This document shows, piece by piece, positions 1-64,000 of a stretch of 64,000 nt of DNA. Origin of the DNA: Campylobacter sp. US33a. Its GTDB lineage: Bacteria > Campylobacterota > Campylobacteria > Campylobacterales > Campylobacteraceae. The position numbers were made by a program, and so were the translations under genes. Where the stretch lies: contig NZ_RYYL01000003.1 in the NCBI RefSeq assembly GCF_004378855.1, forward strand, positions 1 to 64,000, read 5' to 3'. The notes below the pieces were generated by a model. It was not told the DNA's origin. It saw nothing but the letters and a program-made list of their open reading frames with translations, and ran no database searches. Within the stretch, counting starts at the first letter, position 1. Each line of letters starts with the position of its first letter.

Positions 1-75
1 TTTTGCGATTTTATCATTCATACGATTAAAACAACGCAAAAATGTTGATTTCCCACACCCTGAAGCACCGATTAA
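1..75 (-). pseudogene. 5'-truncated fragment of phosphate ABC transporter ATPase (pstB)
   Basis: The minus strand from about base 75 down to the window edge reads P-L-I-G-A-S-G-C-G-K-S-T-F-L-R-C-F-N-R-M-N, the Walker A region typical of PstB, the cytoplasmic ATPase of high-affinity phosphate uptake. The same frame meets TAA at 88-90 only a few codons upstream, no start codon lies between, and the first about 30 residues of a PstB protein are absent. The piece abuts a response-regulator remnant on the other strand. I read it as a recombination leftover; whether the rest of pstB continues beyond base 1 cannot be seen. Confidence 0.65.
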
Positions 76-81
76 TGGGTG

Positions 82-313
82 ATTTTCTTAAGCACTAAAA
101 CCTTGCAAAAAGATATTTTAGATGGCTTTAAAGAAGGTTGTGATGATTATATTTGCAAGCCTTTTAATTTCAATGAGTTATTATTTAGAATCAAAGCAAT
201 AACCAAAAGAACCAATACAAAAAAAGGAAATTTTAATTTTTGAGAACTTTGTTTTAAATACAGATGAAAGAATTTTAAAATTTAAAGATGAAAAAATAAT
301 TTTTAAGATTTAA
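82..313 (+). pseudogene. Remnant of an OmpR-family response regulator
   Basis: From 82 the frame reads I-F-L-S-T-K-T, then D-I-L-D-G-F-K-E-G-C-D-D-Y-I-C-K-P-F and E-L-L-F-R-I-K-A-I. This is the C-terminal half of a CheY-like receiver domain, including the conserved KPF lysine, and it ends at TGA 241-243. A shifted frame continues with E-N-F-V-L-N-T-D-E-R-I-L-K-F-K, the usual first strand of an OmpR winged helix, to TAA 311-313. The phospho-acceptor half and the recognition helix are missing. Known for the family: two-component transcription regulators. Inferred: a dead gene; which regulator it came from is not decidable. Confidence 0.7.
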
Positions 314-342
314 ACATAAAACAATGAACTTTCGAAGTCTTC

Positions 343-399
343 ACCCTGCTATTTATGAAGACTTTATGACTTTAAGGACAAACTAAGCAGGGTTTTTTT
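343..399 (+). terminator. Rho-independent terminator-like hairpin, possibly the 3' end of a small RNA
   Basis: ACCCTGCT (343-350) is perfectly complementary to AGCAGGGT (386-393) and is followed by a T run to 399, so it would end plus-strand transcription. No gene on the plus strand leads into it, only the dead regulator, so the RNA ending here could be a small non-coding RNA. A competing hairpin, AAGTCTTCA (335-343) with TGAAGACTT (356-364), overlaps its left arm. Confidence 0.55.
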
Positions 400-550
400 A
401 AAATTAAATTAGCTTTTTTTAAAAATCAGTTCTTATCTAGCTTTTAATCGCTACGATAAGGACTACTAAAAGTATCAAAATGATAATTACTTCGTTCATC
501 TCAACCTCCTTTCAACTTTATTCAAAGTCTTCAGTCGGTTGTCCTTAAAG
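356..550. repeat. Inverted repeat pairs flanking the small-peptide gene
   Basis: CTTTAAGGACAA at 370-381 recurs as its exact reverse complement at 539-550, and TGAAGACTTT at 356-365 recurs as its reverse complement at 524-533. The right-hand copies lie in the leader of the small peptide at 437-499 and the left-hand copies beyond its stop codon. A minus-strand RNA covering both could therefore pair its leader with its 3' region. The two pairings cross and could not both form as one nested helix. Confidence 0.6.
437..499 (-). CDS. 20-residue hydrophobic membrane peptide (candidate type I toxin)
   Basis: The peptide reads MNEVIIILILLVVLIVAIKS: a short charged start, an almost uninterrupted run of I/L/V long enough to span a membrane, and a Lys-Ser end. 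AAAGGAGG (505-512) sits 5 nt before the ATG, one of the strongest ribosome sites in the window, and TATAAT (558-563, minus) would give a leader of about 50 nt. The leader contains CAACC, which could pair with GGUUG overlapping the Shine-Dalgarno site, plus the repeats described separately. Size, hydrophobicity and folded leader suit small type I toxins or regulatory membrane peptides. I do not recognise the sequence and the function is inferred. Confidence 0.5.
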   Translation of the reverse strand: MNEVIIILILLVVLIVAIKS

Positions 551-557
551 CTTGGAA

Positions 558-563
558 ATTATA
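558..563 (-). promoter_or_regulatory. -10 box for the small hydrophobic peptide
   Basis: A perfect TATAAT on the minus strand preceded by a T-rich stretch, as in Campylobacter sigma-70 promoters. The expected start is near 550, giving a leader that begins with the CTTTAAGGACAA repeat. Confidence 0.5.
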
Positions 564-613
564 TAAAAAATTGTTTTAGGAAAAGGTTAGAAGCTTAGAA
601 GATATGCAACCTA

Positions 614-1858
614 TTATTCTAAGCTATAAAGCTTTTTTCTTTGGCTAGAGCTTGCAATCCCCATTTGTTTGCGGTATTTTGTAATAGTTCTTCTGCCAAT
701 TTCAATCTTAAATTCTTTACTTGCAAGTTCAAGAAGTTTAAGATCACTCAAAGGCTTTTTGTGATTTTCTTTTTTAATCAAAGCACATATATAATCCTTT
801 ACACTGGCATTTGAAGTTTCTCCATCATCCAATGCTGTAGCAAAAAACTGCTTTAAAGGAATTAAACCACGATCGCAACTTAAATATTTATTCGCAATAG
901 CTCTTGAAATCGTCGAAGCATTGCGTTCTAAATCTTGAGCTAAATCTTTTAGGCGCATTGGCTTAATATCTCCACCCAAAAAGAAATCATACTGATGTTC
1001 AATAATCATAAGCCCTATCTTATATAAAGTTGCCTTACGCATCTCTAAAGCATCAATGAGATTTTTTGCTTCTTTGATGTAAGAATTTAAAAATTCATGA
1101 TTTAAATCATCGGTTTGCAAACAAATTTCTGGATAATAATCATCATTAATTTTCACTTTAATTTCATCATTTTCTCTATACACAAAAATATCAGGCACTA
1201 CATGGTTGCTATCTTCAAAATATTCCAAAAAAGGTGGAGTAGAAAATTTTTTAATTAAACGCAAAGCTGTTTTATATAAAGGTTCTTTGATAAATTCGTG
1301 TATATTTTCAAAATTTAAAATTAATTTTTTGCTAAATTCATAAAGTTCATCTTCAAGCTCTTCATTATCAAGACAAAAAAGTAAAGCTTCCTTATAATCC
1401 TTAGCACCAACACCCAAAGGATCAAGATACTTAAATCTCACCCTAACCTTTTCTAAATCTTCTTGAGTGATCCCTACAAACACCTCATCATCAAATTCAA
1501 AATATCCTTCATGATTTAAACAAGAAATAATTTTTTCTGCAATTTCTTGAGATTTTTGAGTAGGAAAAAGTGGAGGAATAATTTGTTCGTTTAAAAGCTC
1601 ATAAACACTTTTTTTATCAACACTTAAAGCCTCTAGCGTATCTGAAATTGAATTTTTATGAAAATTTTCAAAATGCTGTTTTTTAGGAAGTTTAAAATTT
1701 TGCGAATTTTCTTCCACGCTAACAAAAGGATTATCCTTAGCAATTTCACTTAAATTTTCTTTTAAATCTTCAATATTAGCTTGCAAAATAGGAAGCCAAG
1801 AACGCAAGGTTTGTGATAATTTAGCCTTTTGAGCGATAGAAGTTTTTTGTTTTAGCAT
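614..1858 (-). CDS. rpoN: RNA polymerase sigma-54 factor RpoN
   Basis: RpoN directs core RNA polymerase to -24/-12 promoters; in Campylobacter these drive middle flagellar genes (hook, basal body, minor flagellin) with the FlgSR system. The 414-aa protein has the glutamine/leucine-rich activator-interacting region at residues 1-45, a core-binding region in the middle, a helix-turn-helix near 310-335 (L-K-D-L-A-Q-D-L-E-R-N-A-S-T-I-S-R-A-I) and an RpoN box near 393 reading G-R-R-T-I-T-K-Y-R. The length is usual for Campylobacter. It is the last gene of a minus-strand operon, and its ATG overlaps the last base of lptB. Confidence 0.96.
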   Translation of the reverse strand: MLKQKTSIAQKAKLSQTLRSWLPILQANIEDLKENLSEIAKDNPFVSVEENSQNFKLPKKQHFENFHKNSISDTLEALSVDKKSVYELLNEQIIPPLFPTQKSQEIAEKIISCLNHEGYFEFDDEVFVGITQEDLEKVRVRFKYLDPLGVGAKDYKEALLFCLDNEELEDELYEFSKKLILNFENIHEFIKEPLYKTALRLIKKFSTPPFLEYFEDSNHVVPDIFVYRENDEIKVKINDDYYPEICLQTDDLNHEFLNSYIKEAKNLIDALEMRKATLYKIGLMIIEHQYDFFLGGDIKPMRLKDLAQDLERNASTISRAIANKYLSCDRGLIPLKQFFATALDDGETSNASVKDYICALIKKENHKKPLSDLKLLELASKEFKIEIGRRTITKYRKQMGIASSSQRKKLYSLE

Positions 1859-2586
1859 TATTCTAAGAGCCTAAACTCTGATCCTAAGTAATGTTTTTTT
1901 ACATCTTGATTGCGTGCAATTTCTTCCGCGCTACCGCTAGCAAGCAAACTTCCTGATTTAATAACATAAGCTCTATCGCAAATTGCCAAAGTTTCTCTAA
2001 CATTATGATCAGTAATTAAAATACCTATATTTAGAGCTTTTAGCTCTTTAATCAAACTCTGAATTTCAGCCACCGCAATAGGATCAACTCCAGCAAAAGG
2101 TTCATCAAGAAGTAAAAATTTTGGATTACACATCAAGGATCTTGCGATCTCGCAACGCCGCCTTTCTCCACCACTTAAACTCAAACCCTTCCTTAAGCGA
2201 ATAGGCTCTATACTTAATAACTCAAGCATTTGCTCTACTTTTTCATGTAAAATTTTCTTATCTTTATAAAAAATTTGAGCTGCTAAAAGCAAATTATCTT
2301 CTACGCTTAAATCTTTAAATATACTGCTTTCTTGTGGCAAATAACCGATGCCTTGTCTAGCTCTTTTATTTAAAGGTTCTTTGGTAATATCCTTCCCATC
2401 CAATAAAACTCTACCACTACTTGGTGGTATAAGACCACATATCATATAAAAAGTCGTGGTTTTGCCTGCCCCATTTGGACCCAAAAGTCCGACAACTTCA
2501 CCACTATTTACTTCCAAAGATACACTTTGAATGATTTTGGTTTTTCGAATCGTTTTTTCTAAATTGCTAACTTCTAACTTACTCAT
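1858..2586 (-). CDS. lptB: LPS/LOS export ABC transporter ATP-binding protein LptB
   Basis: LptB is the cytoplasmic ATPase that powers extraction of lipooligosaccharide from the inner membrane through LptFG. Visible are Walker [10 protein letters not shown] near residue 40, the Q-loop, the signature L-S-G-G-E-R-R-R, Walker B F-L-L-L-D-E-P and the H-loop T-D-H-N-V-R-E-T, the last being typical of LptB. I start at the MSKLEV methionine; an upstream in-frame ATG at 2595 adds three residues. It follows tsaE with a short overlap and precedes rpoN, an arrangement also common in Proteobacteria. Confidence 0.93.
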
Positions 2587-2986
2587 AAATTTCATACTTT
2601 CTTTTGTAATTTTGAGGCGTAATTTTTATCATTAAATTTGGAATTTCAAAACGATCTAAATATTTTTTAAGTTTTTCATCACCCCATTCTACTAAATGCA
2701 AACCTTGTTCAAAAAAATTTTCTATCAAACCATTTTTCAACAATTTTTCAAAACCTTCTTGATAAATATCATAATGATAGATTTTTCCTTCTTGACTAAG
2801 GTATTCTTGCATTGTACAAAAAGTAGGCGATGTTGGTATAATTTGACTTTGTCTAAAAGCCGCTAAAGCCTTTACAAGACTGGTCTTACCACTTGCTAAA
2901 TCTCCTTGCAAAATCACCACACCATTTTTAGGCAAAATTTCACAAATTTTATCAAGCTCATCTAAAGCTAAAACCATTTCTTTCAT
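2579..2986 (-). CDS. tsaE: tRNA threonylcarbamoyladenosine biosynthesis protein TsaE
   Basis: TsaE is the small ATPase of the TsaBDE complex that makes t6A at position 37 of ANN-decoding tRNAs. The 135-aa protein has the P-loop [11 protein letters not shown] near residue 28, the family block S-P-T-F near 52, H-Y-D-I-Y near 70, and V-E-W-G-D near 99. Its start overlaps the stop of the S4-domain gene by 4 nt and its end overlaps lptB, so all four genes are probably co-transcribed and translationally coupled. Confidence 0.92.
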
Positions 2987-3228
2987 ATTTTTACCACATA
3001 TTCATTTTGAGCTGATTTTGGGATACTTTTATTTTGTGGAATAGCAAGAACTTTATAATTATCTTGATGTGTAGTAAATTGTATGCTAAGTATATCACCG
3101 ATTTTAACCTCTTTACTAGGCTTAACCACAATACCATTAATAGTTACTACACCACTTTTACACATATCTTCAGAAATCGCTCGACGCTTTGTAATATTTA
3201 CCGTATTTAAAAACTTATCTACTCTCAT
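2983..3228 (-). CDS. Small S4-domain RNA-binding protein (Hsp15/RqcP-like)
   Basis: This short S4-domain protein begins M-R-V-D-K-F-L, followed by the classic S4 pattern (residues R-R, D-M-C-K-S-G-V-V, and V-K-P-S-K-E-V-K-I-G-D). I chose the start at 3228 (81 residues) because S4 proteins of this type start directly at (M)RLDKFL; a longer frame from 3267 adds 13 residues without S4 similarity. Members of the family bind 50S subunits carrying stalled peptidyl-tRNA or rRNA stems. It is the first gene of the operon tsaE-lptB-rpoN. Its exact role in Campylobacter is not known to me. Confidence 0.82.
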   Translation of the reverse strand: MRVDKFLNTVNITKRRAISEDMCKSGVVTINGIVVKPSKEVKIGDILSIQFTTHQDNYKVLAIPQNKSIPKSAQNEYVVKI

Positions 3229-3358
3229 TCTTGTAATTTTATCAAAAAAAACTAATTTTTGGAACAAAAAATGCTTATTTATTGAATTTTGTGTTTTATC
3301 TTCGATTCATTAATCAAACAGATGCAAATTTAAAAAATATTTTTTTCAAATTTAAAGC

Positions 3359-3364
3359 TATAAT
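3359..3364 (+). promoter_or_regulatory. -10 box of argG
   Basis: GC-TATAAT in the divergent gap between the S4 gene and argG, about 53 nt before the argG ATG, preceded by A/T tracts and no clear -35, which is usual in Campylobacter. The argG ribosome site AAAAGGATGA lies at about 3405-3414. Confidence 0.55.
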
Positions 3365-3417
3365 GTAATTATTTTTAGCTAAAATTTCTAACAATTTTCA
3401 CATAAAAAGGATGAATA

Positions 3418-4638
3418 ATGAAAAATGATGTAAAAAAAGTTGTTTTAGCTTATTCTGGGGGACTTGATACAAGTATTATTTTAAAATGGTTACAAGATGA
3501 ATACAATTGCGAAGTAGTGACATTTACGGCAGATATTGGTCAAGGCGAAGAACTTGAACCTGCTAGAAAAAAAGCCCTTTCTTTGGGTATTAAAGAAGAA
3601 AATATTTTTATTAAAGATTTAAGAGATGAATTTGTAAAAGATTATGTATTTCCTATGTTTAGAGCAAATGCAATTTATGAAGGGGAATACTTGCTAGGCA
3701 CAAGCATTGCGCGCCCATTAATCGCAAAAACCCAAGCGCAAATCGCCTTACAAACTGGCGCAGATGCAGTAAGTCATGGAGCTACAGGTAAAGGAAACGA
3801 TCAGGTGCGCTTTGAACTTGGATATTTAGCATTCAATCCTGATTTAAAAATCATTGCTCCTTGGAGAGAATGGGATTTAAATAGCCGCGAAAAACTTCTA
3901 GCCTATGCACAAAAACATGGTATTGATATCACCAAGAAAAAAGGTAAATCACCTTATTCTATGGATGCAAATTTGCTTCACATTTCTTATGAAGGGCTTG
4001 TTTTAGAAGATCCAGCACACGCCCCTGAAGATGATATGTGGAGATGGAGCAAAAGCCCAAAAGAAGCTCCTAATGAAAGCGAAATTATAGAACTTGAATT
4101 TGTTAAAGGTGATTTAGTAGCTATAAATGGCGAAAAATTAAGCCCAGCAGGACTTTTAACAAAACTGAATGAATTAGGTTGTAAACATGGTATAGGACGC
4201 CTTGATATAGTAGAAAATCGTTATGTAGGTATGAAAAGTCGTGGTTGCTATGAAACCCCAGGCGGAACTATACTTTTAAAAGCGCATCGTGCTATTGAAA
4301 GCATTACGCTTGATAGAGAAGCGGCACATTTAAAAGACGAACTTATGCCAAAATATGCAAGCTTGATTTATAATGGCTATTGGTTTTCGCCGGAAAGATA
4401 TATGCTCCAAGCCTTAATCGATGAGTCTCAAAAACACGCTAATGGCAAAATAAAATTAGAACTTTATAAAGGTAATGTGATGGTGATTGGCCGCGAAAGC
4501 GCTAATGATAGCTTGTTTAATGCAGCTTATTGCACTTTCGAAGAAGATGAAGTGTATAATCAAAAGGATGCAGCAGGATTTATTAAACTCAATGCCTTGC
4601 GTTTTATCATTGCAGGTAAAAATGGAAGAAAATTTTAA
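3418..4638 (+). CDS. argG: Argininosuccinate synthase
   Basis: ArgG joins citrulline and aspartate with ATP, the penultimate step of arginine synthesis in the cytoplasm. The 406-aa protein has the nucleotide-binding P-loop A-Y-S-G-G-L-D-T-S near residue 11, the block [15 protein letters not shown] near 118, and [11 protein letters not shown] near 260. The length is that of the family. It is followed after 27 nt by rplI and lies divergent from the S4-tsaE-lptB-rpoN operon. Confidence 0.97.
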
Positions 4639-4665
4639 TTATACAAAAGGTAACGAAAGGACGAA

Positions 4666-5109
4666 ATGAAAGTATTATTAATCAAAGATGTAAAAGGACT
4701 CGGAAAAGCTGGAGAAGTCAAAGAAGTAAAAGATGGCTATGGGCAAAATTTCCTAATAGGAAAAGGTTTTGCTAAGGCTGCTACAACTGAAGTTTTAAGA
4801 AAATACGAAAGTGATAAGAAAAAAGAAGCAGAAAATTTGCGTTTTGAAATAGCGAATTTAGAAAAATTAAAAGATGAGCTTAGCAAAATCACACTTGAAA
4901 TTTCAAAGCCTGTTGGTGCAAATGGAAGTTTATTTGGCGGAGTAACTAAAGATGAAATAGCAAATGCCTTAAAAACGCAAAAAAATATAGAAATTGATAA
5001 AAAAAGTTTGGAGTGTGATACCTTAAAAAATCTTGGTTTGCACGAAGTAAGCGTAAAATTAGGCCATGCTATCCATGCAAATTTTAAAATCAACATAAAG
5101 GCTGAATAA
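4666..5109 (+). CDS. rplI: 50S ribosomal protein L9
   Basis: L9 binds 23S rRNA at the base of the L1 stalk and limits frameshifting. The 147-aa protein begins [16 protein letters not shown], the family signature, followed by G-Y-G-Q-N-F-L-I near residue 25, a long connecting helix (about 45-75) and the C-terminal RNA-binding domain with G-S-L-F-G-G-V-T. The stop codon overlaps the hslV start (TAATG), suggesting translational coupling. Confidence 0.97.
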
Positions 5110-5651
5110 TGTTTCATGCAACAACGATTTTAGCTTATAAAGGTAAAAGCAAATCTGTAATCGGTGGAGATGGTCAAGTAAGCTTTGGTAACACCGTCTT
5201 AAAAGGTAATGCAGTAAAAATCAGAAAGCTAAATAATGGCAAAGTTTTAGCAGGTTTTGCAGGATCTACTGCAGATGCTTTTAATCTTTTTGATATGTTT
5301 GAAAATTTACTCCAAAGCTCTAAAGGCGATCTTTTGAAAGCGGCGATTGATTTTTCTAAAGAATGGAGAAAAGACAAATATTTAAGAAAACTTGAAGCCA
5401 TGATGATAGTGCTTGATAGAGAACATATTTTCTTGCTTTCTGGCACAGGTGATGTGGTTGAGCCCGAAGATGGAAAAATTGTCGCTATTGGAAGCGGAGG
5501 AAACTACGCACTTTCGGCTGCAAGAGCTTTAGCAAAGCATGCGAGTTTAGATGAAGAAGAATTAGTAAAATCAAGCCTTGAGATCGCAGGTGAGATTTGC
5601 ATTTATACTAATACTAATATAAAAACTTATGTAATCGAGGATGAGAAATGA
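5109..5651 (+). CDS. hslV: HslV, peptidase subunit of the HslUV protease
   Basis: HslV forms a double-hexamer peptidase that degrades proteins unfolded by HslU. The 180-aa protein has the N-terminal nucleophile region T-T-I-L-A, then G-G-D-G-Q-V-S-F-G and [10 protein letters not shown]. The catalytic Thr is preceded by M-F-H-A rather than Met alone as in E. coli, so a short propeptide must be removed. The gene overlaps rplI by one base and hslU by 4 nt. Confidence 0.96.
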
Positions 5652-6967
5652 ATTTAACCCCAAAAGAAATCGTTAAATTTTTAGATGATTATGTTATAGG
5701 ACAAAAAAAAGCTAAAAAAATCATAGCCATAGCTTTAAGAAATCGTTATCGCAGGATGCAGCTTAGTCCTGAACTTCAAGATGATATCATGCCAAAAAAT
5801 ATCTTAATGATAGGATCAACCGGTGTAGGTAAAACCGAAATTGCAAGGCGTTTAGCAAAAATGATGGGTTTTCCTTTTATTAAAATAGAAGCAAGCAAAT
5901 ACACTGAAGTTGGTTTTGTGGGTCGTGATGTTGAAAGTATGGTAAGAGATCTAGCGAATGCGGCTTTAAATTTAGTAAAAAATGAACAAAGAGAAAAAAA
6001 TAAAGAAAAAATCGATGAATTTATAGAAAATAAAATCTTAGAAAAACTCTTACCCCCTTTACCAAAAGGAGTAAGCGATGAAAAACAAGAAGAATATAAA
6101 AATTCTTTAGAAAAAATGCGTTTAAAACTTAGAAATGGCGATTTAGATGAAAGCGTGATAGAAATAGAAATTTCTCAAAGTATGTTTGATACAAACCCAA
6201 ATTTACCGCCTGAAATGGGGGCTATGCAAGATATAGTTAAAGTTATCGGTGTAGGCAGCAAAAAAGTCAAAAAAGAAATGAAAATCAAAGATGCCAAAAA
6301 TGCTTTAAAAACAGAGGCTGGAGAAAAAATTTTAGATCAAGAAAGTATCAAAAGTGAAGCTTTAAGAAGAGCCGAAAATGAAGGAATTATTTTCATTGAT
6401 GAGATTGATAAAATCGCCGTTTCAAGTGGAAATTCAAACCGCCAAGATCCAAGCAAAGAAGGTGTACAAAGAGATTTACTTCCTATTGTCGAAGGATCTA
6501 ATGTGCAAACAAAAATCGGCACTTTAAAAACCGATCATATCCTTTTTATAGCAGCAGGGGCTTTTCATCTTAGTAAACCAAGCGATTTAATCCCTGAACT
6601 TCAAGGGCGTTTTCCTTTAAGAGTGGAACTAGATAGCCTTGATGATAAAGCGCTTTATGAGATTTTAACGCGTCCAAAAAATTCACTTTTAAAACAATAT
6701 GCTGAACTTTTAAAAACTGAAAATTTAGAGCTTGAATTTGAAGATGAAACCATAAAAGAAATTGCAAAAATTGCCTCTAAAGCCAATGAAGAAATGCAAG
6801 ATATTGGCGCAAGGCGTTTACATACGGTGATAGAAAAATTACTTGAAGATTTAAGTTTTGAAGCTGATGAATATGCGGGCAAAAAATTCATAGTGGACAA
6901 AAAAATGGTAGAAGAAAAACTTGGAGATATTATCGAAAATAAAGACTTGGCTAGGTATATTTTGTGA
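5648..6967 (+). CDS. hslU: HslU, ATPase/unfoldase subunit of the HslUV protease
   Basis: HslU is the AAA+ hexamer that recognises, unfolds and feeds substrates to HslV. The 439-aa protein begins with the family start [11 protein letters not shown], has Walker [10 protein letters not shown] near residue 57, the pore motif G-F-V-G-R-D-V-E near 88, a lysine/glutamate-rich intermediate domain (about 110-230), Walker [10 protein letters not shown] near 244, and sensor 2 near 385 (D-I-G-A-R-R-L). It overlaps hslV and era by 4 nt each. Confidence 0.97.
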
Positions 6968-7836
6968 AAAGTGGTTTCATCTCTCTTATAGGAAGAACAA
7001 ATGCTGGGAAAAGTAGCATTATAAATTCTTTATTAGATGAGAAAATCACTCTTGTTTCACACAAACAAAATGCCACAAGACGCAAAATCAGTGCTATCGT
7101 GATGCATAAGGATAATCAACTTATCTTCATTGATACGCCAGGGTTACACAAAAGCGATGCGATATTAAATCAGCTCATGATTCAATCGGCGATTAAATCT
7201 ATAGCAGATTGCGATCTGATTGTTTTTGTAGCAAGCGTTTATGATGATATGCAAAATTATCAGGACTTTTTAAAACTTAATCCCAAAACACCGCATATCA
7301 TCGTTTTAAACAAAGTTGATTTGTGTGATAATGCAAGTTTGTTTAAAAAACTCGATGAATACAATTTATTTAAAGAACAGTTTCAAGCTCTTATTCCTTT
7401 TTCTTGCAAGAAAAAAGCTTATAAAAAAATTTTACTTGATGAAATTTGCAAATACCTTCCAGAACACGAGTATTTCTTTGATCCTGAATTTATTACAAAT
7501 AGCAATGAGAAAGAAATTTATAGGGATTTTATTTTAGAATCCTTATATGAAAATTTTAGTGATGAGTTACCCTATAGTAGTGAAGTTATCATAACTCGCT
7601 TTAAAGAAGAAGCACAAATACTTTTTATCGATGCAAATATTATCACAAACACTAATTCACATAAAGCAATGCTAATAGGAAAAAATGGCGCTAGCATTAA
7701 AAGACTTGGTAAAGATGCGAGAGAAAAAATTCAAAAATTAGCTAATAAAAAAGTAATGCTAAAACTTTTCGTTCAAGTAAAAAAAGATTGGCAAAAAGAC
7801 CAAGATTTCATCAAAAAAGCAATACTAAATGATTAA
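6964..7836 (+). CDS. era: GTPase Era, 30S ribosome assembly factor
   Basis: Era binds the 3' end of 16S rRNA and checks 30S maturation. The 290-aa protein has G1 G-R-T-N-A-G-K-S-S near residue 10, G3 D-T-P-G-L-H near 56, G4 N-K-V-D near 119, and a C-terminal KH domain with [12 protein letters not shown] near 240. It starts with GTG overlapping hslU and overlaps the next gene by 8 nt, so the two unusual downstream membrane genes are tied to this housekeeping operon. Confidence 0.96.
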
Positions 7837-8947
7837 AATTTTAAAAAATAAAGAAAGAAAATTCCTAAATTTTGAGCAAGTCTTATACACTCAGCTTCCC
7901 TATGAAAAAAGTGAAAATTTAGAAGAAATTTTATTTGAAAAATCTTGCGAAGATTTAAATATTACAGAAAATTTAAACTATCAAATGTCTTATATTTTAG
8001 AAGAAAATTTAGCGCATATTTTTTTAACTTTAAGTGAAAATATTGATTTTAAATGTGACGATATATTTGCACAAGCTCTGCTTTTTAGTGCTTATAAAAG
8101 TGATGAAAACATTTGTTTTGTTCATTTTGATGAAAATATTACTTGCGCTTGCTTTTATCAAAATCAAATTTTTAAAAACTACAAAATCATTCCTAATTTT
8201 AGTCTTAAAAAAATTGCCAATCAAGATATTCAAGATAGTTTTGAGAATGTGGTTTTTGGACAAGGAAGATTAGAAATTTTGCTTCAAAAATACAAAATAA
8301 AACATATCGTATTTATTAATGATAAATTTAATTTTTCTAAATTTTGCAAAGAAAAGCTTAACACACATTGCTCCCTTCTTGATAAATCCACTTATCCTGA
8401 ACTTTTAAAAAACATTCAATTGCAAAAAAGTGCCAACTTCATCAAACATTCTCCTTCGAGATTAAATCTTTGGCAAAAAAGTATATTTATTTTTCTCATT
8501 TCTTTTATGGCAACTCTTATACCATCATTTTTCAAAGCCTATGATGCATATAAATTTAATCAAGAAAAGGAGCTTTTGCAAACATCACTTTCGCAATTAA
8601 ATTTACAAGAACAAAATTTAAGCATTGCTATAGTAAAAAAAGAAAAACAAGTGCAAGAAAATGAGAATCTACTTAATGATTACAAAGATATTTTTAAAAA
8701 TTTAAATGAGCATATTTCCTTTGATTCTCCTTTGGAAAATATTTACCAGCTTAGTAAACTTTTACAAGAATATAATGTAAAAATAAATAATTTAAACATC
8801 CATTCTCATAAAATTTACATTCAAGCTGAACAAAGTAGTACTTTAGAAAAACTCTTAAGCGAAATCCACCTAAGTCCTAATTTCACCCTTAAGAAAAAAG
8901 AAATTAAAAATAAAATATATCATATAGAATTGGAACTTCGTCAATGA
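7829..8947 (+). CDS. Membrane protein, GspL/PilM-PilN-like organisation
   Basis: The 372-aa protein has an N-terminal part of about 210 residues with no membrane segment, a single membrane helix at about 214-235 ([13 protein letters not shown]), then a coiled coil (about 240-295) and a small alpha/beta tail (about 310-370). GspL of type II secretion, and the PilM-PilN pair of type IV pili, share this build: cytoplasmic actin-like domain, one helix, coiled coil, periplasmic ferredoxin-like fold. It overlaps era and is followed immediately by a PilO/GspM-like gene. The reading rests on architecture only. Campylobacter uses a type II-like system for DNA uptake, so a role there is possible but unproven. 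Confidence 0.6.
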
Positions 8948-9504
8948 ATAAAATTAATATTTTTTTAGAAAATTTAAATCCCAGAGAAAGAATTTTATAT
9001 TTTGTTTTAATTATTTTTGCTGGTGTTTTTTTAGCTTTAAAACTTAGTGAAACCTATTTAGAAAACGATAACAATGACGAAGCCTTACAATTGCTTTTGC
9101 AAAATTCACAAAGCAAAAGCGAGCAATTAAACCAAAAACTACTTTCTCTTAATGCCAAATATCAAAATCAAAGCGAAGAACTTTTTAATCTAAAACAAGG
9201 TTTATTAATACTCAAAAAAAGCTATAATGACTATATGAATGCTTTACAGAAAAAAGCAAATGAAAATTCTTTATACTTTAAAGACTTAGACACTCAAACA
9301 ACAAAGATGGAGCAATTTCAAATTCATCATTTAAAAATAAATTTTCAAAGCTCTTTTATTCAACTTTTAAGTTTCTTACAAGATTTAAATAACGACAAAC
9401 ACTTTTTTAGTATAGAAAAGCTAAATATTCAAAGCAAGGAAGAATATTTAGATATTACTTTAAAACTTAATTTTATAGTGCTTGATCCATTAATTGAACT
9501 TTAA
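8944..9504 (+). CDS. Small inner-membrane protein, PilO/GspM-like organisation
   Basis: The 186-aa protein begins with N-P-R-E-R-I-L-Y-F-V-L-I-I-F, close to the N-terminus of GspM/PilO proteins, with one helix at about 18-36, a glutamine/leucine-rich coiled coil (about 48-110) and a compact C-terminal alpha/beta segment. It overlaps the preceding GspL/PilN-like gene by 4 nt. Together they look like the inner-membrane alignment pair of a pilus or type II secretion platform. No sequence motif proves this; the call rests on topology, size and gene order. Confidence 0.58.
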   Translation: MNKINIFLENLNPRERILYFVLIIFAGVFLALKLSETYLENDNNDEALQLLLQNSQSKSEQLNQKLLSLNAKYQNQSEELFNLKQGLLILKKSYNDYMNALQKKANENSLYFKDLDTQTTKMEQFQIHHLKINFQSSFIQLLSFLQDLNNDKHFFSIEKLNIQSKEEYLDITLKLNFIVLDPLIEL

Positions 9505-9509
9505 AGTAT

Positions 9510-10031
9510 TTAAGTTGAAAAATAAAAACTATTTAGAATAACCAAAAATATAATAAAACTATAAGTAAAATAGAGCAAATATTTTTTGTTTTTATAAATT
9601 CCAAAAAGCCCTAACATAGATAAGAACATCATAATGCTTCCAAAAATATAAAATTCATATAAATTATTTTCATCCACATAAAAACCTTTGTTCTTTGGAA
9701 GTTCTGAAAGAAAAAAAGTAAAAAAAGCACATAAGGATACAAATAAATAAAAACCAGAAAGATAAAACTTAATTGTAAAAAACTCTTTTTTATGCCAAAT
9801 AAAACTAAAAATTCCAATCACACAACAAAGCAAAGGAGCAATATAAGAAAAATGCGTTAAAACAAAAAGCAAATTCCTACTAGAATCTAAAAAAATAATC
9901 ATCCAAAAGCAAATGATTAAAATATAAAACACTAGCAAAAGCCACTTTGCCCTTTGAAATTTCAAAGCAAACAAGGGTATAAGTGCAAAAATAAAAATAA
10001 TTAGATAAATTGCTAGAATTTCTACTAGCAT
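9510..10031 (-). CDS. Predicted multi-pass inner-membrane protein, unknown function
   Basis: The 173-aa protein is almost entirely hydrophobic with about six membrane helices (near 5-23, 30-48, 55-78, 85-108, 127-145 and 150-170) joined by very short loops. The one longer loop, L-P-K-N-K-G-F-Y-V-D-E-N-N-L-Y, would face one side of the membrane. I see no recognisable motif. It starts 2 nt after the pyrC-like stop, so it is probably co-transcribed with pyrC-like, gpsA and gatB, and it runs convergent to the GspM-like gene. Confidence 0.75.
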   Translation of the reverse strand: MLVEILAIYLIIFIFALIPLFALKFQRAKWLLLVFYILIICFWMIIFLDSSRNLLFVLTHFSYIAPLLCCVIGIFSFIWHKKEFFTIKFYLSGFYLFVSLCAFFTFFLSELPKNKGFYVDENNLYEFYIFGSIMMFLSMLGLFGIYKNKKYLLYFTYSFIIFLVILNSFYFST

Positions 10032-10033
10032 TT

Positions 10034-11206
10034 TTAAAACATTTCACCCTTAATCATATGCATTTTAACCTTTCCAAAAAGCTTATCATTAGCATAAAGC
10101 GAGCCTTTTGGCGTAAAATTTTCTTCATCTTCATCAAAAATAACCAAATTTGCTTCTTTGCCAATCTCTATGATTCCACTATTTAAACCTAAAAATTCAC
10201 TAGGATTTTTACTTGTAAACTTGCAAAGTTCCCGCCAAGTTAAAAAACCATTTTTTATAAAGAAGGTATAACAAAGACTTATAAAGTCACAAAGTCCGTG
10301 AATTCCAAATGCCGCCTCATCAAAAGCCAAATCTTTTAGAGAAATAGATTTTGGATTATGTAAAGAAGTTAAGAATTTGATTTTATTCTTTTTTAAAGCT
10401 TGCTTTAAAAAATCTCTATCTTCTTTAGAACGCAATGGCGGAAAAATTTTTGCAGCAGTATTAAAACCCAAGCACGCCTCATCACTTTTAATTAAATGAT
10501 GGATGCTAGCCAATATGCAATCATCTTCACTTAATAACTCTAAAGAATTTTTTAGAGTTAAACCATCATAGATAATTTCTACATTATAAAATTTAGCAAT
10601 TTGCTTCATCTTAGCCACTTCGCTATACTCGCTTATTGCATTCATTCCAACAAGACCCAATTCAAAACTAATGTCAGAATTATTCATCACTCCGCCATCA
10701 TCAAAACCTTCATTATAACATTCAACGAATATAGGCACATTTTTCATCAAAGCATACTGCATAGCAAGTTTTACGATATTTGCTTCGCTGAAACTTTTCA
10801 ACTCAAGTCCTAAAGCTCCCTTATTTACTAGGGTGGAGAGATTTTTTAATTTTTTATTAGAGTCAAGCACTCGAATGCTAGAAAAAACATCGATTTTCAT
10901 TTGCTTTAAGCGATCTAAAAACAAGGTGTAATTTTCCTCTTCAAAGTCCATCTTATCTCTTAAAACTATACTTGAAATTCCAGATTTCAGACACTCTTGT
11001 TCTAAAATATCAAGATGCTCTAAACTAAATTTATCATTCTTAAAATTTACATTAAGATCAACAAAAGAAGGCAAAACACTCAGGCCTTGTGCATCAATAA
11101 TTTCTTCATTATCATGTAATCCATTGGCAATTTGAGTAATTTTGCCTTCTAAAATTTGAATATCCTTTAACTCTTCTCCGTAAATTTTTGCGTTTTTAAT
11201 AATCAT
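10034..11206 (-). CDS. pyrC2: Dihydroorotase-like protein lacking metal ligands (PyrC2/PyrX type)
   Basis: This 390-aa amidohydrolase-fold protein matches long dihydroorotases: a beta-sandwich start, F-V-D-L near residue 48, and A-A-F-G-I-H-G-L-C-D near 295. Active enzymes carry His-x-His just after F-(I/V)-D; here the positions are Asn52-Val-Asn54. The catalytic T-D-H-A-P block is replaced by T-S-L-H-N-P. Without these ligands the protein is unlikely to hydrolyse dihydroorotate. Non-catalytic homologues (PyrX/PyrC') are known to act as structural partners of aspartate transcarbamoylase PyrB. I recall Cj1195c being annotated pyrC2. The structural role is inferred. Confidence 0.82.
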   Translation of the reverse strand: MIIKNAKIYGEELKDIQILEGKITQIANGLHDNEEIIDAQGLSVLPSFVDLNVNFKNDKFSLEHLDILEQECLKSGISSIVLRDKMDFEEENYTLFLDRLKQMKIDVFSSIRVLDSNKKLKNLSTLVNKGALGLELKSFSEANIVKLAMQYALMKNVPIFVECYNEGFDDGGVMNNSDISFELGLVGMNAISEYSEVAKMKQIAKFYNVEIIYDGLTLKNSLELLSEDDCILASIHHLIKSDEACLGFNTAAKIFPPLRSKEDRDFLKQALKKNKIKFLTSLHNPKSISLKDLAFDEAAFGIHGLCDFISLCYTFFIKNGFLTWRELCKFTSKNPSEFLGLNSGIIEIGKEANLVIFDEDEENFTPKGSLYANDKLFGKVKMHMIKGEMF

Positions 11207-11221
11207 GATATCTTCCTAAAA

Positions 11222-12115
11222 TCAATTTTGTCTTAATAAATCCTTAAGAGATTCCTTTGCGTCCTTACCGTAAAGTATGGCCACAACCTCTTTAACTATA
11301 GGGGTATAAATTTGCTCTTTTTGTGAAATTTTTTCTATAGCAAAAGCCGTAGGTATACCCTCTACAACCTCTTTTAACTCATTAATTATATCTTGATACC
11401 CTTTTCCAAGTGCTAGCATCAATCCGGCTCGATAGTTTCTTGAAAGAGTGCTCGTAGCTGTTAAAAACAAATCTCCTGCTCCGCTAAGCCCTAAAAAAGT
11501 CTCTTCTTTGGCACCAAAAAACTTACCAAAACGATGCATTTCAACAAGGCCACGAGAGATTAAAGAAGCTCTTGCATTATTACCAAGCTTTAAACCATCA
11601 CTTATACCACTAGCAATTGCTAAGACATTTTTATAAGCACCACAAATTTCAGCCCCACGCACATCATCATTTGTATAAGCTTTTATAAAATCAGGAAAGA
11701 AATTTGCAAATTCTTTGCAAAGTATTTGATTTACACCACTAATCATCAAAGCACAGGGAAGTTTTTGCATAACTTCGGCTGCAAAAGAAGGACCACTTAA
11801 AACACAAAGTTTGTCTTTATCTACAAATTCGCTAAAAATTTCATCTAAAAATTTACAAGTTGAAGTTTCTATGCCTTTTGAAGCAATAAGAATTTTTTGC
11901 CCCTTATTGATAAAATTTTGCTCAAGCCAAGAATGAATTCCTTGAGAACTTAAAGCAAAAATCAAATATTCACAATCTAGTGCTTGTTGCAAGCTTACAA
12001 AATCAACTAAAGCTCGCTGTGTGCGAGAAGTGATAACACAAGTATTTTTAATGCTTAAGGCACTATGTAAAGCACTACCCCACTTCCCTGCACCAATTAC
12101 TGCGATCTTGCTCAT
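11222..12115 (-). CDS. gpsA: Glycerol-3-phosphate dehydrogenase [NAD(P)+]
   Basis: GpsA reduces dihydroxyacetone phosphate to sn-glycerol-3-phosphate, the backbone of membrane phospholipids. The 297-aa protein begins I-A-V-I-G-A-G-K-W-G-S-A-L (Rossmann GxGxxG), with S-G-P-S-F-A-A-E-V near residue 106, the catalytic lysine region A-Y-K-N-V-L-A-I-A-S-G near 160, and G-L-S-G-A-G-D-L near 209. It is somewhat shorter than the E. coli enzyme. Its start codon shares one base with the gatB stop. Confidence 0.96.
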   Translation of the reverse strand: MSKIAVIGAGKWGSALHSALSIKNTCVITSRTQRALVDFVSLQQALDCEYLIFALSSQGIHSWLEQNFINKGQKILIASKGIETSTCKFLDEIFSEFVDKDKLCVLSGPSFAAEVMQKLPCALMISGVNQILCKEFANFFPDFIKAYTNDDVRGAEICGAYKNVLAIASGISDGLKLGNNARASLISRGLVEMHRFGKFFGAKEETFLGLSGAGDLFLTATSTLSRNYRAGLMLALGKGYQDIINELKEVVEGIPTAFAIEKISQKEQIYTPIVKEVVAILYGKDAKESLKDLLRQN

Positions 12116-13533
12116 TAGCCAAGCTTTGTTTTTAAAATTTCATTAACCTTAACAGGATTAAAAGCACCCTTGCCTTCTTTCATAGTTTGACCCACAAAAA
12201 AGCCAAAAAGTTTATCTTTTCCACTCTTATATTCTTCAACTTTATCAGCATTTGCATTTAAAATTTGATCAATTACCGCTTCAATGGCCGAGTCATCACT
12301 CACTTGTTTAAGTCCTAGCTTTTCAATAGCTTCATCAATTTCTACTTCAGTATTTTCAAAAACAAAAGCCAAAACATCCTTAGCGGCCTTGGCACTAATA
12401 GTGCCATCTTCTATGCGTTTGATTAAAGCGCCAAGTTTATTTGCATTGACAGGAGAATTTTCTATGGTAAGTTCTCCTTTTAAAAGTCCCATAAGTTCAG
12501 TATTTAACCAATTTACACAAAGTTTAGGATTTAAATTTAAAGCAATCAAGCTCTCAAAAAAACGACTCATTTCAAGTGAGCTTATTAGCACTTCCGCATC
12601 ACTTTCTTTAATGCCAAGTTCTCTCATATAACGCGTTTTTTTCTCATCTGGAAGTTCTGGAATTTTAAGCTCTAAAAACTCATCTTTTAATAAAACAGGT
12701 AACAAATCAGGATCAGGAAAATAGCGGTATTCTGCTGCTTCTTCCTTACCACGCATACTTCTTGTAACTAAATTTGTCGTATCAAAAAGCCTTGTTTCTT
12801 GCACGACTTCTTTATCATAAACTCCATCTTCCCACGCCTCGCTTTGTCTTTTTACTTCATATTCTATAGCCTTTTGAATAAAGCGGAAAGAATTAAGGTT
12901 TTTAATTTCTACCCTAGTGTAAAGTTTAGTATCACCTTTTGGTCTTATGCTAACATTTGCGTCACATCTAAAACTTCCTTCTTGCATATTTGCATCAGAA
13001 ATATCTAAAAAGCGTATGATGGAATGTAATTTTTTAAGATAAGCCACTGCTTCATCGCTACTTCTAAGTTCTGGCTCACTTACAATTTCAAGTAAAGGTG
13101 TTCCAGCGCGATTTAAATCCACCTTAGAAAAATCATTCTCATGGATATTCTTACCTGCATCTTCTTCCAAATGCGCTCTAGTGATACCTATGCGTTTATT
13201 CTCACCATTTACATTAATGAAAAGCTCACCCTTTTCTACTATAGGAATATCAAATTGCGAAATTTGATAAGCCTTTGGCAAATCTGGATAAAAATAATTT
13301 TTTCTATTAAAAATACTTTTTTTATTTATAGTTGCATTCACCGCTTTCCCAAAAGCAATAGCTTTTTTTACTGCTTCTTCATTTAAAACAGGTAAAGCAC
13401 CAGGTAAAGCTAAACAAGTAGGACAAACATTGGTATTTGGGGCTTCTCCAAAAGAAGTCGCACATGAGCAAAAGATTTTCGTTTTAGTATTTAATTGAGC
13501 ATGAACTTCAAGTCCTATGACTACTTCAAACAT
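12115..13533 (-). CDS. gatB: Aspartyl/glutamyl-tRNA amidotransferase subunit B
   Basis: GatB, with GatA and GatC, converts misacylated Glu-tRNA(Gln) and Asp-tRNA(Asn) to the correct amide forms, needed because epsilon-proteobacteria use the indirect route. The 472-aa protein begins [13 protein letters not shown], with [12 protein letters not shown] near residue 37, [11 protein letters not shown] near 82, and a C-terminal YqeY-like tail ending V-N-E-I-L-K. It is probably the first gene of the run gatB-gpsA-pyrC2-membrane protein. Confidence 0.97.
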
Positions 13534-13594
13534 TGATTTTCCTTGAATTTTTTAGACTTATTTTAACATTTTTTCTTTCAAAAAGTCTTTAAAC

Positions 13595-13629
13595 TTACAA
13601 ATAAAATCTTCATTCTATTTTATTTGTAA
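13595..13629 (-). terminator. A/T-rich hairpin after the atpB operon
   Basis: TTACAAATAAAAT (13595-13607) and ATTTTATTTGTAA (13617-13629) form a perfect 13-bp stem with a 9-nt loop in the gap between the small membrane gene and gatB. All genes here run on the minus strand, so it most likely ends the atpB transcript ahead of gatB. The T run after the stem is weak. Confidence 0.45.
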
Positions 13630-13632
13630 AAA

Positions 13633-13815
13633 TTAATCTAGCAGCTTTTGATGTAATTCATAATTTCGCAACAATAAAGAAACAACTAAACTTAAAAGAA
13701 GGCCTATAGTACAAAGATAAAGATAAAAATAAGTAAAATGAAAAAACAAAAAGAATGCACCAAAAAGCACTAAAGCCCATGATGCACCTTTAAAAAATTC
13801 TAAAATATAAATCAA
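13633..13815 (-). CDS. Small membrane protein downstream of atpB
   Basis: This 60-aa protein has two membrane helices (about 8-28 and 31-50) ending in a charged [11 protein letters not shown] tail. Its start overlaps the atpB stop by 4 nt, implying translational coupling to ATP synthase subunit a. Small two-helix proteins beside atp genes include AtpI/AtpZ-like factors, but I see no sequence proof of that here. It corresponds in position to a small integral-membrane protein I remember next to atpB in C. jejuni. Confidence 0.75.
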
Positions 13816-14492
13816 TGACCTTCCTCAATAACAGTCGCACCTGCTAAATACACATAAGTTAAAATCATAAAAATAAAAGCTTGTAAAAAAGCCATAAAAG
13901 TTAAAAGCACATAAGCAGGAAGTGGAGCTACCCAAGGAGCAAGTGCTAAAATAACTGCTAAAAATAAATCGTCTCCTTTGATATTACCAAACAAACGAAA
14001 AGACAAAGAAATAATACGAGAAAAATGAGAAACAAGTTCTATAGGAAACATTAAAGGAGCAATAATTTTAACAGGCCCCATAAAATGCGCAAAGTATTTG
14101 AAAAAACCTTGCGTTCTAATGCCTTCAAAATGATAATAAAAAAATACAATCAAAGCTAAAGCTGCTGTTAAATTTAAACTAGCAGTAGGTGCCTCAAAGC
14201 CAGGTATAATACCTATAATATTACTGAAAAATACTACTAAACCAATAGTTGCAACCAAAGGGAGATATTTTCTCGCAGCTTCTTCGCTACCCATAGTGTC
14301 ACGCCCCATGCTTAAAATGCCATCCAAATAAGCCTCTGCTAAATTTTGACTTCCTCTAGGTACAAGTTGCATGGATCTTGTTGCAAATTTTGCAAAAAGA
14401 AAAGCAATTACAACAACTAAAATAAGATGAAAAAAATAAGCGAAAGTATGGCTTTCGTTGATGAGTGAGCTAAATAAAAACAAATCTTTCAT
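13812..14492 (-). CDS. atpB: ATP synthase F0 subunit a
   Basis: Subunit a forms the half-channels for protons against the c-ring. The 226-aa protein has five or six membrane helices. The essential arginine lies in [10 protein letters not shown] near residue 165, and the C-terminal helix has the [11 protein letters not shown] pattern. As elsewhere in Campylobacter, atpB stands apart from the F1 genes. A TATAAT box lies about 33 nt upstream on the minus strand. Confidence 0.96.
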
Positions 14493-14524
14493 AATAAACC
14501 TTAAGTAAAAGTATTAAAACTGAT

Positions 14525-14530
14525 ATTATA
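14525..14530 (-). promoter_or_regulatory. -10 box of atpB
   Basis: TATAAT on the minus strand in the 76-nt gap between radA and atpB, 33 nt before the atpB ATG. No clear -35 is visible. Confidence 0.5.
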
Positions 14531-14568
14531 ACTTAAATTTGCTTACATTTTGATGAAAAGTAATTTTT

Positions 14569-15909
14569 TTACATCCATTCTAAAACTTCTCTTAAATCCT
14601 TAGCCACAAAACATTTAATACCTATATTTTCCATAGGTTTAATGGGAATAATAGCATTTTTAAAATTTTGCATTTTGGCTTCTTTTAAGCGCGTATCAAG
14701 TGAAAAAACTTCTTTAATTTCCCCATTTAAACTAAGCTCTCCTATAAAAACACTATCCTTGCTTAAAGGACGATTTTTAAAACTTGAAATGATAGCTGCA
14801 ACTACTGCTAAATCTGCTGCTGTTTCGCTAATTTTTACCCCGCCACTAACATTAATAAAAACATCATAATGCCCTAAAGGAATTTCAAGTTTTCTTTCAA
14901 GCAAAGCAATTAGCATATCTAAGCGGTTTTTTTCATAGCCTGTGGCGCTTCGTTTTGGGTAAGCACTTTCACAAACCAAGGCTTGAATTTCTAAGATCAA
15001 AGCCCTGCTTCCTTCCATTACTACACTTAAAGCACTTCCGCTTATAGCCTTACCCCTTGAAAAAAATCTATTAACTATATCTTTAGCACTAATAAGTCCT
15101 TTAGAAGTCATTTCAAAAATCCCTACTTCGCTGATATTTCCAAAACGATTTTTAAAGCCCCTTAAAAGCCTAATTTCTTTGTTCGCATCGCCTTCAAAAT
15201 AGAGTACTACATCCACCATATGCTCTAAAATTCTAGGCCCAGCAATAGCACCATCTTTTGTAATGTGACCTATGATAAAAGTGCTGATATTTTTGGCTTT
15301 TGAAAAACGCATAAGCTCAAAAGTGATTTCTCTAACCTGCGTGATACTTCCCGCTGCTGAAGCGATTTTGTTTGAATATAAAGTTTGTATGGAATCAATG
15401 ATTAAAATTTCATAATCCTTTTTATTAAGCTCGTCTAAAATATCTTCTAAACAAAGCTCGGTTAATAAAAATAAATTAGGCGTATTAGCATCTAAACGAT
15501 CGGCTCTTAATTTGATTTGAGATTTACTTTCTTCACCACTTACATAAAGCACTTTCTTGCCACTTTTAGCTAAATTCGAAGCGATTTTTAACAAAAGAGT
15601 AGATTTCCCAACCCCTGGACTTCCGCCTATCAAAACCAAACTCCCAACAACCAAACCACCACCTAAAACCAAATCAAGTTCTTTATCATCAGTAGAAATT
15701 CTTGCAAATTTTTCAGCAACCACTTCTTCTATACAAACCGCTACGCTTGGTGAATTTGAAATTTTAGAAAGCTCTTTTAAAACTTTAATTTGTTCTTGTT
15801 TTAATTCTACAAAACTATCCCAAGCTCCACAATCTGGACATTTTCCAATCCATTTGCCTTGCTGATTTCCACAAGCTTGACATTCAAATAAAATTTGCTT
15901 CTTTGCCAT
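14569..15909 (-). CDS. radA: DNA repair/recombination protein RadA
   Basis: RadA is a RecA-like helicase that processes branched recombination intermediates and promotes branch migration. The 446-aa protein begins with a C4 zinc finger (C-Q-A-C-G, then C-P-D-C-G by residue 27), Walker A G-G-S-P-G-V-G-K-S-T near residue 96, the RadA-specific K-N-R-F-G motif near 254, and a C-terminal Lon-protease-like domain with F-I-N-V-S-G-G-V-K near 345. It is divergent from the nitrilase-deacetylase cluster. Confidence 0.96.
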   Translation of the reverse strand: MAKKQILFECQACGNQQGKWIGKCPDCGAWDSFVELKQEQIKVLKELSKISNSPSVAVCIEEVVAEKFARISTDDKELDLVLGGGLVVGSLVLIGGSPGVGKSTLLLKIASNLAKSGKKVLYVSGEESKSQIKLRADRLDANTPNLFLLTELCLEDILDELNKKDYEILIIDSIQTLYSNKIASAAGSITQVREITFELMRFSKAKNISTFIIGHITKDGAIAGPRILEHMVDVVLYFEGDANKEIRLLRGFKNRFGNISEVGIFEMTSKGLISAKDIVNRFFSRGKAISGSALSVVMEGSRALILEIQALVCESAYPKRSATGYEKNRLDMLIALLERKLEIPLGHYDVFINVSGGVKISETAADLAVVAAIISSFKNRPLSKDSVFIGELSLNGEIKEVFSLDTRLKEAKMQNFKNAIIPIKPMENIGIKCFVAKDLREVLEWM

Positions 15910-16052
15910 TGTTTTCTCATTTTAAAAATTTAATATAACAATTTTACACACTTTATCTTTCTTTTAAATTAACTTGGATCAAAAATAAAAGATTTAAGAA
16001 TTTAAAGGATATGATAAAAAAAGTTAAACAAATTCCTAACAAGGAGAATGTT

Positions 16053-16931
16053 ATGGAAAAGAAAATTCAAGTCGCACTCATACAATTTTCGCCCCTATCA
16101 TATGATGTAAAAAATAATATAAGCAAAGCACTGATTTTGAGTAAACAAGCCTTAGAACAAGGAGCAAAAATTATAGTTTTACCAGAACTTTTTGATAGTG
16201 GATATTGTGTGGAAGATAAAGATCAAAAATACGCACTTTCTTTTAAAGACTTAAAGCACCCTACCCTAAAATCCTTGCATAACTTAGCCATAAGATATAA
16301 AGCTTATATTATAGCTTGTAGCATAGAAAAAGATCAAAATAAACTTTTTGATACTGCTTATATACTAGGAACAAAAGGACTTATTGGAAAATATAGAAAA
16401 ATTTATCTTTGGGGAAATGAGAAGAAAAGATTTCAAAAAGGTAATAAATATCCTGTATTTAAATTAAAATTTCCAAATTTTAGCATCAAGCTTGGTTTGC
16501 AAATTTGTTATGAAGTTGGTTTTGGCGAAGGGGCTAGAATTTTAGCTTTGCAAGGCGCTCAAATTATCTGCTATAGTGCTGCTTTTGGAAAGGCTAGAAC
16601 TTATGCTTGGGATTTGGCAAGCAAAGCAAGAGCTTTAGAAAATGGAGTTTTTGTCCTAGCAAGTAATCGCAGTGGCGAAGAAATATCAAAAATAGATGGA
16701 AATAAATTAGAATTTGCAGGTCATTCAAGAATAATCAATCCAAAGGGAGAAATTTTAGCAACTTATGAAAAAGAAGAAGGCTTTATCATTAATGAAATCG
16801 ATATAAAAGAAGTTGAAATTCAAAGAAATACTATCCCTTATTTAAAAGATTTAAATTTAAAACTAACACAAAAAAATCTAAAAGAAATTCATCTTAACAC
16901 AAAGGAGAGAAAATGGCAAAAGAAATTTTAG
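16053..16931 (+). CDS. Carbon-nitrogen hydrolase (nitrilase/amidase superfamily)
   Basis: Cytoplasmic nitrilase-fold hydrolase, 292 aa, with the catalytic triad visible as Glu45 ([10 protein letters not shown]), Lys116 (G-K-Y-R-K-I-Y-L) and Cys152 (L-Q-I-C-Y-E-V). It resembles N-carbamoylputrescine and aliphatic amidases; the natural substrate cannot be read from sequence. I start at the ATG at 16053, which has AAGGAG at 16041-16046 and leads straight into the first beta strand; an upstream ATG at 16011 adds 14 residues without family similarity. It overlaps the next gene by 19 nt. I recall H. pylori HP0309 as the counterpart. Confidence 0.87.
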
Positions 16932-17794
16932 TTGCCTATGGCGTGGATATTGATGCGGTAGCTGGTTGGCTTGGAAGTTATGGCGGAGAAGACTCTCCTG
17001 ATGATATTTCAAGAGGACTTTTTGCTGGAGAAGTTGGTATTCCTAGACTTTTAAAACTTTTTAAAAAGTATAACATTCCTGCAACTTGGTTTGCACCAGG
17101 ACACTCTATAGAAACTTTCCCAGATCAAATGAAAATGATAGTTGATGCGGGACATGAAATAGGTGCGCATGGGTATTCACATGAAAATCCCATTGCTATG
17201 AGTGCTAAGCAAGAAGAAGATGTCTTATTAAAAAGCATAGAATTAATAGAAAAAATAAGCGGTAAAAAACCAAGTGGCTATGTTGCACCTTGGTGGGAAT
17301 TTTCAAATATCACTAATGAACTCTTGCTAAAACATGGTATAAAATATGACCATTCCTTAATGCATAATGATTTTACGCCGTATTATGTACGTGTAGGCGA
17401 TAAATGGACTAAAATTGATTATAGTGCTGAGGCAAAAGATTGGATGAAACCTTTAGTGCGTGGCAAGGAAACTGATTTGGTTGAAATTCCTGCTAATTGG
17501 TATTTAGATGATTTACCTCCTATGATGTTTATCAAAAAATCCCCAAATAGCTTTGGCTTTGTCTCTCCACGCGATATAGGACAAATGTGGATTGATCAGT
17601 TTGATTGGGTATATCGTGAGATGGATTATGCTATTTTTCCTATGACTATACACCCTGATGTTAGTGCGCGTCCTCAAGTTTTGTTGATGCATGAAAGAAT
17701 TATTGAACATATCAATAAACACGAAGGTGTAAAATGGGTAAATTTAAATGCTATGGCAGATGATTTTTTAAAACGATGTCCAAGAAAAAAATAA
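16913..17794 (+). CDS. pgdA: PgdA-like polysaccharide deacetylase family protein
   Basis: The 293-aa protein is, from memory, nearly collinear with H. pylori PgdA (HP0310), linked there to peptidoglycan N-deacetylation, lysozyme resistance and persistence. The NodB-fold metal site is visible: Asp12/Asp14 in G-V-D-I-D-A, and His86 and His90 in H-G-Y-S-H-E. W-W-E-F-S-N follows near 140. There is no signal peptide or membrane helix, so it appears cytoplasmic, which is odd for a peptidoglycan enzyme; related PuuE-type allantoinases are cytoplasmic. The nitrilase neighbour also fits small-molecule amide chemistry. Deacetylase fold is certain, substrate is not. Confidence 0.88.
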
Positions 17795-17796
17795 AA

Positions 17797-17824
17797 TTTG
17801 CAAGGTTTTAACCTTGCAAAGGAG
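17797..17824 (+). promoter_or_regulatory. Intra-operon hairpin overlapping a ribosome binding site
   Basis: TTTGCAAGG (17797-17805) pairs with CCTTGCAAA (17812-17820), a strong stem. Its last bases are also the first bases of the AAAGGAG ribosome site (17818-17824) of the next gene, whose ATG is at 17832. It may lower translation of the 111-aa protein or act as an RNA-stability element. There is no T run, so it is not a standard terminator. Confidence 0.5.
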
Positions 17825-17831
17825 TTAAAAT

Positions 17832-18167
17832 ATGTGTATTTTATGCGGAGAAATGATTACTAAATTTCACTGGAGTGATGTGCAATTTAAAGAAGAAAAA
17901 TCCTTCATTAGTCTGGGAGAAAATCAAAAAGAAAGAATGCGTTTAAGACTTAAAAAGGTTAAATTTTTAAACATTATCTTGAATTTTTATGGTTTAAAAC
18001 TCAAAGAATGGCAAGGCAGTAAATATATACTTAGTAACCAAAAAGGACGAGACATTATAGTTAATGATTTAGGCGATTTATGGATAAAAGCCAATGAACT
18101 TGAAAAACAAACCTTTGATGCTTTGGACGAAAAATTATTATTTCATTTAAGAACATATAATGGCTAA
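17832..18167 (+). CDS. Conserved hypothetical protein between pgdA-like and cobW-like genes
   Basis: The 111-aa protein starts with M-C-I-L-C-G-E, a short CxxC pair, followed by a charged, mostly alpha/beta sequence with G-L-K-L-K-E-W-Q-G-S-K-Y-I-L and D-L-G-D-L-W near residue 77. No signal peptide or membrane segment is seen. I do not recognise a function. It overlaps the CobW-like gene by 8 nt, and its position matches what I remember as HP0311. The paired cysteines beside a metallochaperone-family gene suggest, but do not show, metal binding. Confidence 0.72.
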   Translation: MCILCGEMITKFHWSDVQFKEEKSFISLGENQKERMRLRLKKVKFLNIILNFYGLKLKEWQGSKYILSNQKGRDIIVNDLGDLWIKANELEKQTFDALDEKLLFHLRTYNG

Positions 18168-19125
18168 AATTCCTATTCATATCATTACAGGGTTTTTAGG
18201 TAGTGGCAAAACCACTTTTTTAAAAGAACTTTTAAGTAAAGAAAAGCAAGATAATATCGCTATCATAGTTAATGAACTGGGTCAAATTTCACTTGATCAC
18301 AGCATTTTAGATGCAGATTTTATCAAAGAAAAAACCCTATTTTTAAATTCAGGTTGCATGTGCTGCAACAAAAGAGAGGATTTAATCCAAAAACTTAGAA
18401 ATTTACTTGATAATTATGATAAAAAATCACAAATTTTACAAAGAGTGATTATAGAAACAACAGGGCTAGCAAATCCTGCTCCTATTATCTTTACTTTTTT
18501 AAGTGATGCTTTTTTGTTTCATCATTTTGAAATTTCAAATATCATTACTTGTATCGATGCTTTAAATGGATTAGACCATATAGAAAACAACGAAGAGGCT
18601 TATAATCAAATTGCAAGTTCTGATTGTATTTTAATGACAAAAAACGATCTTAATGCAAACACTCAAATTTTAAATGAAAAAATCAATTCCATTCACCAAG
18701 GAATTAACATCATCAAAAAAGAAAATTTTACTTTCAATACACTCTTAAACACCAAACGCCAAGAAATATTTTTTAACAAAACACCTAACAAAAATTTTCA
18801 CAATAAAAACATACAATCCATTTGCATAAGCTTTAAAAAAGCTATTGATTGGAGTATATTTGGAATTTGGCTTAGTATGCTTTTGCATCAATACGGAACG
18901 CAAATTTTAAGAGTAAAAGGTTTATTAGATATTGGGGAAGATTTTTTAGTTAATATCAATGGTGTAGGACATATCATTCATCCTCCTACACACATTAAAA
19001 ATACTCGAGATAAAGAAAGTAAGCTTGTTTTTATCACAAAAAATTTAGACCCTTTGAAAATCATTTCTTCTTTGGAAAGTTTTTTAGCATTATCTAAAGA
19101 AAAAATCGAATTTATTATTAACTAA
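18160..19125 (+). CDS. CobW/G3E-family GTPase, putative metallochaperone
   Basis: This 321-aa G3E GTPase has the P-loop G-F-L-G-S-G-K-T-T-F near residue 10, the metal-binding G-C-M-C-C loop near 66, Walker B/E-T-T-G-L-A-N-P near 104, and a T-K-N-D base-recognition motif near 162. G3E proteins deliver metals (Zn, Co, Ni) to client enzymes using GTP. The adjacent deacetylase-fold protein is metal-dependent, so it is the natural candidate client; this is inference from gene order. It runs convergent to ftsY with an 8-nt overlap of the 3' ends. Confidence 0.85.
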   Translation: MAKIPIHIITGFLGSGKTTFLKELLSKEKQDNIAIIVNELGQISLDHSILDADFIKEKTLFLNSGCMCCNKREDLIQKLRNLLDNYDKKSQILQRVIIETTGLANPAPIIFTFLSDAFLFHHFEISNIITCIDALNGLDHIENNEEAYNQIASSDCILMTKNDLNANTQILNEKINSIHQGINIIKKENFTFNTLLNTKRQEIFFNKTPNKNFHNKNIQSICISFKKAIDWSIFGIWLSMLLHQYGTQILRVKGLLDIGEDFLVNINGVGHIIHPPTHIKNTRDKESKLVFITKNLDPLKIISSLESFLALSKEKIEFIIN

Positions 19126-19984
19126 AAATAGGCTCTAATAAAGCATCTAAATAATCTTGCGCATTAAATTCATGTAAGTCTTGCATTTTCTCGCCCGTTC
19201 CTATATATAAAATAGGAAGCTCTAATTCTCTTGCTATACTAAAAAGCGCTCCGCCCTTTGCTGTGCCATCGAGTTTTGTAATAATCACCCCATCAAGCCT
19301 TACAAGCTCATTAAAAGCTTTAGCCTGCAAAATTCCAGCATTACCCTGAGTGCCATCAAGCACTAAAATTTTAAGATGAGGCGCACCTTGCATAGCTTTA
19401 TTTGAAATTCTTACAATCTTTTCAAGCTCAGCGGCTAAATTTTTTTGATTTTGCAATCTTCCAGCTGTATCAATAATTACTTTATCATAATTTTTTGCAA
19501 GTGCTTTTGAAATGGTATCAAAGGCTACCGCTGAAGGATCATGACCTTGAGCGCTTATTACAATTTCTACTCCGATTTTTTCCGCCCAAAGACGCAATTG
19601 CTCAATAGCTCCTGCTCTAAAAGTATCACAAGCTCCTAAAATCACTTTTTGACCTTGACTTTTGTATAAATTTGCAAGTTTTGCAATACTAGTCGTTTTA
19701 CCTGCGCCATTTACTCCTAAAATTAATTCCACAAAAGGTTTTGCAGAAGAAAATTGCACTTTATCATATAAAAAATATGTGCCCATCACGCGCTTTAAAT
19801 CAGCTTTTTTAACCTCATCACTGGGTGGCAAATAATAAATAATTTCTTCAACAATCTCATACGCCACATCTGCTTCCAATAACATTTCTTCCAATAAATC
19901 TTTTGTGATTTTTTTATTATCCGCTTTGATTTGCGAAATACTTTCAATGGTCTTTTTTAAACCTTGTTTTAAAAAATTTAACAT
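19118..19984 (-). CDS. ftsY: Signal recognition particle receptor FtsY
   Basis: FtsY docks SRP-ribosome complexes at the membrane for co-translational insertion. The 288-aa protein has the N domain (about 1-80), then G1 G-V-N-G-A-G-K-T-T near 90, the D-T-F-R-A-G-A insertion box near 126, G3 D-T-A-G-R near 170 and G4 T-K-L-D-G-T-A-K-G-G near 228. It lacks the long acidic A domain of E. coli FtsY, normal for Campylobacterota. Its start abuts the TlpA-like gene stop. Confidence 0.96.
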   Translation of the reverse strand: MLNFLKQGLKKTIESISQIKADNKKITKDLLEEMLLEADVAYEIVEEIIYYLPPSDEVKKADLKRVMGTYFLYDKVQFSSAKPFVELILGVNGAGKTTSIAKLANLYKSQGQKVILGACDTFRAGAIEQLRLWAEKIGVEIVISAQGHDPSAVAFDTISKALAKNYDKVIIDTAGRLQNQKNLAAELEKIVRISNKAMQGAPHLKILVLDGTQGNAGILQAKAFNELVRLDGVIITKLDGTAKGGALFSIARELELPILYIGTGEKMQDLHEFNAQDYLDALLEPIFS

Positions 19985-20535
19985 TACAATAAAGCCCTTT
20001 GTATATCAATATCCAGCATTTCTTCTGGAATAAGTCCTGTGTAAAGGTTAATCATTTTGCTATTATTATCATAAAGCACCATGGTGGGAATTCCTTCAAT
20101 TCCTCCTATGCTTTTAGCAAGCAAATAATTACCTTCTCCAAGAGAAATACTGTAGTTAATTTTATATTGATTAATAAATGCACTTAAATTCTCATTATTC
20201 ATATCCTCAAGCAATACTCCTACTACCTTAAAACTTTCTTTGTATTTTTCTTGAAGTTTATTTAAATGTGGAATTTCAGCTAAACAAGGTTGGCACCAAG
20301 TTGCAAAAAAAACAAACAAAGTCGCTTTGCCCTCGTTTTCAAATTCAATAGCATCAGAATTTGCTTTAATGAAAATATTTTTTCCGTCATTAGTTTTTAG
20401 GGAAAAATTCACCTTATCGCCTTGAGTTAAAAGTGCGGTGCTAACATTTAAATCTTGTTCTTTACTCTTATTATCGCAGGCATTAAACACCAAAAGTATA
20501 GAAAATAAAAATAAAATTTTTTTATACACTGACAA
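19984..20535 (-). CDS. TlpA-family thioredoxin-like lipoprotein
   Basis: The 183-aa protein has an N-terminal signal with a lipobox V-F-N-A-C (Cys near residue 19), so it is probably a lipoprotein facing the periplasm. The thioredoxin fold follows, with active site W-C-Q-P-C near 81 and the cis-proline loop G-I-E-G-I-P-T near 150. TlpA-type proteins reduce specific periplasmic disulfides, for example in cytochrome c or oxidase assembly; the partner is not known here. It abuts ftsY. A TAAAAT at 20553-20558 (minus) could be its -10 box. Confidence 0.88.
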   Translation of the reverse strand: MSVYKKILFLFSILLVFNACDNKSKEQDLNVSTALLTQGDKVNFSLKTNDGKNIFIKANSDAIEFENEGKATLFVFFATWCQPCLAEIPHLNKLQEKYKESFKVVGVLLEDMNNENLSAFINQYKINYSISLGEGNYLLAKSIGGIEGIPTMVLYDNNSKMINLYTGLIPEEMLDIDIQRALL

Positions 20536-20607
20536 CCTTTTAAAAATGATTAATTTTAGATAAAAATGCTAAAATTGTAGCATAAAATTTTTTAATAGGA
20601 TAAAAAA

Positions 20608-21234
20608 TTGATAAGTAAAGAAAATTTCCGCTCAAAACAAAAAAAAGAATTAAAAAAGTATATAAAAAAGGCTCCAATACAAAATTATAAAATTTTCAAA
20701 TCCATACAAGAAATCATCAAAAAACAAAGATGTAAAAAAATTTTGCTTTATATCCCGCTTCCTTATGAGCCAAATCTATTACTTTTTAGACGCAAATTTT
20801 GTAAAAACTGCACAATTTTTGTTCCATTTATGCAAGATGAAAGTTTAAAAATTGTAAAATTAAGACTGCCTTTTGGCAGGAAAAAATTTGGGATTTACGA
20901 GCCCAATAATTCTTTTGTAAATGTAAAAATTGATCTTGCTATCGTTCCAGTAATAGGAGCGGATGCTAACTTCAGAAGAATTGGGCACGGAAATGGCTTT
21001 TATGATAGGTTTTTTGCAAATTTAAATTATAGGCCTCTTATTATCTTTACGCAAAGCCTTAATGGTTTATGCAAGGTAAATTTAAGCGAAAAATACGATA
21101 TACAAGGCGATTTCTTTATTAATCCTTTTAAAAAATATTATAGGAAAATAAAAAATGCTAAGCACAATTATTGCACTTATAGCCGCTATAATCGGCGGTG
21201 GGATTGGATATTTAGTTGCCAAAAAATTCAATGA
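20608..21234 (+). CDS. 5-formyltetrahydrofolate cyclo-ligase
   Basis: The enzyme converts 5-formyl-THF to 5,10-methenyl-THF with ATP. The 208-aa protein has the Lys/Arg-rich start (S-K-E-N-F-R-S-K-Q-K-K-E-L), K-K-I-L-L-Y-I-P-L near residue 46, and the signature R-R-I-G-H-G-N-G-F-Y-D-R-F near 127. The start is TTG, with TAATAGGA 7 nt before it and a TAAAAT -10 at 20570-20575. The last about 26 residues overlap the rny start by 80 nt and look unlike the family, so the normal end may have been lost by a small indel. Confidence 0.83.
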   Translation: MISKENFRSKQKKELKKYIKKAPIQNYKIFKSIQEIIKKQRCKKILLYIPLPYEPNLLLFRRKFCKNCTIFVPFMQDESLKIVKLRLPFGRKKFGIYEPNNSFVNVKIDLAIVPVIGADANFRRIGHGNGFYDRFFANLNYRPLIIFTQSLNGLCKVNLSEKYDIQGDFFINPFKKYYRKIKNAKHNYCTYSRYNRRWDWIFSCQKIQ

Positions 21235-22708
21235 TGTCAACCAAGACATTTTTATAGAACAGGCTAAAGCTAAAGCTAAAGCTATCGAGTACGAAGCAGA
21301 ACTTGTTTTAAAAGATGCAAAAAATTCAGTAATGAATGCCGAATTTGAAGCGAGAAAAAAATTTGATGACAAAGTCAATAAAATTCAAAAAGAATACAAT
21401 CAAAAACTTGACGAAGTTGTTAAAAGAGAACAAAAACTCTTCACTCAAGAAGAACGCATAAAAAGCGACAAAGATGAAATAGAAAAAATTAAAAAAAATC
21501 TTTGTGATGAACGCAATGAAAATATAAATTTAAAAAGAAACTATGAAGAAAAAATCACACAAGCTTTAAAAATTCTCGAACGCAGTGCAGGACTTACCCA
21601 AAACGAAGCTAAAGAAATTATCCTTCAAAAAGTGGAAGAAAAATCCCGCAATGAGATAGCTCATATCGTTAGAAAATATGAAGAAGAAGCAAAAAGCGAA
21701 GCAAAACGCCGTGCAAATTATATCTTAGCACAAGCGACTTCAAGATTTGCAGGAGAATTCGCTGCCGAAAGACTTATAAATGTAGTTAATATCAAAAATG
21801 ATGAGTTAAAAGGGCGCATTATAGGCAAAGAAGGGCGCAATGTTAAAACTTTAGAAATGGTTTTAGGTGTTGATATTATCATTGATGATACGCCAGGTGC
21901 TATCATTGTGAGTTGTTTTAATTTATACCGCCGTGCTATTGCTACAAAAGTTATAGAACTTTTAGTTGATGATGGCAGAATTCAACCCGCACGCATAGAA
22001 GAAATTCATGAAAAAGTTTGTAAAGAATTTGACAATGCTATCCTAGAAGAAGGTGAAACAATTATTATGGATTTAGGACTTTCAAGAATGCATCCTGAAA
22101 TTACCAAGCTCATAGGAAAATTAAAATACCGTGCAAGCTATGGACAAAATGCTTTAGCACATTCTTTAGAAGTGGCACATTTAGCAGGAATTATCGCAGC
22201 TGAATGCGGTGGGGATGAAAATTTGGCGCGTCGTGCTGGAATTTTACACGATATAGGTAAGGCTTTAACACATGATTTTGAAGGTTCTCATGTAGATTTA
22301 GGTGCTGAGCTTTGCAAAAGATATAAAGAACACCCTGCGGTGATTAATGCCATTTACGCCCATCACGGTCATGAAGAAGCCACAAGCATAGAATCAGCCG
22401 CTGTTTGCGCTGCTGACATCTTAAGTGCTGCAAGACCAGGTGCTAGACGAGAAGTTTTAGAAGCTTTCTTAAAAAGAGTCAGCGAACTTGAAGAAATAGC
22501 CAAAAGTAAAGAAGGTATCAAAAATGCCTACGCCATCAATGCAGGAAGAGAAATTAGAGTCATTGCAAATGCAAAACTAGTCAATGATGATGAAGCTGTG
22601 CTTTTGGCTAAAGAAATCGCCGAAGAAATTCAAGAGAAAGTGCAATATCCAGGTGAAATCAAAGTTAATGTGATTCGAGAAATTCGAGCTATAGATTATG
22701 CAAAATAA
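21155..22708 (+). CDS. rny: Ribonuclease Y
   Basis: RNase Y is a membrane-anchored endoribonuclease that starts mRNA decay. The 517-aa protein has an N-terminal helix (about 2-22), a long charged coiled coil (about 30-200), a KH domain with I-G-K-E-G-R-N-V-K near 228, and an HD domain with H-D-I-G-K near 366. Near residue 37 a 6-bp repeat (GCTAAA) encodes A-K-A-K-A-K, a possible slippage site that would change coiled-coil length by two residues. It is followed after 9 nt by the DedA gene. Confidence 0.95.
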   Translation: MLSTIIALIAAIIGGGIGYLVAKKFNDVNQDIFIEQAKAKAKAIEYEAELVLKDAKNSVMNAEFEARKKFDDKVNKIQKEYNQKLDEVVKREQKLFTQEERIKSDKDEIEKIKKNLCDERNENINLKRNYEEKITQALKILERSAGLTQNEAKEIILQKVEEKSRNEIAHIVRKYEEEAKSEAKRRANYILAQATSRFAGEFAAERLINVVNIKNDELKGRIIGKEGRNVKTLEMVLGVDIIIDDTPGAIIVSCFNLYRRAIATKVIELLVDDGRIQPARIEEIHEKVCKEFDNAILEEGETIIMDLGLSRMHPEITKLIGKLKYRASYGQNALAHSLEVAHLAGIIAAECGGDENLARRAGILHDIGKALTHDFEGSHVDLGAELCKRYKEHPAVINAIYAHHGHEEATSIESAAVCAADILSAARPGARREVLEAFLKRVSELEEIAKSKEGIKNAYAINAGREIRVIANAKLVNDDEAVLLAKEIAEEIQEKVQYPGEIKVNVIREIRAIDYAK

Positions 22709-22717
22709 GGTCTTTTA

Positions 22718-23278
22718 ATGCAAGAGATGTTAGATACTTTGTTAAAATATGGCTATATTGCTTTATTTTTTTATTCTTTAGGCGGAGGTATGGTTGGAAT
22801 TTTAACAGCCGGAGTATTGAGTGCACAAGGACATCTTAATCTTTCTTTATGTATAGCACTTGCATTTATAGCAAATATTATAGGTTCTACTTTGCTTTTT
22901 ATTATGGGAAAATATTATAAAAAAGATCTTCTACCTTATTTTAAAAATCATCGGCGAAAAATTGCTTTGGCGATGATTAAGATAAGGCAATACGGAAACA
23001 TGCTGATTGTCATTCAAAAATTTATTTATGGCTTAAAAACTTTTATTCCTATGGCTGCAGGAATTGCCAAATTTAGTTTTTTAAGATTTTTTATTATTAA
23101 TGCATTGGCAAGTGCTATATGGGCGGTAGGTTTTGGATATTTAGGTTTTGCTTTTGGGCATATTGTAGAAAAAATATTTGGAAGATTATCTAATTATCCT
23201 TATTTGGCTCCTATATTTTTAATCTTGCTTATTTTAATATTTTGGTTTTATTTAACAAAATTTTCAAAGAGGGTTTAA
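22718..23278 (+). CDS. DedA/SNARE-associated family membrane protein
   Basis: The 186-aa inner-membrane protein has four or five helices and the DedA patterns: a re-entrant segment near 20-40, K-Y-Y-K-K-D near 66, F-I-Y-G-L-K-T-F-I-P-M-A-A-G near 105-118, and the A-S-A-I-W-A-V-G-F-G-Y-L-G-F block near 135. DedA proteins flip or recycle lipid carriers such as undecaprenyl phosphate or phosphatidylethanolamine in other bacteria; the substrate here is not visible. It overlaps the comEC frame by 37 nt. Confidence 0.88.
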   Translation: MQEMLDTLLKYGYIALFFYSLGGGMVGILTAGVLSAQGHLNLSLCIALAFIANIIGSTLLFIMGKYYKKDLLPYFKNHRRKIALAMIKIRQYGNMLIVIQKFIYGLKTFIPMAAGIAKFSFLRFFIINALASAIWAVGFGYLGFAFGHIVEKIFGRLSNYPYLAPIFLILLILIFWFYLTKFSKRV

Positions 23279-24531
23279 ATTTCAAACTCTCTTTTATTAA
23301 AAATTTTCTTATTTTAATTGGCTTCTGTCTTTGTATTTTTATTTTTAATCTTTTCTATGAGTATCAAAATTTCCTAAATTTTAAACAAAACAAACATCAA
23401 ACCTTAAGTGGTGTTAAAGTTTTGCAAAGCTATGAAAAAACACGCAATAACAAAGTATATAAAGTTTTTAAATTGCAGAATTCTCAATTTACTTTTTACA
23501 CCACAAGCTACAAAAAAGATTTAGATCTAAAAAAATACCAAGAAATTAAACTCCGTATAATTAATACCAATGTAAGTTTTAAAGATTATTTATCTAAAAA
23601 TTTTTATATGCCAAGTTATGATATTAGCATTGAAAATTCACAAACAACACCTAGAAATCAACTCATTGCATATTTTTTAAACCAACATCAAAATGAGAAA
23701 ATTAAAGAATTATTCGGAGCATTATTTTTCGCCCTACCAGTATCAAAAGAACTAAGAAATGATGTAAATCACTACGGCATAGCACATTTAATCGCTATCA
23801 GTGGCTATCACATCGCCTTGATTTTTAGTTTAATATTCTTTCTTTTAAGCCCTATTTATGGTTTTTTTCAAAAAAGATATTTTCCTTATAGAAATTTAAA
23901 ACTGGATCTTAGTGTATTTATTTTTATTTTGCTATTTTTATACGGTTTTATGATAGGCTTTGTGCCCTCTTTTATAAGATCTTTGATAATGGCTTTGTGG
24001 GGTTTTTATTTAATAGCAAAAAATGTCAAAATTCTTAGTTTTCACAATCTTTTTATGAGTATCTTATTTTGCATTTGTCTTTTTCCGCAACTTCTTTTTA
24101 GTTTAGGATTTTTATTTTCTATTATGGGAGTGTTTTTTATCTTTTTGTATTTACATCATTTTTCAAAATATTTTAACAATTTTTTCAATGTCATATTTTT
24201 AAATATCTGGACTTTTTTTGCAATGATTATTCCAGTTTTATATTTTTTTCCTTTGATTTCTTATCAGCAGCTTCTTGCTATTATTTTAAGCTTTGCATTT
24301 GTGATATTTTATCCGCTAAGCCTTTTTTTACATATTATTGGCTTTGGAGGTTTTTTTGATGAGTATTTGCAAAGCTTTTTGAATTTAAAATTTTATGCAA
24401 GTAATTTTTTTCTTCATGGCAAATATTTTTATAGCTATATTTTTCTTAGTTTTCTTAGTATTTTTAATAAATATCTAGCTCTTTTTATTATTTCTCTTAA
24501 TTTTTTGCCCTTCATTTTGCTTTTGTTCTAA
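23242..24531 (+). CDS. comEC: ComEC/Rec2-type DNA uptake channel protein
   Basis: ComEC forms the inner-membrane channel through which single-stranded DNA enters during natural transformation. The 429-aa protein has an N-terminal helix, a periplasmic OB-like segment (about 50-130), and the competence domain with H-L-I-A-I-S-G-Y-H-I-A-L near 183 followed by eight or so helices. The C-terminal metallo-beta-lactamase domain of longer ComEC proteins is absent, as I recall for C. jejuni. The first about 12 residues overlap the DedA gene, so the exact start is uncertain. Confidence 0.88.
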   Translation: MVLFNKIFKEGLNFKLSFIKNFLILIGFCLCIFIFNLFYEYQNFLNFKQNKHQTLSGVKVLQSYEKTRNNKVYKVFKLQNSQFTFYTTSYKKDLDLKKYQEIKLRIINTNVSFKDYLSKNFYMPSYDISIENSQTTPRNQLIAYFLNQHQNEKIKELFGALFFALPVSKELRNDVNHYGIAHLIAISGYHIALIFSLIFFLLSPIYGFFQKRYFPYRNLKLDLSVFIFILLFLYGFMIGFVPSFIRSLIMALWGFYLIAKNVKILSFHNLFMSILFCICLFPQLLFSLGFLFSIMGVFFIFLYLHHFSKYFNNFFNVIFLNIWTFFAMIIPVLYFFPLISYQQLLAIILSFAFVIFYPLSLFLHIIGFGGFFDEYLQSFLNLKFYASNFFLHGKYFYSYIFLSFLSIFNKYLALFIISLNFLPFILLLF

Positions 24532-25305
24532 ATTTTGATTCAAATAATGATAAGTTTTTAAACCGAAAAGATAAATAACCCAAGAAATATAAATCCAAAT
24601 AAAAAAGAAAAGTATAGTCGAAAAAGATCCATAAACATTGGTATAAGTTTTATTATACACTATATAATAAACAAATAAATTCTTGCTAATATACCAAACC
24701 ATGGAACTAAAAAAAGTGCTAATAAGCAAAATTTTCAAATCCCCCTTAGCAATAGAACTCGAATATGAAATAAAAAACAAAGCCCAAATGATAATATAAG
24801 GTAAAAATTCAAAAATATTAAAACCAATCTGCCAATCATCCAAGGTTTTTTGTATATAGGCAGAAATGTAAAAACTAAGTCCTAAGCCAAGTGGTACAAG
24901 AGTTAGCAAGGTCCAATACGAACTCACACTTTGCCAAAGGGTGCGCGGTTCGCTTTTTGTGATTTTATTAACCACAAAATCATAACCCGAAAAAAAGGCT
25001 AAAGAAGTAAAAGCCATAGCTATAAGACCTACTATGCCTAAATTTACGCTATTTTTTAAAAAAGTATCTAAATATCCAGCAACCATATCTTGCTGCGCAG
25101 GAATAAGAAAAGTAAAAATCAATTGTTTGACTTTGTCATAATACCCATCAAAACTTGGAATTTGCGTAAAAGCAGAAAAACACACAAATAAAATAGGTAT
25201 TAAAGACAAAATAGTATAAAAACTTAAAGCCGCCGAATAATTTAGAATTTCTTTATCTCTAAATGCAAGCAAAAAAGTCCATAATTTACGCCAATTTAAC
25301 ATCAA
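24475..25305 (-). CDS. YihY/BrkB family inner-membrane protein (Rbn)
   Basis: The 276-aa protein has about six membrane helices and the family features Y-S-A-A-L-S-F-Y-T-I-L-S-L-I-P near residue 23 and Y-G-S-F-S-T-I-L-F-F-F-I-W-I-Y near 228. Older databases call it ribonuclease BN, which is a misassignment for this family; its function is not established. It overlaps comEC's 3' end convergently by 57 nt and lies directly after the FAD oxidase gene with a 4-nt overlap. Confidence 0.86.
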   Translation of the reverse strand: MMLNWRKLWTFLLAFRDKEILNYSAALSFYTILSLIPILFVCFSAFTQIPSFDGYYDKVKQLIFTFLIPAQQDMVAGYLDTFLKNSVNLGIVGLIAMAFTSLAFFSGYDFVVNKITKSEPRTLWQSVSSYWTLLTLVPLGLGLSFYISAYIQKTLDDWQIGFNIFEFLPYIIIWALFFISYSSSIAKGDLKILLISTFFSSMVWYISKNLFVYYIVYNKTYTNVYGSFSTILFFFIWIYISWVIYLFGLKTYHYLNQNLEQKQNEGQKIKRNNKKS

Positions 25306-26684
25306 AGCCCCATTTTAAAAGGATTTAATATATTATTTGGATCAAATGCTTTTTTAATATTTCTCATAAGCTCCATTTCAGCTTCACTAAAAGCTAAATT
25401 CATAAAAGGTGCTTTTGAGATACCTATGCCATGCTCACCACTTAAAGTCCCACCAAGTTCTACGGTAAGTTTAAAAATTTCAGTGATAGCCTCATGCCCT
25501 TTTTTTACCTGCTCTTCATCATTTTTATCTGGAACCATAACATTTGTATGCACATTTCCATCGCCTGTATGGCCAAAACAAGGGATTTTAAAACCATATT
25601 TTTTAGAAACCTTATCGATACCTTCAAGTAAAGCTGGGAGTTTTGATCTAGGTACTGTTATATCTTCATTAAGCTTTAAAGTGCCATACATAGCAATACT
25701 TTGAGAACAATTTCTTCTAGCAAACCAAATATCAGCTGCTTCTTGCTCATCTTTTGCTATTTTAAATTCGCTAGCCCCTGCTTTTAAAAAATTCTCTTTT
25801 AAAATTTCCAAATCTTGCTCTAAGGCATTTTCTACATTACCATCCACATCAGCGATTAAAATCGCTCCTGCATCAACTGGCAAACCTTTATTAAATTTAC
25901 TCTCAACTGCTCTAATACTAAGATTATCCAAAAATTCCATAGATACAGGAGTTACACCTTTAGCAAGGCTTTGATAAACCGCATTCATCGCACTTTGGAC
26001 ACTTGGAAAGATCCCAAAGGCTGTTTTTTTGTATTTTGGTAAAGCAATAAGTTTTAAAGTGATTTCACTAAGCACTGCCAAAGATCCTTCACTTGCGATT
26101 AAAATCCCTGCTAAATTATATCCTGCCACATCTTTAATCGTGCGTTTGCCTGCACGGATGATCTCTCCATTTGGCAAAACCGCTCTTAAAGCCATCACAT
26201 AATCTTTTGTAATGCCGTATTTTGCCGCTCTCATTCCACCTGCATTTTCACTTACATTTCCACCCAAACTAGAATACTCCATACTTGCAGGATCAGGCGG
26301 ATAAAAAAGTCCATATTTGGCCACTTCTTTTTGCAAAGCCATATTAATCACACCAGGCTGGACTACGGCAACTAAATTTTCAAGATCAATTTCTAAAATT
26401 TTATTCATGTGCTTTTCAAAACTTAAAACAACACCACCATTTACCGCCAAAGCCCCACCTGTAAAACCAGAGCCTGAACCTCTAGGGATGATGATGATAT
26501 TATTTTCGTTGCAATATTTTAAAATTTTACTAATATCTTCTTCATTTCTTGGAAATAGTACTCCATCGGGTAAATAATGCCTTCTAGTCGCATCATAGCT
26601 ATATGCTCTTTTATGAATATCATCAAAATACGCATTTTCTTCGCCTAAAAGCTTTTTAAAAAATAATTGGTGCTCATTTTTCAT
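25302..26684 (-). CDS. glcD: FAD-linked oxidase (GlcD/D-lactate dehydrogenase type)
   Basis: The 460-aa flavoprotein has an FAD-binding PCMH domain with P-R-G-S-G-S-G-F-T-G-G near residue 63, D-P-A-S near 131, S-L-G-G-N-V-S-E-N-A-G-G near 138, and a C-terminal oxidase domain with G-H-T-G-D-G-N-V-H near 370 and S-G-E-H-G-I-G near 420. Such enzymes oxidise D-lactate or glycolate and feed electrons to the respiratory chain. Substrate cannot be settled here; the glcE/glcF partners of glycolate oxidase are not in the window. It overlaps the exported-protein gene by 11 nt. Confidence 0.88.
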   Translation of the reverse strand: MKNEHQLFFKKLLGEENAYFDDIHKRAYSYDATRRHYLPDGVLFPRNEEDISKILKYCNENNIIIIPRGSGSGFTGGALAVNGGVVLSFEKHMNKILEIDLENLVAVVQPGVINMALQKEVAKYGLFYPPDPASMEYSSLGGNVSENAGGMRAAKYGITKDYVMALRAVLPNGEIIRAGKRTIKDVAGYNLAGILIASEGSLAVLSEITLKLIALPKYKKTAFGIFPSVQSAMNAVYQSLAKGVTPVSMEFLDNLSIRAVESKFNKGLPVDAGAILIADVDGNVENALEQDLEILKENFLKAGASEFKIAKDEQEAADIWFARRNCSQSIAMYGTLKLNEDITVPRSKLPALLEGIDKVSKKYGFKIPCFGHTGDGNVHTNVMVPDKNDEEQVKKGHEAITEIFKLTVELGGTLSGEHGIGISKAPFMNLAFSEAEMELMRNIKKAFDPNNILNPFKMGL

Positions 26685-27411
26685 CTTTTAAAACCTTAGG
26701 AAGATTGATTAAAACATCATAGTATTTATAATAATCTTTTACTTCTTGGGCTTCAAAATCAAAAATATGAGTCTTATAGCCAGAAATTCGTGAGTAAAAA
26801 GGAGTTTGCAATTCACTAGCCTTTGGAATACTCACCTCTTGTAAAACATTAAAATCTTGACAATCCACAATTTGTGCTTTTTCATCTAAGGCGAAGATAA
26901 TTATCCCAACAGCATTTTTAGAACAAAATCCTCTAAAACTTGATCTTTTTGGACCTAATTCAAAATTTTGTATCAAATAAGCACCAAAAATGTCGGGATG
27001 AACAAAATATAATTCTGGAAATTGTGCACTAATATAATCATAACTTTGCTTATCAGGAGCAATAATCAAAGCCCTGTTATAAAGAAAATTTAATGTCACC
27101 TCATCGCCTTTTTCAGGAATAATCCCAGGCACAGGTAATGCGTTTTGCTCTAACATATCAAATACTCTAAATTCAAGTTTAGCCAAACCATCTTTTTTTT
27201 CAATCACAACAGCACGAGCAATAATAGAAGTTGAACTTTTAAACTGGTGAGAAACAACCCCGCTTGAGCCTATTTTTATAGCTTCATCATCTTTAATATA
27301 AGCATAAATATCTTCCACTTTAAGTAATTGACTTTTATAAGTTTTTAAATCAAAATTACCTCCAAATAACGCACTGACAATAAAAATACTAAATGCTAAA
27401 ATTCTAAACAA
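26674..27411 (-). CDS. Exported protein resembling the N-terminal domain of plasminogen-binding PgbA/PgbB
   Basis: The 245-aa protein starts with a signal peptide (F-R-I-L-A-F-S-I-F-I-V-S-A-L-F-G-G) and continues with a soluble periplasmic or surface domain containing G-S-S-G-V-V-S-H near 48 and V-P-G-I-I-P-E-K-G-D near 94. From memory it matches the N-terminal domain of H. pylori PgbA/PgbB, but it lacks the long charged repeat tail and C-terminal lysine to which plasminogen binding was ascribed. I would therefore not infer that activity. TATAAT lies at 27457-27462 on the minus strand. Confidence 0.72.
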   Translation of the reverse strand: MFRILAFSIFIVSALFGGNFDLKTYKSQLLKVEDIYAYIKDDEAIKIGSSGVVSHQFKSSTSIIARAVVIEKKDGLAKLEFRVFDMLEQNALPVPGIIPEKGDEVTLNFLYNRALIIAPDKQSYDYISAQFPELYFVHPDIFGAYLIQNFELGPKRSSFRGFCSKNAVGIIIFALDEKAQIVDCQDFNVLQEVSIPKASELQTPFYSRISGYKTHIFDFEAQEVKDYYKYYDVLINLPKVLKDEK

Positions 27412-27456
27412 TTTTATCTCCTTAAATTCTTTGATTAAAGATATATTAAATCTAAA

Positions 27457-27462
27457 ATTATA
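27457..27462 (-). promoter_or_regulatory. -10 box of the exported-protein gene
   Basis: TATAAT on the minus strand 46 nt before the start codon at 27411, in the divergent gap with the M23 peptidase gene. A TAAAAT on the plus strand at 27508-27513 could serve the peptidase gene. Confidence 0.45.
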
Positions 27463-27557
27463 ATCATTTTTTCTTATAATTTTGTAAGAAAAATTAGAAA
27501 AATAAAGTAAAATACTGTTTTTATATCATTAAATCAAAAAAGGCTACGACAAAATTC

Positions 27558-28721
27558 ATGAAAAAAATTATCGTTTTATTAATATTATGCTTAAGTAAAA
27601 TTTTTGCTGCAGTAAGCGTTGAGGAATTAAACTGGGCAAATGGTGAAACTTTTTTAAACTTTTTATACAAAAATTCACTCCCATTATCTTTATATTACAA
27701 TCTTGAAAGAGAAGATCAAGAATTAGTAACTGAAATTTTAAGTGATACAAAATTTTATATTTTAAAAAATGATAAAAACGAGCTAGAACAAGTTTTGATT
27801 CCTATCAGTGATGATTTGCAAATTCACATTTATAAAGACAAAGATAATAAATATACTTTAAATTTCTCACCCATTTCTTATGAAAGTGAAACCAAAATCT
27901 TAAAACTCAAAGTCCAAACTTCAGCTTATGTTGATGTATTAAAACAGAGTGCAAGCCCAGCACTTGCAAGAGCTATGGTGAGAGCTTACCGCGGGAGTGT
28001 GGATTTTATCAATATGCAAAAAGATGATGAAGTGATATTGTATTACGAGCAAAAAAGAAGATTGGGAAATATTTTTGGCGATATTAAAATCAAAATGGCA
28101 AGCGTACAAATCAATAAAAAAGCGCATAATATATATTTTTACAATGATACTTATTATAATGAATTAGGCAAAGAAATTGAATCTTTCTTGCTTGCAAAAC
28201 CCGTAGAATACACAAGAATCTCTTCTCATTTTAGCCCCGCAAGATTTCACCCTGTTTTAAAACGATACAGAGCGCATCTAGGCGTGGATTATGCGGCACC
28301 AACAGGAACTCCTGTAAAAAGTGCTGGAAATGGAAAAATCACCTTTGTGGGTACAAAAGGAGGTTATGGCAAAGTAGTGCAAGTAAAACATGATTCTGGT
28401 TATATGACTTTATACGCACACTTGAGTCGTTTTGGAAAAATCAAAACAGGACAAAGTGTAAAAAAAGGACAAGTTATCGCCTATGTAGGCTCTACTGGAA
28501 TGAGTACTGGACCTCATCTTCATTTTGGCTTATACTTAAATAATAAAGCCATTAATCCACTTTCTGTTGTTAAAATCACTAAAGAACAATTAAAAGGGCA
28601 AGAAAAGCAAAATTTTGATCAAGCAGTTAAAGAATACGAAAGCTTTGTTGAAAACCAAATTCAAAATGAAAATTTTACCCCAATTAAAGAAGAAAAATTT
28701 GATAGTTTTATAGCTTTTTGA
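27558..28721 (+). CDS. M23-family peptidoglycan endopeptidase (cell-shape type)
   Basis: The 387-aa protein has a signal peptide (about 1-17), a mainly beta N-terminal region (about 20-215), and a LytM/M23 domain: H-L-G-V-D-Y near residue 245, G-G-Y-G-K-V-V near 273, Y-A-H-L near 290, and H-L-H-F near 321. These carry the zinc ligands H-x(3)-D and H-x-H. The build resembles H. pylori Csd3 and related epsilon-proteobacterial enzymes that trim crosslinks to set helical shape. It appears to be monocistronic, upstream of hpf. Confidence 0.88.
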   Translation: MKKIIVLLILCLSKIFAAVSVEELNWANGETFLNFLYKNSLPLSLYYNLEREDQELVTEILSDTKFYILKNDKNELEQVLIPISDDLQIHIYKDKDNKYTLNFSPISYESETKILKLKVQTSAYVDVLKQSASPALARAMVRAYRGSVDFINMQKDDEVILYYEQKRRLGNIFGDIKIKMASVQINKKAHNIYFYNDTYYNELGKEIESFLLAKPVEYTRISSHFSPARFHPVLKRYRAHLGVDYAAPTGTPVKSAGNGKITFVGTKGGYGKVVQVKHDSGYMTLYAHLSRFGKIKTGQSVKKGQVIAYVGSTGMSTGPHLHFGLYLNNKAINPLSVVKITKEQLKGQEKQNFDQAVKEYESFVENQIQNENFTPIKEEKFDSFIAF

Positions 28722-28762
28722 TAAAAAGTTAAATTTTTCTTTGATAATTTTGATTTTAGTGT

Positions 28763-28768
28763 TATAAT
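28763..28768 (+). promoter_or_regulatory. -10 box of hpf
   Basis: TATAAT 31 nt before the hpf ATG. It overlaps the start of a longer in-frame reading, and so supports the downstream start at 28800, which also has AAAGGAGA before it. Confidence 0.55.
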
Positions 28769-28799
28769 GGCTTGTATATCTAGTTTTAAAGGAGATACA

Positions 28800-29315
28800 A
28801 TGAATACTAGCATAGTAGGAAAACAATTCCATCTTAGTGATGCCATTAAAGAATATGTAGAAAAAAGCTTTGATGCTCTCACAAAATACAATCTCGATCT
28901 TATTTCTATTAGATGTGTTTTGGCCGCAGATGAAAAACATGGTAAAAAGGGTTTTTGGGCTGAATTTAATATCAACCTTGCAGGACATGATACCATAGTT
29001 GTAAAACAAAAAGATAAAGATCTTTACGCTGCGATTGATTTAGCTATTGAGAGATTATCAAAAATTTTAAGACGCACTCATGATAAAAATGTAACCCACA
29101 AAAACCAAGATGAAATTAAAGAAGCCCCTATTTCAAGTTTTGTAGAAGAAGATGAAATAGTTCCAGTTGAGCTTGATTTATATAAGCCACTTGAAATTGA
29201 CGAAGCTTTAGAAAGATTAAAAGCAAGCAATGATATATTTTTAGTCTTTAATGATACAGAAGCTAAAATGAGAGTTTTATTTAAGAAAAAAGATGGCAAA
29301 TTTGGTTTGTTTTAA
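28800..29315 (+). CDS. hpf: Ribosome hibernation promoting factor, long form
   Basis: Long HPF binds the 30S decoding centre in stationary phase and dimerises ribosomes into 100S particles. The 171-aa protein has the S30AE domain at 1-100 (G-K-Q-F-H-L-S-D-A-I-K-E-Y, H-G-K-K-G-F-W-A-E) and the C-terminal dimerisation domain (about 118-171) with P-L-E-I-D-E-A-L-E-R-L and D-I-F-L-V-F-N-D. I start at 28800, which has a good ribosome site and begins the family sequence. A hairpin terminator follows at once. Confidence 0.92.
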   Translation: MNTSIVGKQFHLSDAIKEYVEKSFDALTKYNLDLISIRCVLAADEKHGKKGFWAEFNINLAGHDTIVVKQKDKDLYAAIDLAIERLSKILRRTHDKNVTHKNQDEIKEAPISSFVEEDEIVPVELDLYKPLEIDEALERLKASNDIFLVFNDTEAKMRVLFKKKDGKFGLF

Positions 29316-29318
29316 AAA

Positions 29319-29338
29319 AAAGGGCTTAAAAGCCCTTT
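29319..29338. terminator. Convergent terminator hairpin between hpf and the AsmA-like gene
   Basis: AAAGGGCT (29319-29326) pairs with AGCCCTTT (29331-29338), flanked by an A run on the left. For minus-strand transcription this reads as stem plus U run, so it mainly terminates the AsmA-like gene and may also stop hpf. Confidence 0.6.
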
Positions 29339-29341
29339 GAG

Positions 29342-31870
29342 TTAAAAAATCTTCTTCAGTAAATTATCTAACTTATTTTGTCCCTTATCTTCATTTTTAT
29401 TATTTTCTTTAACTCCTAAAATATTTTTCACCGTCCCAAGCACACTTTTAGCATCTAGTTTAATATTTGGTTTTTGCGTCGTTCCGCTAATTACACCTTT
29501 AAATTCCACCCTATCCAAAGTAGCATCAAATGGCACATTTAAAACGCTGGTTTTAGTATTGATATTTGCATTAATAATCTTAATATCGCTATTTTGTGCT
29601 TGTAAGTTAAGATTAAAATCAACTAAATCTTTATTAATCTTAGCATCCATCTTTGCAGTATGATAAACCTCATTTGTAATATCTTTTCTAGTGAGTAAAA
29701 ATAAAGCATTGGTTATTGCGCTTCTTTTAAGCTTACCTCCGCTAAGATCTAAATTTGCATCACCTTGCTTGCTTAACAGATTATAATCAACATTTGCATT
29801 GATTTTTCCCATATAAAGATCAGTAAAATCGACACCCCTTGCCAAGCTTTGCAAATCCATTTGGTTTAGTTTTGCTTTTAAAACATTGTTTTTCAAATTC
29901 GCATCTAAATTTCCGCCAAAAAGCGCATCACTTTGTATCGTAGCGTCTAAATTTTTATCATAATTTAAATTTCCTTTAAAAAGCGCTTTTCCTTCAAGTT
30001 TTCTATCAAGCAAAAATCCTAGTTTTGAAAAATCATAAGCATCTAAAACATAATCTGAAGTAAGCTTACTTGTGTTGATATTGAAATTTCCTTTGAAGCG
30101 ATCAAGATTTATCAAATCACTTTTTAAATTCACATCAAAATCAACAAGAGAATTTTTAATATCCCCCTTAGCACTAAGATTAAATTTGGTATTTTTAGGA
30201 AATTTTTTCTCTAAAAGTTTACTTAAAACAGCGTCGTTTAAAACTCCATTTGTTTTTAGCTCATAAACTCCTGATAAATTTTTAAAATCCATACTATTGA
30301 GTTTAACTTTAGCATCTAAAATTCCGCTGCTATAATTAGGCTGAGCTGCTAAAATAAAAGCCTTTGTCAAATCAAGTTTTGAAATTTTTAAATCCAAAGT
30401 TTTGCCATTAGAATTTGCAACAAGCTCTCCGCCAGCTATATTGGCATTTACTTGAAGCTTTTTAATTTCATTACCCAAAAGATTTGCATTTGCATTTAAA
30501 TTCACAGTACCTTTAACATCAACTCCAGCTAAAGCTTTAAATTTAGATAAATCCTTCACATCAGCTTTGGTTTGCAAATTTAATTCTTTATTTTCTAAAT
30601 TATAAAAACCCATTAATTGCGTGATATTAACCAAATCAGAATGCAAAATCCCATTATAATCTATCTTGGCATTCTTCGCATTTGCTTTAACATCTAGTGA
30701 AAAATTAGCACTTGGGAAATCAAGCTTAGTAAGCTTTTTTAATCCACTTCCATTTAAAAAACCTTGCTTTGTTTTGACGATTAAATCAAAATTTTTAAAA
30801 TCAAGCCCTTTAGCGTTTAAATTTGCGTCCAATAAGCCCTTAGCTAAATTACCATAGCCAGCTAAAGCAGTTAAATTTTCTATATTAACATCTTTTAAAT
30901 TGACTTGCAAATTTTCATCTTTCAGCTTTGCATTTATATCTCCGCCCAAACCAACCACCTTAGCATTAAGTTCATTTAAAATGTTTTTAATTAAACTCAC
31001 ATTGCCATCCACTTTAACATTTCCACTGAGTTTATTTTGCGTAAGCCTTTGAAGTTTTGATAAATCGGGAATATTTAAAATAAAATCTGAATTTAAAGCT
31101 GCCTTACTCAAATCATAATTTGTTTTTTTACTTTCAAGCTTTAAATAAGAAGTTGCCGTATTGCTTTGAGCATAAATTTGATCATTTTTAATCAAAGCCA
31201 CAATGGTTGATTTGATATTTGAATACGGTAAAGAAAGATTGAAATCTCTTTCTAGCAACTCATAGTTTATAGAAGTTGTATAAAGATTTATGAGTGCATT
31301 ACCATCAGGTTTTAAATCTTTGGCATTAATATCCGCATTAATTTTAAGATTTCCCAAAGCATATCTTGGCAAAGCAAGCAAATCTAAAGCTTCTTCGATT
31401 TTAAGAGTATCAGCCTTTAATTGTAATTTTATAGGATTATAATCTAAAATTCTAGCATCCAAAAGCACATCAGAACCCAACAAATAACCCTTACCATCAA
31501 TAATAAAATCACTGGCTTTTCCTTGAATTTTTCCACCAAAATTCAAATTTTGCTTTAAATTTAAACCCAAATTCTTTGCATAATTTTCATTCAATGAAAT
31601 ATCATAAAGCACATCAAAACCTAAGGTAAATAAACTTGTATTTCCATCAAGCTTGATCGTAGCTATATTTGCAACATCTGCTTCGATATTTAATGTAGAA
31701 AATCTCAAATCAAAACGCGTTAAATTCACATCTAAAGAGGTGCTTTGTTTGATTTTATCCTCGATCAAACCACTGACAATTTTATTGCCAAAACTTGTAA
31801 ATAGCATCACATAAGCTACAAAAAGTAAGAACACAACAATGCCCAATGCAATAAGAAAAAACTTCTTCAT
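29342..31870 (-). CDS. Large AsmA-like/TamB-like periplasmic repeat protein
   Basis: The 842-aa protein has an N-terminal anchor helix (about 5-27) and then a long series of beta-rich repeats with recurring N-L-N-A-x-A-x-L, L-D-L-x-x-x-x-L and K-x-D-F-N-L patterns. The C-terminal stretch V-E-F-K-G-V-I-S-G-T-T-Q-K-P-N-I is typical of AsmA-family ends. Such proteins form beta-groove bridges that move phospholipids from inner to outer membrane. I infer that role from architecture only. The gene stands alone between hpf and groES. Confidence 0.82.
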   Translation of the reverse strand: MKKFFLIALGIVVFLLFVAYVMLFTSFGNKIVSGLIEDKIKQSTSLDVNLTRFDLRFSTLNIEADVANIATIKLDGNTSLFTLGFDVLYDISLNENYAKNLGLNLKQNLNFGGKIQGKASDFIIDGKGYLLGSDVLLDARILDYNPIKLQLKADTLKIEEALDLLALPRYALGNLKINADINAKDLKPDGNALINLYTTSINYELLERDFNLSLPYSNIKSTIVALIKNDQIYAQSNTATSYLKLESKKTNYDLSKAALNSDFILNIPDLSKLQRLTQNKLSGNVKVDGNVSLIKNILNELNAKVVGLGGDINAKLKDENLQVNLKDVNIENLTALAGYGNLAKGLLDANLNAKGLDFKNFDLIVKTKQGFLNGSGLKKLTKLDFPSANFSLDVKANAKNAKIDYNGILHSDLVNITQLMGFYNLENKELNLQTKADVKDLSKFKALAGVDVKGTVNLNANANLLGNEIKKLQVNANIAGGELVANSNGKTLDLKISKLDLTKAFILAAQPNYSSGILDAKVKLNSMDFKNLSGVYELKTNGVLNDAVLSKLLEKKFPKNTKFNLSAKGDIKNSLVDFDVNLKSDLINLDRFKGNFNINTSKLTSDYVLDAYDFSKLGFLLDRKLEGKALFKGNLNYDKNLDATIQSDALFGGNLDANLKNNVLKAKLNQMDLQSLARGVDFTDLYMGKINANVDYNLLSKQGDANLDLSGGKLKRSAITNALFLLTRKDITNEVYHTAKMDAKINKDLVDFNLNLQAQNSDIKIINANINTKTSVLNVPFDATLDRVEFKGVISGTTQKPNIKLDAKSVLGTVKNILGVKENNKNEDKGQNKLDNLLKKIF

Positions 31871-31950
31871 TTTTATCCCTTTATTTTATAATTATCAATA
31901 AACTTTAGTTATTTTGACTAAAGTTTTATTAATATTTTAACTTAAGGTAT

Positions 31951-31979
31951 TGACAAAATTCATTTTTTTATATATAATT
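31951..31979 (+). promoter_or_regulatory. Consensus sigma-70 promoter of groESL
   Basis: TTGACA (31951-31956), a 17-nt spacer and TATAAT (31974-31979): the best full promoter in the window and unusual for Campylobacter, where -35 boxes are normally weak. The transcription start is expected near 31986, inside the CIRCE element. Confidence 0.85.
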
Positions 31980-32006
31980 TTATCACTCTTAACAAAAGAG
32001 TGATAA
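31980..32006 (+). promoter_or_regulatory. CIRCE operator (HrcA binding site)
   Basis: TTATCACTC, 9 nt, GAGTGATAA: a perfect 9-9-9 inverted repeat differing from consensus TTAGCACTC-N9-GAGTGCTAA by one base per arm. It begins directly after the -10 box, so HrcA bound here would block polymerase; heat shock would relieve this. HrcA itself is not in the window. Confidence 0.9.
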
Positions 32007-32049
32007 TTTTAGTTATAAAAACCAAAAATTTAAAATTAAGGAAAGCAAA

Positions 32050-32310
32050 ATGAATTTTCAACCTCTTGGAAAGCGTGTTTTGGTAAAACGCTTAGAAGAA
32101 ACCAATACAACGGCTTCTGGCATTATTATACCAGATAATGCTAAAGAAAAACCTCTTAAAGGTGAAGTTATTGCAGTAAGCAAAGAACTTGACAATATCA
32201 AAAGTGGAGATCAAGTTGTTTTCGCAAAATATGGCGGAACTGAAATCAAACTTGACAATAACGAGTATCTTGTTTTAAACATTGATGATATTTTAGGAAT
32301 TTTAAACTAA
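32050..32310 (+). CDS. groES: Co-chaperonin GroES
   Basis: GroES caps the GroEL ring. The 86-aa protein has [13 protein letters not shown], the mobile-loop region [10 protein letters not shown] near residue 20, and [11 protein letters not shown] near 56. It is slightly shorter than the E. coli protein. It lies 18 nt upstream of groEL under one promoter with a CIRCE operator. Confidence 0.97.
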
Positions 32311-32316
32311 TTATAA

Positions 32317-33966
<1,650 letters not shown>

Positions 33967-33977
33967 TTTCTCCCATT

Positions 33978-34009
33978 TTGTAGCCATACCTTTATGGCTA
34001 CAACCTTTT
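33978..34009 (+). terminator. Rho-independent terminator after groEL
   Basis: TTGTAGCCAT (33978-33987), loop ACCTTT, ATGGCTACAA (33994-34003), followed by CC and a T run: a perfect 10-bp stem that separates groESL from the glycan locus. Confidence 0.85.
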
Positions 34010-34059
34010 TTAAACTCTCAAAACCCACAAAAATTTTGGATTTCTTAAGTCAAAAAAGT

Positions 34060-34065
34060 TATAAT
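34060..34065 (+). promoter_or_regulatory. -10 box of lgtF
   Basis: TATAAT 26 nt before the lgtF ATG, downstream of the groEL terminator. It would give lgtF and the following transferase their own promoter. Confidence 0.5.
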
Positions 34066-34090
34066 TTCGCTATCAATATCAAGGCTTAAT

Positions 34091-35641
34091 ATGAACTTAC
34101 AAAAAATCAGCGTTATTATCATAGTAAAAAATGCACAAGATACTTTGAGAGAATGCTTAAATTCCTTAAAAGATTTTGGGGAAATTGTGCTTTTAAACAA
34201 TGAAAGCAGTGATGATACTTTAAAAATTGCTCACGAGTTTGGCAAAGAATTTTCAAATTTATACATTTATGAAAGCGAATTTATAGGCTTTGGAGCTTTG
34301 AAAAACTTGGCTTTAAGCTATGCAAAAAACGAGTGGATTTTAAGCATAGACGCAGATGAAATTTTAGAAGATGAGGCAAAAGAAGAATTAAAAAAGCTTG
34401 ATTTAAATAAATTTAACATTCTAGCCTTGCCACGCAAAAATCTTTACAAAGGCGAGTGGATAAAGGGGTGTGGGTGGTGGCCGGATTTCGTTTTAAGAGT
34501 GTTTAATAAAAATTACACTAAATTTAATGACAATTTAGTCCATGAAAGCCTTATTTTGCCAAGTGGGACGCAAAAAATTTATCTTAAAAATGGCCTAAAA
34601 CATTATGCTTTTAATGATATTTCTCATTTAATTAGCAAAATGCAGTATTACTCAAGCCTTTGGGCTAAGCAAAATTTACACAAAAATAGCGGAATTTTTA
34701 AGGCAAATATCAGAGCTTTTTGGACTTTTTTTAGGAATTATTTCTTTAAAAAAGGGATATTTTATGGTTATAAGGGCTTTATAATTAGCGTTTGTAATGC
34801 TTTAGGAGCTTTTTTTAAATACATGAAACTTTATGAATTAAAATACGAAAAGCCAAAAACTTGTGCTTTAATCATCACTACTTATAACGAGCCAAAACGC
34901 CTTGCTTTGGTGCTTGATAGTGTAAAAAATTTAAGCCTTTTACCAAATGAAGTCATCATCGCCGATGATGGAAGCAAGGAAGAAACAAGGAATTTAATCA
35001 AAGAATATCAAAAAAATTTCCCTTGTATTTTAAAGCATTCTTGGATCGAAGATAAAGGCTTTCGTGCAGCAAAAAGTCGCAATGAAGCCATAAAAATCGC
35101 ACAAAGTGAGTATATTATTTTAATCGATGGGGATATGATTTTAGAAAAAGATTTTATAAAAGATCATTTAAATTTCTCCCAAAAAGGTGTGATTTTACAA
35201 GGCTCTAGGACTATTTTAGAGAAAAGCGAAAGTGAAGAAATTTTAAAAAAAGATGATTTTAAACTTGCTTTTAATAAAAAAGGTTTAAAAAATAAAAAAA
35301 ATGATTTTTTAGCCAGTTTAATCTATAAATTTTCAAAAATCGATAAAAAATTTTTCAAAAAATCAGAGCTTGTGAAAGGTAGCAAGACTTGCAATATGAG
35401 CTTTTATAAAAGTGACTTCGAGGCAATTGATGGTTTTAATGAAAATTTTGTTGGTTGGGGCAGAGAAGATAGTGAGTTTGTAGCTAGATTTTTATTTAAT
35501 AATGGCTTATTTAGACGCCTTAAATTTAATGCCCTAGCTTATCATATATACCATGAAGAAAATAGCAAAAATATGCTAGAAAGCAATCATCAAATTTACT
35601 TAGAGACTATCAAAAATCAAAAAATTTCCTGGAAAGGTTAA
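34091..35641 (+). CDS. lgtF: Two-domain LOS core glucosyltransferase LgtF
   Basis: In C. jejuni, LgtF (Cj1135) adds glucose to HepI and, in two-domain forms, a second glucose to HepII of the LOS inner core. The 516-aa protein holds two GT2 domains: residues 1 to about 250, with I-S-V-I-I-I-V-K-N-A near 6 and S-I-D-A-D-E-I-L near 90; and about 255 to 516, with C-A-L-I-I-T-T-Y-N-E near 257, I-L-I-D-G-D-M near 345 and G-W-G-R-E-D-S-E-F near 455. Both domains look intact, so both linkages are expected. It is the first gene of the locus here. Confidence 0.9.
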   Translation: MNLQKISVIIIVKNAQDTLRECLNSLKDFGEIVLLNNESSDDTLKIAHEFGKEFSNLYIYESEFIGFGALKNLALSYAKNEWILSIDADEILEDEAKEELKKLDLNKFNILALPRKNLYKGEWIKGCGWWPDFVLRVFNKNYTKFNDNLVHESLILPSGTQKIYLKNGLKHYAFNDISHLISKMQYYSSLWAKQNLHKNSGIFKANIRAFWTFFRNYFFKKGIFYGYKGFIISVCNALGAFFKYMKLYELKYEKPKTCALIITTYNEPKRLALVLDSVKNLSLLPNEVIIADDGSKEETRNLIKEYQKNFPCILKHSWIEDKGFRAAKSRNEAIKIAQSEYIILIDGDMILEKDFIKDHLNFSQKGVILQGSRTILEKSESEEILKKDDFKLAFNKKGLKNKKNDFLASLIYKFSKIDKKFFKKSELVKGSKTCNMSFYKSDFEAIDGFNENFVGWGREDSEFVARFLFNNGLFRRLKFNALAYHIYHEENSKNMLESNHQIYLETIKNQKISWKG

Positions 35642-35644
35642 AAA

Positions 35645-36802
35645 GTGAAAAAAGTTGGCGTAATCATACCCATATACAATGTAGAAAATTTTTTAAAAGA
35701 ATGCTTAGAAAGTGTACTTAATCAAAGCTTTGGTGATTTAGAAATTATACTGGTAAATGATGGTAGTACAGATGAAAACTCTTTTAAAATCGCTAAAGAA
35801 TACGCTTTAAAAGATCAAAGAATTACTCTTTTTGATAAAGAAAATGGAGGGCTTAGCTCGGCTAGAAACACAGGACTTGAGTATTTTTATGAAGAATATG
35901 AGTTTGAGTTTTTGGGCGAAGAAGATGGTTTTTATACTTTTAAAATTTCTAATGAAAATCCGCAAAATGTTTGTAAAATTTATAAAAGCAAAAATGCTTG
36001 TGATGATAGAATTTTAAAAACACCTAAGATTGATTATTTGATTTTTATAGATTCTGATAATTCTTGGGAAAAAGATTGTATAAAAGAATGCGTTTTTAGA
36101 ATGCAAGGCGTGGATGTGTTGTGGTTTGATCATTTATGTGTCTATGAAAAAGGCATTGAAGATAAGGGTCAAAATACAAGAATGCAAATTTTTTCTTACA
36201 AAAAAGAGTGTGTTATCAGTCCAAAAGATTATGCAAAAAGAGCGTTAGGGGTCGGTTCAAGAGATATTTCTTTTGGGTGGGGTGGGATGATTGATTTTAA
36301 TTTTTTAAGGCAAATTAGACTTAAATTTATAAATTATATTATTAATGAAGACATACATTTTGGCATGGTTCTTTTTGCTAGTGCGAGTAAAATTTATGTC
36401 CTGCCAAAAAGACTTTATAGATGTTTGCTTAGAGCAAATAGCATTTCAAATCATGATAAAAAAGTAACCAAAGCTAATATTTCTCATTATTTTAAGGCTA
36501 TTTATGAAGCTTTTAATGAAGATGCTAAAGCGGCTAAGGAGTATTTAAAACTAGCAAGTAGAGTAATCACTGCTTTAAAACTTATAGAATTTTTTCAAAA
36601 CAAAGAGGAAAATGAAAATAGCAAAGCCATAAAAGAAGTTTTTTTGCCATTTTATGCAAAAAAGGCTTTGAAATTTAAAAAAGTTAGCATTGACCCTTTA
36701 AATCTTAAAAAAGAATTAAATAAAATAAAGCCTTTTACTAATGGTATTTTGCCTTATGATATATGGAAAATTCTACAAAAAATCAAAAATATTTTCAGCT
36801 AA
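35645..36802 (+). CDS. GT2 family LOS glycosyltransferase (Cj1136/Cj1138-like)
   Basis: The 385-aa protein starts with GTG. It has a GT-A domain with G-V-I-I-P-I-Y-N-V-E-N near residue 5, L-V-N-D-G-S-T-D near 38, and an acidic D-S-D near 133 that serves as the metal/sugar-nucleotide site, followed by a helical C-terminal region. It closely parallels the gene at 37842-38999. Homologues in C. jejuni LOS loci transfer galactose or glucose to the outer core; donor and linkage cannot be read here. It follows lgtF after 3 nt and ends convergently on the next gene. Confidence 0.85.
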   Translation: MKKVGVIIPIYNVENFLKECLESVLNQSFGDLEIILVNDGSTDENSFKIAKEYALKDQRITLFDKENGGLSSARNTGLEYFYEEYEFEFLGEEDGFYTFKISNENPQNVCKIYKSKNACDDRILKTPKIDYLIFIDSDNSWEKDCIKECVFRMQGVDVLWFDHLCVYEKGIEDKGQNTRMQIFSYKKECVISPKDYAKRALGVGSRDISFGWGGMIDFNFLRQIRLKFINYIINEDIHFGMVLFASASKIYVLPKRLYRCLLRANSISNHDKKVTKANISHYFKAIYEAFNEDAKAAKEYLKLASRVITALKLIEFFQNKEENENSKAIKEVFLPFYAKKALKFKKVSIDPLNLKKELNKIKPFTNGILPYDIWKILQKIKNIFS

Positions 36803-37776
36803 TCTTGCATAATAATTTTGTCTATGCAAGAGTCTTTTTTTATGGTTCTAAAATGTGTGAGTTTATGCAAAAAGCTTTGTTTTTTGATATCTTGCCAAAG
36901 TAACTCATTAAATTTATCTTTAGCATGAAATTGTAATAAATGGCATTCTATATCGCTTTTGTTTTCATAACTTTCATTTTTGATATAGTTGTTTTGTTTT
37001 AGGAGTTCGTAGATAATATGCAATACAAAATAATAATGATTATTTGCATTTTTTTCTTTTTGCCAATAATTCATCAAAATATCTCTTAAGGCACAAATAG
37101 AAATATTATCGACCTTGGCAATCACAAAACTACTAAACATTCTAACCAAAAAATCCTCATTCCAGTTAAAATAACCATAAGAAAAATAAGGACTTTTAAT
37201 GATTTTTTTTAATTCTTCTTTGTTTGGCTTATTTTGCGCTCTTTCGAAAGCAAAAAACTCTCTATCTCTTAGAGTTTGGGGTATTTTATCACTTAAAAAT
37301 ATGCTCGCATCACACCAAATTCCACCATAAGTTGCTAGTAAAGATACTCTTAAAAGATCAGAAAAAAATACTATGGTTTTTTCTCCAAAAGTTTTTTTTG
37401 TGATTTTTTCTAGCACAAAAGGCGGAAAATCCAAATAATCTTTTATATTTTTTTCATTTAAAATGATAATTTCATATTCATCGCCCATTTGTTTTTTGAC
37501 AGATTTAAAGCATTGTTTTATCATATCACTTGCATTTTCTTCGCCTTGAAACCATAATTGCCATATGATTTTATTACTTTTAAAATCTTGTTTTTTTTCA
37601 AAACTATATGGAGGAATTTTGCCCTTTAAAAAGGGTTGTATGTAATTTTCATCTAAATATTTACTTACTTTTGGATGCTCCATTTTATACGCTATATGAG
37701 TTCTTAATTTTCTTCTTAAAGGTCTTATAGGGATTAATTTACTTAGTTTATGCGTTGTATTATTGTATAAATTCAT
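36799..37776 (-). CDS. Capsule-type/GT32-like glycosyltransferase (Cj1137c-like)
   Basis: The protein contains I-I-W-Q-L-W-F-Q-G near residue 70 and G-G-I-W-C-D-A-S near 170, the DxD-containing block of 'capsular polysaccharide synthesis' transferases that act with small sugar donors. I choose the start at 37776 (325 aa): it has AAAAGG upstream, and the longer frame to 37836 would run through the promoter of the divergent gene. It is the reverse-strand member of a plus-minus-plus trio. Donor and acceptor are unknown. Confidence 0.8.
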   Translation of the reverse strand: MNLYNNTTHKLSKLIPIRPLRRKLRTHIAYKMEHPKVSKYLDENYIQPFLKGKIPPYSFEKKQDFKSNKIIWQLWFQGEENASDMIKQCFKSVKKQMGDEYEIIILNEKNIKDYLDFPPFVLEKITKKTFGEKTIVFFSDLLRVSLLATYGGIWCDASIFLSDKIPQTLRDREFFAFERAQNKPNKEELKKIIKSPYFSYGYFNWNEDFLVRMFSSFVIAKVDNISICALRDILMNYWQKEKNANNHYYFVLHIIYELLKQNNYIKNESYENKSDIECHLLQFHAKDKFNELLWQDIKKQSFLHKLTHFRTIKKDSCIDKIIMQD

Positions 37777-37805
37777 AGTTTTAAACCTTTTTAAAATTAT
37801 TTTAT

Positions 37806-37811
37806 TATAAT
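37806..37811 (+). promoter_or_regulatory. -10 box of the second GT2 gene
   Basis: TATAAT 31 nt before the ATG at 37842, in the short gap to the divergent capsule-type transferase. It supports separate transcription of this gene. Confidence 0.5.
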
Positions 37812-37841
37812 AGCTAAAAATATTTAAGGTTTTCAAATTTT

Positions 37842-38999
37842 ATGAAAAAAGTCGGCATAGTCATCCCCATATACAATGTAGAAAATTATTTAAGAGAATG
37901 TTTAGATAGTGTAATCAATCAAACTTTTAAAGATATAGAAATCATACTAGTAAATGATGGCAGTACAGATGAAAACTCACTCAATATTGCAAAAGAATAT
38001 ACTCTAAAAGATAAAAGAATAACTCTAATTGATAAAAAAAATGGTGGATTAAGTAGTGCTAGAAATGTAGGTATAGAATATTTTAGTGGAGAATATAAAC
38101 TTAAAAATAAAACTCAAACTATAAAAGAAAATTCTTTAATAGAATTTAATATAGAAGGTAACAATCCTTATGAAATATATACTGTATATAAAAGCTATAA
38201 GGCTTTCAATGATGAACAAGATTTAACTAACTTTACTTATCCTATTATAGACTATATCATCTTTTTAGATTCTGATGATTATTGGGAACTTAACTGCATA
38301 GAAGAATGTGTCCCTAGAATGGATGGGGTAGAAGTGATGTGGTTTGATGAGTGTAAATATGATGATTTTTTACAAAAACAAAGAGATGATTCTAGTAGAT
38401 TAAGAGATGGAAATTTTATACAAGAAAGTAAGATTTCTTCTTATGAGTGGGCTGTTGGAATTTTAAAAAGCAAGGCTAAGGATTTCTCTTTTGCTTGTAG
38501 CGGTATGATTGATTTTAACTTTTTAAAAGCCATGAGGCATAAATTTAAAGATAATTTATTTGCAGAAGATCATCTTTTTGGAATTTTGTTATTTTCGCAG
38601 GCTAATTATATATACATATATCCTAAAGTCTTTTATCATTATAGAATCCGTGCAAATTCTCTTACTAATCAAGATAAGAAAATCACTAAAGATAATATTG
38701 CTCCGCATTTTAAAGATATTTTAAACGCATTTGATGGGGATGTTGTTCTAACAAAAGAATATTTTAAATACTCTAGCTGGGTTATAACAGCTATTAATTT
38801 AGTTGAGTTTTTAAAAAATTATGAAAATAAAAAATTAACTTTTTTGCTAAAACATAGTATTTTAAGATTTTATATAAAAAATGCCTTTAAAATTAATAAT
38901 TTTAATAAAGATCCTTTGAATGTAAAAGATAAACTAAAGATATTAAAACCTTATAAAATATCAAAGATTAGATATAAAATTATGAGATTTTATATCTAA
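37842..38999 (+). CDS. GT2 family LOS glycosyltransferase, paralogue of the 35645 gene
   Basis: The 385-aa protein is the same length as the upstream paralogue and shares its start (G-I-V-I-P-I-Y-N-V-E-N-Y-L), L-V-N-D-G-S-T-D-E-N, and F-L-D-S-D-D-Y-W near residue 143. The middle and C-terminal parts diverge, and codon use is more AT-rich than in lgtF. The pair resembles Cj1136 and Cj1138 of some C. jejuni LOS classes. The similar 5' ends could allow recombination. It ends 2 nt from the convergent 463-aa gene. Confidence 0.84.
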   Translation: MKKVGIVIPIYNVENYLRECLDSVINQTFKDIEIILVNDGSTDENSLNIAKEYTLKDKRITLIDKKNGGLSSARNVGIEYFSGEYKLKNKTQTIKENSLIEFNIEGNNPYEIYTVYKSYKAFNDEQDLTNFTYPIIDYIIFLDSDDYWELNCIEECVPRMDGVEVMWFDECKYDDFLQKQRDDSSRLRDGNFIQESKISSYEWAVGILKSKAKDFSFACSGMIDFNFLKAMRHKFKDNLFAEDHLFGILLFSQANYIYIYPKVFYHYRIRANSLTNQDKKITKDNIAPHFKDILNAFDGDVVLTKEYFKYSSWVITAINLVEFLKNYENKKLTFLLKHSILRFYIKNAFKINNFNKDPLNVKDKLKILKPYKISKIRYKIMRFYI

Positions 39000-39000
39000 T

Positions 39001-40392
39001 CTATTTCTTGATAGTTTCAGCATGCTTCAAAATTAATTGTAGTATATTTTTAATATCTTCTTTACCATAAATTTTCAAAAAAGTATAATTTTCTAAAACA
39101 AATTCTAAATCATCGTATTTTGGTTTAAAACCTTGCGATATCTTCACTAAAGCTTTTTCTAAATCATTTTTAGATCGTATATTAAAACACTCTTGCAACA
39201 ATTCAATAAAACTAGTATTTTCTCCAAAATGCAGTACAGGCTTTTGGTTATAAACGGCTTCTATTTGCGAAGTAGATCCAATCCCACAAATTACTTGAGC
39301 TGCTTGTATAAGTTTGCTAGAATTTGCATTTATATCAATAATTCGAACATTTTTAATACTTTCTAATGTTTCATAAAACCTCAAACCCCTAAAATAGTGA
39401 ATATTTCTTATATGAGAAATATATTGCTCGTAAATAAAAAATTGATGAGGATGCTCTTTAACATATATCTTCCAACCACTAGGCAATAAAACTGACAATA
39501 ATTCAATAATAAATAATTGCGAAGATAAAATGGTTCTATTCATAATTGAAGCTTCAGGTTCTAAATGCAAGGGAAAATAAATAAATTTTTCATTCCATTC
39601 CGGTTGCGTTGCAATTTTATTATATATTTTTCGAAGATTTTTTATATAATGTGCTTGTTGATAAATTTCATGCTTAAAAAGATAACAAAAATCTCTTTTA
39701 CATATTAAATCATATTCCGCAACCTCCCCTAACAACATTTTTTGTGCAACTCTAGCTAAAGTTTTGATTCTTGTTTTAAAAAAATATTTAATAGGTTTTT
39801 TTAAACCAACTTTATCTTGAGTCTTAGGATTAAAATACTCTTTCAAATTAACTTTTAACATACCCGAGTCAGTAATTTTCAAAAATTTTTTCTCATTATA
39901 ATATAATATTTGATATATACCCCAATTATTATTACCACAAGAAAGCGAAAGAATATAAATCGGAATATTAAGTTTTTTAGCAATATCAAAAGGAATACTA
40001 TCACAATCTCCACCATGCTCAATTTGATTTGAAAAAATCATATCTATTTGATTATTATTAAAAAAATCTAACCAAAAAGAAAGAGCTTTGTAGTATAAAT
40101 TTTGTATAAAACCCATATCTAAAAAAAATCTACGATAATAATTTTCAACTTTTATCTGAGTGTTTCTAAATTCCTCTATTTCTTTATAAGTCAAATTGTA
40201 CTTAATTTTATGAATAATCTTTGTTTTTTCTCTCGCTAAACCTCTAGGATAAATAAAATTTACAACATTTTTATATTTTTCAAGACCTTTGACAGCTTTA
40301 TTGGCAATCAACATTTGTATATTGATATCTGGATGAGACAAAAATTGTTCAATTAATGTTAAATCAGAATCTAATAATATTATTTTCATCAT
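39001..40392 (-). CDS. Unrecognised glycan-locus protein with GT-B-like C-terminal half
   Basis: The 463-aa protein has no signal peptide or membrane helix. The N-terminal half (about 1-230) starts I-I-L-L-D-S-D-L-T-L-I and carries I-E-H-G-G-D-C-D near 123 and L-S-L-S-C-G-N-N-N-W near 149. The C-terminal half has Y-F-P-L-H-L-E-P-E near 276, Y-V-K-E-H-P near 315 and G-I-G-S-T-S-Q-I-E near 385, resembling the C-terminal lobe of capsule/KpsC-type and GT-B transferases. Base composition is very AT-rich, suggesting recent acquisition. Probably a sugar or phosphosugar transferase; substrate unknown. Confidence 0.68.
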   Translation of the reverse strand: MMKIILLDSDLTLIEQFLSHPDINIQMLIANKAVKGLEKYKNVVNFIYPRGLAREKTKIIHKIKYNLTYKEIEEFRNTQIKVENYYRRFFLDMGFIQNLYYKALSFWLDFFNNNQIDMIFSNQIEHGGDCDSIPFDIAKKLNIPIYILSLSCGNNNWGIYQILYYNEKKFLKITDSGMLKVNLKEYFNPKTQDKVGLKKPIKYFFKTRIKTLARVAQKMLLGEVAEYDLICKRDFCYLFKHEIYQQAHYIKNLRKIYNKIATQPEWNEKFIYFPLHLEPEASIMNRTILSSQLFIIELLSVLLPSGWKIYVKEHPHQFFIYEQYISHIRNIHYFRGLRFYETLESIKNVRIIDINANSSKLIQAAQVICGIGSTSQIEAVYNQKPVLHFGENTSFIELLQECFNIRSKNDLEKALVKISQGFKPKYDDLEFVLENYTFLKIYGKEDIKNILQLILKHAETIKK

Positions 40393-40439
40393 TATTTTCT
40401 CACTTACTTTTAAAATTATTTAAATAAAAAATAATTATT

Positions 40440-41258
40440 TTATTCTAAAACAATAATTCTAAGTTTCAAATCCCTCTCCTCTTTCCCCAAAATCTCAAGC
40501 ATATTTTCGCAAAATTTACTACTTGTCAATCCCAAAGAAAGTTTTTGTATGATTTCATTGCTTCTTTTTTTATGCTCGTAATTTTGCCATAAAATTTCTT
40601 TATTTTTGTTTTCATATCTACCATTTTCATTAAATTCATAGCGATATATACATTCTTGTGATACAAAAAAACTCTCACTTAATATAAAATTTATATAGTT
40701 AAAAAGCACATCTTCTCCATAACAAAGTCTTTCTTTGAAATCAACATATTCAAAACTTTTTAAAATCAAATTTTTCCTATATACTTTTGCCCAAACACTC
40801 CAACAAAAATGTTTTTGCTTAAGTAAAAATTCCAAAAAATCATCTTTTTTAAAAAGCTCATCTTGTTTAAATCTATAAAATTTCTTAAATTTTACCCTAT
40901 GTACATACGCATCAAACACTACCATATCTACATTTTTAATTTTTTCAAACCCAAGCTCACAAGCATTAAGCTCTAAATAATCATCAGGATCTAAAAACAT
41001 TATAAAATCTGATTTTGCATTAAAAGCACCTATATTCCTACTAGCAAAAGTTCCTAAATTTTCTTCATTATGTATGATTTTTATCCTATCATCTTTACTA
41101 GCATATTCTTTAGCTATATCGATACTTTTATCATTGCCAAGGTCATCTACCACAATGATTTCTATATCTTTAAAAGTTTGATTAATGCAACTTTCTAATG
41201 CTCTAGCTATATATTTTTCCACATTATAAGTTGGTAGTATGATGGAAATTTGACTCAT
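40440..41258 (-). CDS. WlaN/CgtB-like GT2 galactosyltransferase family protein
   Basis: The N-terminus (S-Q-I-S-I-I-L-P-T-Y-N-V-E-K-Y-I-A-R-A-L) and F-L-D-P-D-D-Y-L-E-L-N near residue 90 match the beta-1,3-galactosyltransferases WlaN/CgtB of C. jejuni, which build the ganglioside-like outer core. The protein here is 272 aa, shorter than the roughly 300 aa I recall, and from about residue 67 the sequence departs from theirs (N-L-G-T-F-A-S-R-N-I-G-A). Linkage specificity may therefore differ. The poly-G tract known in wlaN is not seen. It is divergent from waaF. Confidence 0.78.
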   Translation of the reverse strand: MSQISIILPTYNVEKYIARALESCINQTFKDIEIIVVDDLGNDKSIDIAKEYASKDDRIKIIHNEENLGTFASRNIGAFNAKSDFIMFLDPDDYLELNACELGFEKIKNVDMVVFDAYVHRVKFKKFYRFKQDELFKKDDFLEFLLKQKHFCWSVWAKVYRKNLILKSFEYVDFKERLCYGEDVLFNYINFILSESFFVSQECIYRYEFNENGRYENKNKEILWQNYEHKKRSNEIIQKLSLGLTSSKFCENMLEILGKEERDLKLRIIVLE

Positions 41259-41278
41259 ATTAGCTCTTTATTTTTTGA

Positions 41279-41284
41279 TATAAT
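41279..41284 (+). promoter_or_regulatory. -10 box of waaF
   Basis: TATAAT 26 nt before the waaF ATG in the divergent gap; AAGGAAA ribosome site at 41301-41307. Confidence 0.5.
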
Positions 41285-41310
41285 TATAGCTTTTATTTTT
41301 AAGGAAAATC

Positions 41311-42231
41311 ATGAATATTTTTATCAACCTTCCTACTTGGCTTGGCGATGCAGTGATGGCTAGTGCGGCTATTTATGCTATAAAAGAAAAATATCCCCAA
41401 GCTAAATTTACTTTTTATGGTTCTTTTGTGAGTACAGAGCTTTTTAAACGCTTTGAAAATGCTCAAATTTTAGTAGAAAATAAAAAGCAAAGATATAGGC
41501 AAATTTTACAAGCTAGAAAAAACCTTGGTAAATTTGATCTAGCTTTTTCGTTTCGCTCGGCATTTTCAAGTAAGATCATTTTAAATCTAATCAAAGCAAA
41601 AAAAAGATTTTATTTTAATAAAAATATTCTAAAAGAAGAACATCAAGTTTTAAAATACTTAAATTTCATAGAAAAAGCCTTAAAATTTAAAGCTACTTCA
41701 AATTCTTTAAAACTCCCTATAAAAGCAAAATCAACTCAAAAAATTTTAGGTATAAACCCAGGTGCACATTTTGGAAGTGCGAAAAGATGGGAAGCGAGCT
41801 ATTTTGCAAGAGTAGCAAAAGAATTTAGTTCAACTCATAAAATTTTAATCTTTGGAGTAGAAAGTGAGAGAGAAATTTGTGATGAAATTGAGCAATTTCT
41901 TCTAAAAGAAGGCATAAAGGCAAAAAATCTTTGTGGTAAAACTAGCATTTATACTTTATGTAAAAATATATCCTTGCTTGATTTACTTATCACTAACGAT
42001 AGTGGTCCTATGCATATAGGCGCAGCTTATGGGGTGAAAACGGTGGCTATTTTTGGCTCTACTAAATTTAGTCAAACCTCGCCTTGGCAAGAAAATGCTA
42101 AAATAGCACACTTAAATTTAGCTTGTATGCCTTGTATGCAAAAAACTTGCCCTTTAAAGCATCATAAATGTATGAAGGATTTAAAACCACAAATCGTCAT
42201 CAATGAAGCTAAAAATTTATTAAAAATTTAA
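41311..42231 (+). CDS. waaF: LOS heptosyltransferase II
   Basis: WaaF adds the second heptose to HepI of the inner core, from ADP-heptose. The 306-aa GT9 protein has N-L-P-T-W-L-G-D-A-V-M near residue 5, G-I-N-P-G-A-H-F-G-S-A-K-R-W near 148, and T-N-D-S-G-P-M-H-I-G-A-A near 229, then F-G-S-T near 248. It is the right-hand boundary marker of the variable LOS region in C. jejuni. The partner heptosyltransferase waaC is absent from this window. Confidence 0.94.
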   Translation: MNIFINLPTWLGDAVMASAAIYAIKEKYPQAKFTFYGSFVSTELFKRFENAQILVENKKQRYRQILQARKNLGKFDLAFSFRSAFSSKIILNLIKAKKRFYFNKNILKEEHQVLKYLNFIEKALKFKATSNSLKLPIKAKSTQKILGINPGAHFGSAKRWEASYFARVAKEFSSTHKILIFGVESEREICDEIEQFLLKEGIKAKNLCGKTSIYTLCKNISLLDLLITNDSGPMHIGAAYGVKTVAIFGSTKFSQTSPWQENAKIAHLNLACMPCMQKTCPLKHHKCMKDLKPQIVINEAKNLLKI

Positions 42232-42257
42232 AAAATTCATTCTTTTGATTTTTGTGC

Positions 42258-42263
42258 TAAAAT
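42258..42263 (+). promoter_or_regulatory. -10 box of the MBOAT gene
   Basis: GC-TAAAAT 28 nt before the ATG at 42292, with AAAGGAAA as ribosome site. Confidence 0.4.
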
Positions 42264-42291
42264 TATCTCTTTAAATTTCAAAAGGAAAATT

Positions 42292-43798
42292 ATGGTTTTT
42301 TCATCATATGAATTTATATTTGCTTTTTTACCCATTACGCTAATCGTATTTTATTTACTAAAAGCTTGCAATCATTTCTCTTTGGCAAAACTTTTTTTAG
42401 TATGTGCGAGTTTGTTTTTCTATGCTTTTTGGAAAATTGAGTATGTTTTTATCTTACTTTTTTCAATGTTTATAAATTTTTTCTTAGCAAGTTTTATACT
42501 TAAAAAACAAAATGGGGGGGGGGTATTGGTTTTTAGTCCTAGGCATAAGCTTTAATCTTTTACTTTTAGGCTTTTTTAAATACACAAATTTTTTACTAGA
42601 AAATTTCAATGCTTTTACAAAAGTAATCCATCTTGATTTTAACATTCCTTTACCACATATACTTTTGCCTTTAGCGATTTCATTTTTTACCTTTCAGCAA
42701 ATTGCCTTTTTGGTGGATTGCTACAAAAAAAGCAATATAGAAGATCTAAAAGCAAAAAATTCTTATAAAATCGATTGGTTGGATTATTCTTTATTTATCA
42801 CCTTTTTTCCACAGCTCATTGCAGGTCCGATTGTCCATCATAAAGAAATGATGCCACAATTTCACTCGCTTTTAAACAAAGAAAAAGCTTTGATTGATTG
42901 GGAATTTATGGCAAAGGGTTTATTTATCTTTTCCATAGGGCTTTTTAAAAAGGTTTTCATAGCAGATAGCTTTGCTGCATGGGCTAATGCGGGATTTACT
43001 TTAGTGCAAAATGGTGGGGCTTTAAATATCTTTGAAGCTTGGGCAACTTCACTATCTTACACCTTTCAGCTTTATTTTGACTTTAGCGGGTATTGTGATA
43101 TGGCTATAGGTTTAGCACTTTTCTTTGGGATTATTTTACCGATAAACTTTAACTCCCCTTATAAAGCCTTAAATATAGCTAATTTTTGGAGAGGATGGCA
43201 TATAACTTTAGGAAGATTTTTAAAAGATTATTTATACATCCCACTAGGCGGAAACCGCGTAAGCAAAATCATCAATCTAAGAAATCTTTTCATTGTGGCA
43301 TTTTTAAGCGGAGTTTGGCATGGAGCTGGATGGGGCTTTGTGGTATGGGGCAGTTTGCACGCTATAGCTATGGTAAGTCATAGAATTTATAGCTTTTTAG
43401 TAGTCGGAAAAAGCTTTTTAAACTCTAAAATTTACAAAGTATTTGCATGGCTACTTACTTTTAATTTTTTAAATATAGCTTGGGTGTTTTTTAGAAGTGA
43501 GAATTTAAGTGGTGCGATAAATATCTTAAAAGCAATGTTTGGTATAACTTGGGTGGAGTTGCCTTATAAATGGCATAGAATGCCAGAAAGTTTAGCGCGT
43601 ATTGGTGGTAGAAATGATACTTTATTTTATATCATCATCGCATTTATCCTTTGTCTTTGTTTTAAAAATAGCATACAAATGCTTGATAATTTTAAACCAA
43701 GTATCAAAAATTCCATCATTATAATGCTATTTTTATATATAGCTTTGATTATGCTTGGCGTTACTCCATACACTGAATTTATTTATTTTAATTTTTAA
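42292..43798 (+). CDS. Phase-variable MBOAT O-acyltransferase, frame-shifted (OFF) here
   Basis: MBOAT proteins of the AlgI/PatA/DltB type pass acetyl groups across the inner membrane for attachment to surface glycans. Residues 1-74 are encoded from 42292 and the rest in the next frame from 42512. The two join at a G10 tract (42514-42523) and a G9 tract would restore one frame of about 500 aa, the family's usual length. With G10 the product stops at 42555. Downstream are many membrane helices and the catalytic-His block G-V-W-H-G-A-G-W. The next gene looks like its periplasmic partner. In Campylobacter such tracts switch genes on and off. Confidence 0.86.
42514..42523 (+). repeat. G10 phase-variation tract
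   Basis: Ten consecutive Gs inside the MBOAT gene. Upstream codons run in one frame and the downstream codons in the next; loss of one G (G9) or gain of two restores the full gene. Slipped-strand mispairing at such tracts is well established in Campylobacter. Confidence 0.9.
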
Positions 43799-43808
43799 GG
43801 AAAAAACA

Positions 43809-44924
43809 ATGTTTAAATCTTATAAAAAATTTATACTTTTTTCTTTATTAATTCCTTTACCTTTTATAATTATCCTTTTTACTCTGCTTTATATTCGCGA
43901 TCCTTTTTGGTTTTTTCATAAACCTTGGTTTAGAGAAGAAAGTTTTATGAAAGATATGAGAATGCAAGCTAGAGGCATTATCTTACATAAAGATTTTGAC
44001 TCTGTTATAATAGGTACTTCTATGCTTGAAAATACTTCTGCCAAAGAAGCGAATGAAAAATTAGGTGAAGAATGGATGAATTTATCCTTAGGTGGAAGCA
44101 CTTTTGCTTTAAGATCAGTGATTTTGGAATATTTATTTAAGCATAAAAACATTAAAAATATTATTTATTCTGTAGATATCAGAGCTTTAAATGATTTTAA
44201 AATGCCTGAAGATAAAAATTTCATTGCACTTTACAATGATAATACTTTGAATTTATTTAAAATATATCTTTCAAATCGTTTTGTTATTTGTGCTTTAACT
44301 TTTTCAAAAAAAGAAAAATGTATAGGGAAAAATGATCTTGACACTTTAACAAACTGGGGGATACAAGATCAAAAATATTTCGGCGGTTTTGAAAAGTGGA
44401 GTAAAGGATGGCTGGAAAGCAAAAATTTTAAAAATGAAATATTAAAAGCCCAAAATTTTAAACCTAACTTAAATATAGATATTTCAGATTTTAAAAACTA
44501 TACAGAAAAATATCTTCTAAATTTTATAAAAAAACATCAAAATACACAATTTCATCTCATTGTACCAAGCTATTCAAGATTAAATTATAGAAGACTAAGC
44601 TATGGGGAATATTACAATAAAGATAGCAAATTGTTTTCAAAATATTATGCAATAGTAAGTTGGCTCATCAAAGAAACAAGCAAATATCCTAATGTAAAAA
44701 TTTATGGTTTTGATGATCTAGATTATGCTGATGATATAAGAAATTACAAAGATCCCGCGCATTATAATACTGATATGAATTCCATGCAACTTGATGCGAT
44801 TAAAAACGGCATGCATATTTTAACGCCACAAAATATGGATGAGTATTTTAAAATCATGGAAGAAAAGATTAGAAACTATAATTTAACTCCATTTGTGGAA
44901 TTTATCAAAAAACAAGAAAACTAA
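43809..44924 (+). CDS. SGNH/AlgX-like periplasmic partner of the MBOAT acyltransferase
   Basis: The 371-aa protein has an N-terminal anchor helix (about 8-28) and a periplasmic domain with an SGNH-type serine in I-I-G-T-S-M-L-E-N (Ser71) and a C-terminal D-P-A-H-Y-N (about Asp315, His318), as in AlgX/PatB-type enzymes that move acetyl from the MBOAT protein to the glycan. I start at 43809, with AAGGAAAA upstream; an earlier in-frame ATG lies within the MBOAT gene. It is 10 nt after the MBOAT stop, so the two form one module. No domain hit was run, so the family call rests on motifs and context. Confidence 0.75.
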   Translation: MFKSYKKFILFSLLIPLPFIIILFTLLYIRDPFWFFHKPWFREESFMKDMRMQARGIILHKDFDSVIIGTSMLENTSAKEANEKLGEEWMNLSLGGSTFALRSVILEYLFKHKNIKNIIYSVDIRALNDFKMPEDKNFIALYNDNTLNLFKIYLSNRFVICALTFSKKEKCIGKNDLDTLTNWGIQDQKYFGGFEKWSKGWLESKNFKNEILKAQNFKPNLNIDISDFKNYTEKYLLNFIKKHQNTQFHLIVPSYSRLNYRRLSYGEYYNKDSKLFSKYYAIVSWLIKETSKYPNVKIYGFDDLDYADDIRNYKDPAHYNTDMNSMQLDAIKNGMHILTPQNMDEYFKIMEEKIRNYNLTPFVEFIKKQEN

Positions 44925-44951
44925 AATAGTTAAAAGCTATTTTAGTTTAAA
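44921..44951. terminator. Convergent terminator between the SGNH-like gene and the GT25 pseudogene
   Basis: CTAAAATAG (44921-44929), loop TTAAAAG, CTATTTTAG (44937-44945), then a T-rich run. The left arm includes the stop of the plus gene and the right arm the stop of the minus gene. Confidence 0.6.
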
Positions 44952-45699
44952 TTTTTTCTTTATATAAAAAGCATACAAAATCTTAAAAATACTTGGATAA
45001 AATCTAAAAATTTCTCTTACGATTTTCCTATAAACTTTAAGTTTTTTATTAATGCGTCCAAGATTAGAAATATCACTTTCTAATTTATAATTATGTTTCA
45101 ACAATAAAGGTATTTTAACAATATTTAAAACCTTATGTTTGTAAAATTTATCCATATAATCATCTATGGGAGTATAAATAAATTTAGCTTTTGATATAAA
45201 CTTTTTTGCCGCACTAGGTTTTATTATATAACCTTGCGTCCCCGCAAGTTTTTCAAAACTTAAGTAATATTCATCGCCTAAAGCATATAGCTTCTTATCA
45301 AATAAATAACAAAGTCTTATATATTCATATCTGTCCCGCAATAATTCTTCTATACCCCCCCCCATCATTATTTAAAAACTCGTCGCTAAATTCCACATCA
45401 TCTTCTAAAATAATTATAGGTTCATTAAGTTTTGCGCATTCTTGCCAAAGTTTATAATGACTAATAAAACAACCAATACTTCCCAAATCAAGCTCTTTCC
45501 CAAAAACCCAAGAACCCCACCAAGGAAAATGTTCTTTAAACTCTAAATGCTCATTGTTCTTAGCATCTATCGCTTTGAAAAATATAAATTCTAATTTTTC
45601 TTTTAAATTAGGATTTTTTTCAAAAAGTTTGGCAATTTGCTCTTACATATATTCTTTTCTATCTTGCGAGTGCTCTAAATTTATAATAAAAACTTTCAT
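44937..45699 (-). pseudogene. Broken GT25-family LOS glycosyltransferase (nonsense codon plus G9 frameshift)
   Basis: Reading from ATG 45699 gives [16 protein letters not shown], the GT25 start, but codon 19 is TAA (45643-45645, probably from CAA). The same frame then continues with G-C-F-I-S-H-Y-K-L-W and I-L-E-D-D-V-E-F, both GT25 hallmarks, up to a G9 tract (45355-45363), after which the family sequence resumes in another frame (G-T-Q-G-Y-I-I-K-P-S-A). G8 would join the halves, so the tract looks phase-variable, but the stop codon silences the gene at any tract length. Its start overlaps the gmhA stop (TGATG). Confidence 0.85.
45355..45363 (-). repeat. G9 tract (C9 on the plus strand) in the GT25 pseudogene
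   Basis: Nine consecutive Cs on the plus strand. The upstream EDDVE frame reads through it into a stop within about 10 codons; eight Gs would join it to the downstream GT25 frame. Confidence 0.88.
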
Positions 45700-46259
45700 C
45701 AAAAACCCTCATCTATAATTTGACAAAGTGCGTGGATGATTAAAATGTGCATTTCTTGAATTCTAGCCGTATCATCGCTTGGCACGACAAGATTAAAATC
45801 ACACATTTCATTCATCACTCCACCACCTTTTCCACTAAGTCCTATGCATTGCATTTTTAATTCTTTAGCCTTCTTAAAAGCTTCTAAAACATTAGGACTT
45901 TTTCCACTAGTTGAAATGCCTATTAATACATCATTTTCGCTTCCTAAAGCTTCCACTTGTCTTGAAAAGACAAACTCAAAACCATAATCATTTCCTATAG
46001 CACTAAGCGCTGAAGTATCAGTTGTAAGTGCAATCCCTGCTAAAGCCTTGCGTTCTTTTTTATAACGCCCACTAAGTTCAGCCGCAAAGTGCTGAGAATC
46101 CGCAGCACTCCCGCCATTTCCACAAATTAAAATTTTACCCCCATTTTTAAGGTGCTCACACAAAATTTCGCCCACTCTGGCGATCTGTCCTTTTAACACT
46201 TCACTTGCCTCTAAGGTTTTTTTATGCTCGTTCCATTCTTTTTCTATTAAATTTATCAT
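45699..46259 (-). CDS. gmhA: Sedoheptulose-7-phosphate isomerase
   Basis: GmhA makes D-glycero-D-manno-heptose 7-phosphate, the first step to ADP-heptose. The 186-aa SIS-domain protein has [13 protein letters not shown] near residue 45, [10 protein letters not shown] near 114, and the catalytic H-I-L-I-I-H-A-L near 172. It overlaps hldE by 4 nt in the heptose operon gmhB-hldD-hldE-gmhA (minus strand). Confidence 0.96.
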
Positions 46260-47656
46260 TTTTTATCCTTAATCTTTTCTATAATTTTTGTAGTGCTAAA
46301 ACCCTCTTCAAACTCGATTAATTCGACTTTTGAAACCAAATCAGCACCCACTACAAGCTTATCTTTATAATCAGCCCCTTTTACTAAAATATCAGGCTTT
46401 AAAAAGCTTATTAATTCAAAAGGCGTATCTTCATCAAAAATCACCACAAAATCAACAAAATAAAAAGCTGCAAGCATACAAGCTCTTTGAAATTCGCAAT
46501 TTATCGGACGACTTTCACCTTTTAATCTTTTTACACTTTTGTCCGAATTTAAACCAACAACCAAAATATCACCTAATTTCTTAGCTTTTTCGAGATATTT
46601 TATATGCCCAAAATGCACTATATCAAAGCAACCATTGGTAAAAACAACCTTTTTGTTATCTTTTTTTAAAAGTTTTAAAAGCTCTTCTTTGCTTAAAATT
46701 TTTTTCTCAAATTCGCTTTTTTTATAACCTTTTATCTCATCAAAACTCACACTCACGCTACCTATTTTACTCACCACGACAGCTGCTGCTTCATTGGCAA
46801 TCTCACAAGCTTTAAAAATCTCAATCCCACATGATAAACAAAAGGCCAAAACCGCAATTACACTATCTCCAGCACCTGTTACATCATAAACCTCTAAGGC
46901 CTTAGCCGGTGCGATTTGTAATTTTTCATCAAAAAGCGCAATACCTGCTTCAGAAAGTGTGATAATAGAATATTTTAAATCAAACTCATTTTTAAGCTTT
47001 TTAATGCCATTTAAAAGATTTTCACCTTCCAGATTATCAAATTTCAAAGCAGTCGATTTTAAAGCTTCTAGGGCTTCTTTTTTATTTGGCGTTAAAAGCG
47101 TTGCACCACTATATTTGCTAAAATCACTTCCTTTTGGATCAATTAAAATAGGAATTTCTAACCCTCTTGCTTTTTTAATTAAAGCCTTGCATACTTTTGG
47201 TGTTAAAACACCCTTAGCATAATCGCTTAGCACGACAGCTTTAAAATCTTTAACTTTCTCTTCAAATAAAGCAATAAGCTCATCTTCTAGCAAAATCTCA
47301 TTTGTATCTTCTTCATCAAGCCTTAAAACTTGCTGATTATGCGCCATAATACGATTTTTAAAAGGGGTTTTGCGTCCAATTTGCGTCAAAAACTCGCCTT
47401 TTAAATTTGCTTTTAAAAATGAAGCACTTTCATCATCTCCTAAAACTCCAAGTGCAAAAACATCAGCACCCAAACTTTTTAAATTTGCATAAACATTAGC
47501 TGCACCGCCTAATCTTTTATCTTCTTTTTGTGTTTTTGCTACCAAAACAGGGGCTTCAGGACTCACGCGCGAACAATCACACCAAGTATAATTATCCACC
47601 ATAAAATCGCCCACAAGCAAAATTTTAGGCTTTTCTTTGCTTAGCGTTTCAAGCAT
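46256..47656 (-). CDS. hldE: Bifunctional heptose 7-phosphate kinase / heptose 1-phosphate adenylyltransferase
   Basis: HldE phosphorylates heptose-7-P at C1 and later adenylylates heptose-1-P. The 466-aa protein has a ribokinase-like N-terminal domain (to about 310) with G-G-A-A-N-V near residue 50 and D-V-T-G-A-G-D-S near 255, and a nucleotidyltransferase C-terminal domain (about 335-466) with [13 protein letters not shown] near 336. Both domains look complete. It is coupled to hldD and gmhA by short overlaps. Confidence 0.96.
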
Positions 47657-48599
47657 TTACTTCCTTTTCAAAAAGTCTTTTAATCTCATCTAAATAGTCT
47701 TTTATCCCTTCTTCAAGGCTAAATTTTGGTCTATAAGCAAAATTTTCATCAAGCTTGGCTTCTGTATGAAACTGATAAGCTTTCACATAAGGATTTGGAA
47801 TGTACTCACAAGGCAAATTCGTGCCAAGCTCACTTTGTAAAATATCGACTATATCTTGAAAAGTTCTTGCTTTCCCACTTCCTACATTATAAACCCCACA
47901 TTTTGCATCAAGTGCTGCTAAATTTGCACTTATAACATCTTTAATATAAGTAAAATCTCTAAAAATTTTATCACTTCCTTTAAATAAACGAGGTTTATGT
48001 CCAGCTAAAATTTGATGTGCAAATTGCACTACCATAGAAGCGGTTTTATTTTTATAAAATTCACCTTTTCCATAAACATTAAAATATCTAAGCCCTACTA
48101 TATGAGCTTTATCATAGTATTTTTTTGCCATTTTATCCATCATAAATTTTGAAAAAGCATAGGGATTTTTAGGCTCTTCAAAGCCTACGCGTTGAGGACT
48201 TGGCATATCACCATAAACCGAAGCAGAACTTGCATAAACAAGCTTCGCATTAAGCTCGATGCTAAGTTTTATAAAATCTTCAAAAGTATTTAAGTTTGTA
48301 TCTAAAACTTTAAATTGATTATAAGCCGTTGTATCTGAAATTGCAGCCTCATGAAAAATAATGTCTGGTTTAAAATCTCTAATTTTTTTAAAAGTTTTTT
48401 CATCTTTAATATCACCCACAAAAAGACTTCCATCAAATTCAAGTAAATTTTTAAAATGCCCAAAACTTTCCAAATTCCCATTTTCTAAAAGCTCACCACT
48501 TCTCATTTTATCTATAATTAAAATTTCATTTTCTTTTTGCAAGTTTAAGGCAAGTTGCGAACCAATAAACCCTGCTCCACCGGTAATTACTATCTTCAT
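47649..48599 (-). CDS. hldD: ADP-L-glycero-D-manno-heptose 6-epimerase
   Basis: HldD epimerises ADP-D,D-heptose to the L,D form used by heptosyltransferases. The 316-aa SDR protein has the NADP fold [10 protein letters not shown] near residue 4, the catalytic S-S-A-S-V-Y-G (near 125) and Y-A-F-S-K (Tyr/Lys near 147), plus R-Y-F-N-V-Y-G near 170. It overlaps hldE by 8 nt and gmhB by 4 nt. Confidence 0.96.
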
Positions 48600-49117
48600 T
48601 TATTTTCCTTATTTTTGAAAAAATCTAAAATTTCTTTTAAATTTTTAAATTGTTTGAAAAAATTCCCTTCTTTTTTTTCACTATTTACTAAGACTAAAGT
48701 ACCAATTTTTGCATTTAATCCTGCCTGCATATCGCTTAAATTATCACCTATAAAAATAGAATTTTCTAAATCCAAATCAAATTCACTCTTTGCTTTTAAA
48801 AGCATCCCAGCCTTTGGTTTTCGGCACTGGCAATTTTCTAAATGCGGACAATGATAAATCTTTTCAATTTTTATATTCTCTTTGGCAAATTCATCAAGCA
48901 TAAATTCACAAAGCTTAAAAAAATCATCCTCTGTATAATATCCTCTTGCTATGCCTGATTGATTTGTTGCTACAAAAAGCAAATAATTTTTTTGCAAAAA
49001 ATACCTACAAAGCTCAAAAATTCCACCACAAAATTCAAAATCTTCAATTTTATAGACATATTTTTTATCAATATTTATAACGCCATCTCTGTCTAAAAAT
49101 AATGCTTTTCTTTTCAT
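48596..49117 (-). CDS. gmhB: D-glycero-D-manno-heptose 1,7-bisphosphate phosphatase
   Basis: GmhB removes the C7 phosphate of heptose bisphosphate. The HAD protein has A-L-F-L-D-R-D-G-V-I-N near its start, T-N-Q-S-G near 52, a zinc loop C-P-H-x(5)-C-x-C near 90, and I-G-D-N-L-S-D near 125. I start at 49117 (173 codons incl. start, ending at 48596) because family proteins begin right at the catalytic DxD strand; the frame to 49159 adds hydrophobic residues and spans the promoter. TATAAT only 7 nt before this ATG suggests a leaderless message. Confidence 0.88.
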   Translation of the reverse strand: MKRKALFLDRDGVINIDKKYVYKIEDFEFCGGIFELCRYFLQKNYLLFVATNQSGIARGYYTEDDFFKLCEFMLDEFAKENIKIEKIYHCPHLENCQCRKPKAGMLLKAKSEFDLDLENSIFIGDNLSDMQAGLNAKIGTLVLVNSEKKEGNFFKQFKNLKEILDFFKNKENK

Positions 49118-49124
49118 GTAGAGT

Positions 49125-49130
49125 ATTATA
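49125..49130 (-). promoter_or_regulatory. -10 box of the heptose operon
   Basis: TATAAT on the minus strand with only ACTCTAC between it and the gmhB ATG at 49117. The start site would fall at or next to the start codon. Confidence 0.45.
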
Positions 49131-49198
49131 ATTAAATATAAGTTGAATTTCAATAACAAAATAATAATTTTATTTATACAAAAATTACAAAATTAATA

Positions 49199-49204
49199 TA
49201 TAAT
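49199..49204 (+). promoter_or_regulatory. -10 box of the cytochrome c gene
   Basis: TATAAT 33 nt before the ATG at 49238, with AAAAAAGGAG as ribosome site shortly upstream of the start. Confidence 0.5.
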
Positions 49205-49237
49205 ACCAAGCATTGATTTTAAAAAAGGAGCAAATAA

Positions 49238-49537
49238 ATGAAAAAACTACTTGTAGTTTCAGCATTGGCATGTTTAGGAGTTTCAGCGTATGCTGCGGAT
49301 GGTGCAACACTTTTTAAAAAATGTGCAGTTTGCCATGGTGCAAAAGCAGATAAAGTTTATTTAAATAAAGTTCCTGCACTAAAAACTCTAACTATGCAAG
49401 AAAGACTTCAATATATGAAAGAATATTCAGAAGGCAAAAGAAATGCTTATGGACAAGGTGCGATCATGAAAATCAATCTTAAAGGCTTAACTGAAGAAGA
49501 TTTCAAAGCTATCGAAGCTTATATTGAATCTTTATAA
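49238..49537 (+). CDS. Periplasmic monohaem cytochrome c
   Basis: The 99-aa precursor has a Sec signal peptide (cleavage after A-Y-A, about residue 19) and one haem site C-A-V-C-H near 33; the distal methionine is probably in the G-A-I-M-K-I segment near 82. Small c553-type cytochromes like this carry electrons from the bc1 complex to cbb3 oxidase. Its neighbours ccoS and ccoI, which serve cbb3 oxidase assembly, fit that role. A tight terminator follows. Confidence 0.93.
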   Translation: MKKLLVVSALACLGVSAYAADGATLFKKCAVCHGAKADKVYLNKVPALKTLTMQERLQYMKEYSEGKRNAYGQGAIMKINLKGLTEEDFKAIEAYIESL

Positions 49538-49541
49538 TTTT

Positions 49542-49570
49542 AAGGCTTTCTAAGAAAGCCTTTTCTTTCT
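49542..49570. terminator. Terminator after the cytochrome c gene
   Basis: AAGGCTTTC (49542-49550), loop TAA, GAAAGCCTT (49554-49562), then T-rich sequence. It overlaps the last codons of the convergent ccoS gene. Confidence 0.7.
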
Positions 49571-49756
49571 TAAACTCTCTTTTTTACGCTTTTCTAGCAT
49601 TATCGCATCATTTAAAGCTTCTTCGCTATCATTAAGCGTTGTAAATTTATAATCATCATCAAATTGCTTATTTTTAATACCCCAAAGCAAAGTAATTAAA
49701 ATAATAAAAAAAACAAAAATCGAAACCCCTATCATCATCATTAAAACACCACTCAT
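49550..49756 (-). CDS. ccoS: cbb3 oxidase maturation protein CcoS
   Basis: CcoS is a small inner-membrane protein needed to insert cofactors into cbb3-type cytochrome oxidase. The 68-aa protein has one helix (about 4-27), then W-G-I-K-N-K-Q-F-D-D, the typical C(A/G)-x-x-x-x-Q-F-D-D region, and a basic tail. Its start overlaps the ccoI stop by 4 nt, the usual ccoI-ccoS pairing. Confidence 0.87.
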   Translation of the reverse strand: MSGVLMMMIGVSIFVFFIILITLLWGIKNKQFDDDYKFTTLNDSEEALNDAIMLEKRKKESLRKKRLS

Positions 49757-52104
49757 TTATTAATCCTTAAAGCATTTAAAATCACTATTATACTACTAAA
49801 AGACATAGAAAGTGCCGCTATTAGAGGATTTATAAGTCCAAAAAAAGCCAAAGGAATGGTAAGTGCATTATAAAATAAAGAAAAAATCAAATTCTCTTTG
49901 ATAATTCTAAAAGTTTTTTTGGATAATCTCACGCTTTCTTGCAAAGCCTTTAAGTTATTATCAAGTAAAAGTATATCACTGCTTTCAATGGCCAAATCAC
50001 TACCCTCTTTCAAGCTTGCCGATACAGCAGCAAATTTCAAAGCTAAAGCATCATTTACCCCGTCTCCCACAAACAAAACCTTATGATTTAAACTTAATTT
50101 TTCCACTTCTTGCATTTTAGTTTCTGGTAAACAATTTGCCTTGTAATTTTGAATTTTTAACTCATCTGCAACTTTTTTTACTGCATATTCATTATCCCCG
50201 CTTAAAATCATAAGATTGATTTTTTTATGATTTAAATATTCTATAGTTTCCTTCGCACCTTCTCTTAATATAGCCTTAAATTCAAATAAAGCAAGAATTT
50301 TTTTATTTTTAGCAAAATAAAAATGAGAATTCAATAATTCCTCACATTCTATGCCATTTTCTTTCATAAATTTTAAATTTCCACCCAAAAATTCCTCATT
50401 TTCACAATTTGCACTCAAGCCCTTAGCTTGGATATTTTTAATATTTTTAAAATCCATTTTTTTATCTTTAATTTTTTCTTGTTCCAAATAACACATCACA
50501 CTATGGCAAATAGGATGTTTAGAAAGTCTCACAAAAGCCAATAATTCTTTCTTATCTAAATTCTCATCTAAAATAATTTTTGAAATTTCAAACTGACTTT
50601 TTGTTAAAACACCTGTTTTGTCAAATACTACCATATCGCATTTTGAAAGATCTTCAATCACACTAGCACTTTTAAATAAAACTTTAAATTTCAAAGCTTT
50701 AAACAAGGCAATAAGATTACAAACTGGAGTTGCCAAAGCTAAGGCGCAAGGACAAGCAATGATTAAAACCGCAATGGCATTAATAAGTGCATTTTCAAAA
50801 CCAACTTTTTGATAAAAAAACCAAAATAAAAAACAAATTAAAGACAAAGTCAAAATAGTCCGTGAAAAATAAGCACTGATAGAATTTACAAGACTTTCGA
50901 TCTTAGCTTTTTTAGAGCTTGCTAACTCAAGCAGAGAAATGATTTTATTAAGCTTAGAATCTTCATAAGTTTTTTTGGCAACATATTTTATCATTCCATC
51001 AAGCAAGATACTAGCAGATACCACCTCATCGCCTCGTTTGATAAGCACTGGCTCACTTTCTCCGCTCAAACTTGACTTATCAAAACTTGCTTCTCCCTCA
51101 ATACAGCTTCCATCGATTAAAATTTTATCTCCAGTTTTAACCTCGATGATATCACCTATCATCACTTCTTGAGGTTTTTTAGAAATAAATTTTACCCCAT
51201 CAAAAACCAAAACTTCCCCACCTAAAAAATCATTCAAGCCATCAATCGTATCGCTTGCGCGTTTTTTGGTTAAAATCTCAAGATATTTTCCTACAAATAC
51301 AAAGCAAATAATCATTGTAACAGAGTCAAAATACACCTCAGAAAGCCTTGAAAACATTGCCCAAATAGAGTAAATATAAGCTAAAGTTGCGCCAGAAATC
51401 ACCAAGGTATCCATATTAAGTTGTTTATTTTTAATTGCATAATACGCACTACGATAAAAACTTGATCCTGTATAAAAAAGTACCGGAGAACAAAGTATAA
51501 ATTCAGCAAAATTTAAAATATCCTTAATATCCCTATCCATACCGCTAAAAAATCCCGCATATTTAGCCACTGCTATCCACATGATATTCATCACGCAAGC
51601 TATAGCAACAATGAGTTTGGAATAAAATTCTCTCTTTAAAGCATTACTTTTTTTGTCATTTTTCAAAGGATCAAAAGCACTTGCATCATAGCCTATGCTT
51701 TGGATTAAATGAATGATTTTTTCTAAATTAATCTTATCTTTATCAAAAACAATGCGGGCTTTATGAGTAAGTAAGTTAATATCCACTTCCATAATCCCAG
51801 CTTCTTTTATAAGAATTTTCTCATTAAGCCATACGCAAGCAGAACAGTGAATTTTGTGTATCATTAAATAAATTTCACAAAAACCTTCCAAATTTGTTTT
51901 GATAAATTCATTGTAATTTTTTTCCTCTGAAGTAAAATTTACCGGAGTTAAAGTTTGTTTTCCAAGTTTTTCATAAAACTCATCTAAACCTTTCTCATTT
52001 AAAATTTCATAAACACTTTCGCAACCCTTACAACAAAAAAAATTACCGTTTTTTTCAAATAATTCTTCTTTTTTAAAATCTAATTTACAATGAGAGCACT
52101 TCAT
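49753..52104 (-). CDS. ccoI: Copper-transporting P1B-type ATPase, CcoI/FixI type
   Basis: CcoI exports copper for the CuB site of cbb3 oxidase. The 783-aa protein has an N-terminal cysteine cluster (C-S-H-C near residue 3, C-C-K-G-C near 25), a heavy-metal domain motif H-C-S-A-C near 88, the intramembrane C-P-C (A-C-P-C-A-L-A near 450), the phosphorylation site D-K-T-G near 497 (followed by V rather than T), and G-D-G-V-N-D-A near 690. Coupling to ccoS favours CcoI over a copper-detoxifying CopA. TATAAT lies at 52137-52142 on the minus strand. Confidence 0.9.
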   Translation of the reverse strand: MKCSHCKLDFKKEELFEKNGNFFCCKGCESVYEILNEKGLDEFYEKLGKQTLTPVNFTSEEKNYNEFIKTNLEGFCEIYLMIHKIHCSACVWLNEKILIKEAGIMEVDINLLTHKARIVFDKDKINLEKIIHLIQSIGYDASAFDPLKNDKKSNALKREFYSKLIVAIACVMNIMWIAVAKYAGFFSGMDRDIKDILNFAEFILCSPVLFYTGSSFYRSAYYAIKNKQLNMDTLVISGATLAYIYSIWAMFSRLSEVYFDSVTMIICFVFVGKYLEILTKKRASDTIDGLNDFLGGEVLVFDGVKFISKKPQEVMIGDIIEVKTGDKILIDGSCIEGEASFDKSSLSGESEPVLIKRGDEVVSASILLDGMIKYVAKKTYEDSKLNKIISLLELASSKKAKIESLVNSISAYFSRTILTLSLICFLFWFFYQKVGFENALINAIAVLIIACPCALALATPVCNLIALFKALKFKVLFKSASVIEDLSKCDMVVFDKTGVLTKSQFEISKIILDENLDKKELLAFVRLSKHPICHSVMCYLEQEKIKDKKMDFKNIKNIQAKGLSANCENEEFLGGNLKFMKENGIECEELLNSHFYFAKNKKILALFEFKAILREGAKETIEYLNHKKINLMILSGDNEYAVKKVADELKIQNYKANCLPETKMQEVEKLSLNHKVLFVGDGVNDALALKFAAVSASLKEGSDLAIESSDILLLDNNLKALQESVRLSKKTFRIIKENLIFSLFYNALTIPLAFFGLINPLIAALSMSFSSIIVILNALRINK

Positions 52105-52136
52105 TAAAATTTCTTTCTTAAATTATTTTTTTCATA

Positions 52137-52142
52137 ATTATA
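52137..52142 (-). promoter_or_regulatory. -10 box of ccoI-ccoS
   Basis: TATAAT on the minus strand 33 nt before the ccoI start, in the divergent gap with rho. Confidence 0.45.
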
Positions 52143-52149
52143 AGAAAAT

Positions 52150-52179
52150 TTGACAAAAAGAGCTATTTTTTATTAAAAT
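52150..52179 (+). promoter_or_regulatory. Promoter of rho
   Basis: TTGACA (52150-52155), 18-nt spacer, TAAAAT (52174-52179); the rho ATG is at 52222. One of the few clear -35/-10 pairs in the window. Confidence 0.55.
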
Positions 52180-52221
52180 CACATTTTTATTACTGCGTTT
52201 TACTACACAATAAGAGGATTT

Positions 52222-53523
52222 ATGGAAAATACCAAAGAAAAAAAACATCAAAGAACCCACATTCCAGTGGAAGGCTATAAAATAGAAGAATTAAAATTGC
52301 TTGATTTAGAAGGCTTAGTTAATATTGCAAATGAGTGCGAGATCGAAAATCCACGCGAATTTCGTCGTCAAGAATTAATTTTTGAAATTTTAAAAGCACA
52401 AACCAAAAAAGGTGGTTTTATTTTATTTACAGGAATTTTAGAAATTTCTCCTGAAGGCTATGGCTTTTTAAGAGGAATGGACTCAAATTTAAGCGACAGT
52501 GTAAATGATGCTTATGTCTCAAACTCACAAATTCGCAAATTCGCACTGCGTGTAGGTGATATAGTTACAGGACAAGTTAGAGAACCAAAAGATCAAGAAA
52601 AATACTACGCTCTTTTAAAAATCGAAGCGATTAATTATTTACCTTTGCAAGAAGCTAGAGAAAGACCTTTATTTGATAATCTTACCCCAATTTTTCCAAC
52701 CGAAAAAATAAAACTTGAATATGAGTCTACCAAGCTCACAGGAAGAATGCTCGATCTTTTCGCGCCTATAGGCAAGGGTCAAAGAGGACTTATCGTTGCG
52801 CCTCCTAGAACGGGTAAAACAGAACTAATGAAAGAACTAGCAGCTGCGATTGCTAAAAATCATCCTGAAATGCATTTAATTGTCTTGCTTGTCGATGAAA
52901 GACCCGAAGAGGTTACCGATATGCAAAGATGTGTAAAAGGAGAGGTTTTTAGCTCCACTTTTGATCTTCCTGCTTACAACCATGTGCGCGTGGCTGAGCT
53001 TGTTGTGGAAAAAGCTAAAAGAATGGTAGAAACTGGCAAAGATGTAATTATCTTGCTTGATAGTATAACAAGACTCGCAAGAGCTTATAATACTGCCACT
53101 CCAAGTAGCGGAAAAGTTTTAAGTGGTGGGGTTGATGCAAACGCATTGCATAAGCCTAAACGCTTTTTTGGCGCTGCAAGAAATATAGAAAAAGGTGGAT
53201 CTTTAACCATCATTGCAACCGCACTAATTGAAACAGGTTCAAGAATGGATGAAGTGATTTTTGAAGAATTTAAAGGCACAGGAAATAGTGAAATTGTGCT
53301 TGATAGAAGTATTTCTGATAGGAGAATTTATCCTGCAATTAATATTATTAGATCGGGCACAAGAAAAGAAGAATTACTTCAAGGACCACAAAATTTACAA
53401 AAAATTTGGGCAATTCGCTCTGCAATCTCTCAAATGGATGATATTGAAGCACTTAAATTTTTATACTCTAAAATGCTTAAAACTAAAAACAATGACGAAT
53501 TATTATCCATTATGAATGACTGA
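52222..53523 (+). CDS. rho: Transcription termination factor Rho
   Basis: Rho is the hexameric RNA helicase that ends untranslated transcripts. The 433-aa protein has the N-terminal Rho domain, the RNA-binding cold-shock fold with G-Y-G-F-L-R near residue 82, Walker [10 protein letters not shown] near 194, V-D-E-R-P-E-E-V-T near 225, and the R-loop/Q-loop G-G-V-D-A-N-A-L near 300. It is followed after 2 nt by dnaX. Confidence 0.97.
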
Positions 53524-53525
53524 AG

Positions 53526-55082
53526 ATGTTAGAAGCACTAGCTATAAAATATAGACCAAAAAATTTTAATGAACTTGTAGGACAAGACACCATAAGTGCA
53601 AGTTTAAAATATGCACTAAACCACAACCGTTTAGCACATGCTTATCTTTTTTCAGGTTTGCGCGGAAGCGGTAAAACTTCAAGTGCTAGAATTTTTTCTC
53701 GTGCTTTAGTTTGTGATGAAGGGCCAAGCGATACGCCTTGTGGAACTTGCAGGCAATGTCTTGCTGCATTAGAAGGAAAACACATTGATATCATAGAAAT
53801 GGATGCAGCAAGCAACCGTGGCCTTGAAGATATACAAGCTTTAATAGAACAAACCAAATACGCTCCTTCTATGGCAAGATTTAAAATTTTTATTATCGAT
53901 GAAGTGCATATGCTTACTCCGCAAGCTGCCAATGCGCTTTTAAAAACCTTGGAAGAACCACCAAGTTATGTTAAATTTATACTTGCAACCACAGATCCTT
54001 TGAAATTACCCGCAACCGTGCTTTCAAGAACTCAGCATTTCCGCTTTAAGCAAATTTCACAAAATGATATCTTAAAGCACATAGAATGGATTTTAAACAA
54101 AGAACAAGTAAATTATGAACTAGAAGCCTTAAAATTCATTGCAAGAAGTGGGAGTGGCTCTTTAAGAGACACCCTTACTTTACTTGATCAAGCCATCATT
54201 TTTTGTCAAAATGACATAAAAACAAGTAAAGTAACACAATTGCTTGGCTTTTTAGATCCGATAAAAATCAAAGAATTTTATACAGCCATTTTGCAAAAAA
54301 ATAAAGAACTCGTGCTTGAATTTTTAAAAGAATTAGAAGATTATGAGGCTGCAAGTGTTATTGATGAAATGATGTTTTATCTTAAAGAAAGTTTTTTCAA
54401 TCAAGATAATCATTTTTCAACTTTGATTTATGAGAGATTTTTTAGAATTTTATCGCGAGCTAAAACCATGCTTTATACTTGTGATGATAATGGTTTTGTT
54501 TTATGCGTAATGGCTTTTATGATGATGGAAGCAATTCATTTAAAGCAAATTGATGAAGAAATTTCAAAACAAAACACTTTAATACAGCAAAGCCAAAAAA
54601 CAGCGCAAAACAACCATACTCAAATCAATTTAAAATCTCAATCTCAAATACAAAACAAAAATGAATATGAGCAATTATTGGATGCTATTTATGATAGAGA
54701 TTATGATCTAGGACAATGTTTTGCAAAATGTACGCAATTTATCTCTTTTAATGGGCAAAAATTAAGCATCAGTTCTAATGCCAACGATGAAGATAGAGCG
54801 ATACTCAATCGTGGCTTTAAACTCATTCAAGAATTGTTAATCAAGCTTTTTGGAACAAATGCAAAAATTGAAATTCAAAAACAAACCAAAGAAATGCAAA
54901 CTCAAAAAGAGTCAAAAATTCAAATTGATGAGAGTAAATTACAAAGCATTACTCAAGAAAATAAAAATGATATCAATTTCAAACTCGAAAAACTAAAACA
55001 AGAAGCGAGAAAATCTAATCCAGAGGAAGAAGCCAAAAAAGCCCTTGATGAACTTTTTGGGCAACCTAAAATCGAAAACTAA
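53526..55082 (+). CDS. dnaX: DNA polymerase III subunit gamma/tau
   Basis: DnaX is the AAA+ clamp-loader ATPase. The 518-aa protein begins [11 protein letters not shown], has Walker [10 protein letters not shown] near 43, the zinc module with C-D-E-G then C-G-T-C-R-Q-C (65-80), D-E-V-H-M-L-T near 125 and sensor 1 A-T-T-D-P near 154. The C-terminal 150 residues are rich in Gln/Lys/Glu. I see no obvious A-rich slippage site that would make a separate gamma form. It ends convergently on trmA. Confidence 0.94.
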
Positions 55083-56128
55083 AGAATTTTGCGAAGTAAA
55101 ATCCCGCATTCTAAATGTGGCGTATTAGCAAATTGATCAAAAAAAGCAAATTTAAGAATTTTGTGCGTTTTTAGCAATTCCTCCAAATTCTGCTTTAGGC
55201 TAATAGGATTGCACGAGATATAAATAATATTCTCATAATTTCGTATAAGTCTTATCACACTTTCGTCCAAACCTGCTCTTGGTGGATCGACTAAAACATG
55301 CGAAAAATGATAATTGTCTAAATGGATATTTTTTAAGCGAAAAAATTTCCTTTCTTTTTTTAAAGCCTTACTCAATTCTTCGCTAGAAAGCCTTATAAAT
55401 TGGATATTTAAGATATGATTTAACTCGCAATTTCTCAATGCAAAATTAATATTACTTTTTGAAATTTCAGTGCCTAAGACTTGATTGAAATGAGTTGCCA
55501 AGGGTAAAGTAAAATTCCCATAACCACAGTATAATTCTAACAAATCTTGTTTTTTGTCATTTTCTATAGCCTTAATGACCCACTCTATCATCTTTTCATT
55601 GATAAAAGTATTTGGCTGTATAAAGCAATCGTTATTAAATTCATACAAAACTTCTTTATCAAAAATTTGCAAATTTTGTCTTACAATTTCTGATTTAAAA
55701 ACAAGTTTTTTACCACGACTTCTAGCGATTAATTTTAAATTCAGCTCTTCGCTTAAATTTTGTAATTGATCTTTAATAAGATCTATATCCTTATGATAAA
55801 GCAAGGTCGTGCTAAAATCATTTTTTGTAGCCAAAAACTCTACTCCAAAGATTTTTTGTTTTAAACTCGCATTAGCATTTAATTTTTCAAGCAACAAAGG
55901 CATAAAATCTTGTATGCACTGCACGGCAATAGGAAAATGCTTAACAATATGCTTTTTCTTAGTATGCGGATCAAACATTGCATAATGTAGTCCATTTTCA
56001 TCATGAAAAAAAGAAAATTCAGCCCTTGTGCGATAATTTTGCAAAGGACCTTTTATACATTCAAAATCACTAAAATAAGCTTGAAATAAATCTTTAGCGT
56101 CTTGAAATTTTTTCTCAGCAAGCATCAA
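55079..56128 (-). CDS. trmA: tRNA (uracil-5-)-methyltransferase TrmA-like
   Basis: The enzyme makes m5U54 in the tRNA T-loop with S-adenosylmethionine. The 349-aa protein has F-I-Q-P-N-T-F-I-N near residue 170, the SAM motif [10 protein letters not shown] near 197, D-P-P-R-A-G-L-D near 285, and the catalytic cysteine in Y-I-S-C-N-P near 309. It lacks the N-terminal TRAM domain and iron-sulfur cysteines of RlmC/RlmD enzymes, in favour of TrmA. It overlaps the antiporter gene by 14 nt. Confidence 0.92.
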
Positions 56129-57830
56129 CTTTTTTACCTATAGCAAAAAGTAAAGTCGCCATCACTAAAACCCCAAATATCAAACTAAGCCAAACATTAA
56201 ATCCAAAAGCAACAGGCAAGTATCCACAAAAAATGCTAATAGCGCAAACACTCAGAGCATAAGGCATTTGAGTGCTTACATGAGCTAGCAAATCACACTT
56301 ACTTCCCATAGATGAAAGTATTGTAGTATCAGAGATTGGCGAGCAATGATCCCCAAATATAGCTCCCGTTAAAACACCTGAAATATTAATAATAATATAG
56401 TGATGCAAATTCATATCATTTAATTCATGATGTACTCCAACTGCAGCGGCTAATGGAATAGTTAAAGGCATTAAAATTCCCATTGTGCCATAGCTAGTTC
56501 CAGTTGAAAAAGAAATGATAGAGGCAAAAATAAAAATTGCCGTTGGAAGCAAATAAATAGGGGTTTTATCAGAAAATAAATCCACTAAATATCTTGAAGT
56601 TCCAAGATCTTTAATCACAGCAGACAAAGACCAAGCACAAAGCAAAATCACAACCGTCATTATCATCGTTCTCCAACCATGAGTCCAAGTTACAATTGCT
56701 TCTTTAAGAGTAAAAATTTTCCTAGCCACTCCCATCATAATAGCCACAATACTTGCCAAAAGCGCTGCTTGAAACAACACCACAGAAGCATCAGCCTTAC
56801 CAAAAGTTTCCCTTAATGCAAAAAACCCCAAAGGATTAGCATCAATTTGCGCTTTTAAAACTACATCATCAATGGCATTATATCCGCTAAAATAAAATCC
56901 TATAAAAGAAAATACAATCAAAATCAACAAAGGAATAATGGCATTTGAAGCTTTTAATTTAATATGTTCTTTAGGCTCTAATAACTTATCTTCTAAATTA
57001 TCAATTTTTTCATGACCTTGTGAAAACAAACCCTCTCTTGCTCTGCGTTCAGCCTTTAACATAGGTCCAAATTCTCTTCCCATATAAATAGTCAGCAAAA
57101 CGAAAACCAACATAAAAAGATTATAGAAACGATAAGGTAAGGTTTGAACGAAGATTTCAAAAGCATTGATTTCATCGTGTTTGATATTTAAATGAGTAAA
57201 AATAGCCGGATCAATCAAATCATATCCGCTTCGAATCAAAGAAATTTCAAGTCCTATCCAAGTAGAAATTATCGCAAGACCAGTAATTGGTGCAGCGGTA
57301 GCATCCATGATAAAAGCCAATTTTTCACGACTAATCTTAAATTTATCAGTCACCGGACGCATAATAGGACCAACAATTAAAGAATTAGCATAATCATCAA
57401 AAAACACAAAGCACCCCATACACCAAGTGGCAAATTGCGAGCTTTTTGCTTGTTTTGCTTTCTTAGCCAACCAAATAGCCACAGCCTTTGTGCCACCTGT
57501 TTTTGTAATGAGTGCTACAACACCGCCTATAGTTAATACTTGCAAAATGATACCAGCATTAGAAGGATTTGCCATTGATGAAACAGCCTTAGAAATCAAT
57601 CCTGTAAAGCCTCCAATAATCGCATGATAGATATTATTATCCACTAATGCGAGCATAAAACTACCAGTAAAAACACCGATAAATAAAGATAAAATCACAT
57701 CTTTTGTAATAAATGCCAAAACGATAGCCACTAAAGGCGGAAGCAAAGTAAAAACACCAAATATTTCAGCATTTGTTTGCGGATCAGCAAATGCAACCAA
57801 AGGTAACAATAAAAAATATAAAATTCTCAA
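56115..57830 (-). CDS. NhaC-type Na+/H+ antiporter family membrane protein
   Basis: The 571-aa protein has an N-terminal signal-like helix and about 11-12 further helices. Family landmarks include [12 protein letters not shown] near residue 147, D-A-T-A-A-P-I near 177, [11 protein letters not shown] near 445, and [15 protein letters not shown] near 510, the signature of the ion transporter group that includes NhaC and amino-acid/proton exchangers. The transported ion is not provable from sequence. It lies between the SDR gene and trmA, same strand. Confidence 0.87.
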
Positions 57831-57839
57831 TCACTCTCC

Positions 57840-58586
57840 TTAATTTTTTTCAGTAAAAGTTCCTGCCCAAGTTTGAGTTACGGGCATTAATTCTATCTCA
57901 TTAACATTGACATGCTCAGGTAAATTAATAATAGCTAAAATCACCTGCGCTATATCTTTTGCGCTAATGAATTTAGTGTTTTCATAAACCAAATCCGCCT
58001 TTTGCTTATCCCCCTTAAAGCGCACTTGGCTAAATTCGGTTTTGCAAAGTCCTGGAGCTATATTTGTTACTTTGATATTGCTTCCTCTTAAATCATTCCT
58101 TAAAGCTCTTGAAAACTGACCCACAAAAGCCTTTGTGCCACAATATACATTGCCACCAAAATAAGGCGTATTTCCTGCAATAGATCCAAGATTAAATATA
58201 TAAGCATTTTTTTGCTTTCTTAAAATAGGAATAACCGCTCTAGCCACATATAAAAAACCTTTGATATTTGTATCTACCATAGTTTCTATGTCTTCGAGTT
58301 CCAACTCATCAAATTCATTTAAACCCAAAGCAAGTCCTGCATTATTTAAAAGCAAATCAATATTTTTAAATTCACTTGGTAAATTTTCGAGCAAAGCAAA
58401 AACTCCCTTTTTATCTCTTACATCAAGCTCTGCGATGAAAATTTGATCCTTAAATTCATCTTTTAATTCTTGTAATTTATCTTTACGTCTAGCAATAGCA
58501 ATGATTTTATATCCAAGAGCTGCTAAAGCTCTAGCGCTTTCCTTACCAAAACCAGAACTTGCACCCGTAATAAGTGCTGTTTTCAT
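57840..58586 (-). CDS. SDR-family oxidoreductase (YdfG-like)
   Basis: The 248-aa short-chain dehydrogenase has T-G-A-S-S-G-F-G-K near residue 7, the NADP-selecting A-R-R-K near 33, N-N-A-G-L-A near 87, the catalytic serine in G-S-I-A-G-N near 139 and Y-C-G-T-K-A-F near 152. It is closest in pattern to YdfG (3-hydroxypropionate/serine dehydrogenase), but the substrate is open. It overlaps the ankyrin gene by 4 nt. Confidence 0.9.
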   Translation of the reverse strand: MKTALITGASSGFGKESARALAALGYKIIAIARRKDKLQELKDEFKDQIFIAELDVRDKKGVFALLENLPSEFKNIDLLLNNAGLALGLNEFDELELEDIETMVDTNIKGFLYVARAVIPILRKQKNAYIFNLGSIAGNTPYFGGNVYCGTKAFVGQFSRALRNDLRGSNIKVTNIAPGLCKTEFSQVRFKGDKQKADLVYENTKFISAKDIAQVILAIINLPEHVNVNEIELMPVTQTWAGTFTEKN

Positions 58587-59791
58587 TCTAAACTTCCTCC
58601 ATAAAATAAATTTTCATTCTCTTTTAAACCTAAAGATTTTAAATATTTAACATTCTCTTTTTTATTTGCCATCAAAGCAAAATCAAGAGCATTAAAACCC
58701 AAATCATCAATTTCAAATATTTTCACACCTTTAGCTACAAGTAATTTTAAAATTTCAACATCCCCATAACTTGCTGCGTGCATAAAAAGATTTTTAGAAG
58801 TATGTTCTAGGGCACAAAAGGTAATGTAATAAGGCGTATCAAAATTTGTATTGTTACTTAATGCGAGTTTTTCATTGTTGTTAATGTATTTTTGATGGAT
58901 ATTTGCACCATTTTCAATTAAAAGTTGAGCTATATCCTTGCGATTAAATTCAACCGCATAAAAAAGTGGAGATTTTCCAAAAGCATTCGTTTGATTGACA
59001 TTTGCACCTTGCGTGATTAAAAACTGAGTATTTTCATAATTTTCCAAAGCATAAAAAATAGCACTTTCATAGCTTTCATTAAGCTTTGCGCCCAATTTAA
59101 TAAACAAGGTTAAAATTTTAATATCTTTTTGTGCCAATAAAGCTATTTGCAAAGCTATACTAAGCTCGGCTTGAGAAGGATTGTTTTGATATATATAAGA
59201 CTCAATGGCCTCTACATTACTTTCTGGTTTGATAATAAGCTTGGCAAATTCTGAGAGTTCCTTATTGATTTTTGTATCACCAACAGCCCAATATAAAAAT
59301 TCATCCAAGACTTGGTTACTTAGCTTTTCGCTTGTATTTTTATCAAAATTTTTATTTTGATAAAAGAGCTTCAAAGCATTTTTTGCACTCTCATGCTCTT
59401 TCCAAAATTCTTTATATAACCTATAATTTCCTATACTTTGATAAGCCCAATATTCAAAGTATTTTTTTAATCTTAGCATATCTTTTAAATTTGAATTTAA
59501 GCTAGGATTTAAAGCCATTTTTAAAAGTAAAAAGTCAAATTTTTTAAGATTAGGCAAATAATAAATTCCAGAACAAGCACTATTACTTCCACGAATGGTA
59601 TTTGAAATTTGATAAAGTTTTTGAGTAAAGGATTGATTTTTAAAAGAATCTTTGCATGTTGATACTTTATAATACAAATCCTGATTAAAATTTTCAGGAT
59701 TTGTATTTTTTTCGTATTTTAAAATTTCATTACAATCTTGGGCCTCTAACAACACAATAAAAAAGCACAAAATCAGTATTTTTCGCAACAT
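58583..59791 (-). CDS. Secreted/periplasmic ankyrin-repeat protein
   Basis: The 402-aa protein has a signal peptide (K-I-L-I-L-C-F-F-I-V-L-L-E-A), an alpha-helical region rich in aromatic residues (about 20-215), then ankyrin repeats near 235-300 (for example G-A-N-V-N-Q-T-N-A-F-G-K-S-P-L-F-Y-A-V) and near 330-395 (H-A-A-S-Y-G-D-V-E-I-L-K-L-L-V-A-K-G). Ankyrin repeats bind proteins; a periplasmic partner is unknown. The lone cysteines near 20 and 71 may pair. It heads a minus-strand run ankyrin-SDR-antiporter-trmA. Confidence 0.82.
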   Translation of the reverse strand: MLRKILILCFFIVLLEAQDCNEILKYEKNTNPENFNQDLYYKVSTCKDSFKNQSFTQKLYQISNTIRGSNSACSGIYYLPNLKKFDFLLLKMALNPSLNSNLKDMLRLKKYFEYWAYQSIGNYRLYKEFWKEHESAKNALKLFYQNKNFDKNTSEKLSNQVLDEFLYWAVGDTKINKELSEFAKLIIKPESNVEAIESYIYQNNPSQAELSIALQIALLAQKDIKILTLFIKLGAKLNESYESAIFYALENYENTQFLITQGANVNQTNAFGKSPLFYAVEFNRKDIAQLLIENGANIHQKYINNNEKLALSNNTNFDTPYYITFCALEHTSKNLFMHAASYGDVEILKLLVAKGVKIFEIDDLGFNALDFALMANKKENVKYLKSLGLKENENLFYGGSLE

Positions 59792-59844
59792 TTTTAACCT
59801 TTCTTGAACTTTTATTATTGTATCTAAAACTGCTTCAATGTAAA

Positions 59845-62391
59845 TTAATTGTCTAATTTAAAATTATTAATTTCATTGAAATTTAAGTACTTGTAAATAT
59901 TTGCTTTGTGTGCATCATTTAGCTTATCACTAACAATTTGCAAATATTCTTCCTTGCTTGGGATCTTTCCTAAAATTGCACAAACAGCTGCAAGTTCAGC
60001 ACTTCCTAAATAAACTTTTGCCCCCATACCCATACGGTTATCAAAATTTCTTGTCGAAGTTGAGAAAACCACGGCTCCATCATTTACCCTAGCTTGATTT
60101 CCCATACATAAAGAACAACCTGGAACTTCTATCCTAGCTCCTGCAGCTCCAAAAACACTATAATATCCTTCTTTAGTAAGTTGCGCTTTATCCATTTTTG
60201 TTGGTGGAACTACCCAAAGTCTAGTTTTTAACATACCTTTGTCTTTTAAAATTTCACCTAAGGCTCTGTAATGTCCTATATTTGTCATACAAGAACCTAC
60301 GAAAACTTCATCGATATTTTTAGGACGATTGTTATCGGCTAAAATTTCGCTTAAAGTTGCCACATCATCAGGATCATTTGGACATGCCAAAATCGGCTCT
60401 TTGATATCATTAAGATTAATTTCTATCACATAAGCGTATTTTGCATCTTTATCTGCTCTTAAAAGACTAGGATTTTTAAGCCATTCTCTCATTTTTTCAG
60501 CTCTTCTAGCAAGAGTGGCTTTATCTTGATAACCTGCTTCAATCATAGCCTCAATCAAAGAAATATTTGATTTAATATATTCACTAACGCTTTCTATGCT
60601 AAGATCTACACTACAAGCGGCAGCACTTCTTTCAGCGCTTGCATCGCTTAATTCAAAAGCTTGTTCTACTTTTAAATTTGGTAATCCTTCAATTTCTAAA
60701 ATTTTACCTGCAAAAATATTTTTCTTATTTTTCTTTTCAACCGTTAATTGACCTTGTTTAATTGCATAGTATGGAATGGCATTGACTAAGTCTCTTAAAG
60801 TTACCCCAGGTTGTAATTCTCCACTAAAACGCACTAAAACACTTTCAGGCACATTTAAAGGCATAGATCCAGTAACCGCAGCAAAAGCTACAAGTCCGCT
60901 TCCTGCAGGAAATGAGATACCTATAGGAAAACGAGTGTGTGAATCCCCGCCTGTTCCAACCGTATCAGGCAACACAAAGCGATTAAGCCATGAATGAATA
61001 ACCCCATCACCTGGTTTTAAACTCACTCCACCACGGCTTGTCATAAAACTTGGTAAAGTTTTGTGTAAATTTGAATCACTAACTTTTGGATAAGCAGCAG
61101 TATGACAAAAACTTTGCATTACAAAATCTGCGTTAAATCCTAAACTAGCTAATTCTTTGATTTCATCTCTTGTCATAGGACCTGTGGTATCTTGAGAACC
61201 AACGGTTAAAGTCATAGGTTCTATATACATACCAGGACGCACGCCTTCAACTCCACATGCGCGGCCCAACATTTTTTGAGCTAAAGTATAACCACCGCTT
61301 GCTGCTTCTGGCTGTATAGGTTTAGTGAAAATATTTTCATTTTCCATTCCCAAAAATTCTCTAGCCTTAGCACAAAGTCCGCGACCAATGATAAGTGGAA
61401 TTCTTCCACCTGCTCTGACTTCATCTAAAATAGTATTTGGACTTAGCTTAAACTCAGCAATTACAGAGCCATTTTTCACAATTTTTCCCTCATAAGGATG
61501 AATTTCAAATTCATCACCCATTTCTAAATTTGTTACATCGCAAATTATAGGTAAAGCACCACTATCTTGAGCAGTATTAAAGAAAATTGGAGCTATGGTA
61601 GAACCCATTACTATGCCGCCACTATGTTTATTTGGAACACCTTCAATTTCTTTACCTAAATGCCATTGTATAGAGTTGATTGCAGACTTTCTACTCGAAC
61701 CTGTTCCAACCACATCACCCACATACACAATTTCTCGACCGCTTTTTTTAAGTTCTTTAATCTTTTCTAAAGATCCCACTTGTCTGACTTTAAGCATAGC
61801 ATTAGCATGTAAAGGAATGTCACTTCTAGTAAAAGCATCTCCAGCTGGACTTAAATCATCGGTATTTGTTTCGCCGGCCACTTTAAACACTACACATTTA
61901 ATCACTTCAGGTAATTTTTCTTTTTTATTAAACCATTCTGCATTTGCCCAACTCTCTAAAACGGATTTAGCATAGGTATTAGCCTTACTAAGTTCTGCAA
62001 TAGTATGGAAATCATCATGCACAAAAATAATATTTTTAAGCACATCTGCTGCCTTGCTAGCAATGCTTTCATCTTTCAAAGCATCAATTAAAACTTTTAC
62101 ATTGTAACCACCTAGCATTGTTTCAAGCATTTTCAGAGCACAATCTTTATCTATGCTTGGGGCTTTAATTTCACCTTTTAAAATAGAATCTAAAAATTCA
62201 CACTTAATTAAAGCTGCATCATCAACGCCTGGATTAACACGGTTTTGTAAAAGATTTGCTAATTCTTCATCATTTTGAGTTTTGAGTATTTCGCAAAGTT
62301 CTCTAGTTTGCTCTGCATTTAAAGGAAGCGGAGGGACGCCTAAAGCTGCTCTTTCTTCAACTAATTTTTGATAATTTTCTTTGAAAGACAT
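59845..62391 (-). CDS. acnB: Aconitate hydratase B
   Basis: AcnB interconverts citrate and isocitrate in the TCA cycle and, as the apo form, can bind mRNA. The 848-aa protein has the HEAT-like N-terminal domain (1-160), the mobile domain 4 with S-S-R-K-S-A near 245, and the [4Fe-4S] ligands in V-G-S-C-M-T-N (near 696) and G-C-S-L-C-M-G-N (near 757). The length fits AcnB. It is divergent from ogt. Confidence 0.97.
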
Positions 62392-62422
62392 TTTTTCTCC
62401 TTGGTTTTATTTTGGTCTTTGG

Positions 62423-62428
62423 TATAAT
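62423..62428 (+). promoter_or_regulatory. -10 box of ogt
   Basis: TATAAT 23 nt before the ogt ATG at 62452; GAAAGGA ribosome site between. Confidence 0.5.
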
Positions 62429-62451
62429 TGTAACGATAGAAAGGATAAAAA

Positions 62452-62901
62452 ATGTTTAAAATATATTATTCCACTCCCTTTTGTTACCTATCTTTACAAA
62501 GTGATGGAAAAACCCTTATACAGCTTGATTTTTGTGATGATAAAGGCGAAGAAAAAAGCTGTGAAATTTTGCTACAAGCTTGCAAGGAACTTGATTTATA
62601 TTTTTTAGGAAAATTAAAAAAATTTAGCATTCCTCTAAGAGTACAAGGTAGCAAATTTGAACAAAAAGTTTATCAAGCTTTAATGCAAATTCCTTATGGA
62701 AAAACTGCCACTTATAAAGAAATTGCCCAAAATATCAATCATCCCAAAGCTTTTCGTGCAGTAGGAAACGCAAATTCTAAAAATCAACTTCCTATTTTTA
62801 TCCCATGTCACCGTGTTGTTGCAAGCAATGGTATAGGCGGATATAACGGCGGAATTAAAATCAAAAAATTTTTAATGGAACTTGAGAGAAAATTTATTTG
62901 A
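62452..62901 (+). CDS. ogt: Methylated-DNA-protein cysteine methyltransferase
   Basis: Ogt removes methyl from O6-methylguanine by suicide transfer to its own cysteine. The 149-aa protein has Y-G-K-T-A-T-Y-K-E-I-A near residue 82, R-A-V-G-N-A-N near 101, the active site I-P-C-H-R-V-V near 118, and G-I-G-G-Y-N-G-G near 128. There is no AraC-like N-terminal domain, so it is of the Ogt rather than Ada type. Confidence 0.95.
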   Translation: MFKIYYSTPFCYLSLQSDGKTLIQLDFCDDKGEEKSCEILLQACKELDLYFLGKLKKFSIPLRVQGSKFEQKVYQALMQIPYGKTATYKEIAQNINHPKAFRAVGNANSKNQLPIFIPCHRVVASNGIGGYNGGIKIKKFLMELERKFI

Positions 62902-62952
62902 ACCAAAAGTGCGAAAATATTACTCATTTCTACAATCAGATATGAAAACATT

Positions 62953-63906
62953 TTATAAAAAATCAAACAACTTTTGCTCTTGATTTGCATTTTTTACAAA
63001 TTCATTTTCAAATTCATCAAAATTTTCAAGCAAAACAAGAATATATTTAAAGTCTTTTATTTGTTTCAAATCGCTTATTTTAGAATAAGAAAAATCACAA
63101 AATAAAGAATTTTTTAAAGCGCTTTTGAGACCACCAAAACCTTTAAAATTTTCTTGCCAAAACTCTAATTCTTCTTCGTTTTCCACTGCAATAAAAGCTT
63201 TAGAACTTGTTCCAAACTCTACAATTTGCATTGCTTTATTGACAAAATAAATTTTAAAAAGATTTAATTTATTTAAATCAAAATGAATTTTTAATTTATT
63301 TTCTTGTAAAAAAAACACAAATTTAGCAAAAATTTCAGTATAGATAAAAGGGAGTTTTAGGTTTTTAAAATACAAATCATTGCAAATTAAAGTGCTATAA
63401 AAAGGGCTTGAATTTTGAAATTTTTGCACTTTAGCTGCTTTTAGAATTTCATAATTAGCACAAAGTTTTGAAAGATAGTTTTCATTATCAAGGCAAAAAA
63501 TTTCGCCTTTTTTAGCCCTAATCAAAGAAGTAAAATCCAAAAAAGCATTAGCGTGTAAAATTTTTAAATTAAAAACCTTGCAAAATTCTAATTCTCTTTT
63601 AGAGCAAAATAAAAATTTGCATTCCTTTTCTTCGCATAAAAATCTCAGAAGCCTCAAAATCGCATTTTCTAAATTTTCACTTTTTAGCAAATAAACTTCT
63701 TTGTCTTTAATGTCGATTATTTTATCGCAAACAATGACAAAAGCACCTTTTTCTACAGCTCTTTTAATTTCTTCTTCATCATTGCTAAAAAAAGCAAAAC
63801 TTGGTTTTACCTCGCTTGAATTTAAGGCAAAACCACCCACACTTAAAGTGCTACCTTCATTTAAAATTTGTGTATTTAAAAGCTCATTAAGATTACTAAT
63901 ATTCAT
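62953..63906 (-). CDS. Hypothetical protein with a Mur-ligase-like N-terminal segment
   Basis: The 317-aa protein begins with N-S-S-E-V-K-P-S-F-A-F-F (about 28-39) followed by A-V-E-K-G-A-F-V-I-V-C-D-K near 51, the pattern of the UDP-binding N-terminal domain of MurE/MurF. The central ligase domain with its ATP P-loop is absent; the remainder is a Lys/Phe/Leu-rich alpha/beta sequence I do not recognise. Activity as a ligase is unlikely. Its start overlaps the metG stop (TAATG), so the two are coupled. Confidence 0.7.
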   Translation of the reverse strand: MNISNLNELLNTQILNEGSTLSVGGFALNSSEVKPSFAFFSNDEEEIKRAVEKGAFVIVCDKIIDIKDKEVYLLKSENLENAILRLLRFLCEEKECKFLFCSKRELEFCKVFNLKILHANAFLDFTSLIRAKKGEIFCLDNENYLSKLCANYEILKAAKVQKFQNSSPFYSTLICNDLYFKNLKLPFIYTEIFAKFVFFLQENKLKIHFDLNKLNLFKIYFVNKAMQIVEFGTSSKAFIAVENEEELEFWQENFKGFGGLKSALKNSLFCDFSYSKISDLKQIKDFKYILVLLENFDEFENEFVKNANQEQKLFDFL

Positions 63907-64000
63907 TATCCAATTAAAGAACCATTTTCCACAAGTTGTTCTGGACTAATTAATACAAGTTTATCGCCACTTTTTGCCGAAAGTATCATTCCATCGCTTT
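63906..64000 (-). CDS. metG: Methionyl-tRNA synthetase, C-terminal end only
   Basis: The last 30 codons before TAA (63906-63908) read D-G-M-I-L-S-A-K-S-G-D-K-L-V-L-I-S-P-E, then E-N-G-S-L-I-G, the end of the C-terminal tRNA-binding (Trbp111-like) domain of MetG. The rest lies beyond the window. Confidence 0.85.
   Translation of the reverse strand, partial: SDGMILSAKSGDKLVLISPEQLVENGSLIG

What the first reader, a model, noticed from the sequence alone, without database searches (positions are those of the whole stretch)
430..563. Candidate type I toxin-like locus: 20-aa hydrophobic peptide with a perfect ribosome site and a foldable leader
A 20-residue I/L/V-rich peptide has AAAGGAGG 5 nt before ATG and TATAAT upstream, so it looks built for expression. 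The leader contains CAACC, which could pair with GGUUG over the Shine-Dalgarno, and elements whose exact complements lie past the stop codon. On the opposite strand GATAAT (482-487) could start an antisense RNA that would cover the Shine-Dalgarno and leader. This matches the logic of type I toxin-antitoxin genes, but the peptide is not one I recognise.
Basis: partly seen in the sequence, partly recalled or inferred. Interest (0 to 1): 0.72.

Follow-up and report, generated by a model that had tools for sequence, protein, structure and literature searches.

The report
Campylobacter membrane-peptide toxin gene family
A gene for a 20-residue greasy peptide, wrapped in an mRNA whose two ends are built to pair with each other, is one copy of a dispersed, unannotated family in Campylobacter and some Helicobacter that looks like a self-poisoning (type I toxin) gene of a kind already known in Helicobacter pylori.

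Summary
It is not chance. The locus belongs to a multicopy family: four copies in its own genome, more on Campylobacter plasmids, prophages and in tandem arrays, and one in Helicobacter pullorum. Copies encode 20-22-residue hydrophobic peptides under purifying selection. The mRNA 5' end (CUUUAAGGACAA) pairs with the 3' UTR (UUGUCCUUAAAG), with compensatory changes between lineages; the sense TATAAT lies a fixed 7-9 nt before it. A second group with the same RNA layout but a different, amphipathic 24-27-residue peptide was found with the same model. This is the logic of H. pylori aapA/IsoA, but neither peptide nor RNA shows detectable homology to AapA, and nothing matches on pVir (cjrA). The weak point is the antisense half: its promoter is not conserved beyond what codon choice gives, and no RNA or toxicity data exist. 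Best reading: a chromosomal copy of a mobile type I toxin gene, new member of a known kind, probably sighted before (Arnion 2017, from memory).

The parts
437..499 (-). 20-codon ORF, MNEVIIILILLVVLIVAIKS, predicted single membrane helix with conserved Glu3, Leu11, Leu14, Lys19
   Evidence: 23 distinct homologous ORFs of exactly 20 codons; pN/pS 0.43 in frame, 0.65 and 0.97 in the other frames; Leu11, Leu14 and Lys19 invariant
505..512 (-). Shine-Dalgarno AAAGGAGG
   Evidence: AAGGAGG invariant in the 23-sequence alignment
558..563 (-). -10 box TATAAT of the peptide mRNA; predicted start about 551-552
   Evidence: perfect TATAAT in 67% of members against 9% of shuffles, at a constant 7-9 nt from the pairing strand
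539..550 (-). 5' strand of the long-distance interaction, CUUUAAGGACAA
370..381 (-). 3' strand of the long-distance interaction, UUGUCCUUAAAG
   Evidence: cells paired 88%, covariation score 0.170 against 0.097 shuffled and at most 0.096 when slid
524..532 (-). leader element GAAGACUUU, repeated in the terminal hairpin
   Evidence: changes together with its partner (GGAGGCUUU/AAGCCUUC in the C. lari group, UUGAGGCUUU/AAAGCCUCAA in L015)
357..365 (-). AAAGUCUUC, can pair with the leader element or with the downstream hairpin arm (mutually exclusive)
335..343 (-). UGAAGACUU, 3' arm of the terminal hairpin of the mRNA
387..392 (-). CCCUGC, 5' arm of a conserved hairpin that encloses the 3' pairing strand
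   Evidence: nearly invariant; compensatory variants ACCUUGC/GCAAGGU (L011), CCCCUGC/GCAGGGG (L024)
344..349 (-). GCAGGG, 3' arm of that hairpin
537..541 (-). CAACC, candidate anti-Shine-Dalgarno (pairs with GGUUG 506-502)
   Evidence: pairing present in the MFE fold; occlusion not above the shuffled control in this copy, but above it across the family (SD unpaired 0.29 against 0.44)
330..551 (-). predicted full-length mRNA (ends inferred)
   Evidence: full-length model match at 330-555, 219.5 bits (the window copy was one of the 23 sequences of the model)
482..487 (+). GATAAT, candidate -10 of an antisense RNA starting near 494 and covering the start codon, SD and leader (unproven)
   Evidence: one search confirms the sequence; one search finds no conservation beyond codon usage

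Best explanation
The locus is a chromosomal copy of a dispersed type I-toxin-like gene. RNA polymerase starts at about 551 on the minus strand and makes an mRNA of about 220 nt (inferred from the conserved -10 box). As the 3' UTR emerges, its UUGUCCUUAAAG pairs with the extreme 5' end CUUUAAGGACAA. This closes the transcript into a stable form that is translated poorly, and local leader hairpins (CAACC/GGUUG and variants) occlude the Shine-Dalgarno while the RNA is being made. Trimming of the 3' end would open the 5' leader. The strong AAAGGAGG would then drive synthesis of a 20-residue transmembrane peptide with one lysine near its C-terminus, which inserts in the inner membrane and stops growth. 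An antisense RNA from within the ORF, started near 494 on the plus strand, would normally cover SD and leader and lead to RNase III decay. Shown: gene family, peptide selection, covarying 5'-3' pairing, sense promoter position, mobile distribution. Inferred: 3' trimming, antisense RNA, membrane insertion, toxicity.
For: Multicopy family: 4 copies in the own genome, 16 of 49 genus genomes by BLAST and 21 of 49 by covariance model, plasmids of C. coli, C. jejuni, C. lari, C. peloridis and C. armoricus with no annotated gene under any match, 16 IMG/VR contigs (one copy lies beside a phage major head gene), H. pullorum (fold z = -8.5). Peptide 20-22 aa in nearly all, pN/pS 0.43. 5'-3' pairing: longest Watson-Crick run 10.4 within a locus, 8.1 between loci, 7.2 shuffled; covariation score above all 500 shuffles and all slides, and again in the second peptide group (0.333 against 0.152). 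TATAAT fixed 7-9 nt upstream. One copy sits about 0.5 kb from HicA/HicB and near a RelE-like gene on pSKBC25; tandem arrays. The same RNA logic is shown by experiment for aapA/IsoA (PMC6733600; PMC8167048).
Against: No transcript, ribosome or growth data. The antisense promoter is not conserved beyond chance, and the + strand RNA 494-580 does not fold unusually (z = -1.3). Removing the 3' UTR hardly changes predicted SD accessibility (0.29 to 0.33), so the claim that the long-distance pairing itself hides the SD is not supported by thermodynamic folding. The peptide resembles no family by sequence.
Confidence: 0.72

Rival explanations
1. A small membrane protein with a housekeeping or regulatory role (modulator of a transporter or kinase), translationally controlled by mRNA folding, without toxicity and without an antisense RNA.
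For: Conserved peptide under selection; no evidence yet of a conserved antisense promoter; many small hydrophobic bacterial proteins are regulators (general knowledge).
Against: Presence is patchy (21 of 49 genomes), copy number is high, and contexts are plasmids, prophages and tandem arrays, which fits an addictive or selfish gene better than a fixed partner. Two unlike peptides sit on the same RNA layout.
Confidence: 0.17
2. A mobile repeat (MITE-like or REP-like element) whose inverted repeats mimic an RNA structure; the ORF is incidental.
For: Dispersed copies with inverted repeats; the window begins at a contig break beside gene debris.
Against: Exactly 20 codons kept across 23 distinct ORFs with lower non-synonymous change, invariant SD, and a sense promoter at a fixed distance. 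The stretch between stop codon and 3' pairing strand varies freely while ORF and pairing strands do not.
Confidence: 0.05
3. A degenerate or silent type I locus whose RNA now serves as a regulatory sRNA, as suggested for H. pylori NikS/IsoB.
For: Such conversion has been suggested in H. pylori and is discussed for C. jejuni CJnc180/190 (PMC8687705).
Against: In this copy ORF, SD, promoter and pairing are all intact, and the one change against the same-species copy keeps the pair (C-G to U-G).
Confidence: 0.06

Closest known systems
aapA/IsoA type I toxin-antitoxin family of Helicobacter pylori
   Same: Multicopy, short hydrophobic peptide with basic residue(s) near the C-terminus, mRNA whose 5' and 3' ends pair, candidate anti-SD hairpins in the leader, candidate antisense RNA overlapping the leader (PMC6733600, PMC8322730, PMC8309996).
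   Different: Peptide is 20 aa without the polar N-terminal part and shares no detectable sequence with AapA1 (30 aa). AapA1 matches only one genus among 399 genomes of the order. Models R1 and R2 do not match AapA loci above chance. Antisense RNA not shown here.
cjrA type I antitoxin of C. jejuni plasmid pVir
   Same: The type I antitoxin found in a Campylobacter database survey (PMC7826846).
   Different: Neither R1 nor R2 finds anything on pVir above chance.
Other membrane type I toxins (TisB, IbsC, LdrD, Fst, SprA1)
   Same: Short peptide with a single hydrophobic helix, RNA-level control (PMC8309996).
   Different: No family match in Pfam, NCBIfam or PADLOC; different hosts and RNA layouts (general knowledge).
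hok/Sok
   Same: mRNA locked by pairing of its 5' and 3' ends (Gultyaev 1997, as cited in PMC6733600).
   Different: No coupled overlapping reading frame noted here; peptide much shorter and unrelated (general knowledge).

Membership tests
Type I toxin-antitoxin system (general) | Small, mostly hydrophobic toxin ORF with strong ribosome site | tested here: met
   20 aa, mean hydropathy 2.58, AAAGGAGG, purifying selection
Type I toxin-antitoxin system (general) | Antisense RNA that pairs with the toxin mRNA | tested here: inconclusive
   GATAAT is present but antisense -10 sites are no more common than synonymous codon choice gives; no RNA data
Type I toxin-antitoxin system (general) | Expression of the peptide is toxic and the RNA prevents it | not testable with these tools
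   needs expression experiments
aapA/IsoA family | 5'-3' long-distance interaction of the full-length mRNA | tested here: met
   12 bp in this copy, covarying across the family
aapA/IsoA family | SD hidden by upstream or downstream anti-SD hairpins | tested here: inconclusive
   family mean unpaired SD 0.29 against 0.44 with shuffled leaders (P = 7e-4), but not in the window copy; no clear effect of the 3' UTR
aapA/IsoA family | Peptide homologous to AapA | tested here: not met
   the AapA1 search finds no match in the own genome; all 11 matching genomes belong to one other genus (g47)
aapA/IsoA family | RNA homologous to aapA mRNA | tested here: not met
   no match of R1 or R2 to 11 AapA loci above chance level (best 19.5 bits, E = 0.012)
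cjrA (pVir) | Sequence or structure match on pVir | tested here: not met
   no R1 match; R2 best E = 0.58

The most novel reading that the evidence does not exclude
Campylobacterales carry an exchangeable RNA chassis (5'-3' locking pair, SD hairpin, enclosing CCYUGC/GCARGG hairpin, fixed promoter) on which unlike membrane peptides have been mounted: a 20-residue transmembrane one (this locus) and a 24-27-residue amphipathic one. The two are held in about ten copies in this genome, so that control evolves separately from the poison.
Probability: 0.4. Interest if true: 0.62.

Novelty: new member of a known kind. Interest (0 to 1): 0.48.

Why it matters
A survey of 111 Campylobacter isolates reported type II systems almost only (PMC7826846), yet this genome alone holds about ten unannotated candidate type I loci. 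If they are toxic and RNA-controlled, they bear on plasmid and prophage upkeep and on dormant or coccoid forms in a common food-borne genus, as AapA1 does in H. pylori. The covariance models made here allow systematic annotation, and the pattern of two peptides on one chassis makes it testable how mRNA folding and toxin identity evolve apart.

Tried and rejected
Rfam gathering search of the window: nothing. tRNA/tmRNA: none. Pfam, NCBIfam and PADLOC on the peptides: nothing above a cut-off. Phage records: no DNA match. cjrA/pVir: no match. AapA homology: no match. Peptide strings in the literature: none. A first alignment of own-genome copies had one copy in the wrong orientation and was redone. 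RNAduplex energies of leader against 3' UTR did not separate own from foreign pairs well because of competing 3' pairings; the Watson-Crick run test did. The idea that 3' truncation frees the SD was computed and not supported by equilibrium folding. Antisense promoter conservation was tested and not supported. The Arnion 2017 paper is not held.

Full report
What is there. On the minus strand the window has TATAAT (563-558), a leader, AAAGGAGG (512-505), ATG at 499 and a 20-codon ORF ending at 437 that reads MNEVIIILILLVVLIVAIKS. It lies between a gene that looks like rpoN (614-1858) and gene debris at the left end. The SD-plus-start arrangement AAGGAGG-N3-9-start occurs only here in the 64 kb, both strands. 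The leader CTTTAAGGACAA (550-539) is exactly complementary to TTGTCCTTAAAG (381-370) past the stop. GAAGACTTT (532-524) is complementary to AAAGTCTTC (365-357), which can also pair with TGAAGACTT (343-335). The predicted RNA folds with the 5' and 3' ends paired (-57.2 kcal/mol, z = -3.3).

It is a family. The own genome has three further copies, one of them cut by a contig end. The same-species genome G029 has at least six, with one tandem pair. BLAST finds 16 of 49 genus genomes. A covariance model (R1, 225 positions, 12 pairs) finds 21 of 49, with up to nine or ten matches in one genome (some of them to the second group below) and an array of five. Plasmids of C. coli, C. jejuni, C. lari, C. 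peloridis and C. armoricus carry it, and no annotated gene lies under any match. On C. jejuni pSKBC25 it lies about 0.5 kb from hicA/hicB and near a RelE-like gene. C. armoricus pCA639-1 has four copies. Sixteen IMG/VR contigs carry a nearly identical version; in L082 it lies beside a phage major head protein gene. Helicobacter pullorum has MAEMILVLIVLLLLILAVKC with a 12-bp end-to-end pairing and a fold at z = -8.5, and three genomes of one genus in another family of the order match R1.

The peptide is selected. Twenty-three distinct ORFs have exactly 20 codons, with Leu11, Leu14 and Lys19 invariant and Glu3 in 22. The raw pN/pS is 0.43 in frame and 0.65 and 0.97 in the other two frames. No Pfam, NCBIfam or PADLOC family fits above its cut-off, and none of six peptide strings occurs in the paper library.

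The RNA is selected. Longest Watson-Crick runs between a leader and its own 3' UTR average 10.4, against 8.1 for 3' UTRs of other members and 7.2 for shuffled ones. Different lineages keep the pairing with different sequences: CTTTAAGGACAA (window), ATTTTAAGACT (L011), GATTTAAGGTTA (H. pullorum), AATGTTTAAGT (L116). On the alignment A2 the 12 pairs give 88% paired cells and a covariation score of 0.170, against 0.097 shuffled and at most 0.096 when slid. The hairpin CCCTGC/GCAGGG around the 3' strand also shows compensatory variants (ACCTTGC/GCAAGGT in L011, CCCCTGC/GCAGGGG in L024). TATAAT is perfect in 67% of members against 9% of shuffles, at a constant 7-9 nt before the pairing strand, so the mRNA should start with that strand. 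The one difference between the window copy and its same-species counterpart in the aligned 281 bases (99.6% identity) lies in this pair and keeps it (C-G to U-G).

A second peptide on the same chassis. R1 also found weaker, full-length matches (roughly 30-56 bits) coding for 24-27-residue amphipathic peptides such as MLDRFLNIVLKLLKIVKELIKIINQL. Their own alignment shows the same layout: GTTTAAGTGGTTAA with TTAACC-TAT-ACTTAAAC, 91% paired cells, covariation 0.333 against 0.152 shuffled, and at most 0.100 when slid. A model made only from them (R2) finds 26 of 49 genus genomes (a few of these through group-1 loci) and six group-2 loci in the own genome. It also matches the window locus over its whole length (35.3 bits, E = 1e-4 in 153 kb). 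The two groups therefore share an RNA layout although the peptides look unlike. Common descent of the layout is my inference. The second helix of group 2 is less certain (80% of cells paired).

What does not hold. The antisense half rests on GATAAT at 482-487. Across 24 peptides, -10-like sites on the antisense strand are no more frequent than random synonymous codons give (15 against 14.6 expected). The + strand RNA 494-580 does not fold unusually (z = -1.3). By equilibrium folding the SD is hardly more hidden in the full mRNA than in one lacking the 3' UTR (0.29 against 0.33 unpaired). What hides it, in the family average, is the leader (0.29 against 0.44 with shuffled leaders, P = 7e-4), and not in the window copy (0.50 against 0.39). 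So the long pairing may stabilise the RNA or lock kinetics rather than mask the SD directly.

Comparison with the known. In H. pylori aapA1/IsoA1 and aapA3/IsoA3, the full-length mRNA is inert through a 5'-3' interaction, 3' trimming activates it, transient anti-SD hairpins guard nascent RNA, and an antisense RNA with RNase III removes the active form (PMC6733600; PMC8322730; PMC8167048). AapA1 sits in the inner membrane and turns cells coccoid, and its C-terminal Lys-Arg is needed for toxicity (PMC8309996). The present family works by the same visible logic. It is not shown to be a member: AapA1 finds no homologue in the own genome, and all its matches lie in one other genus; R1 and R2 do not recognise AapA loci. 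PMC6733600 states that the folding is conserved at loci in other related species. From memory, the abstract of Arnion et al. 2017 says that a search for homologous mRNA structures found similar systems in many Helicobacter and Campylobacter genomes. That paper is not held, so I cannot tell whether this family is on their list, and I grade the novelty accordingly. The Campylobacter type I antitoxin found in a database survey is cjrA of pVir (PMC7826846), and pVir has no match here.

Verdict. A real, selected, mobile gene family with the RNA anatomy of a type I toxin. The toxin role is likely, the antisense RNA plausible but unproven, and the kind is known.

Noticed in passing
own genome G000: C1:161-373, C1:505-722, C1:7108-7323, C61:99805-100020, C61:114523-114737, C2:3-216 (L147, L148, L152): Six loci with the same end-paired mRNA layout but 24-27-residue amphipathic peptides (e.g. 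MLDRFLNIVLKLLKIVKELIKIINQL), partly in tandem; 26 of 49 genus genomes match the model.
   Followed up: partly
window 1-310: Gene debris at the contig start: an ABC ATPase fragment resembling PstB on the minus strand and a response-regulator fragment (KTLQKDILDGFKEGCDDYICKPFNFNELLFRIKAITKRTN) on the plus strand; the same pieces lie there in G029 (L033 3130-4011).
   Followed up: no
window 344-399 (+): Read on the + strand, CCCTGC...GCAGGGTTTTTTT looks like a terminator for transcripts coming from the left; the T run is not conserved in other copies.
   Followed up: no
L133 (G010:C1:643500-645800): Five head-to-tail copies of the family within 1.6 kb, three of them with the peptide MNEIYFLIILLIVLILVIKN.
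   Followed up: no
L153-L154 (AapA1 loci), 3' UTR: The 13-mer AGTTTATCCTTAA occurs in the 3' UTR of two H. pylori-group aapA1 loci and, identically, in C. lari-group members of this family; chance or remote kinship was not resolved.
   Followed up: no
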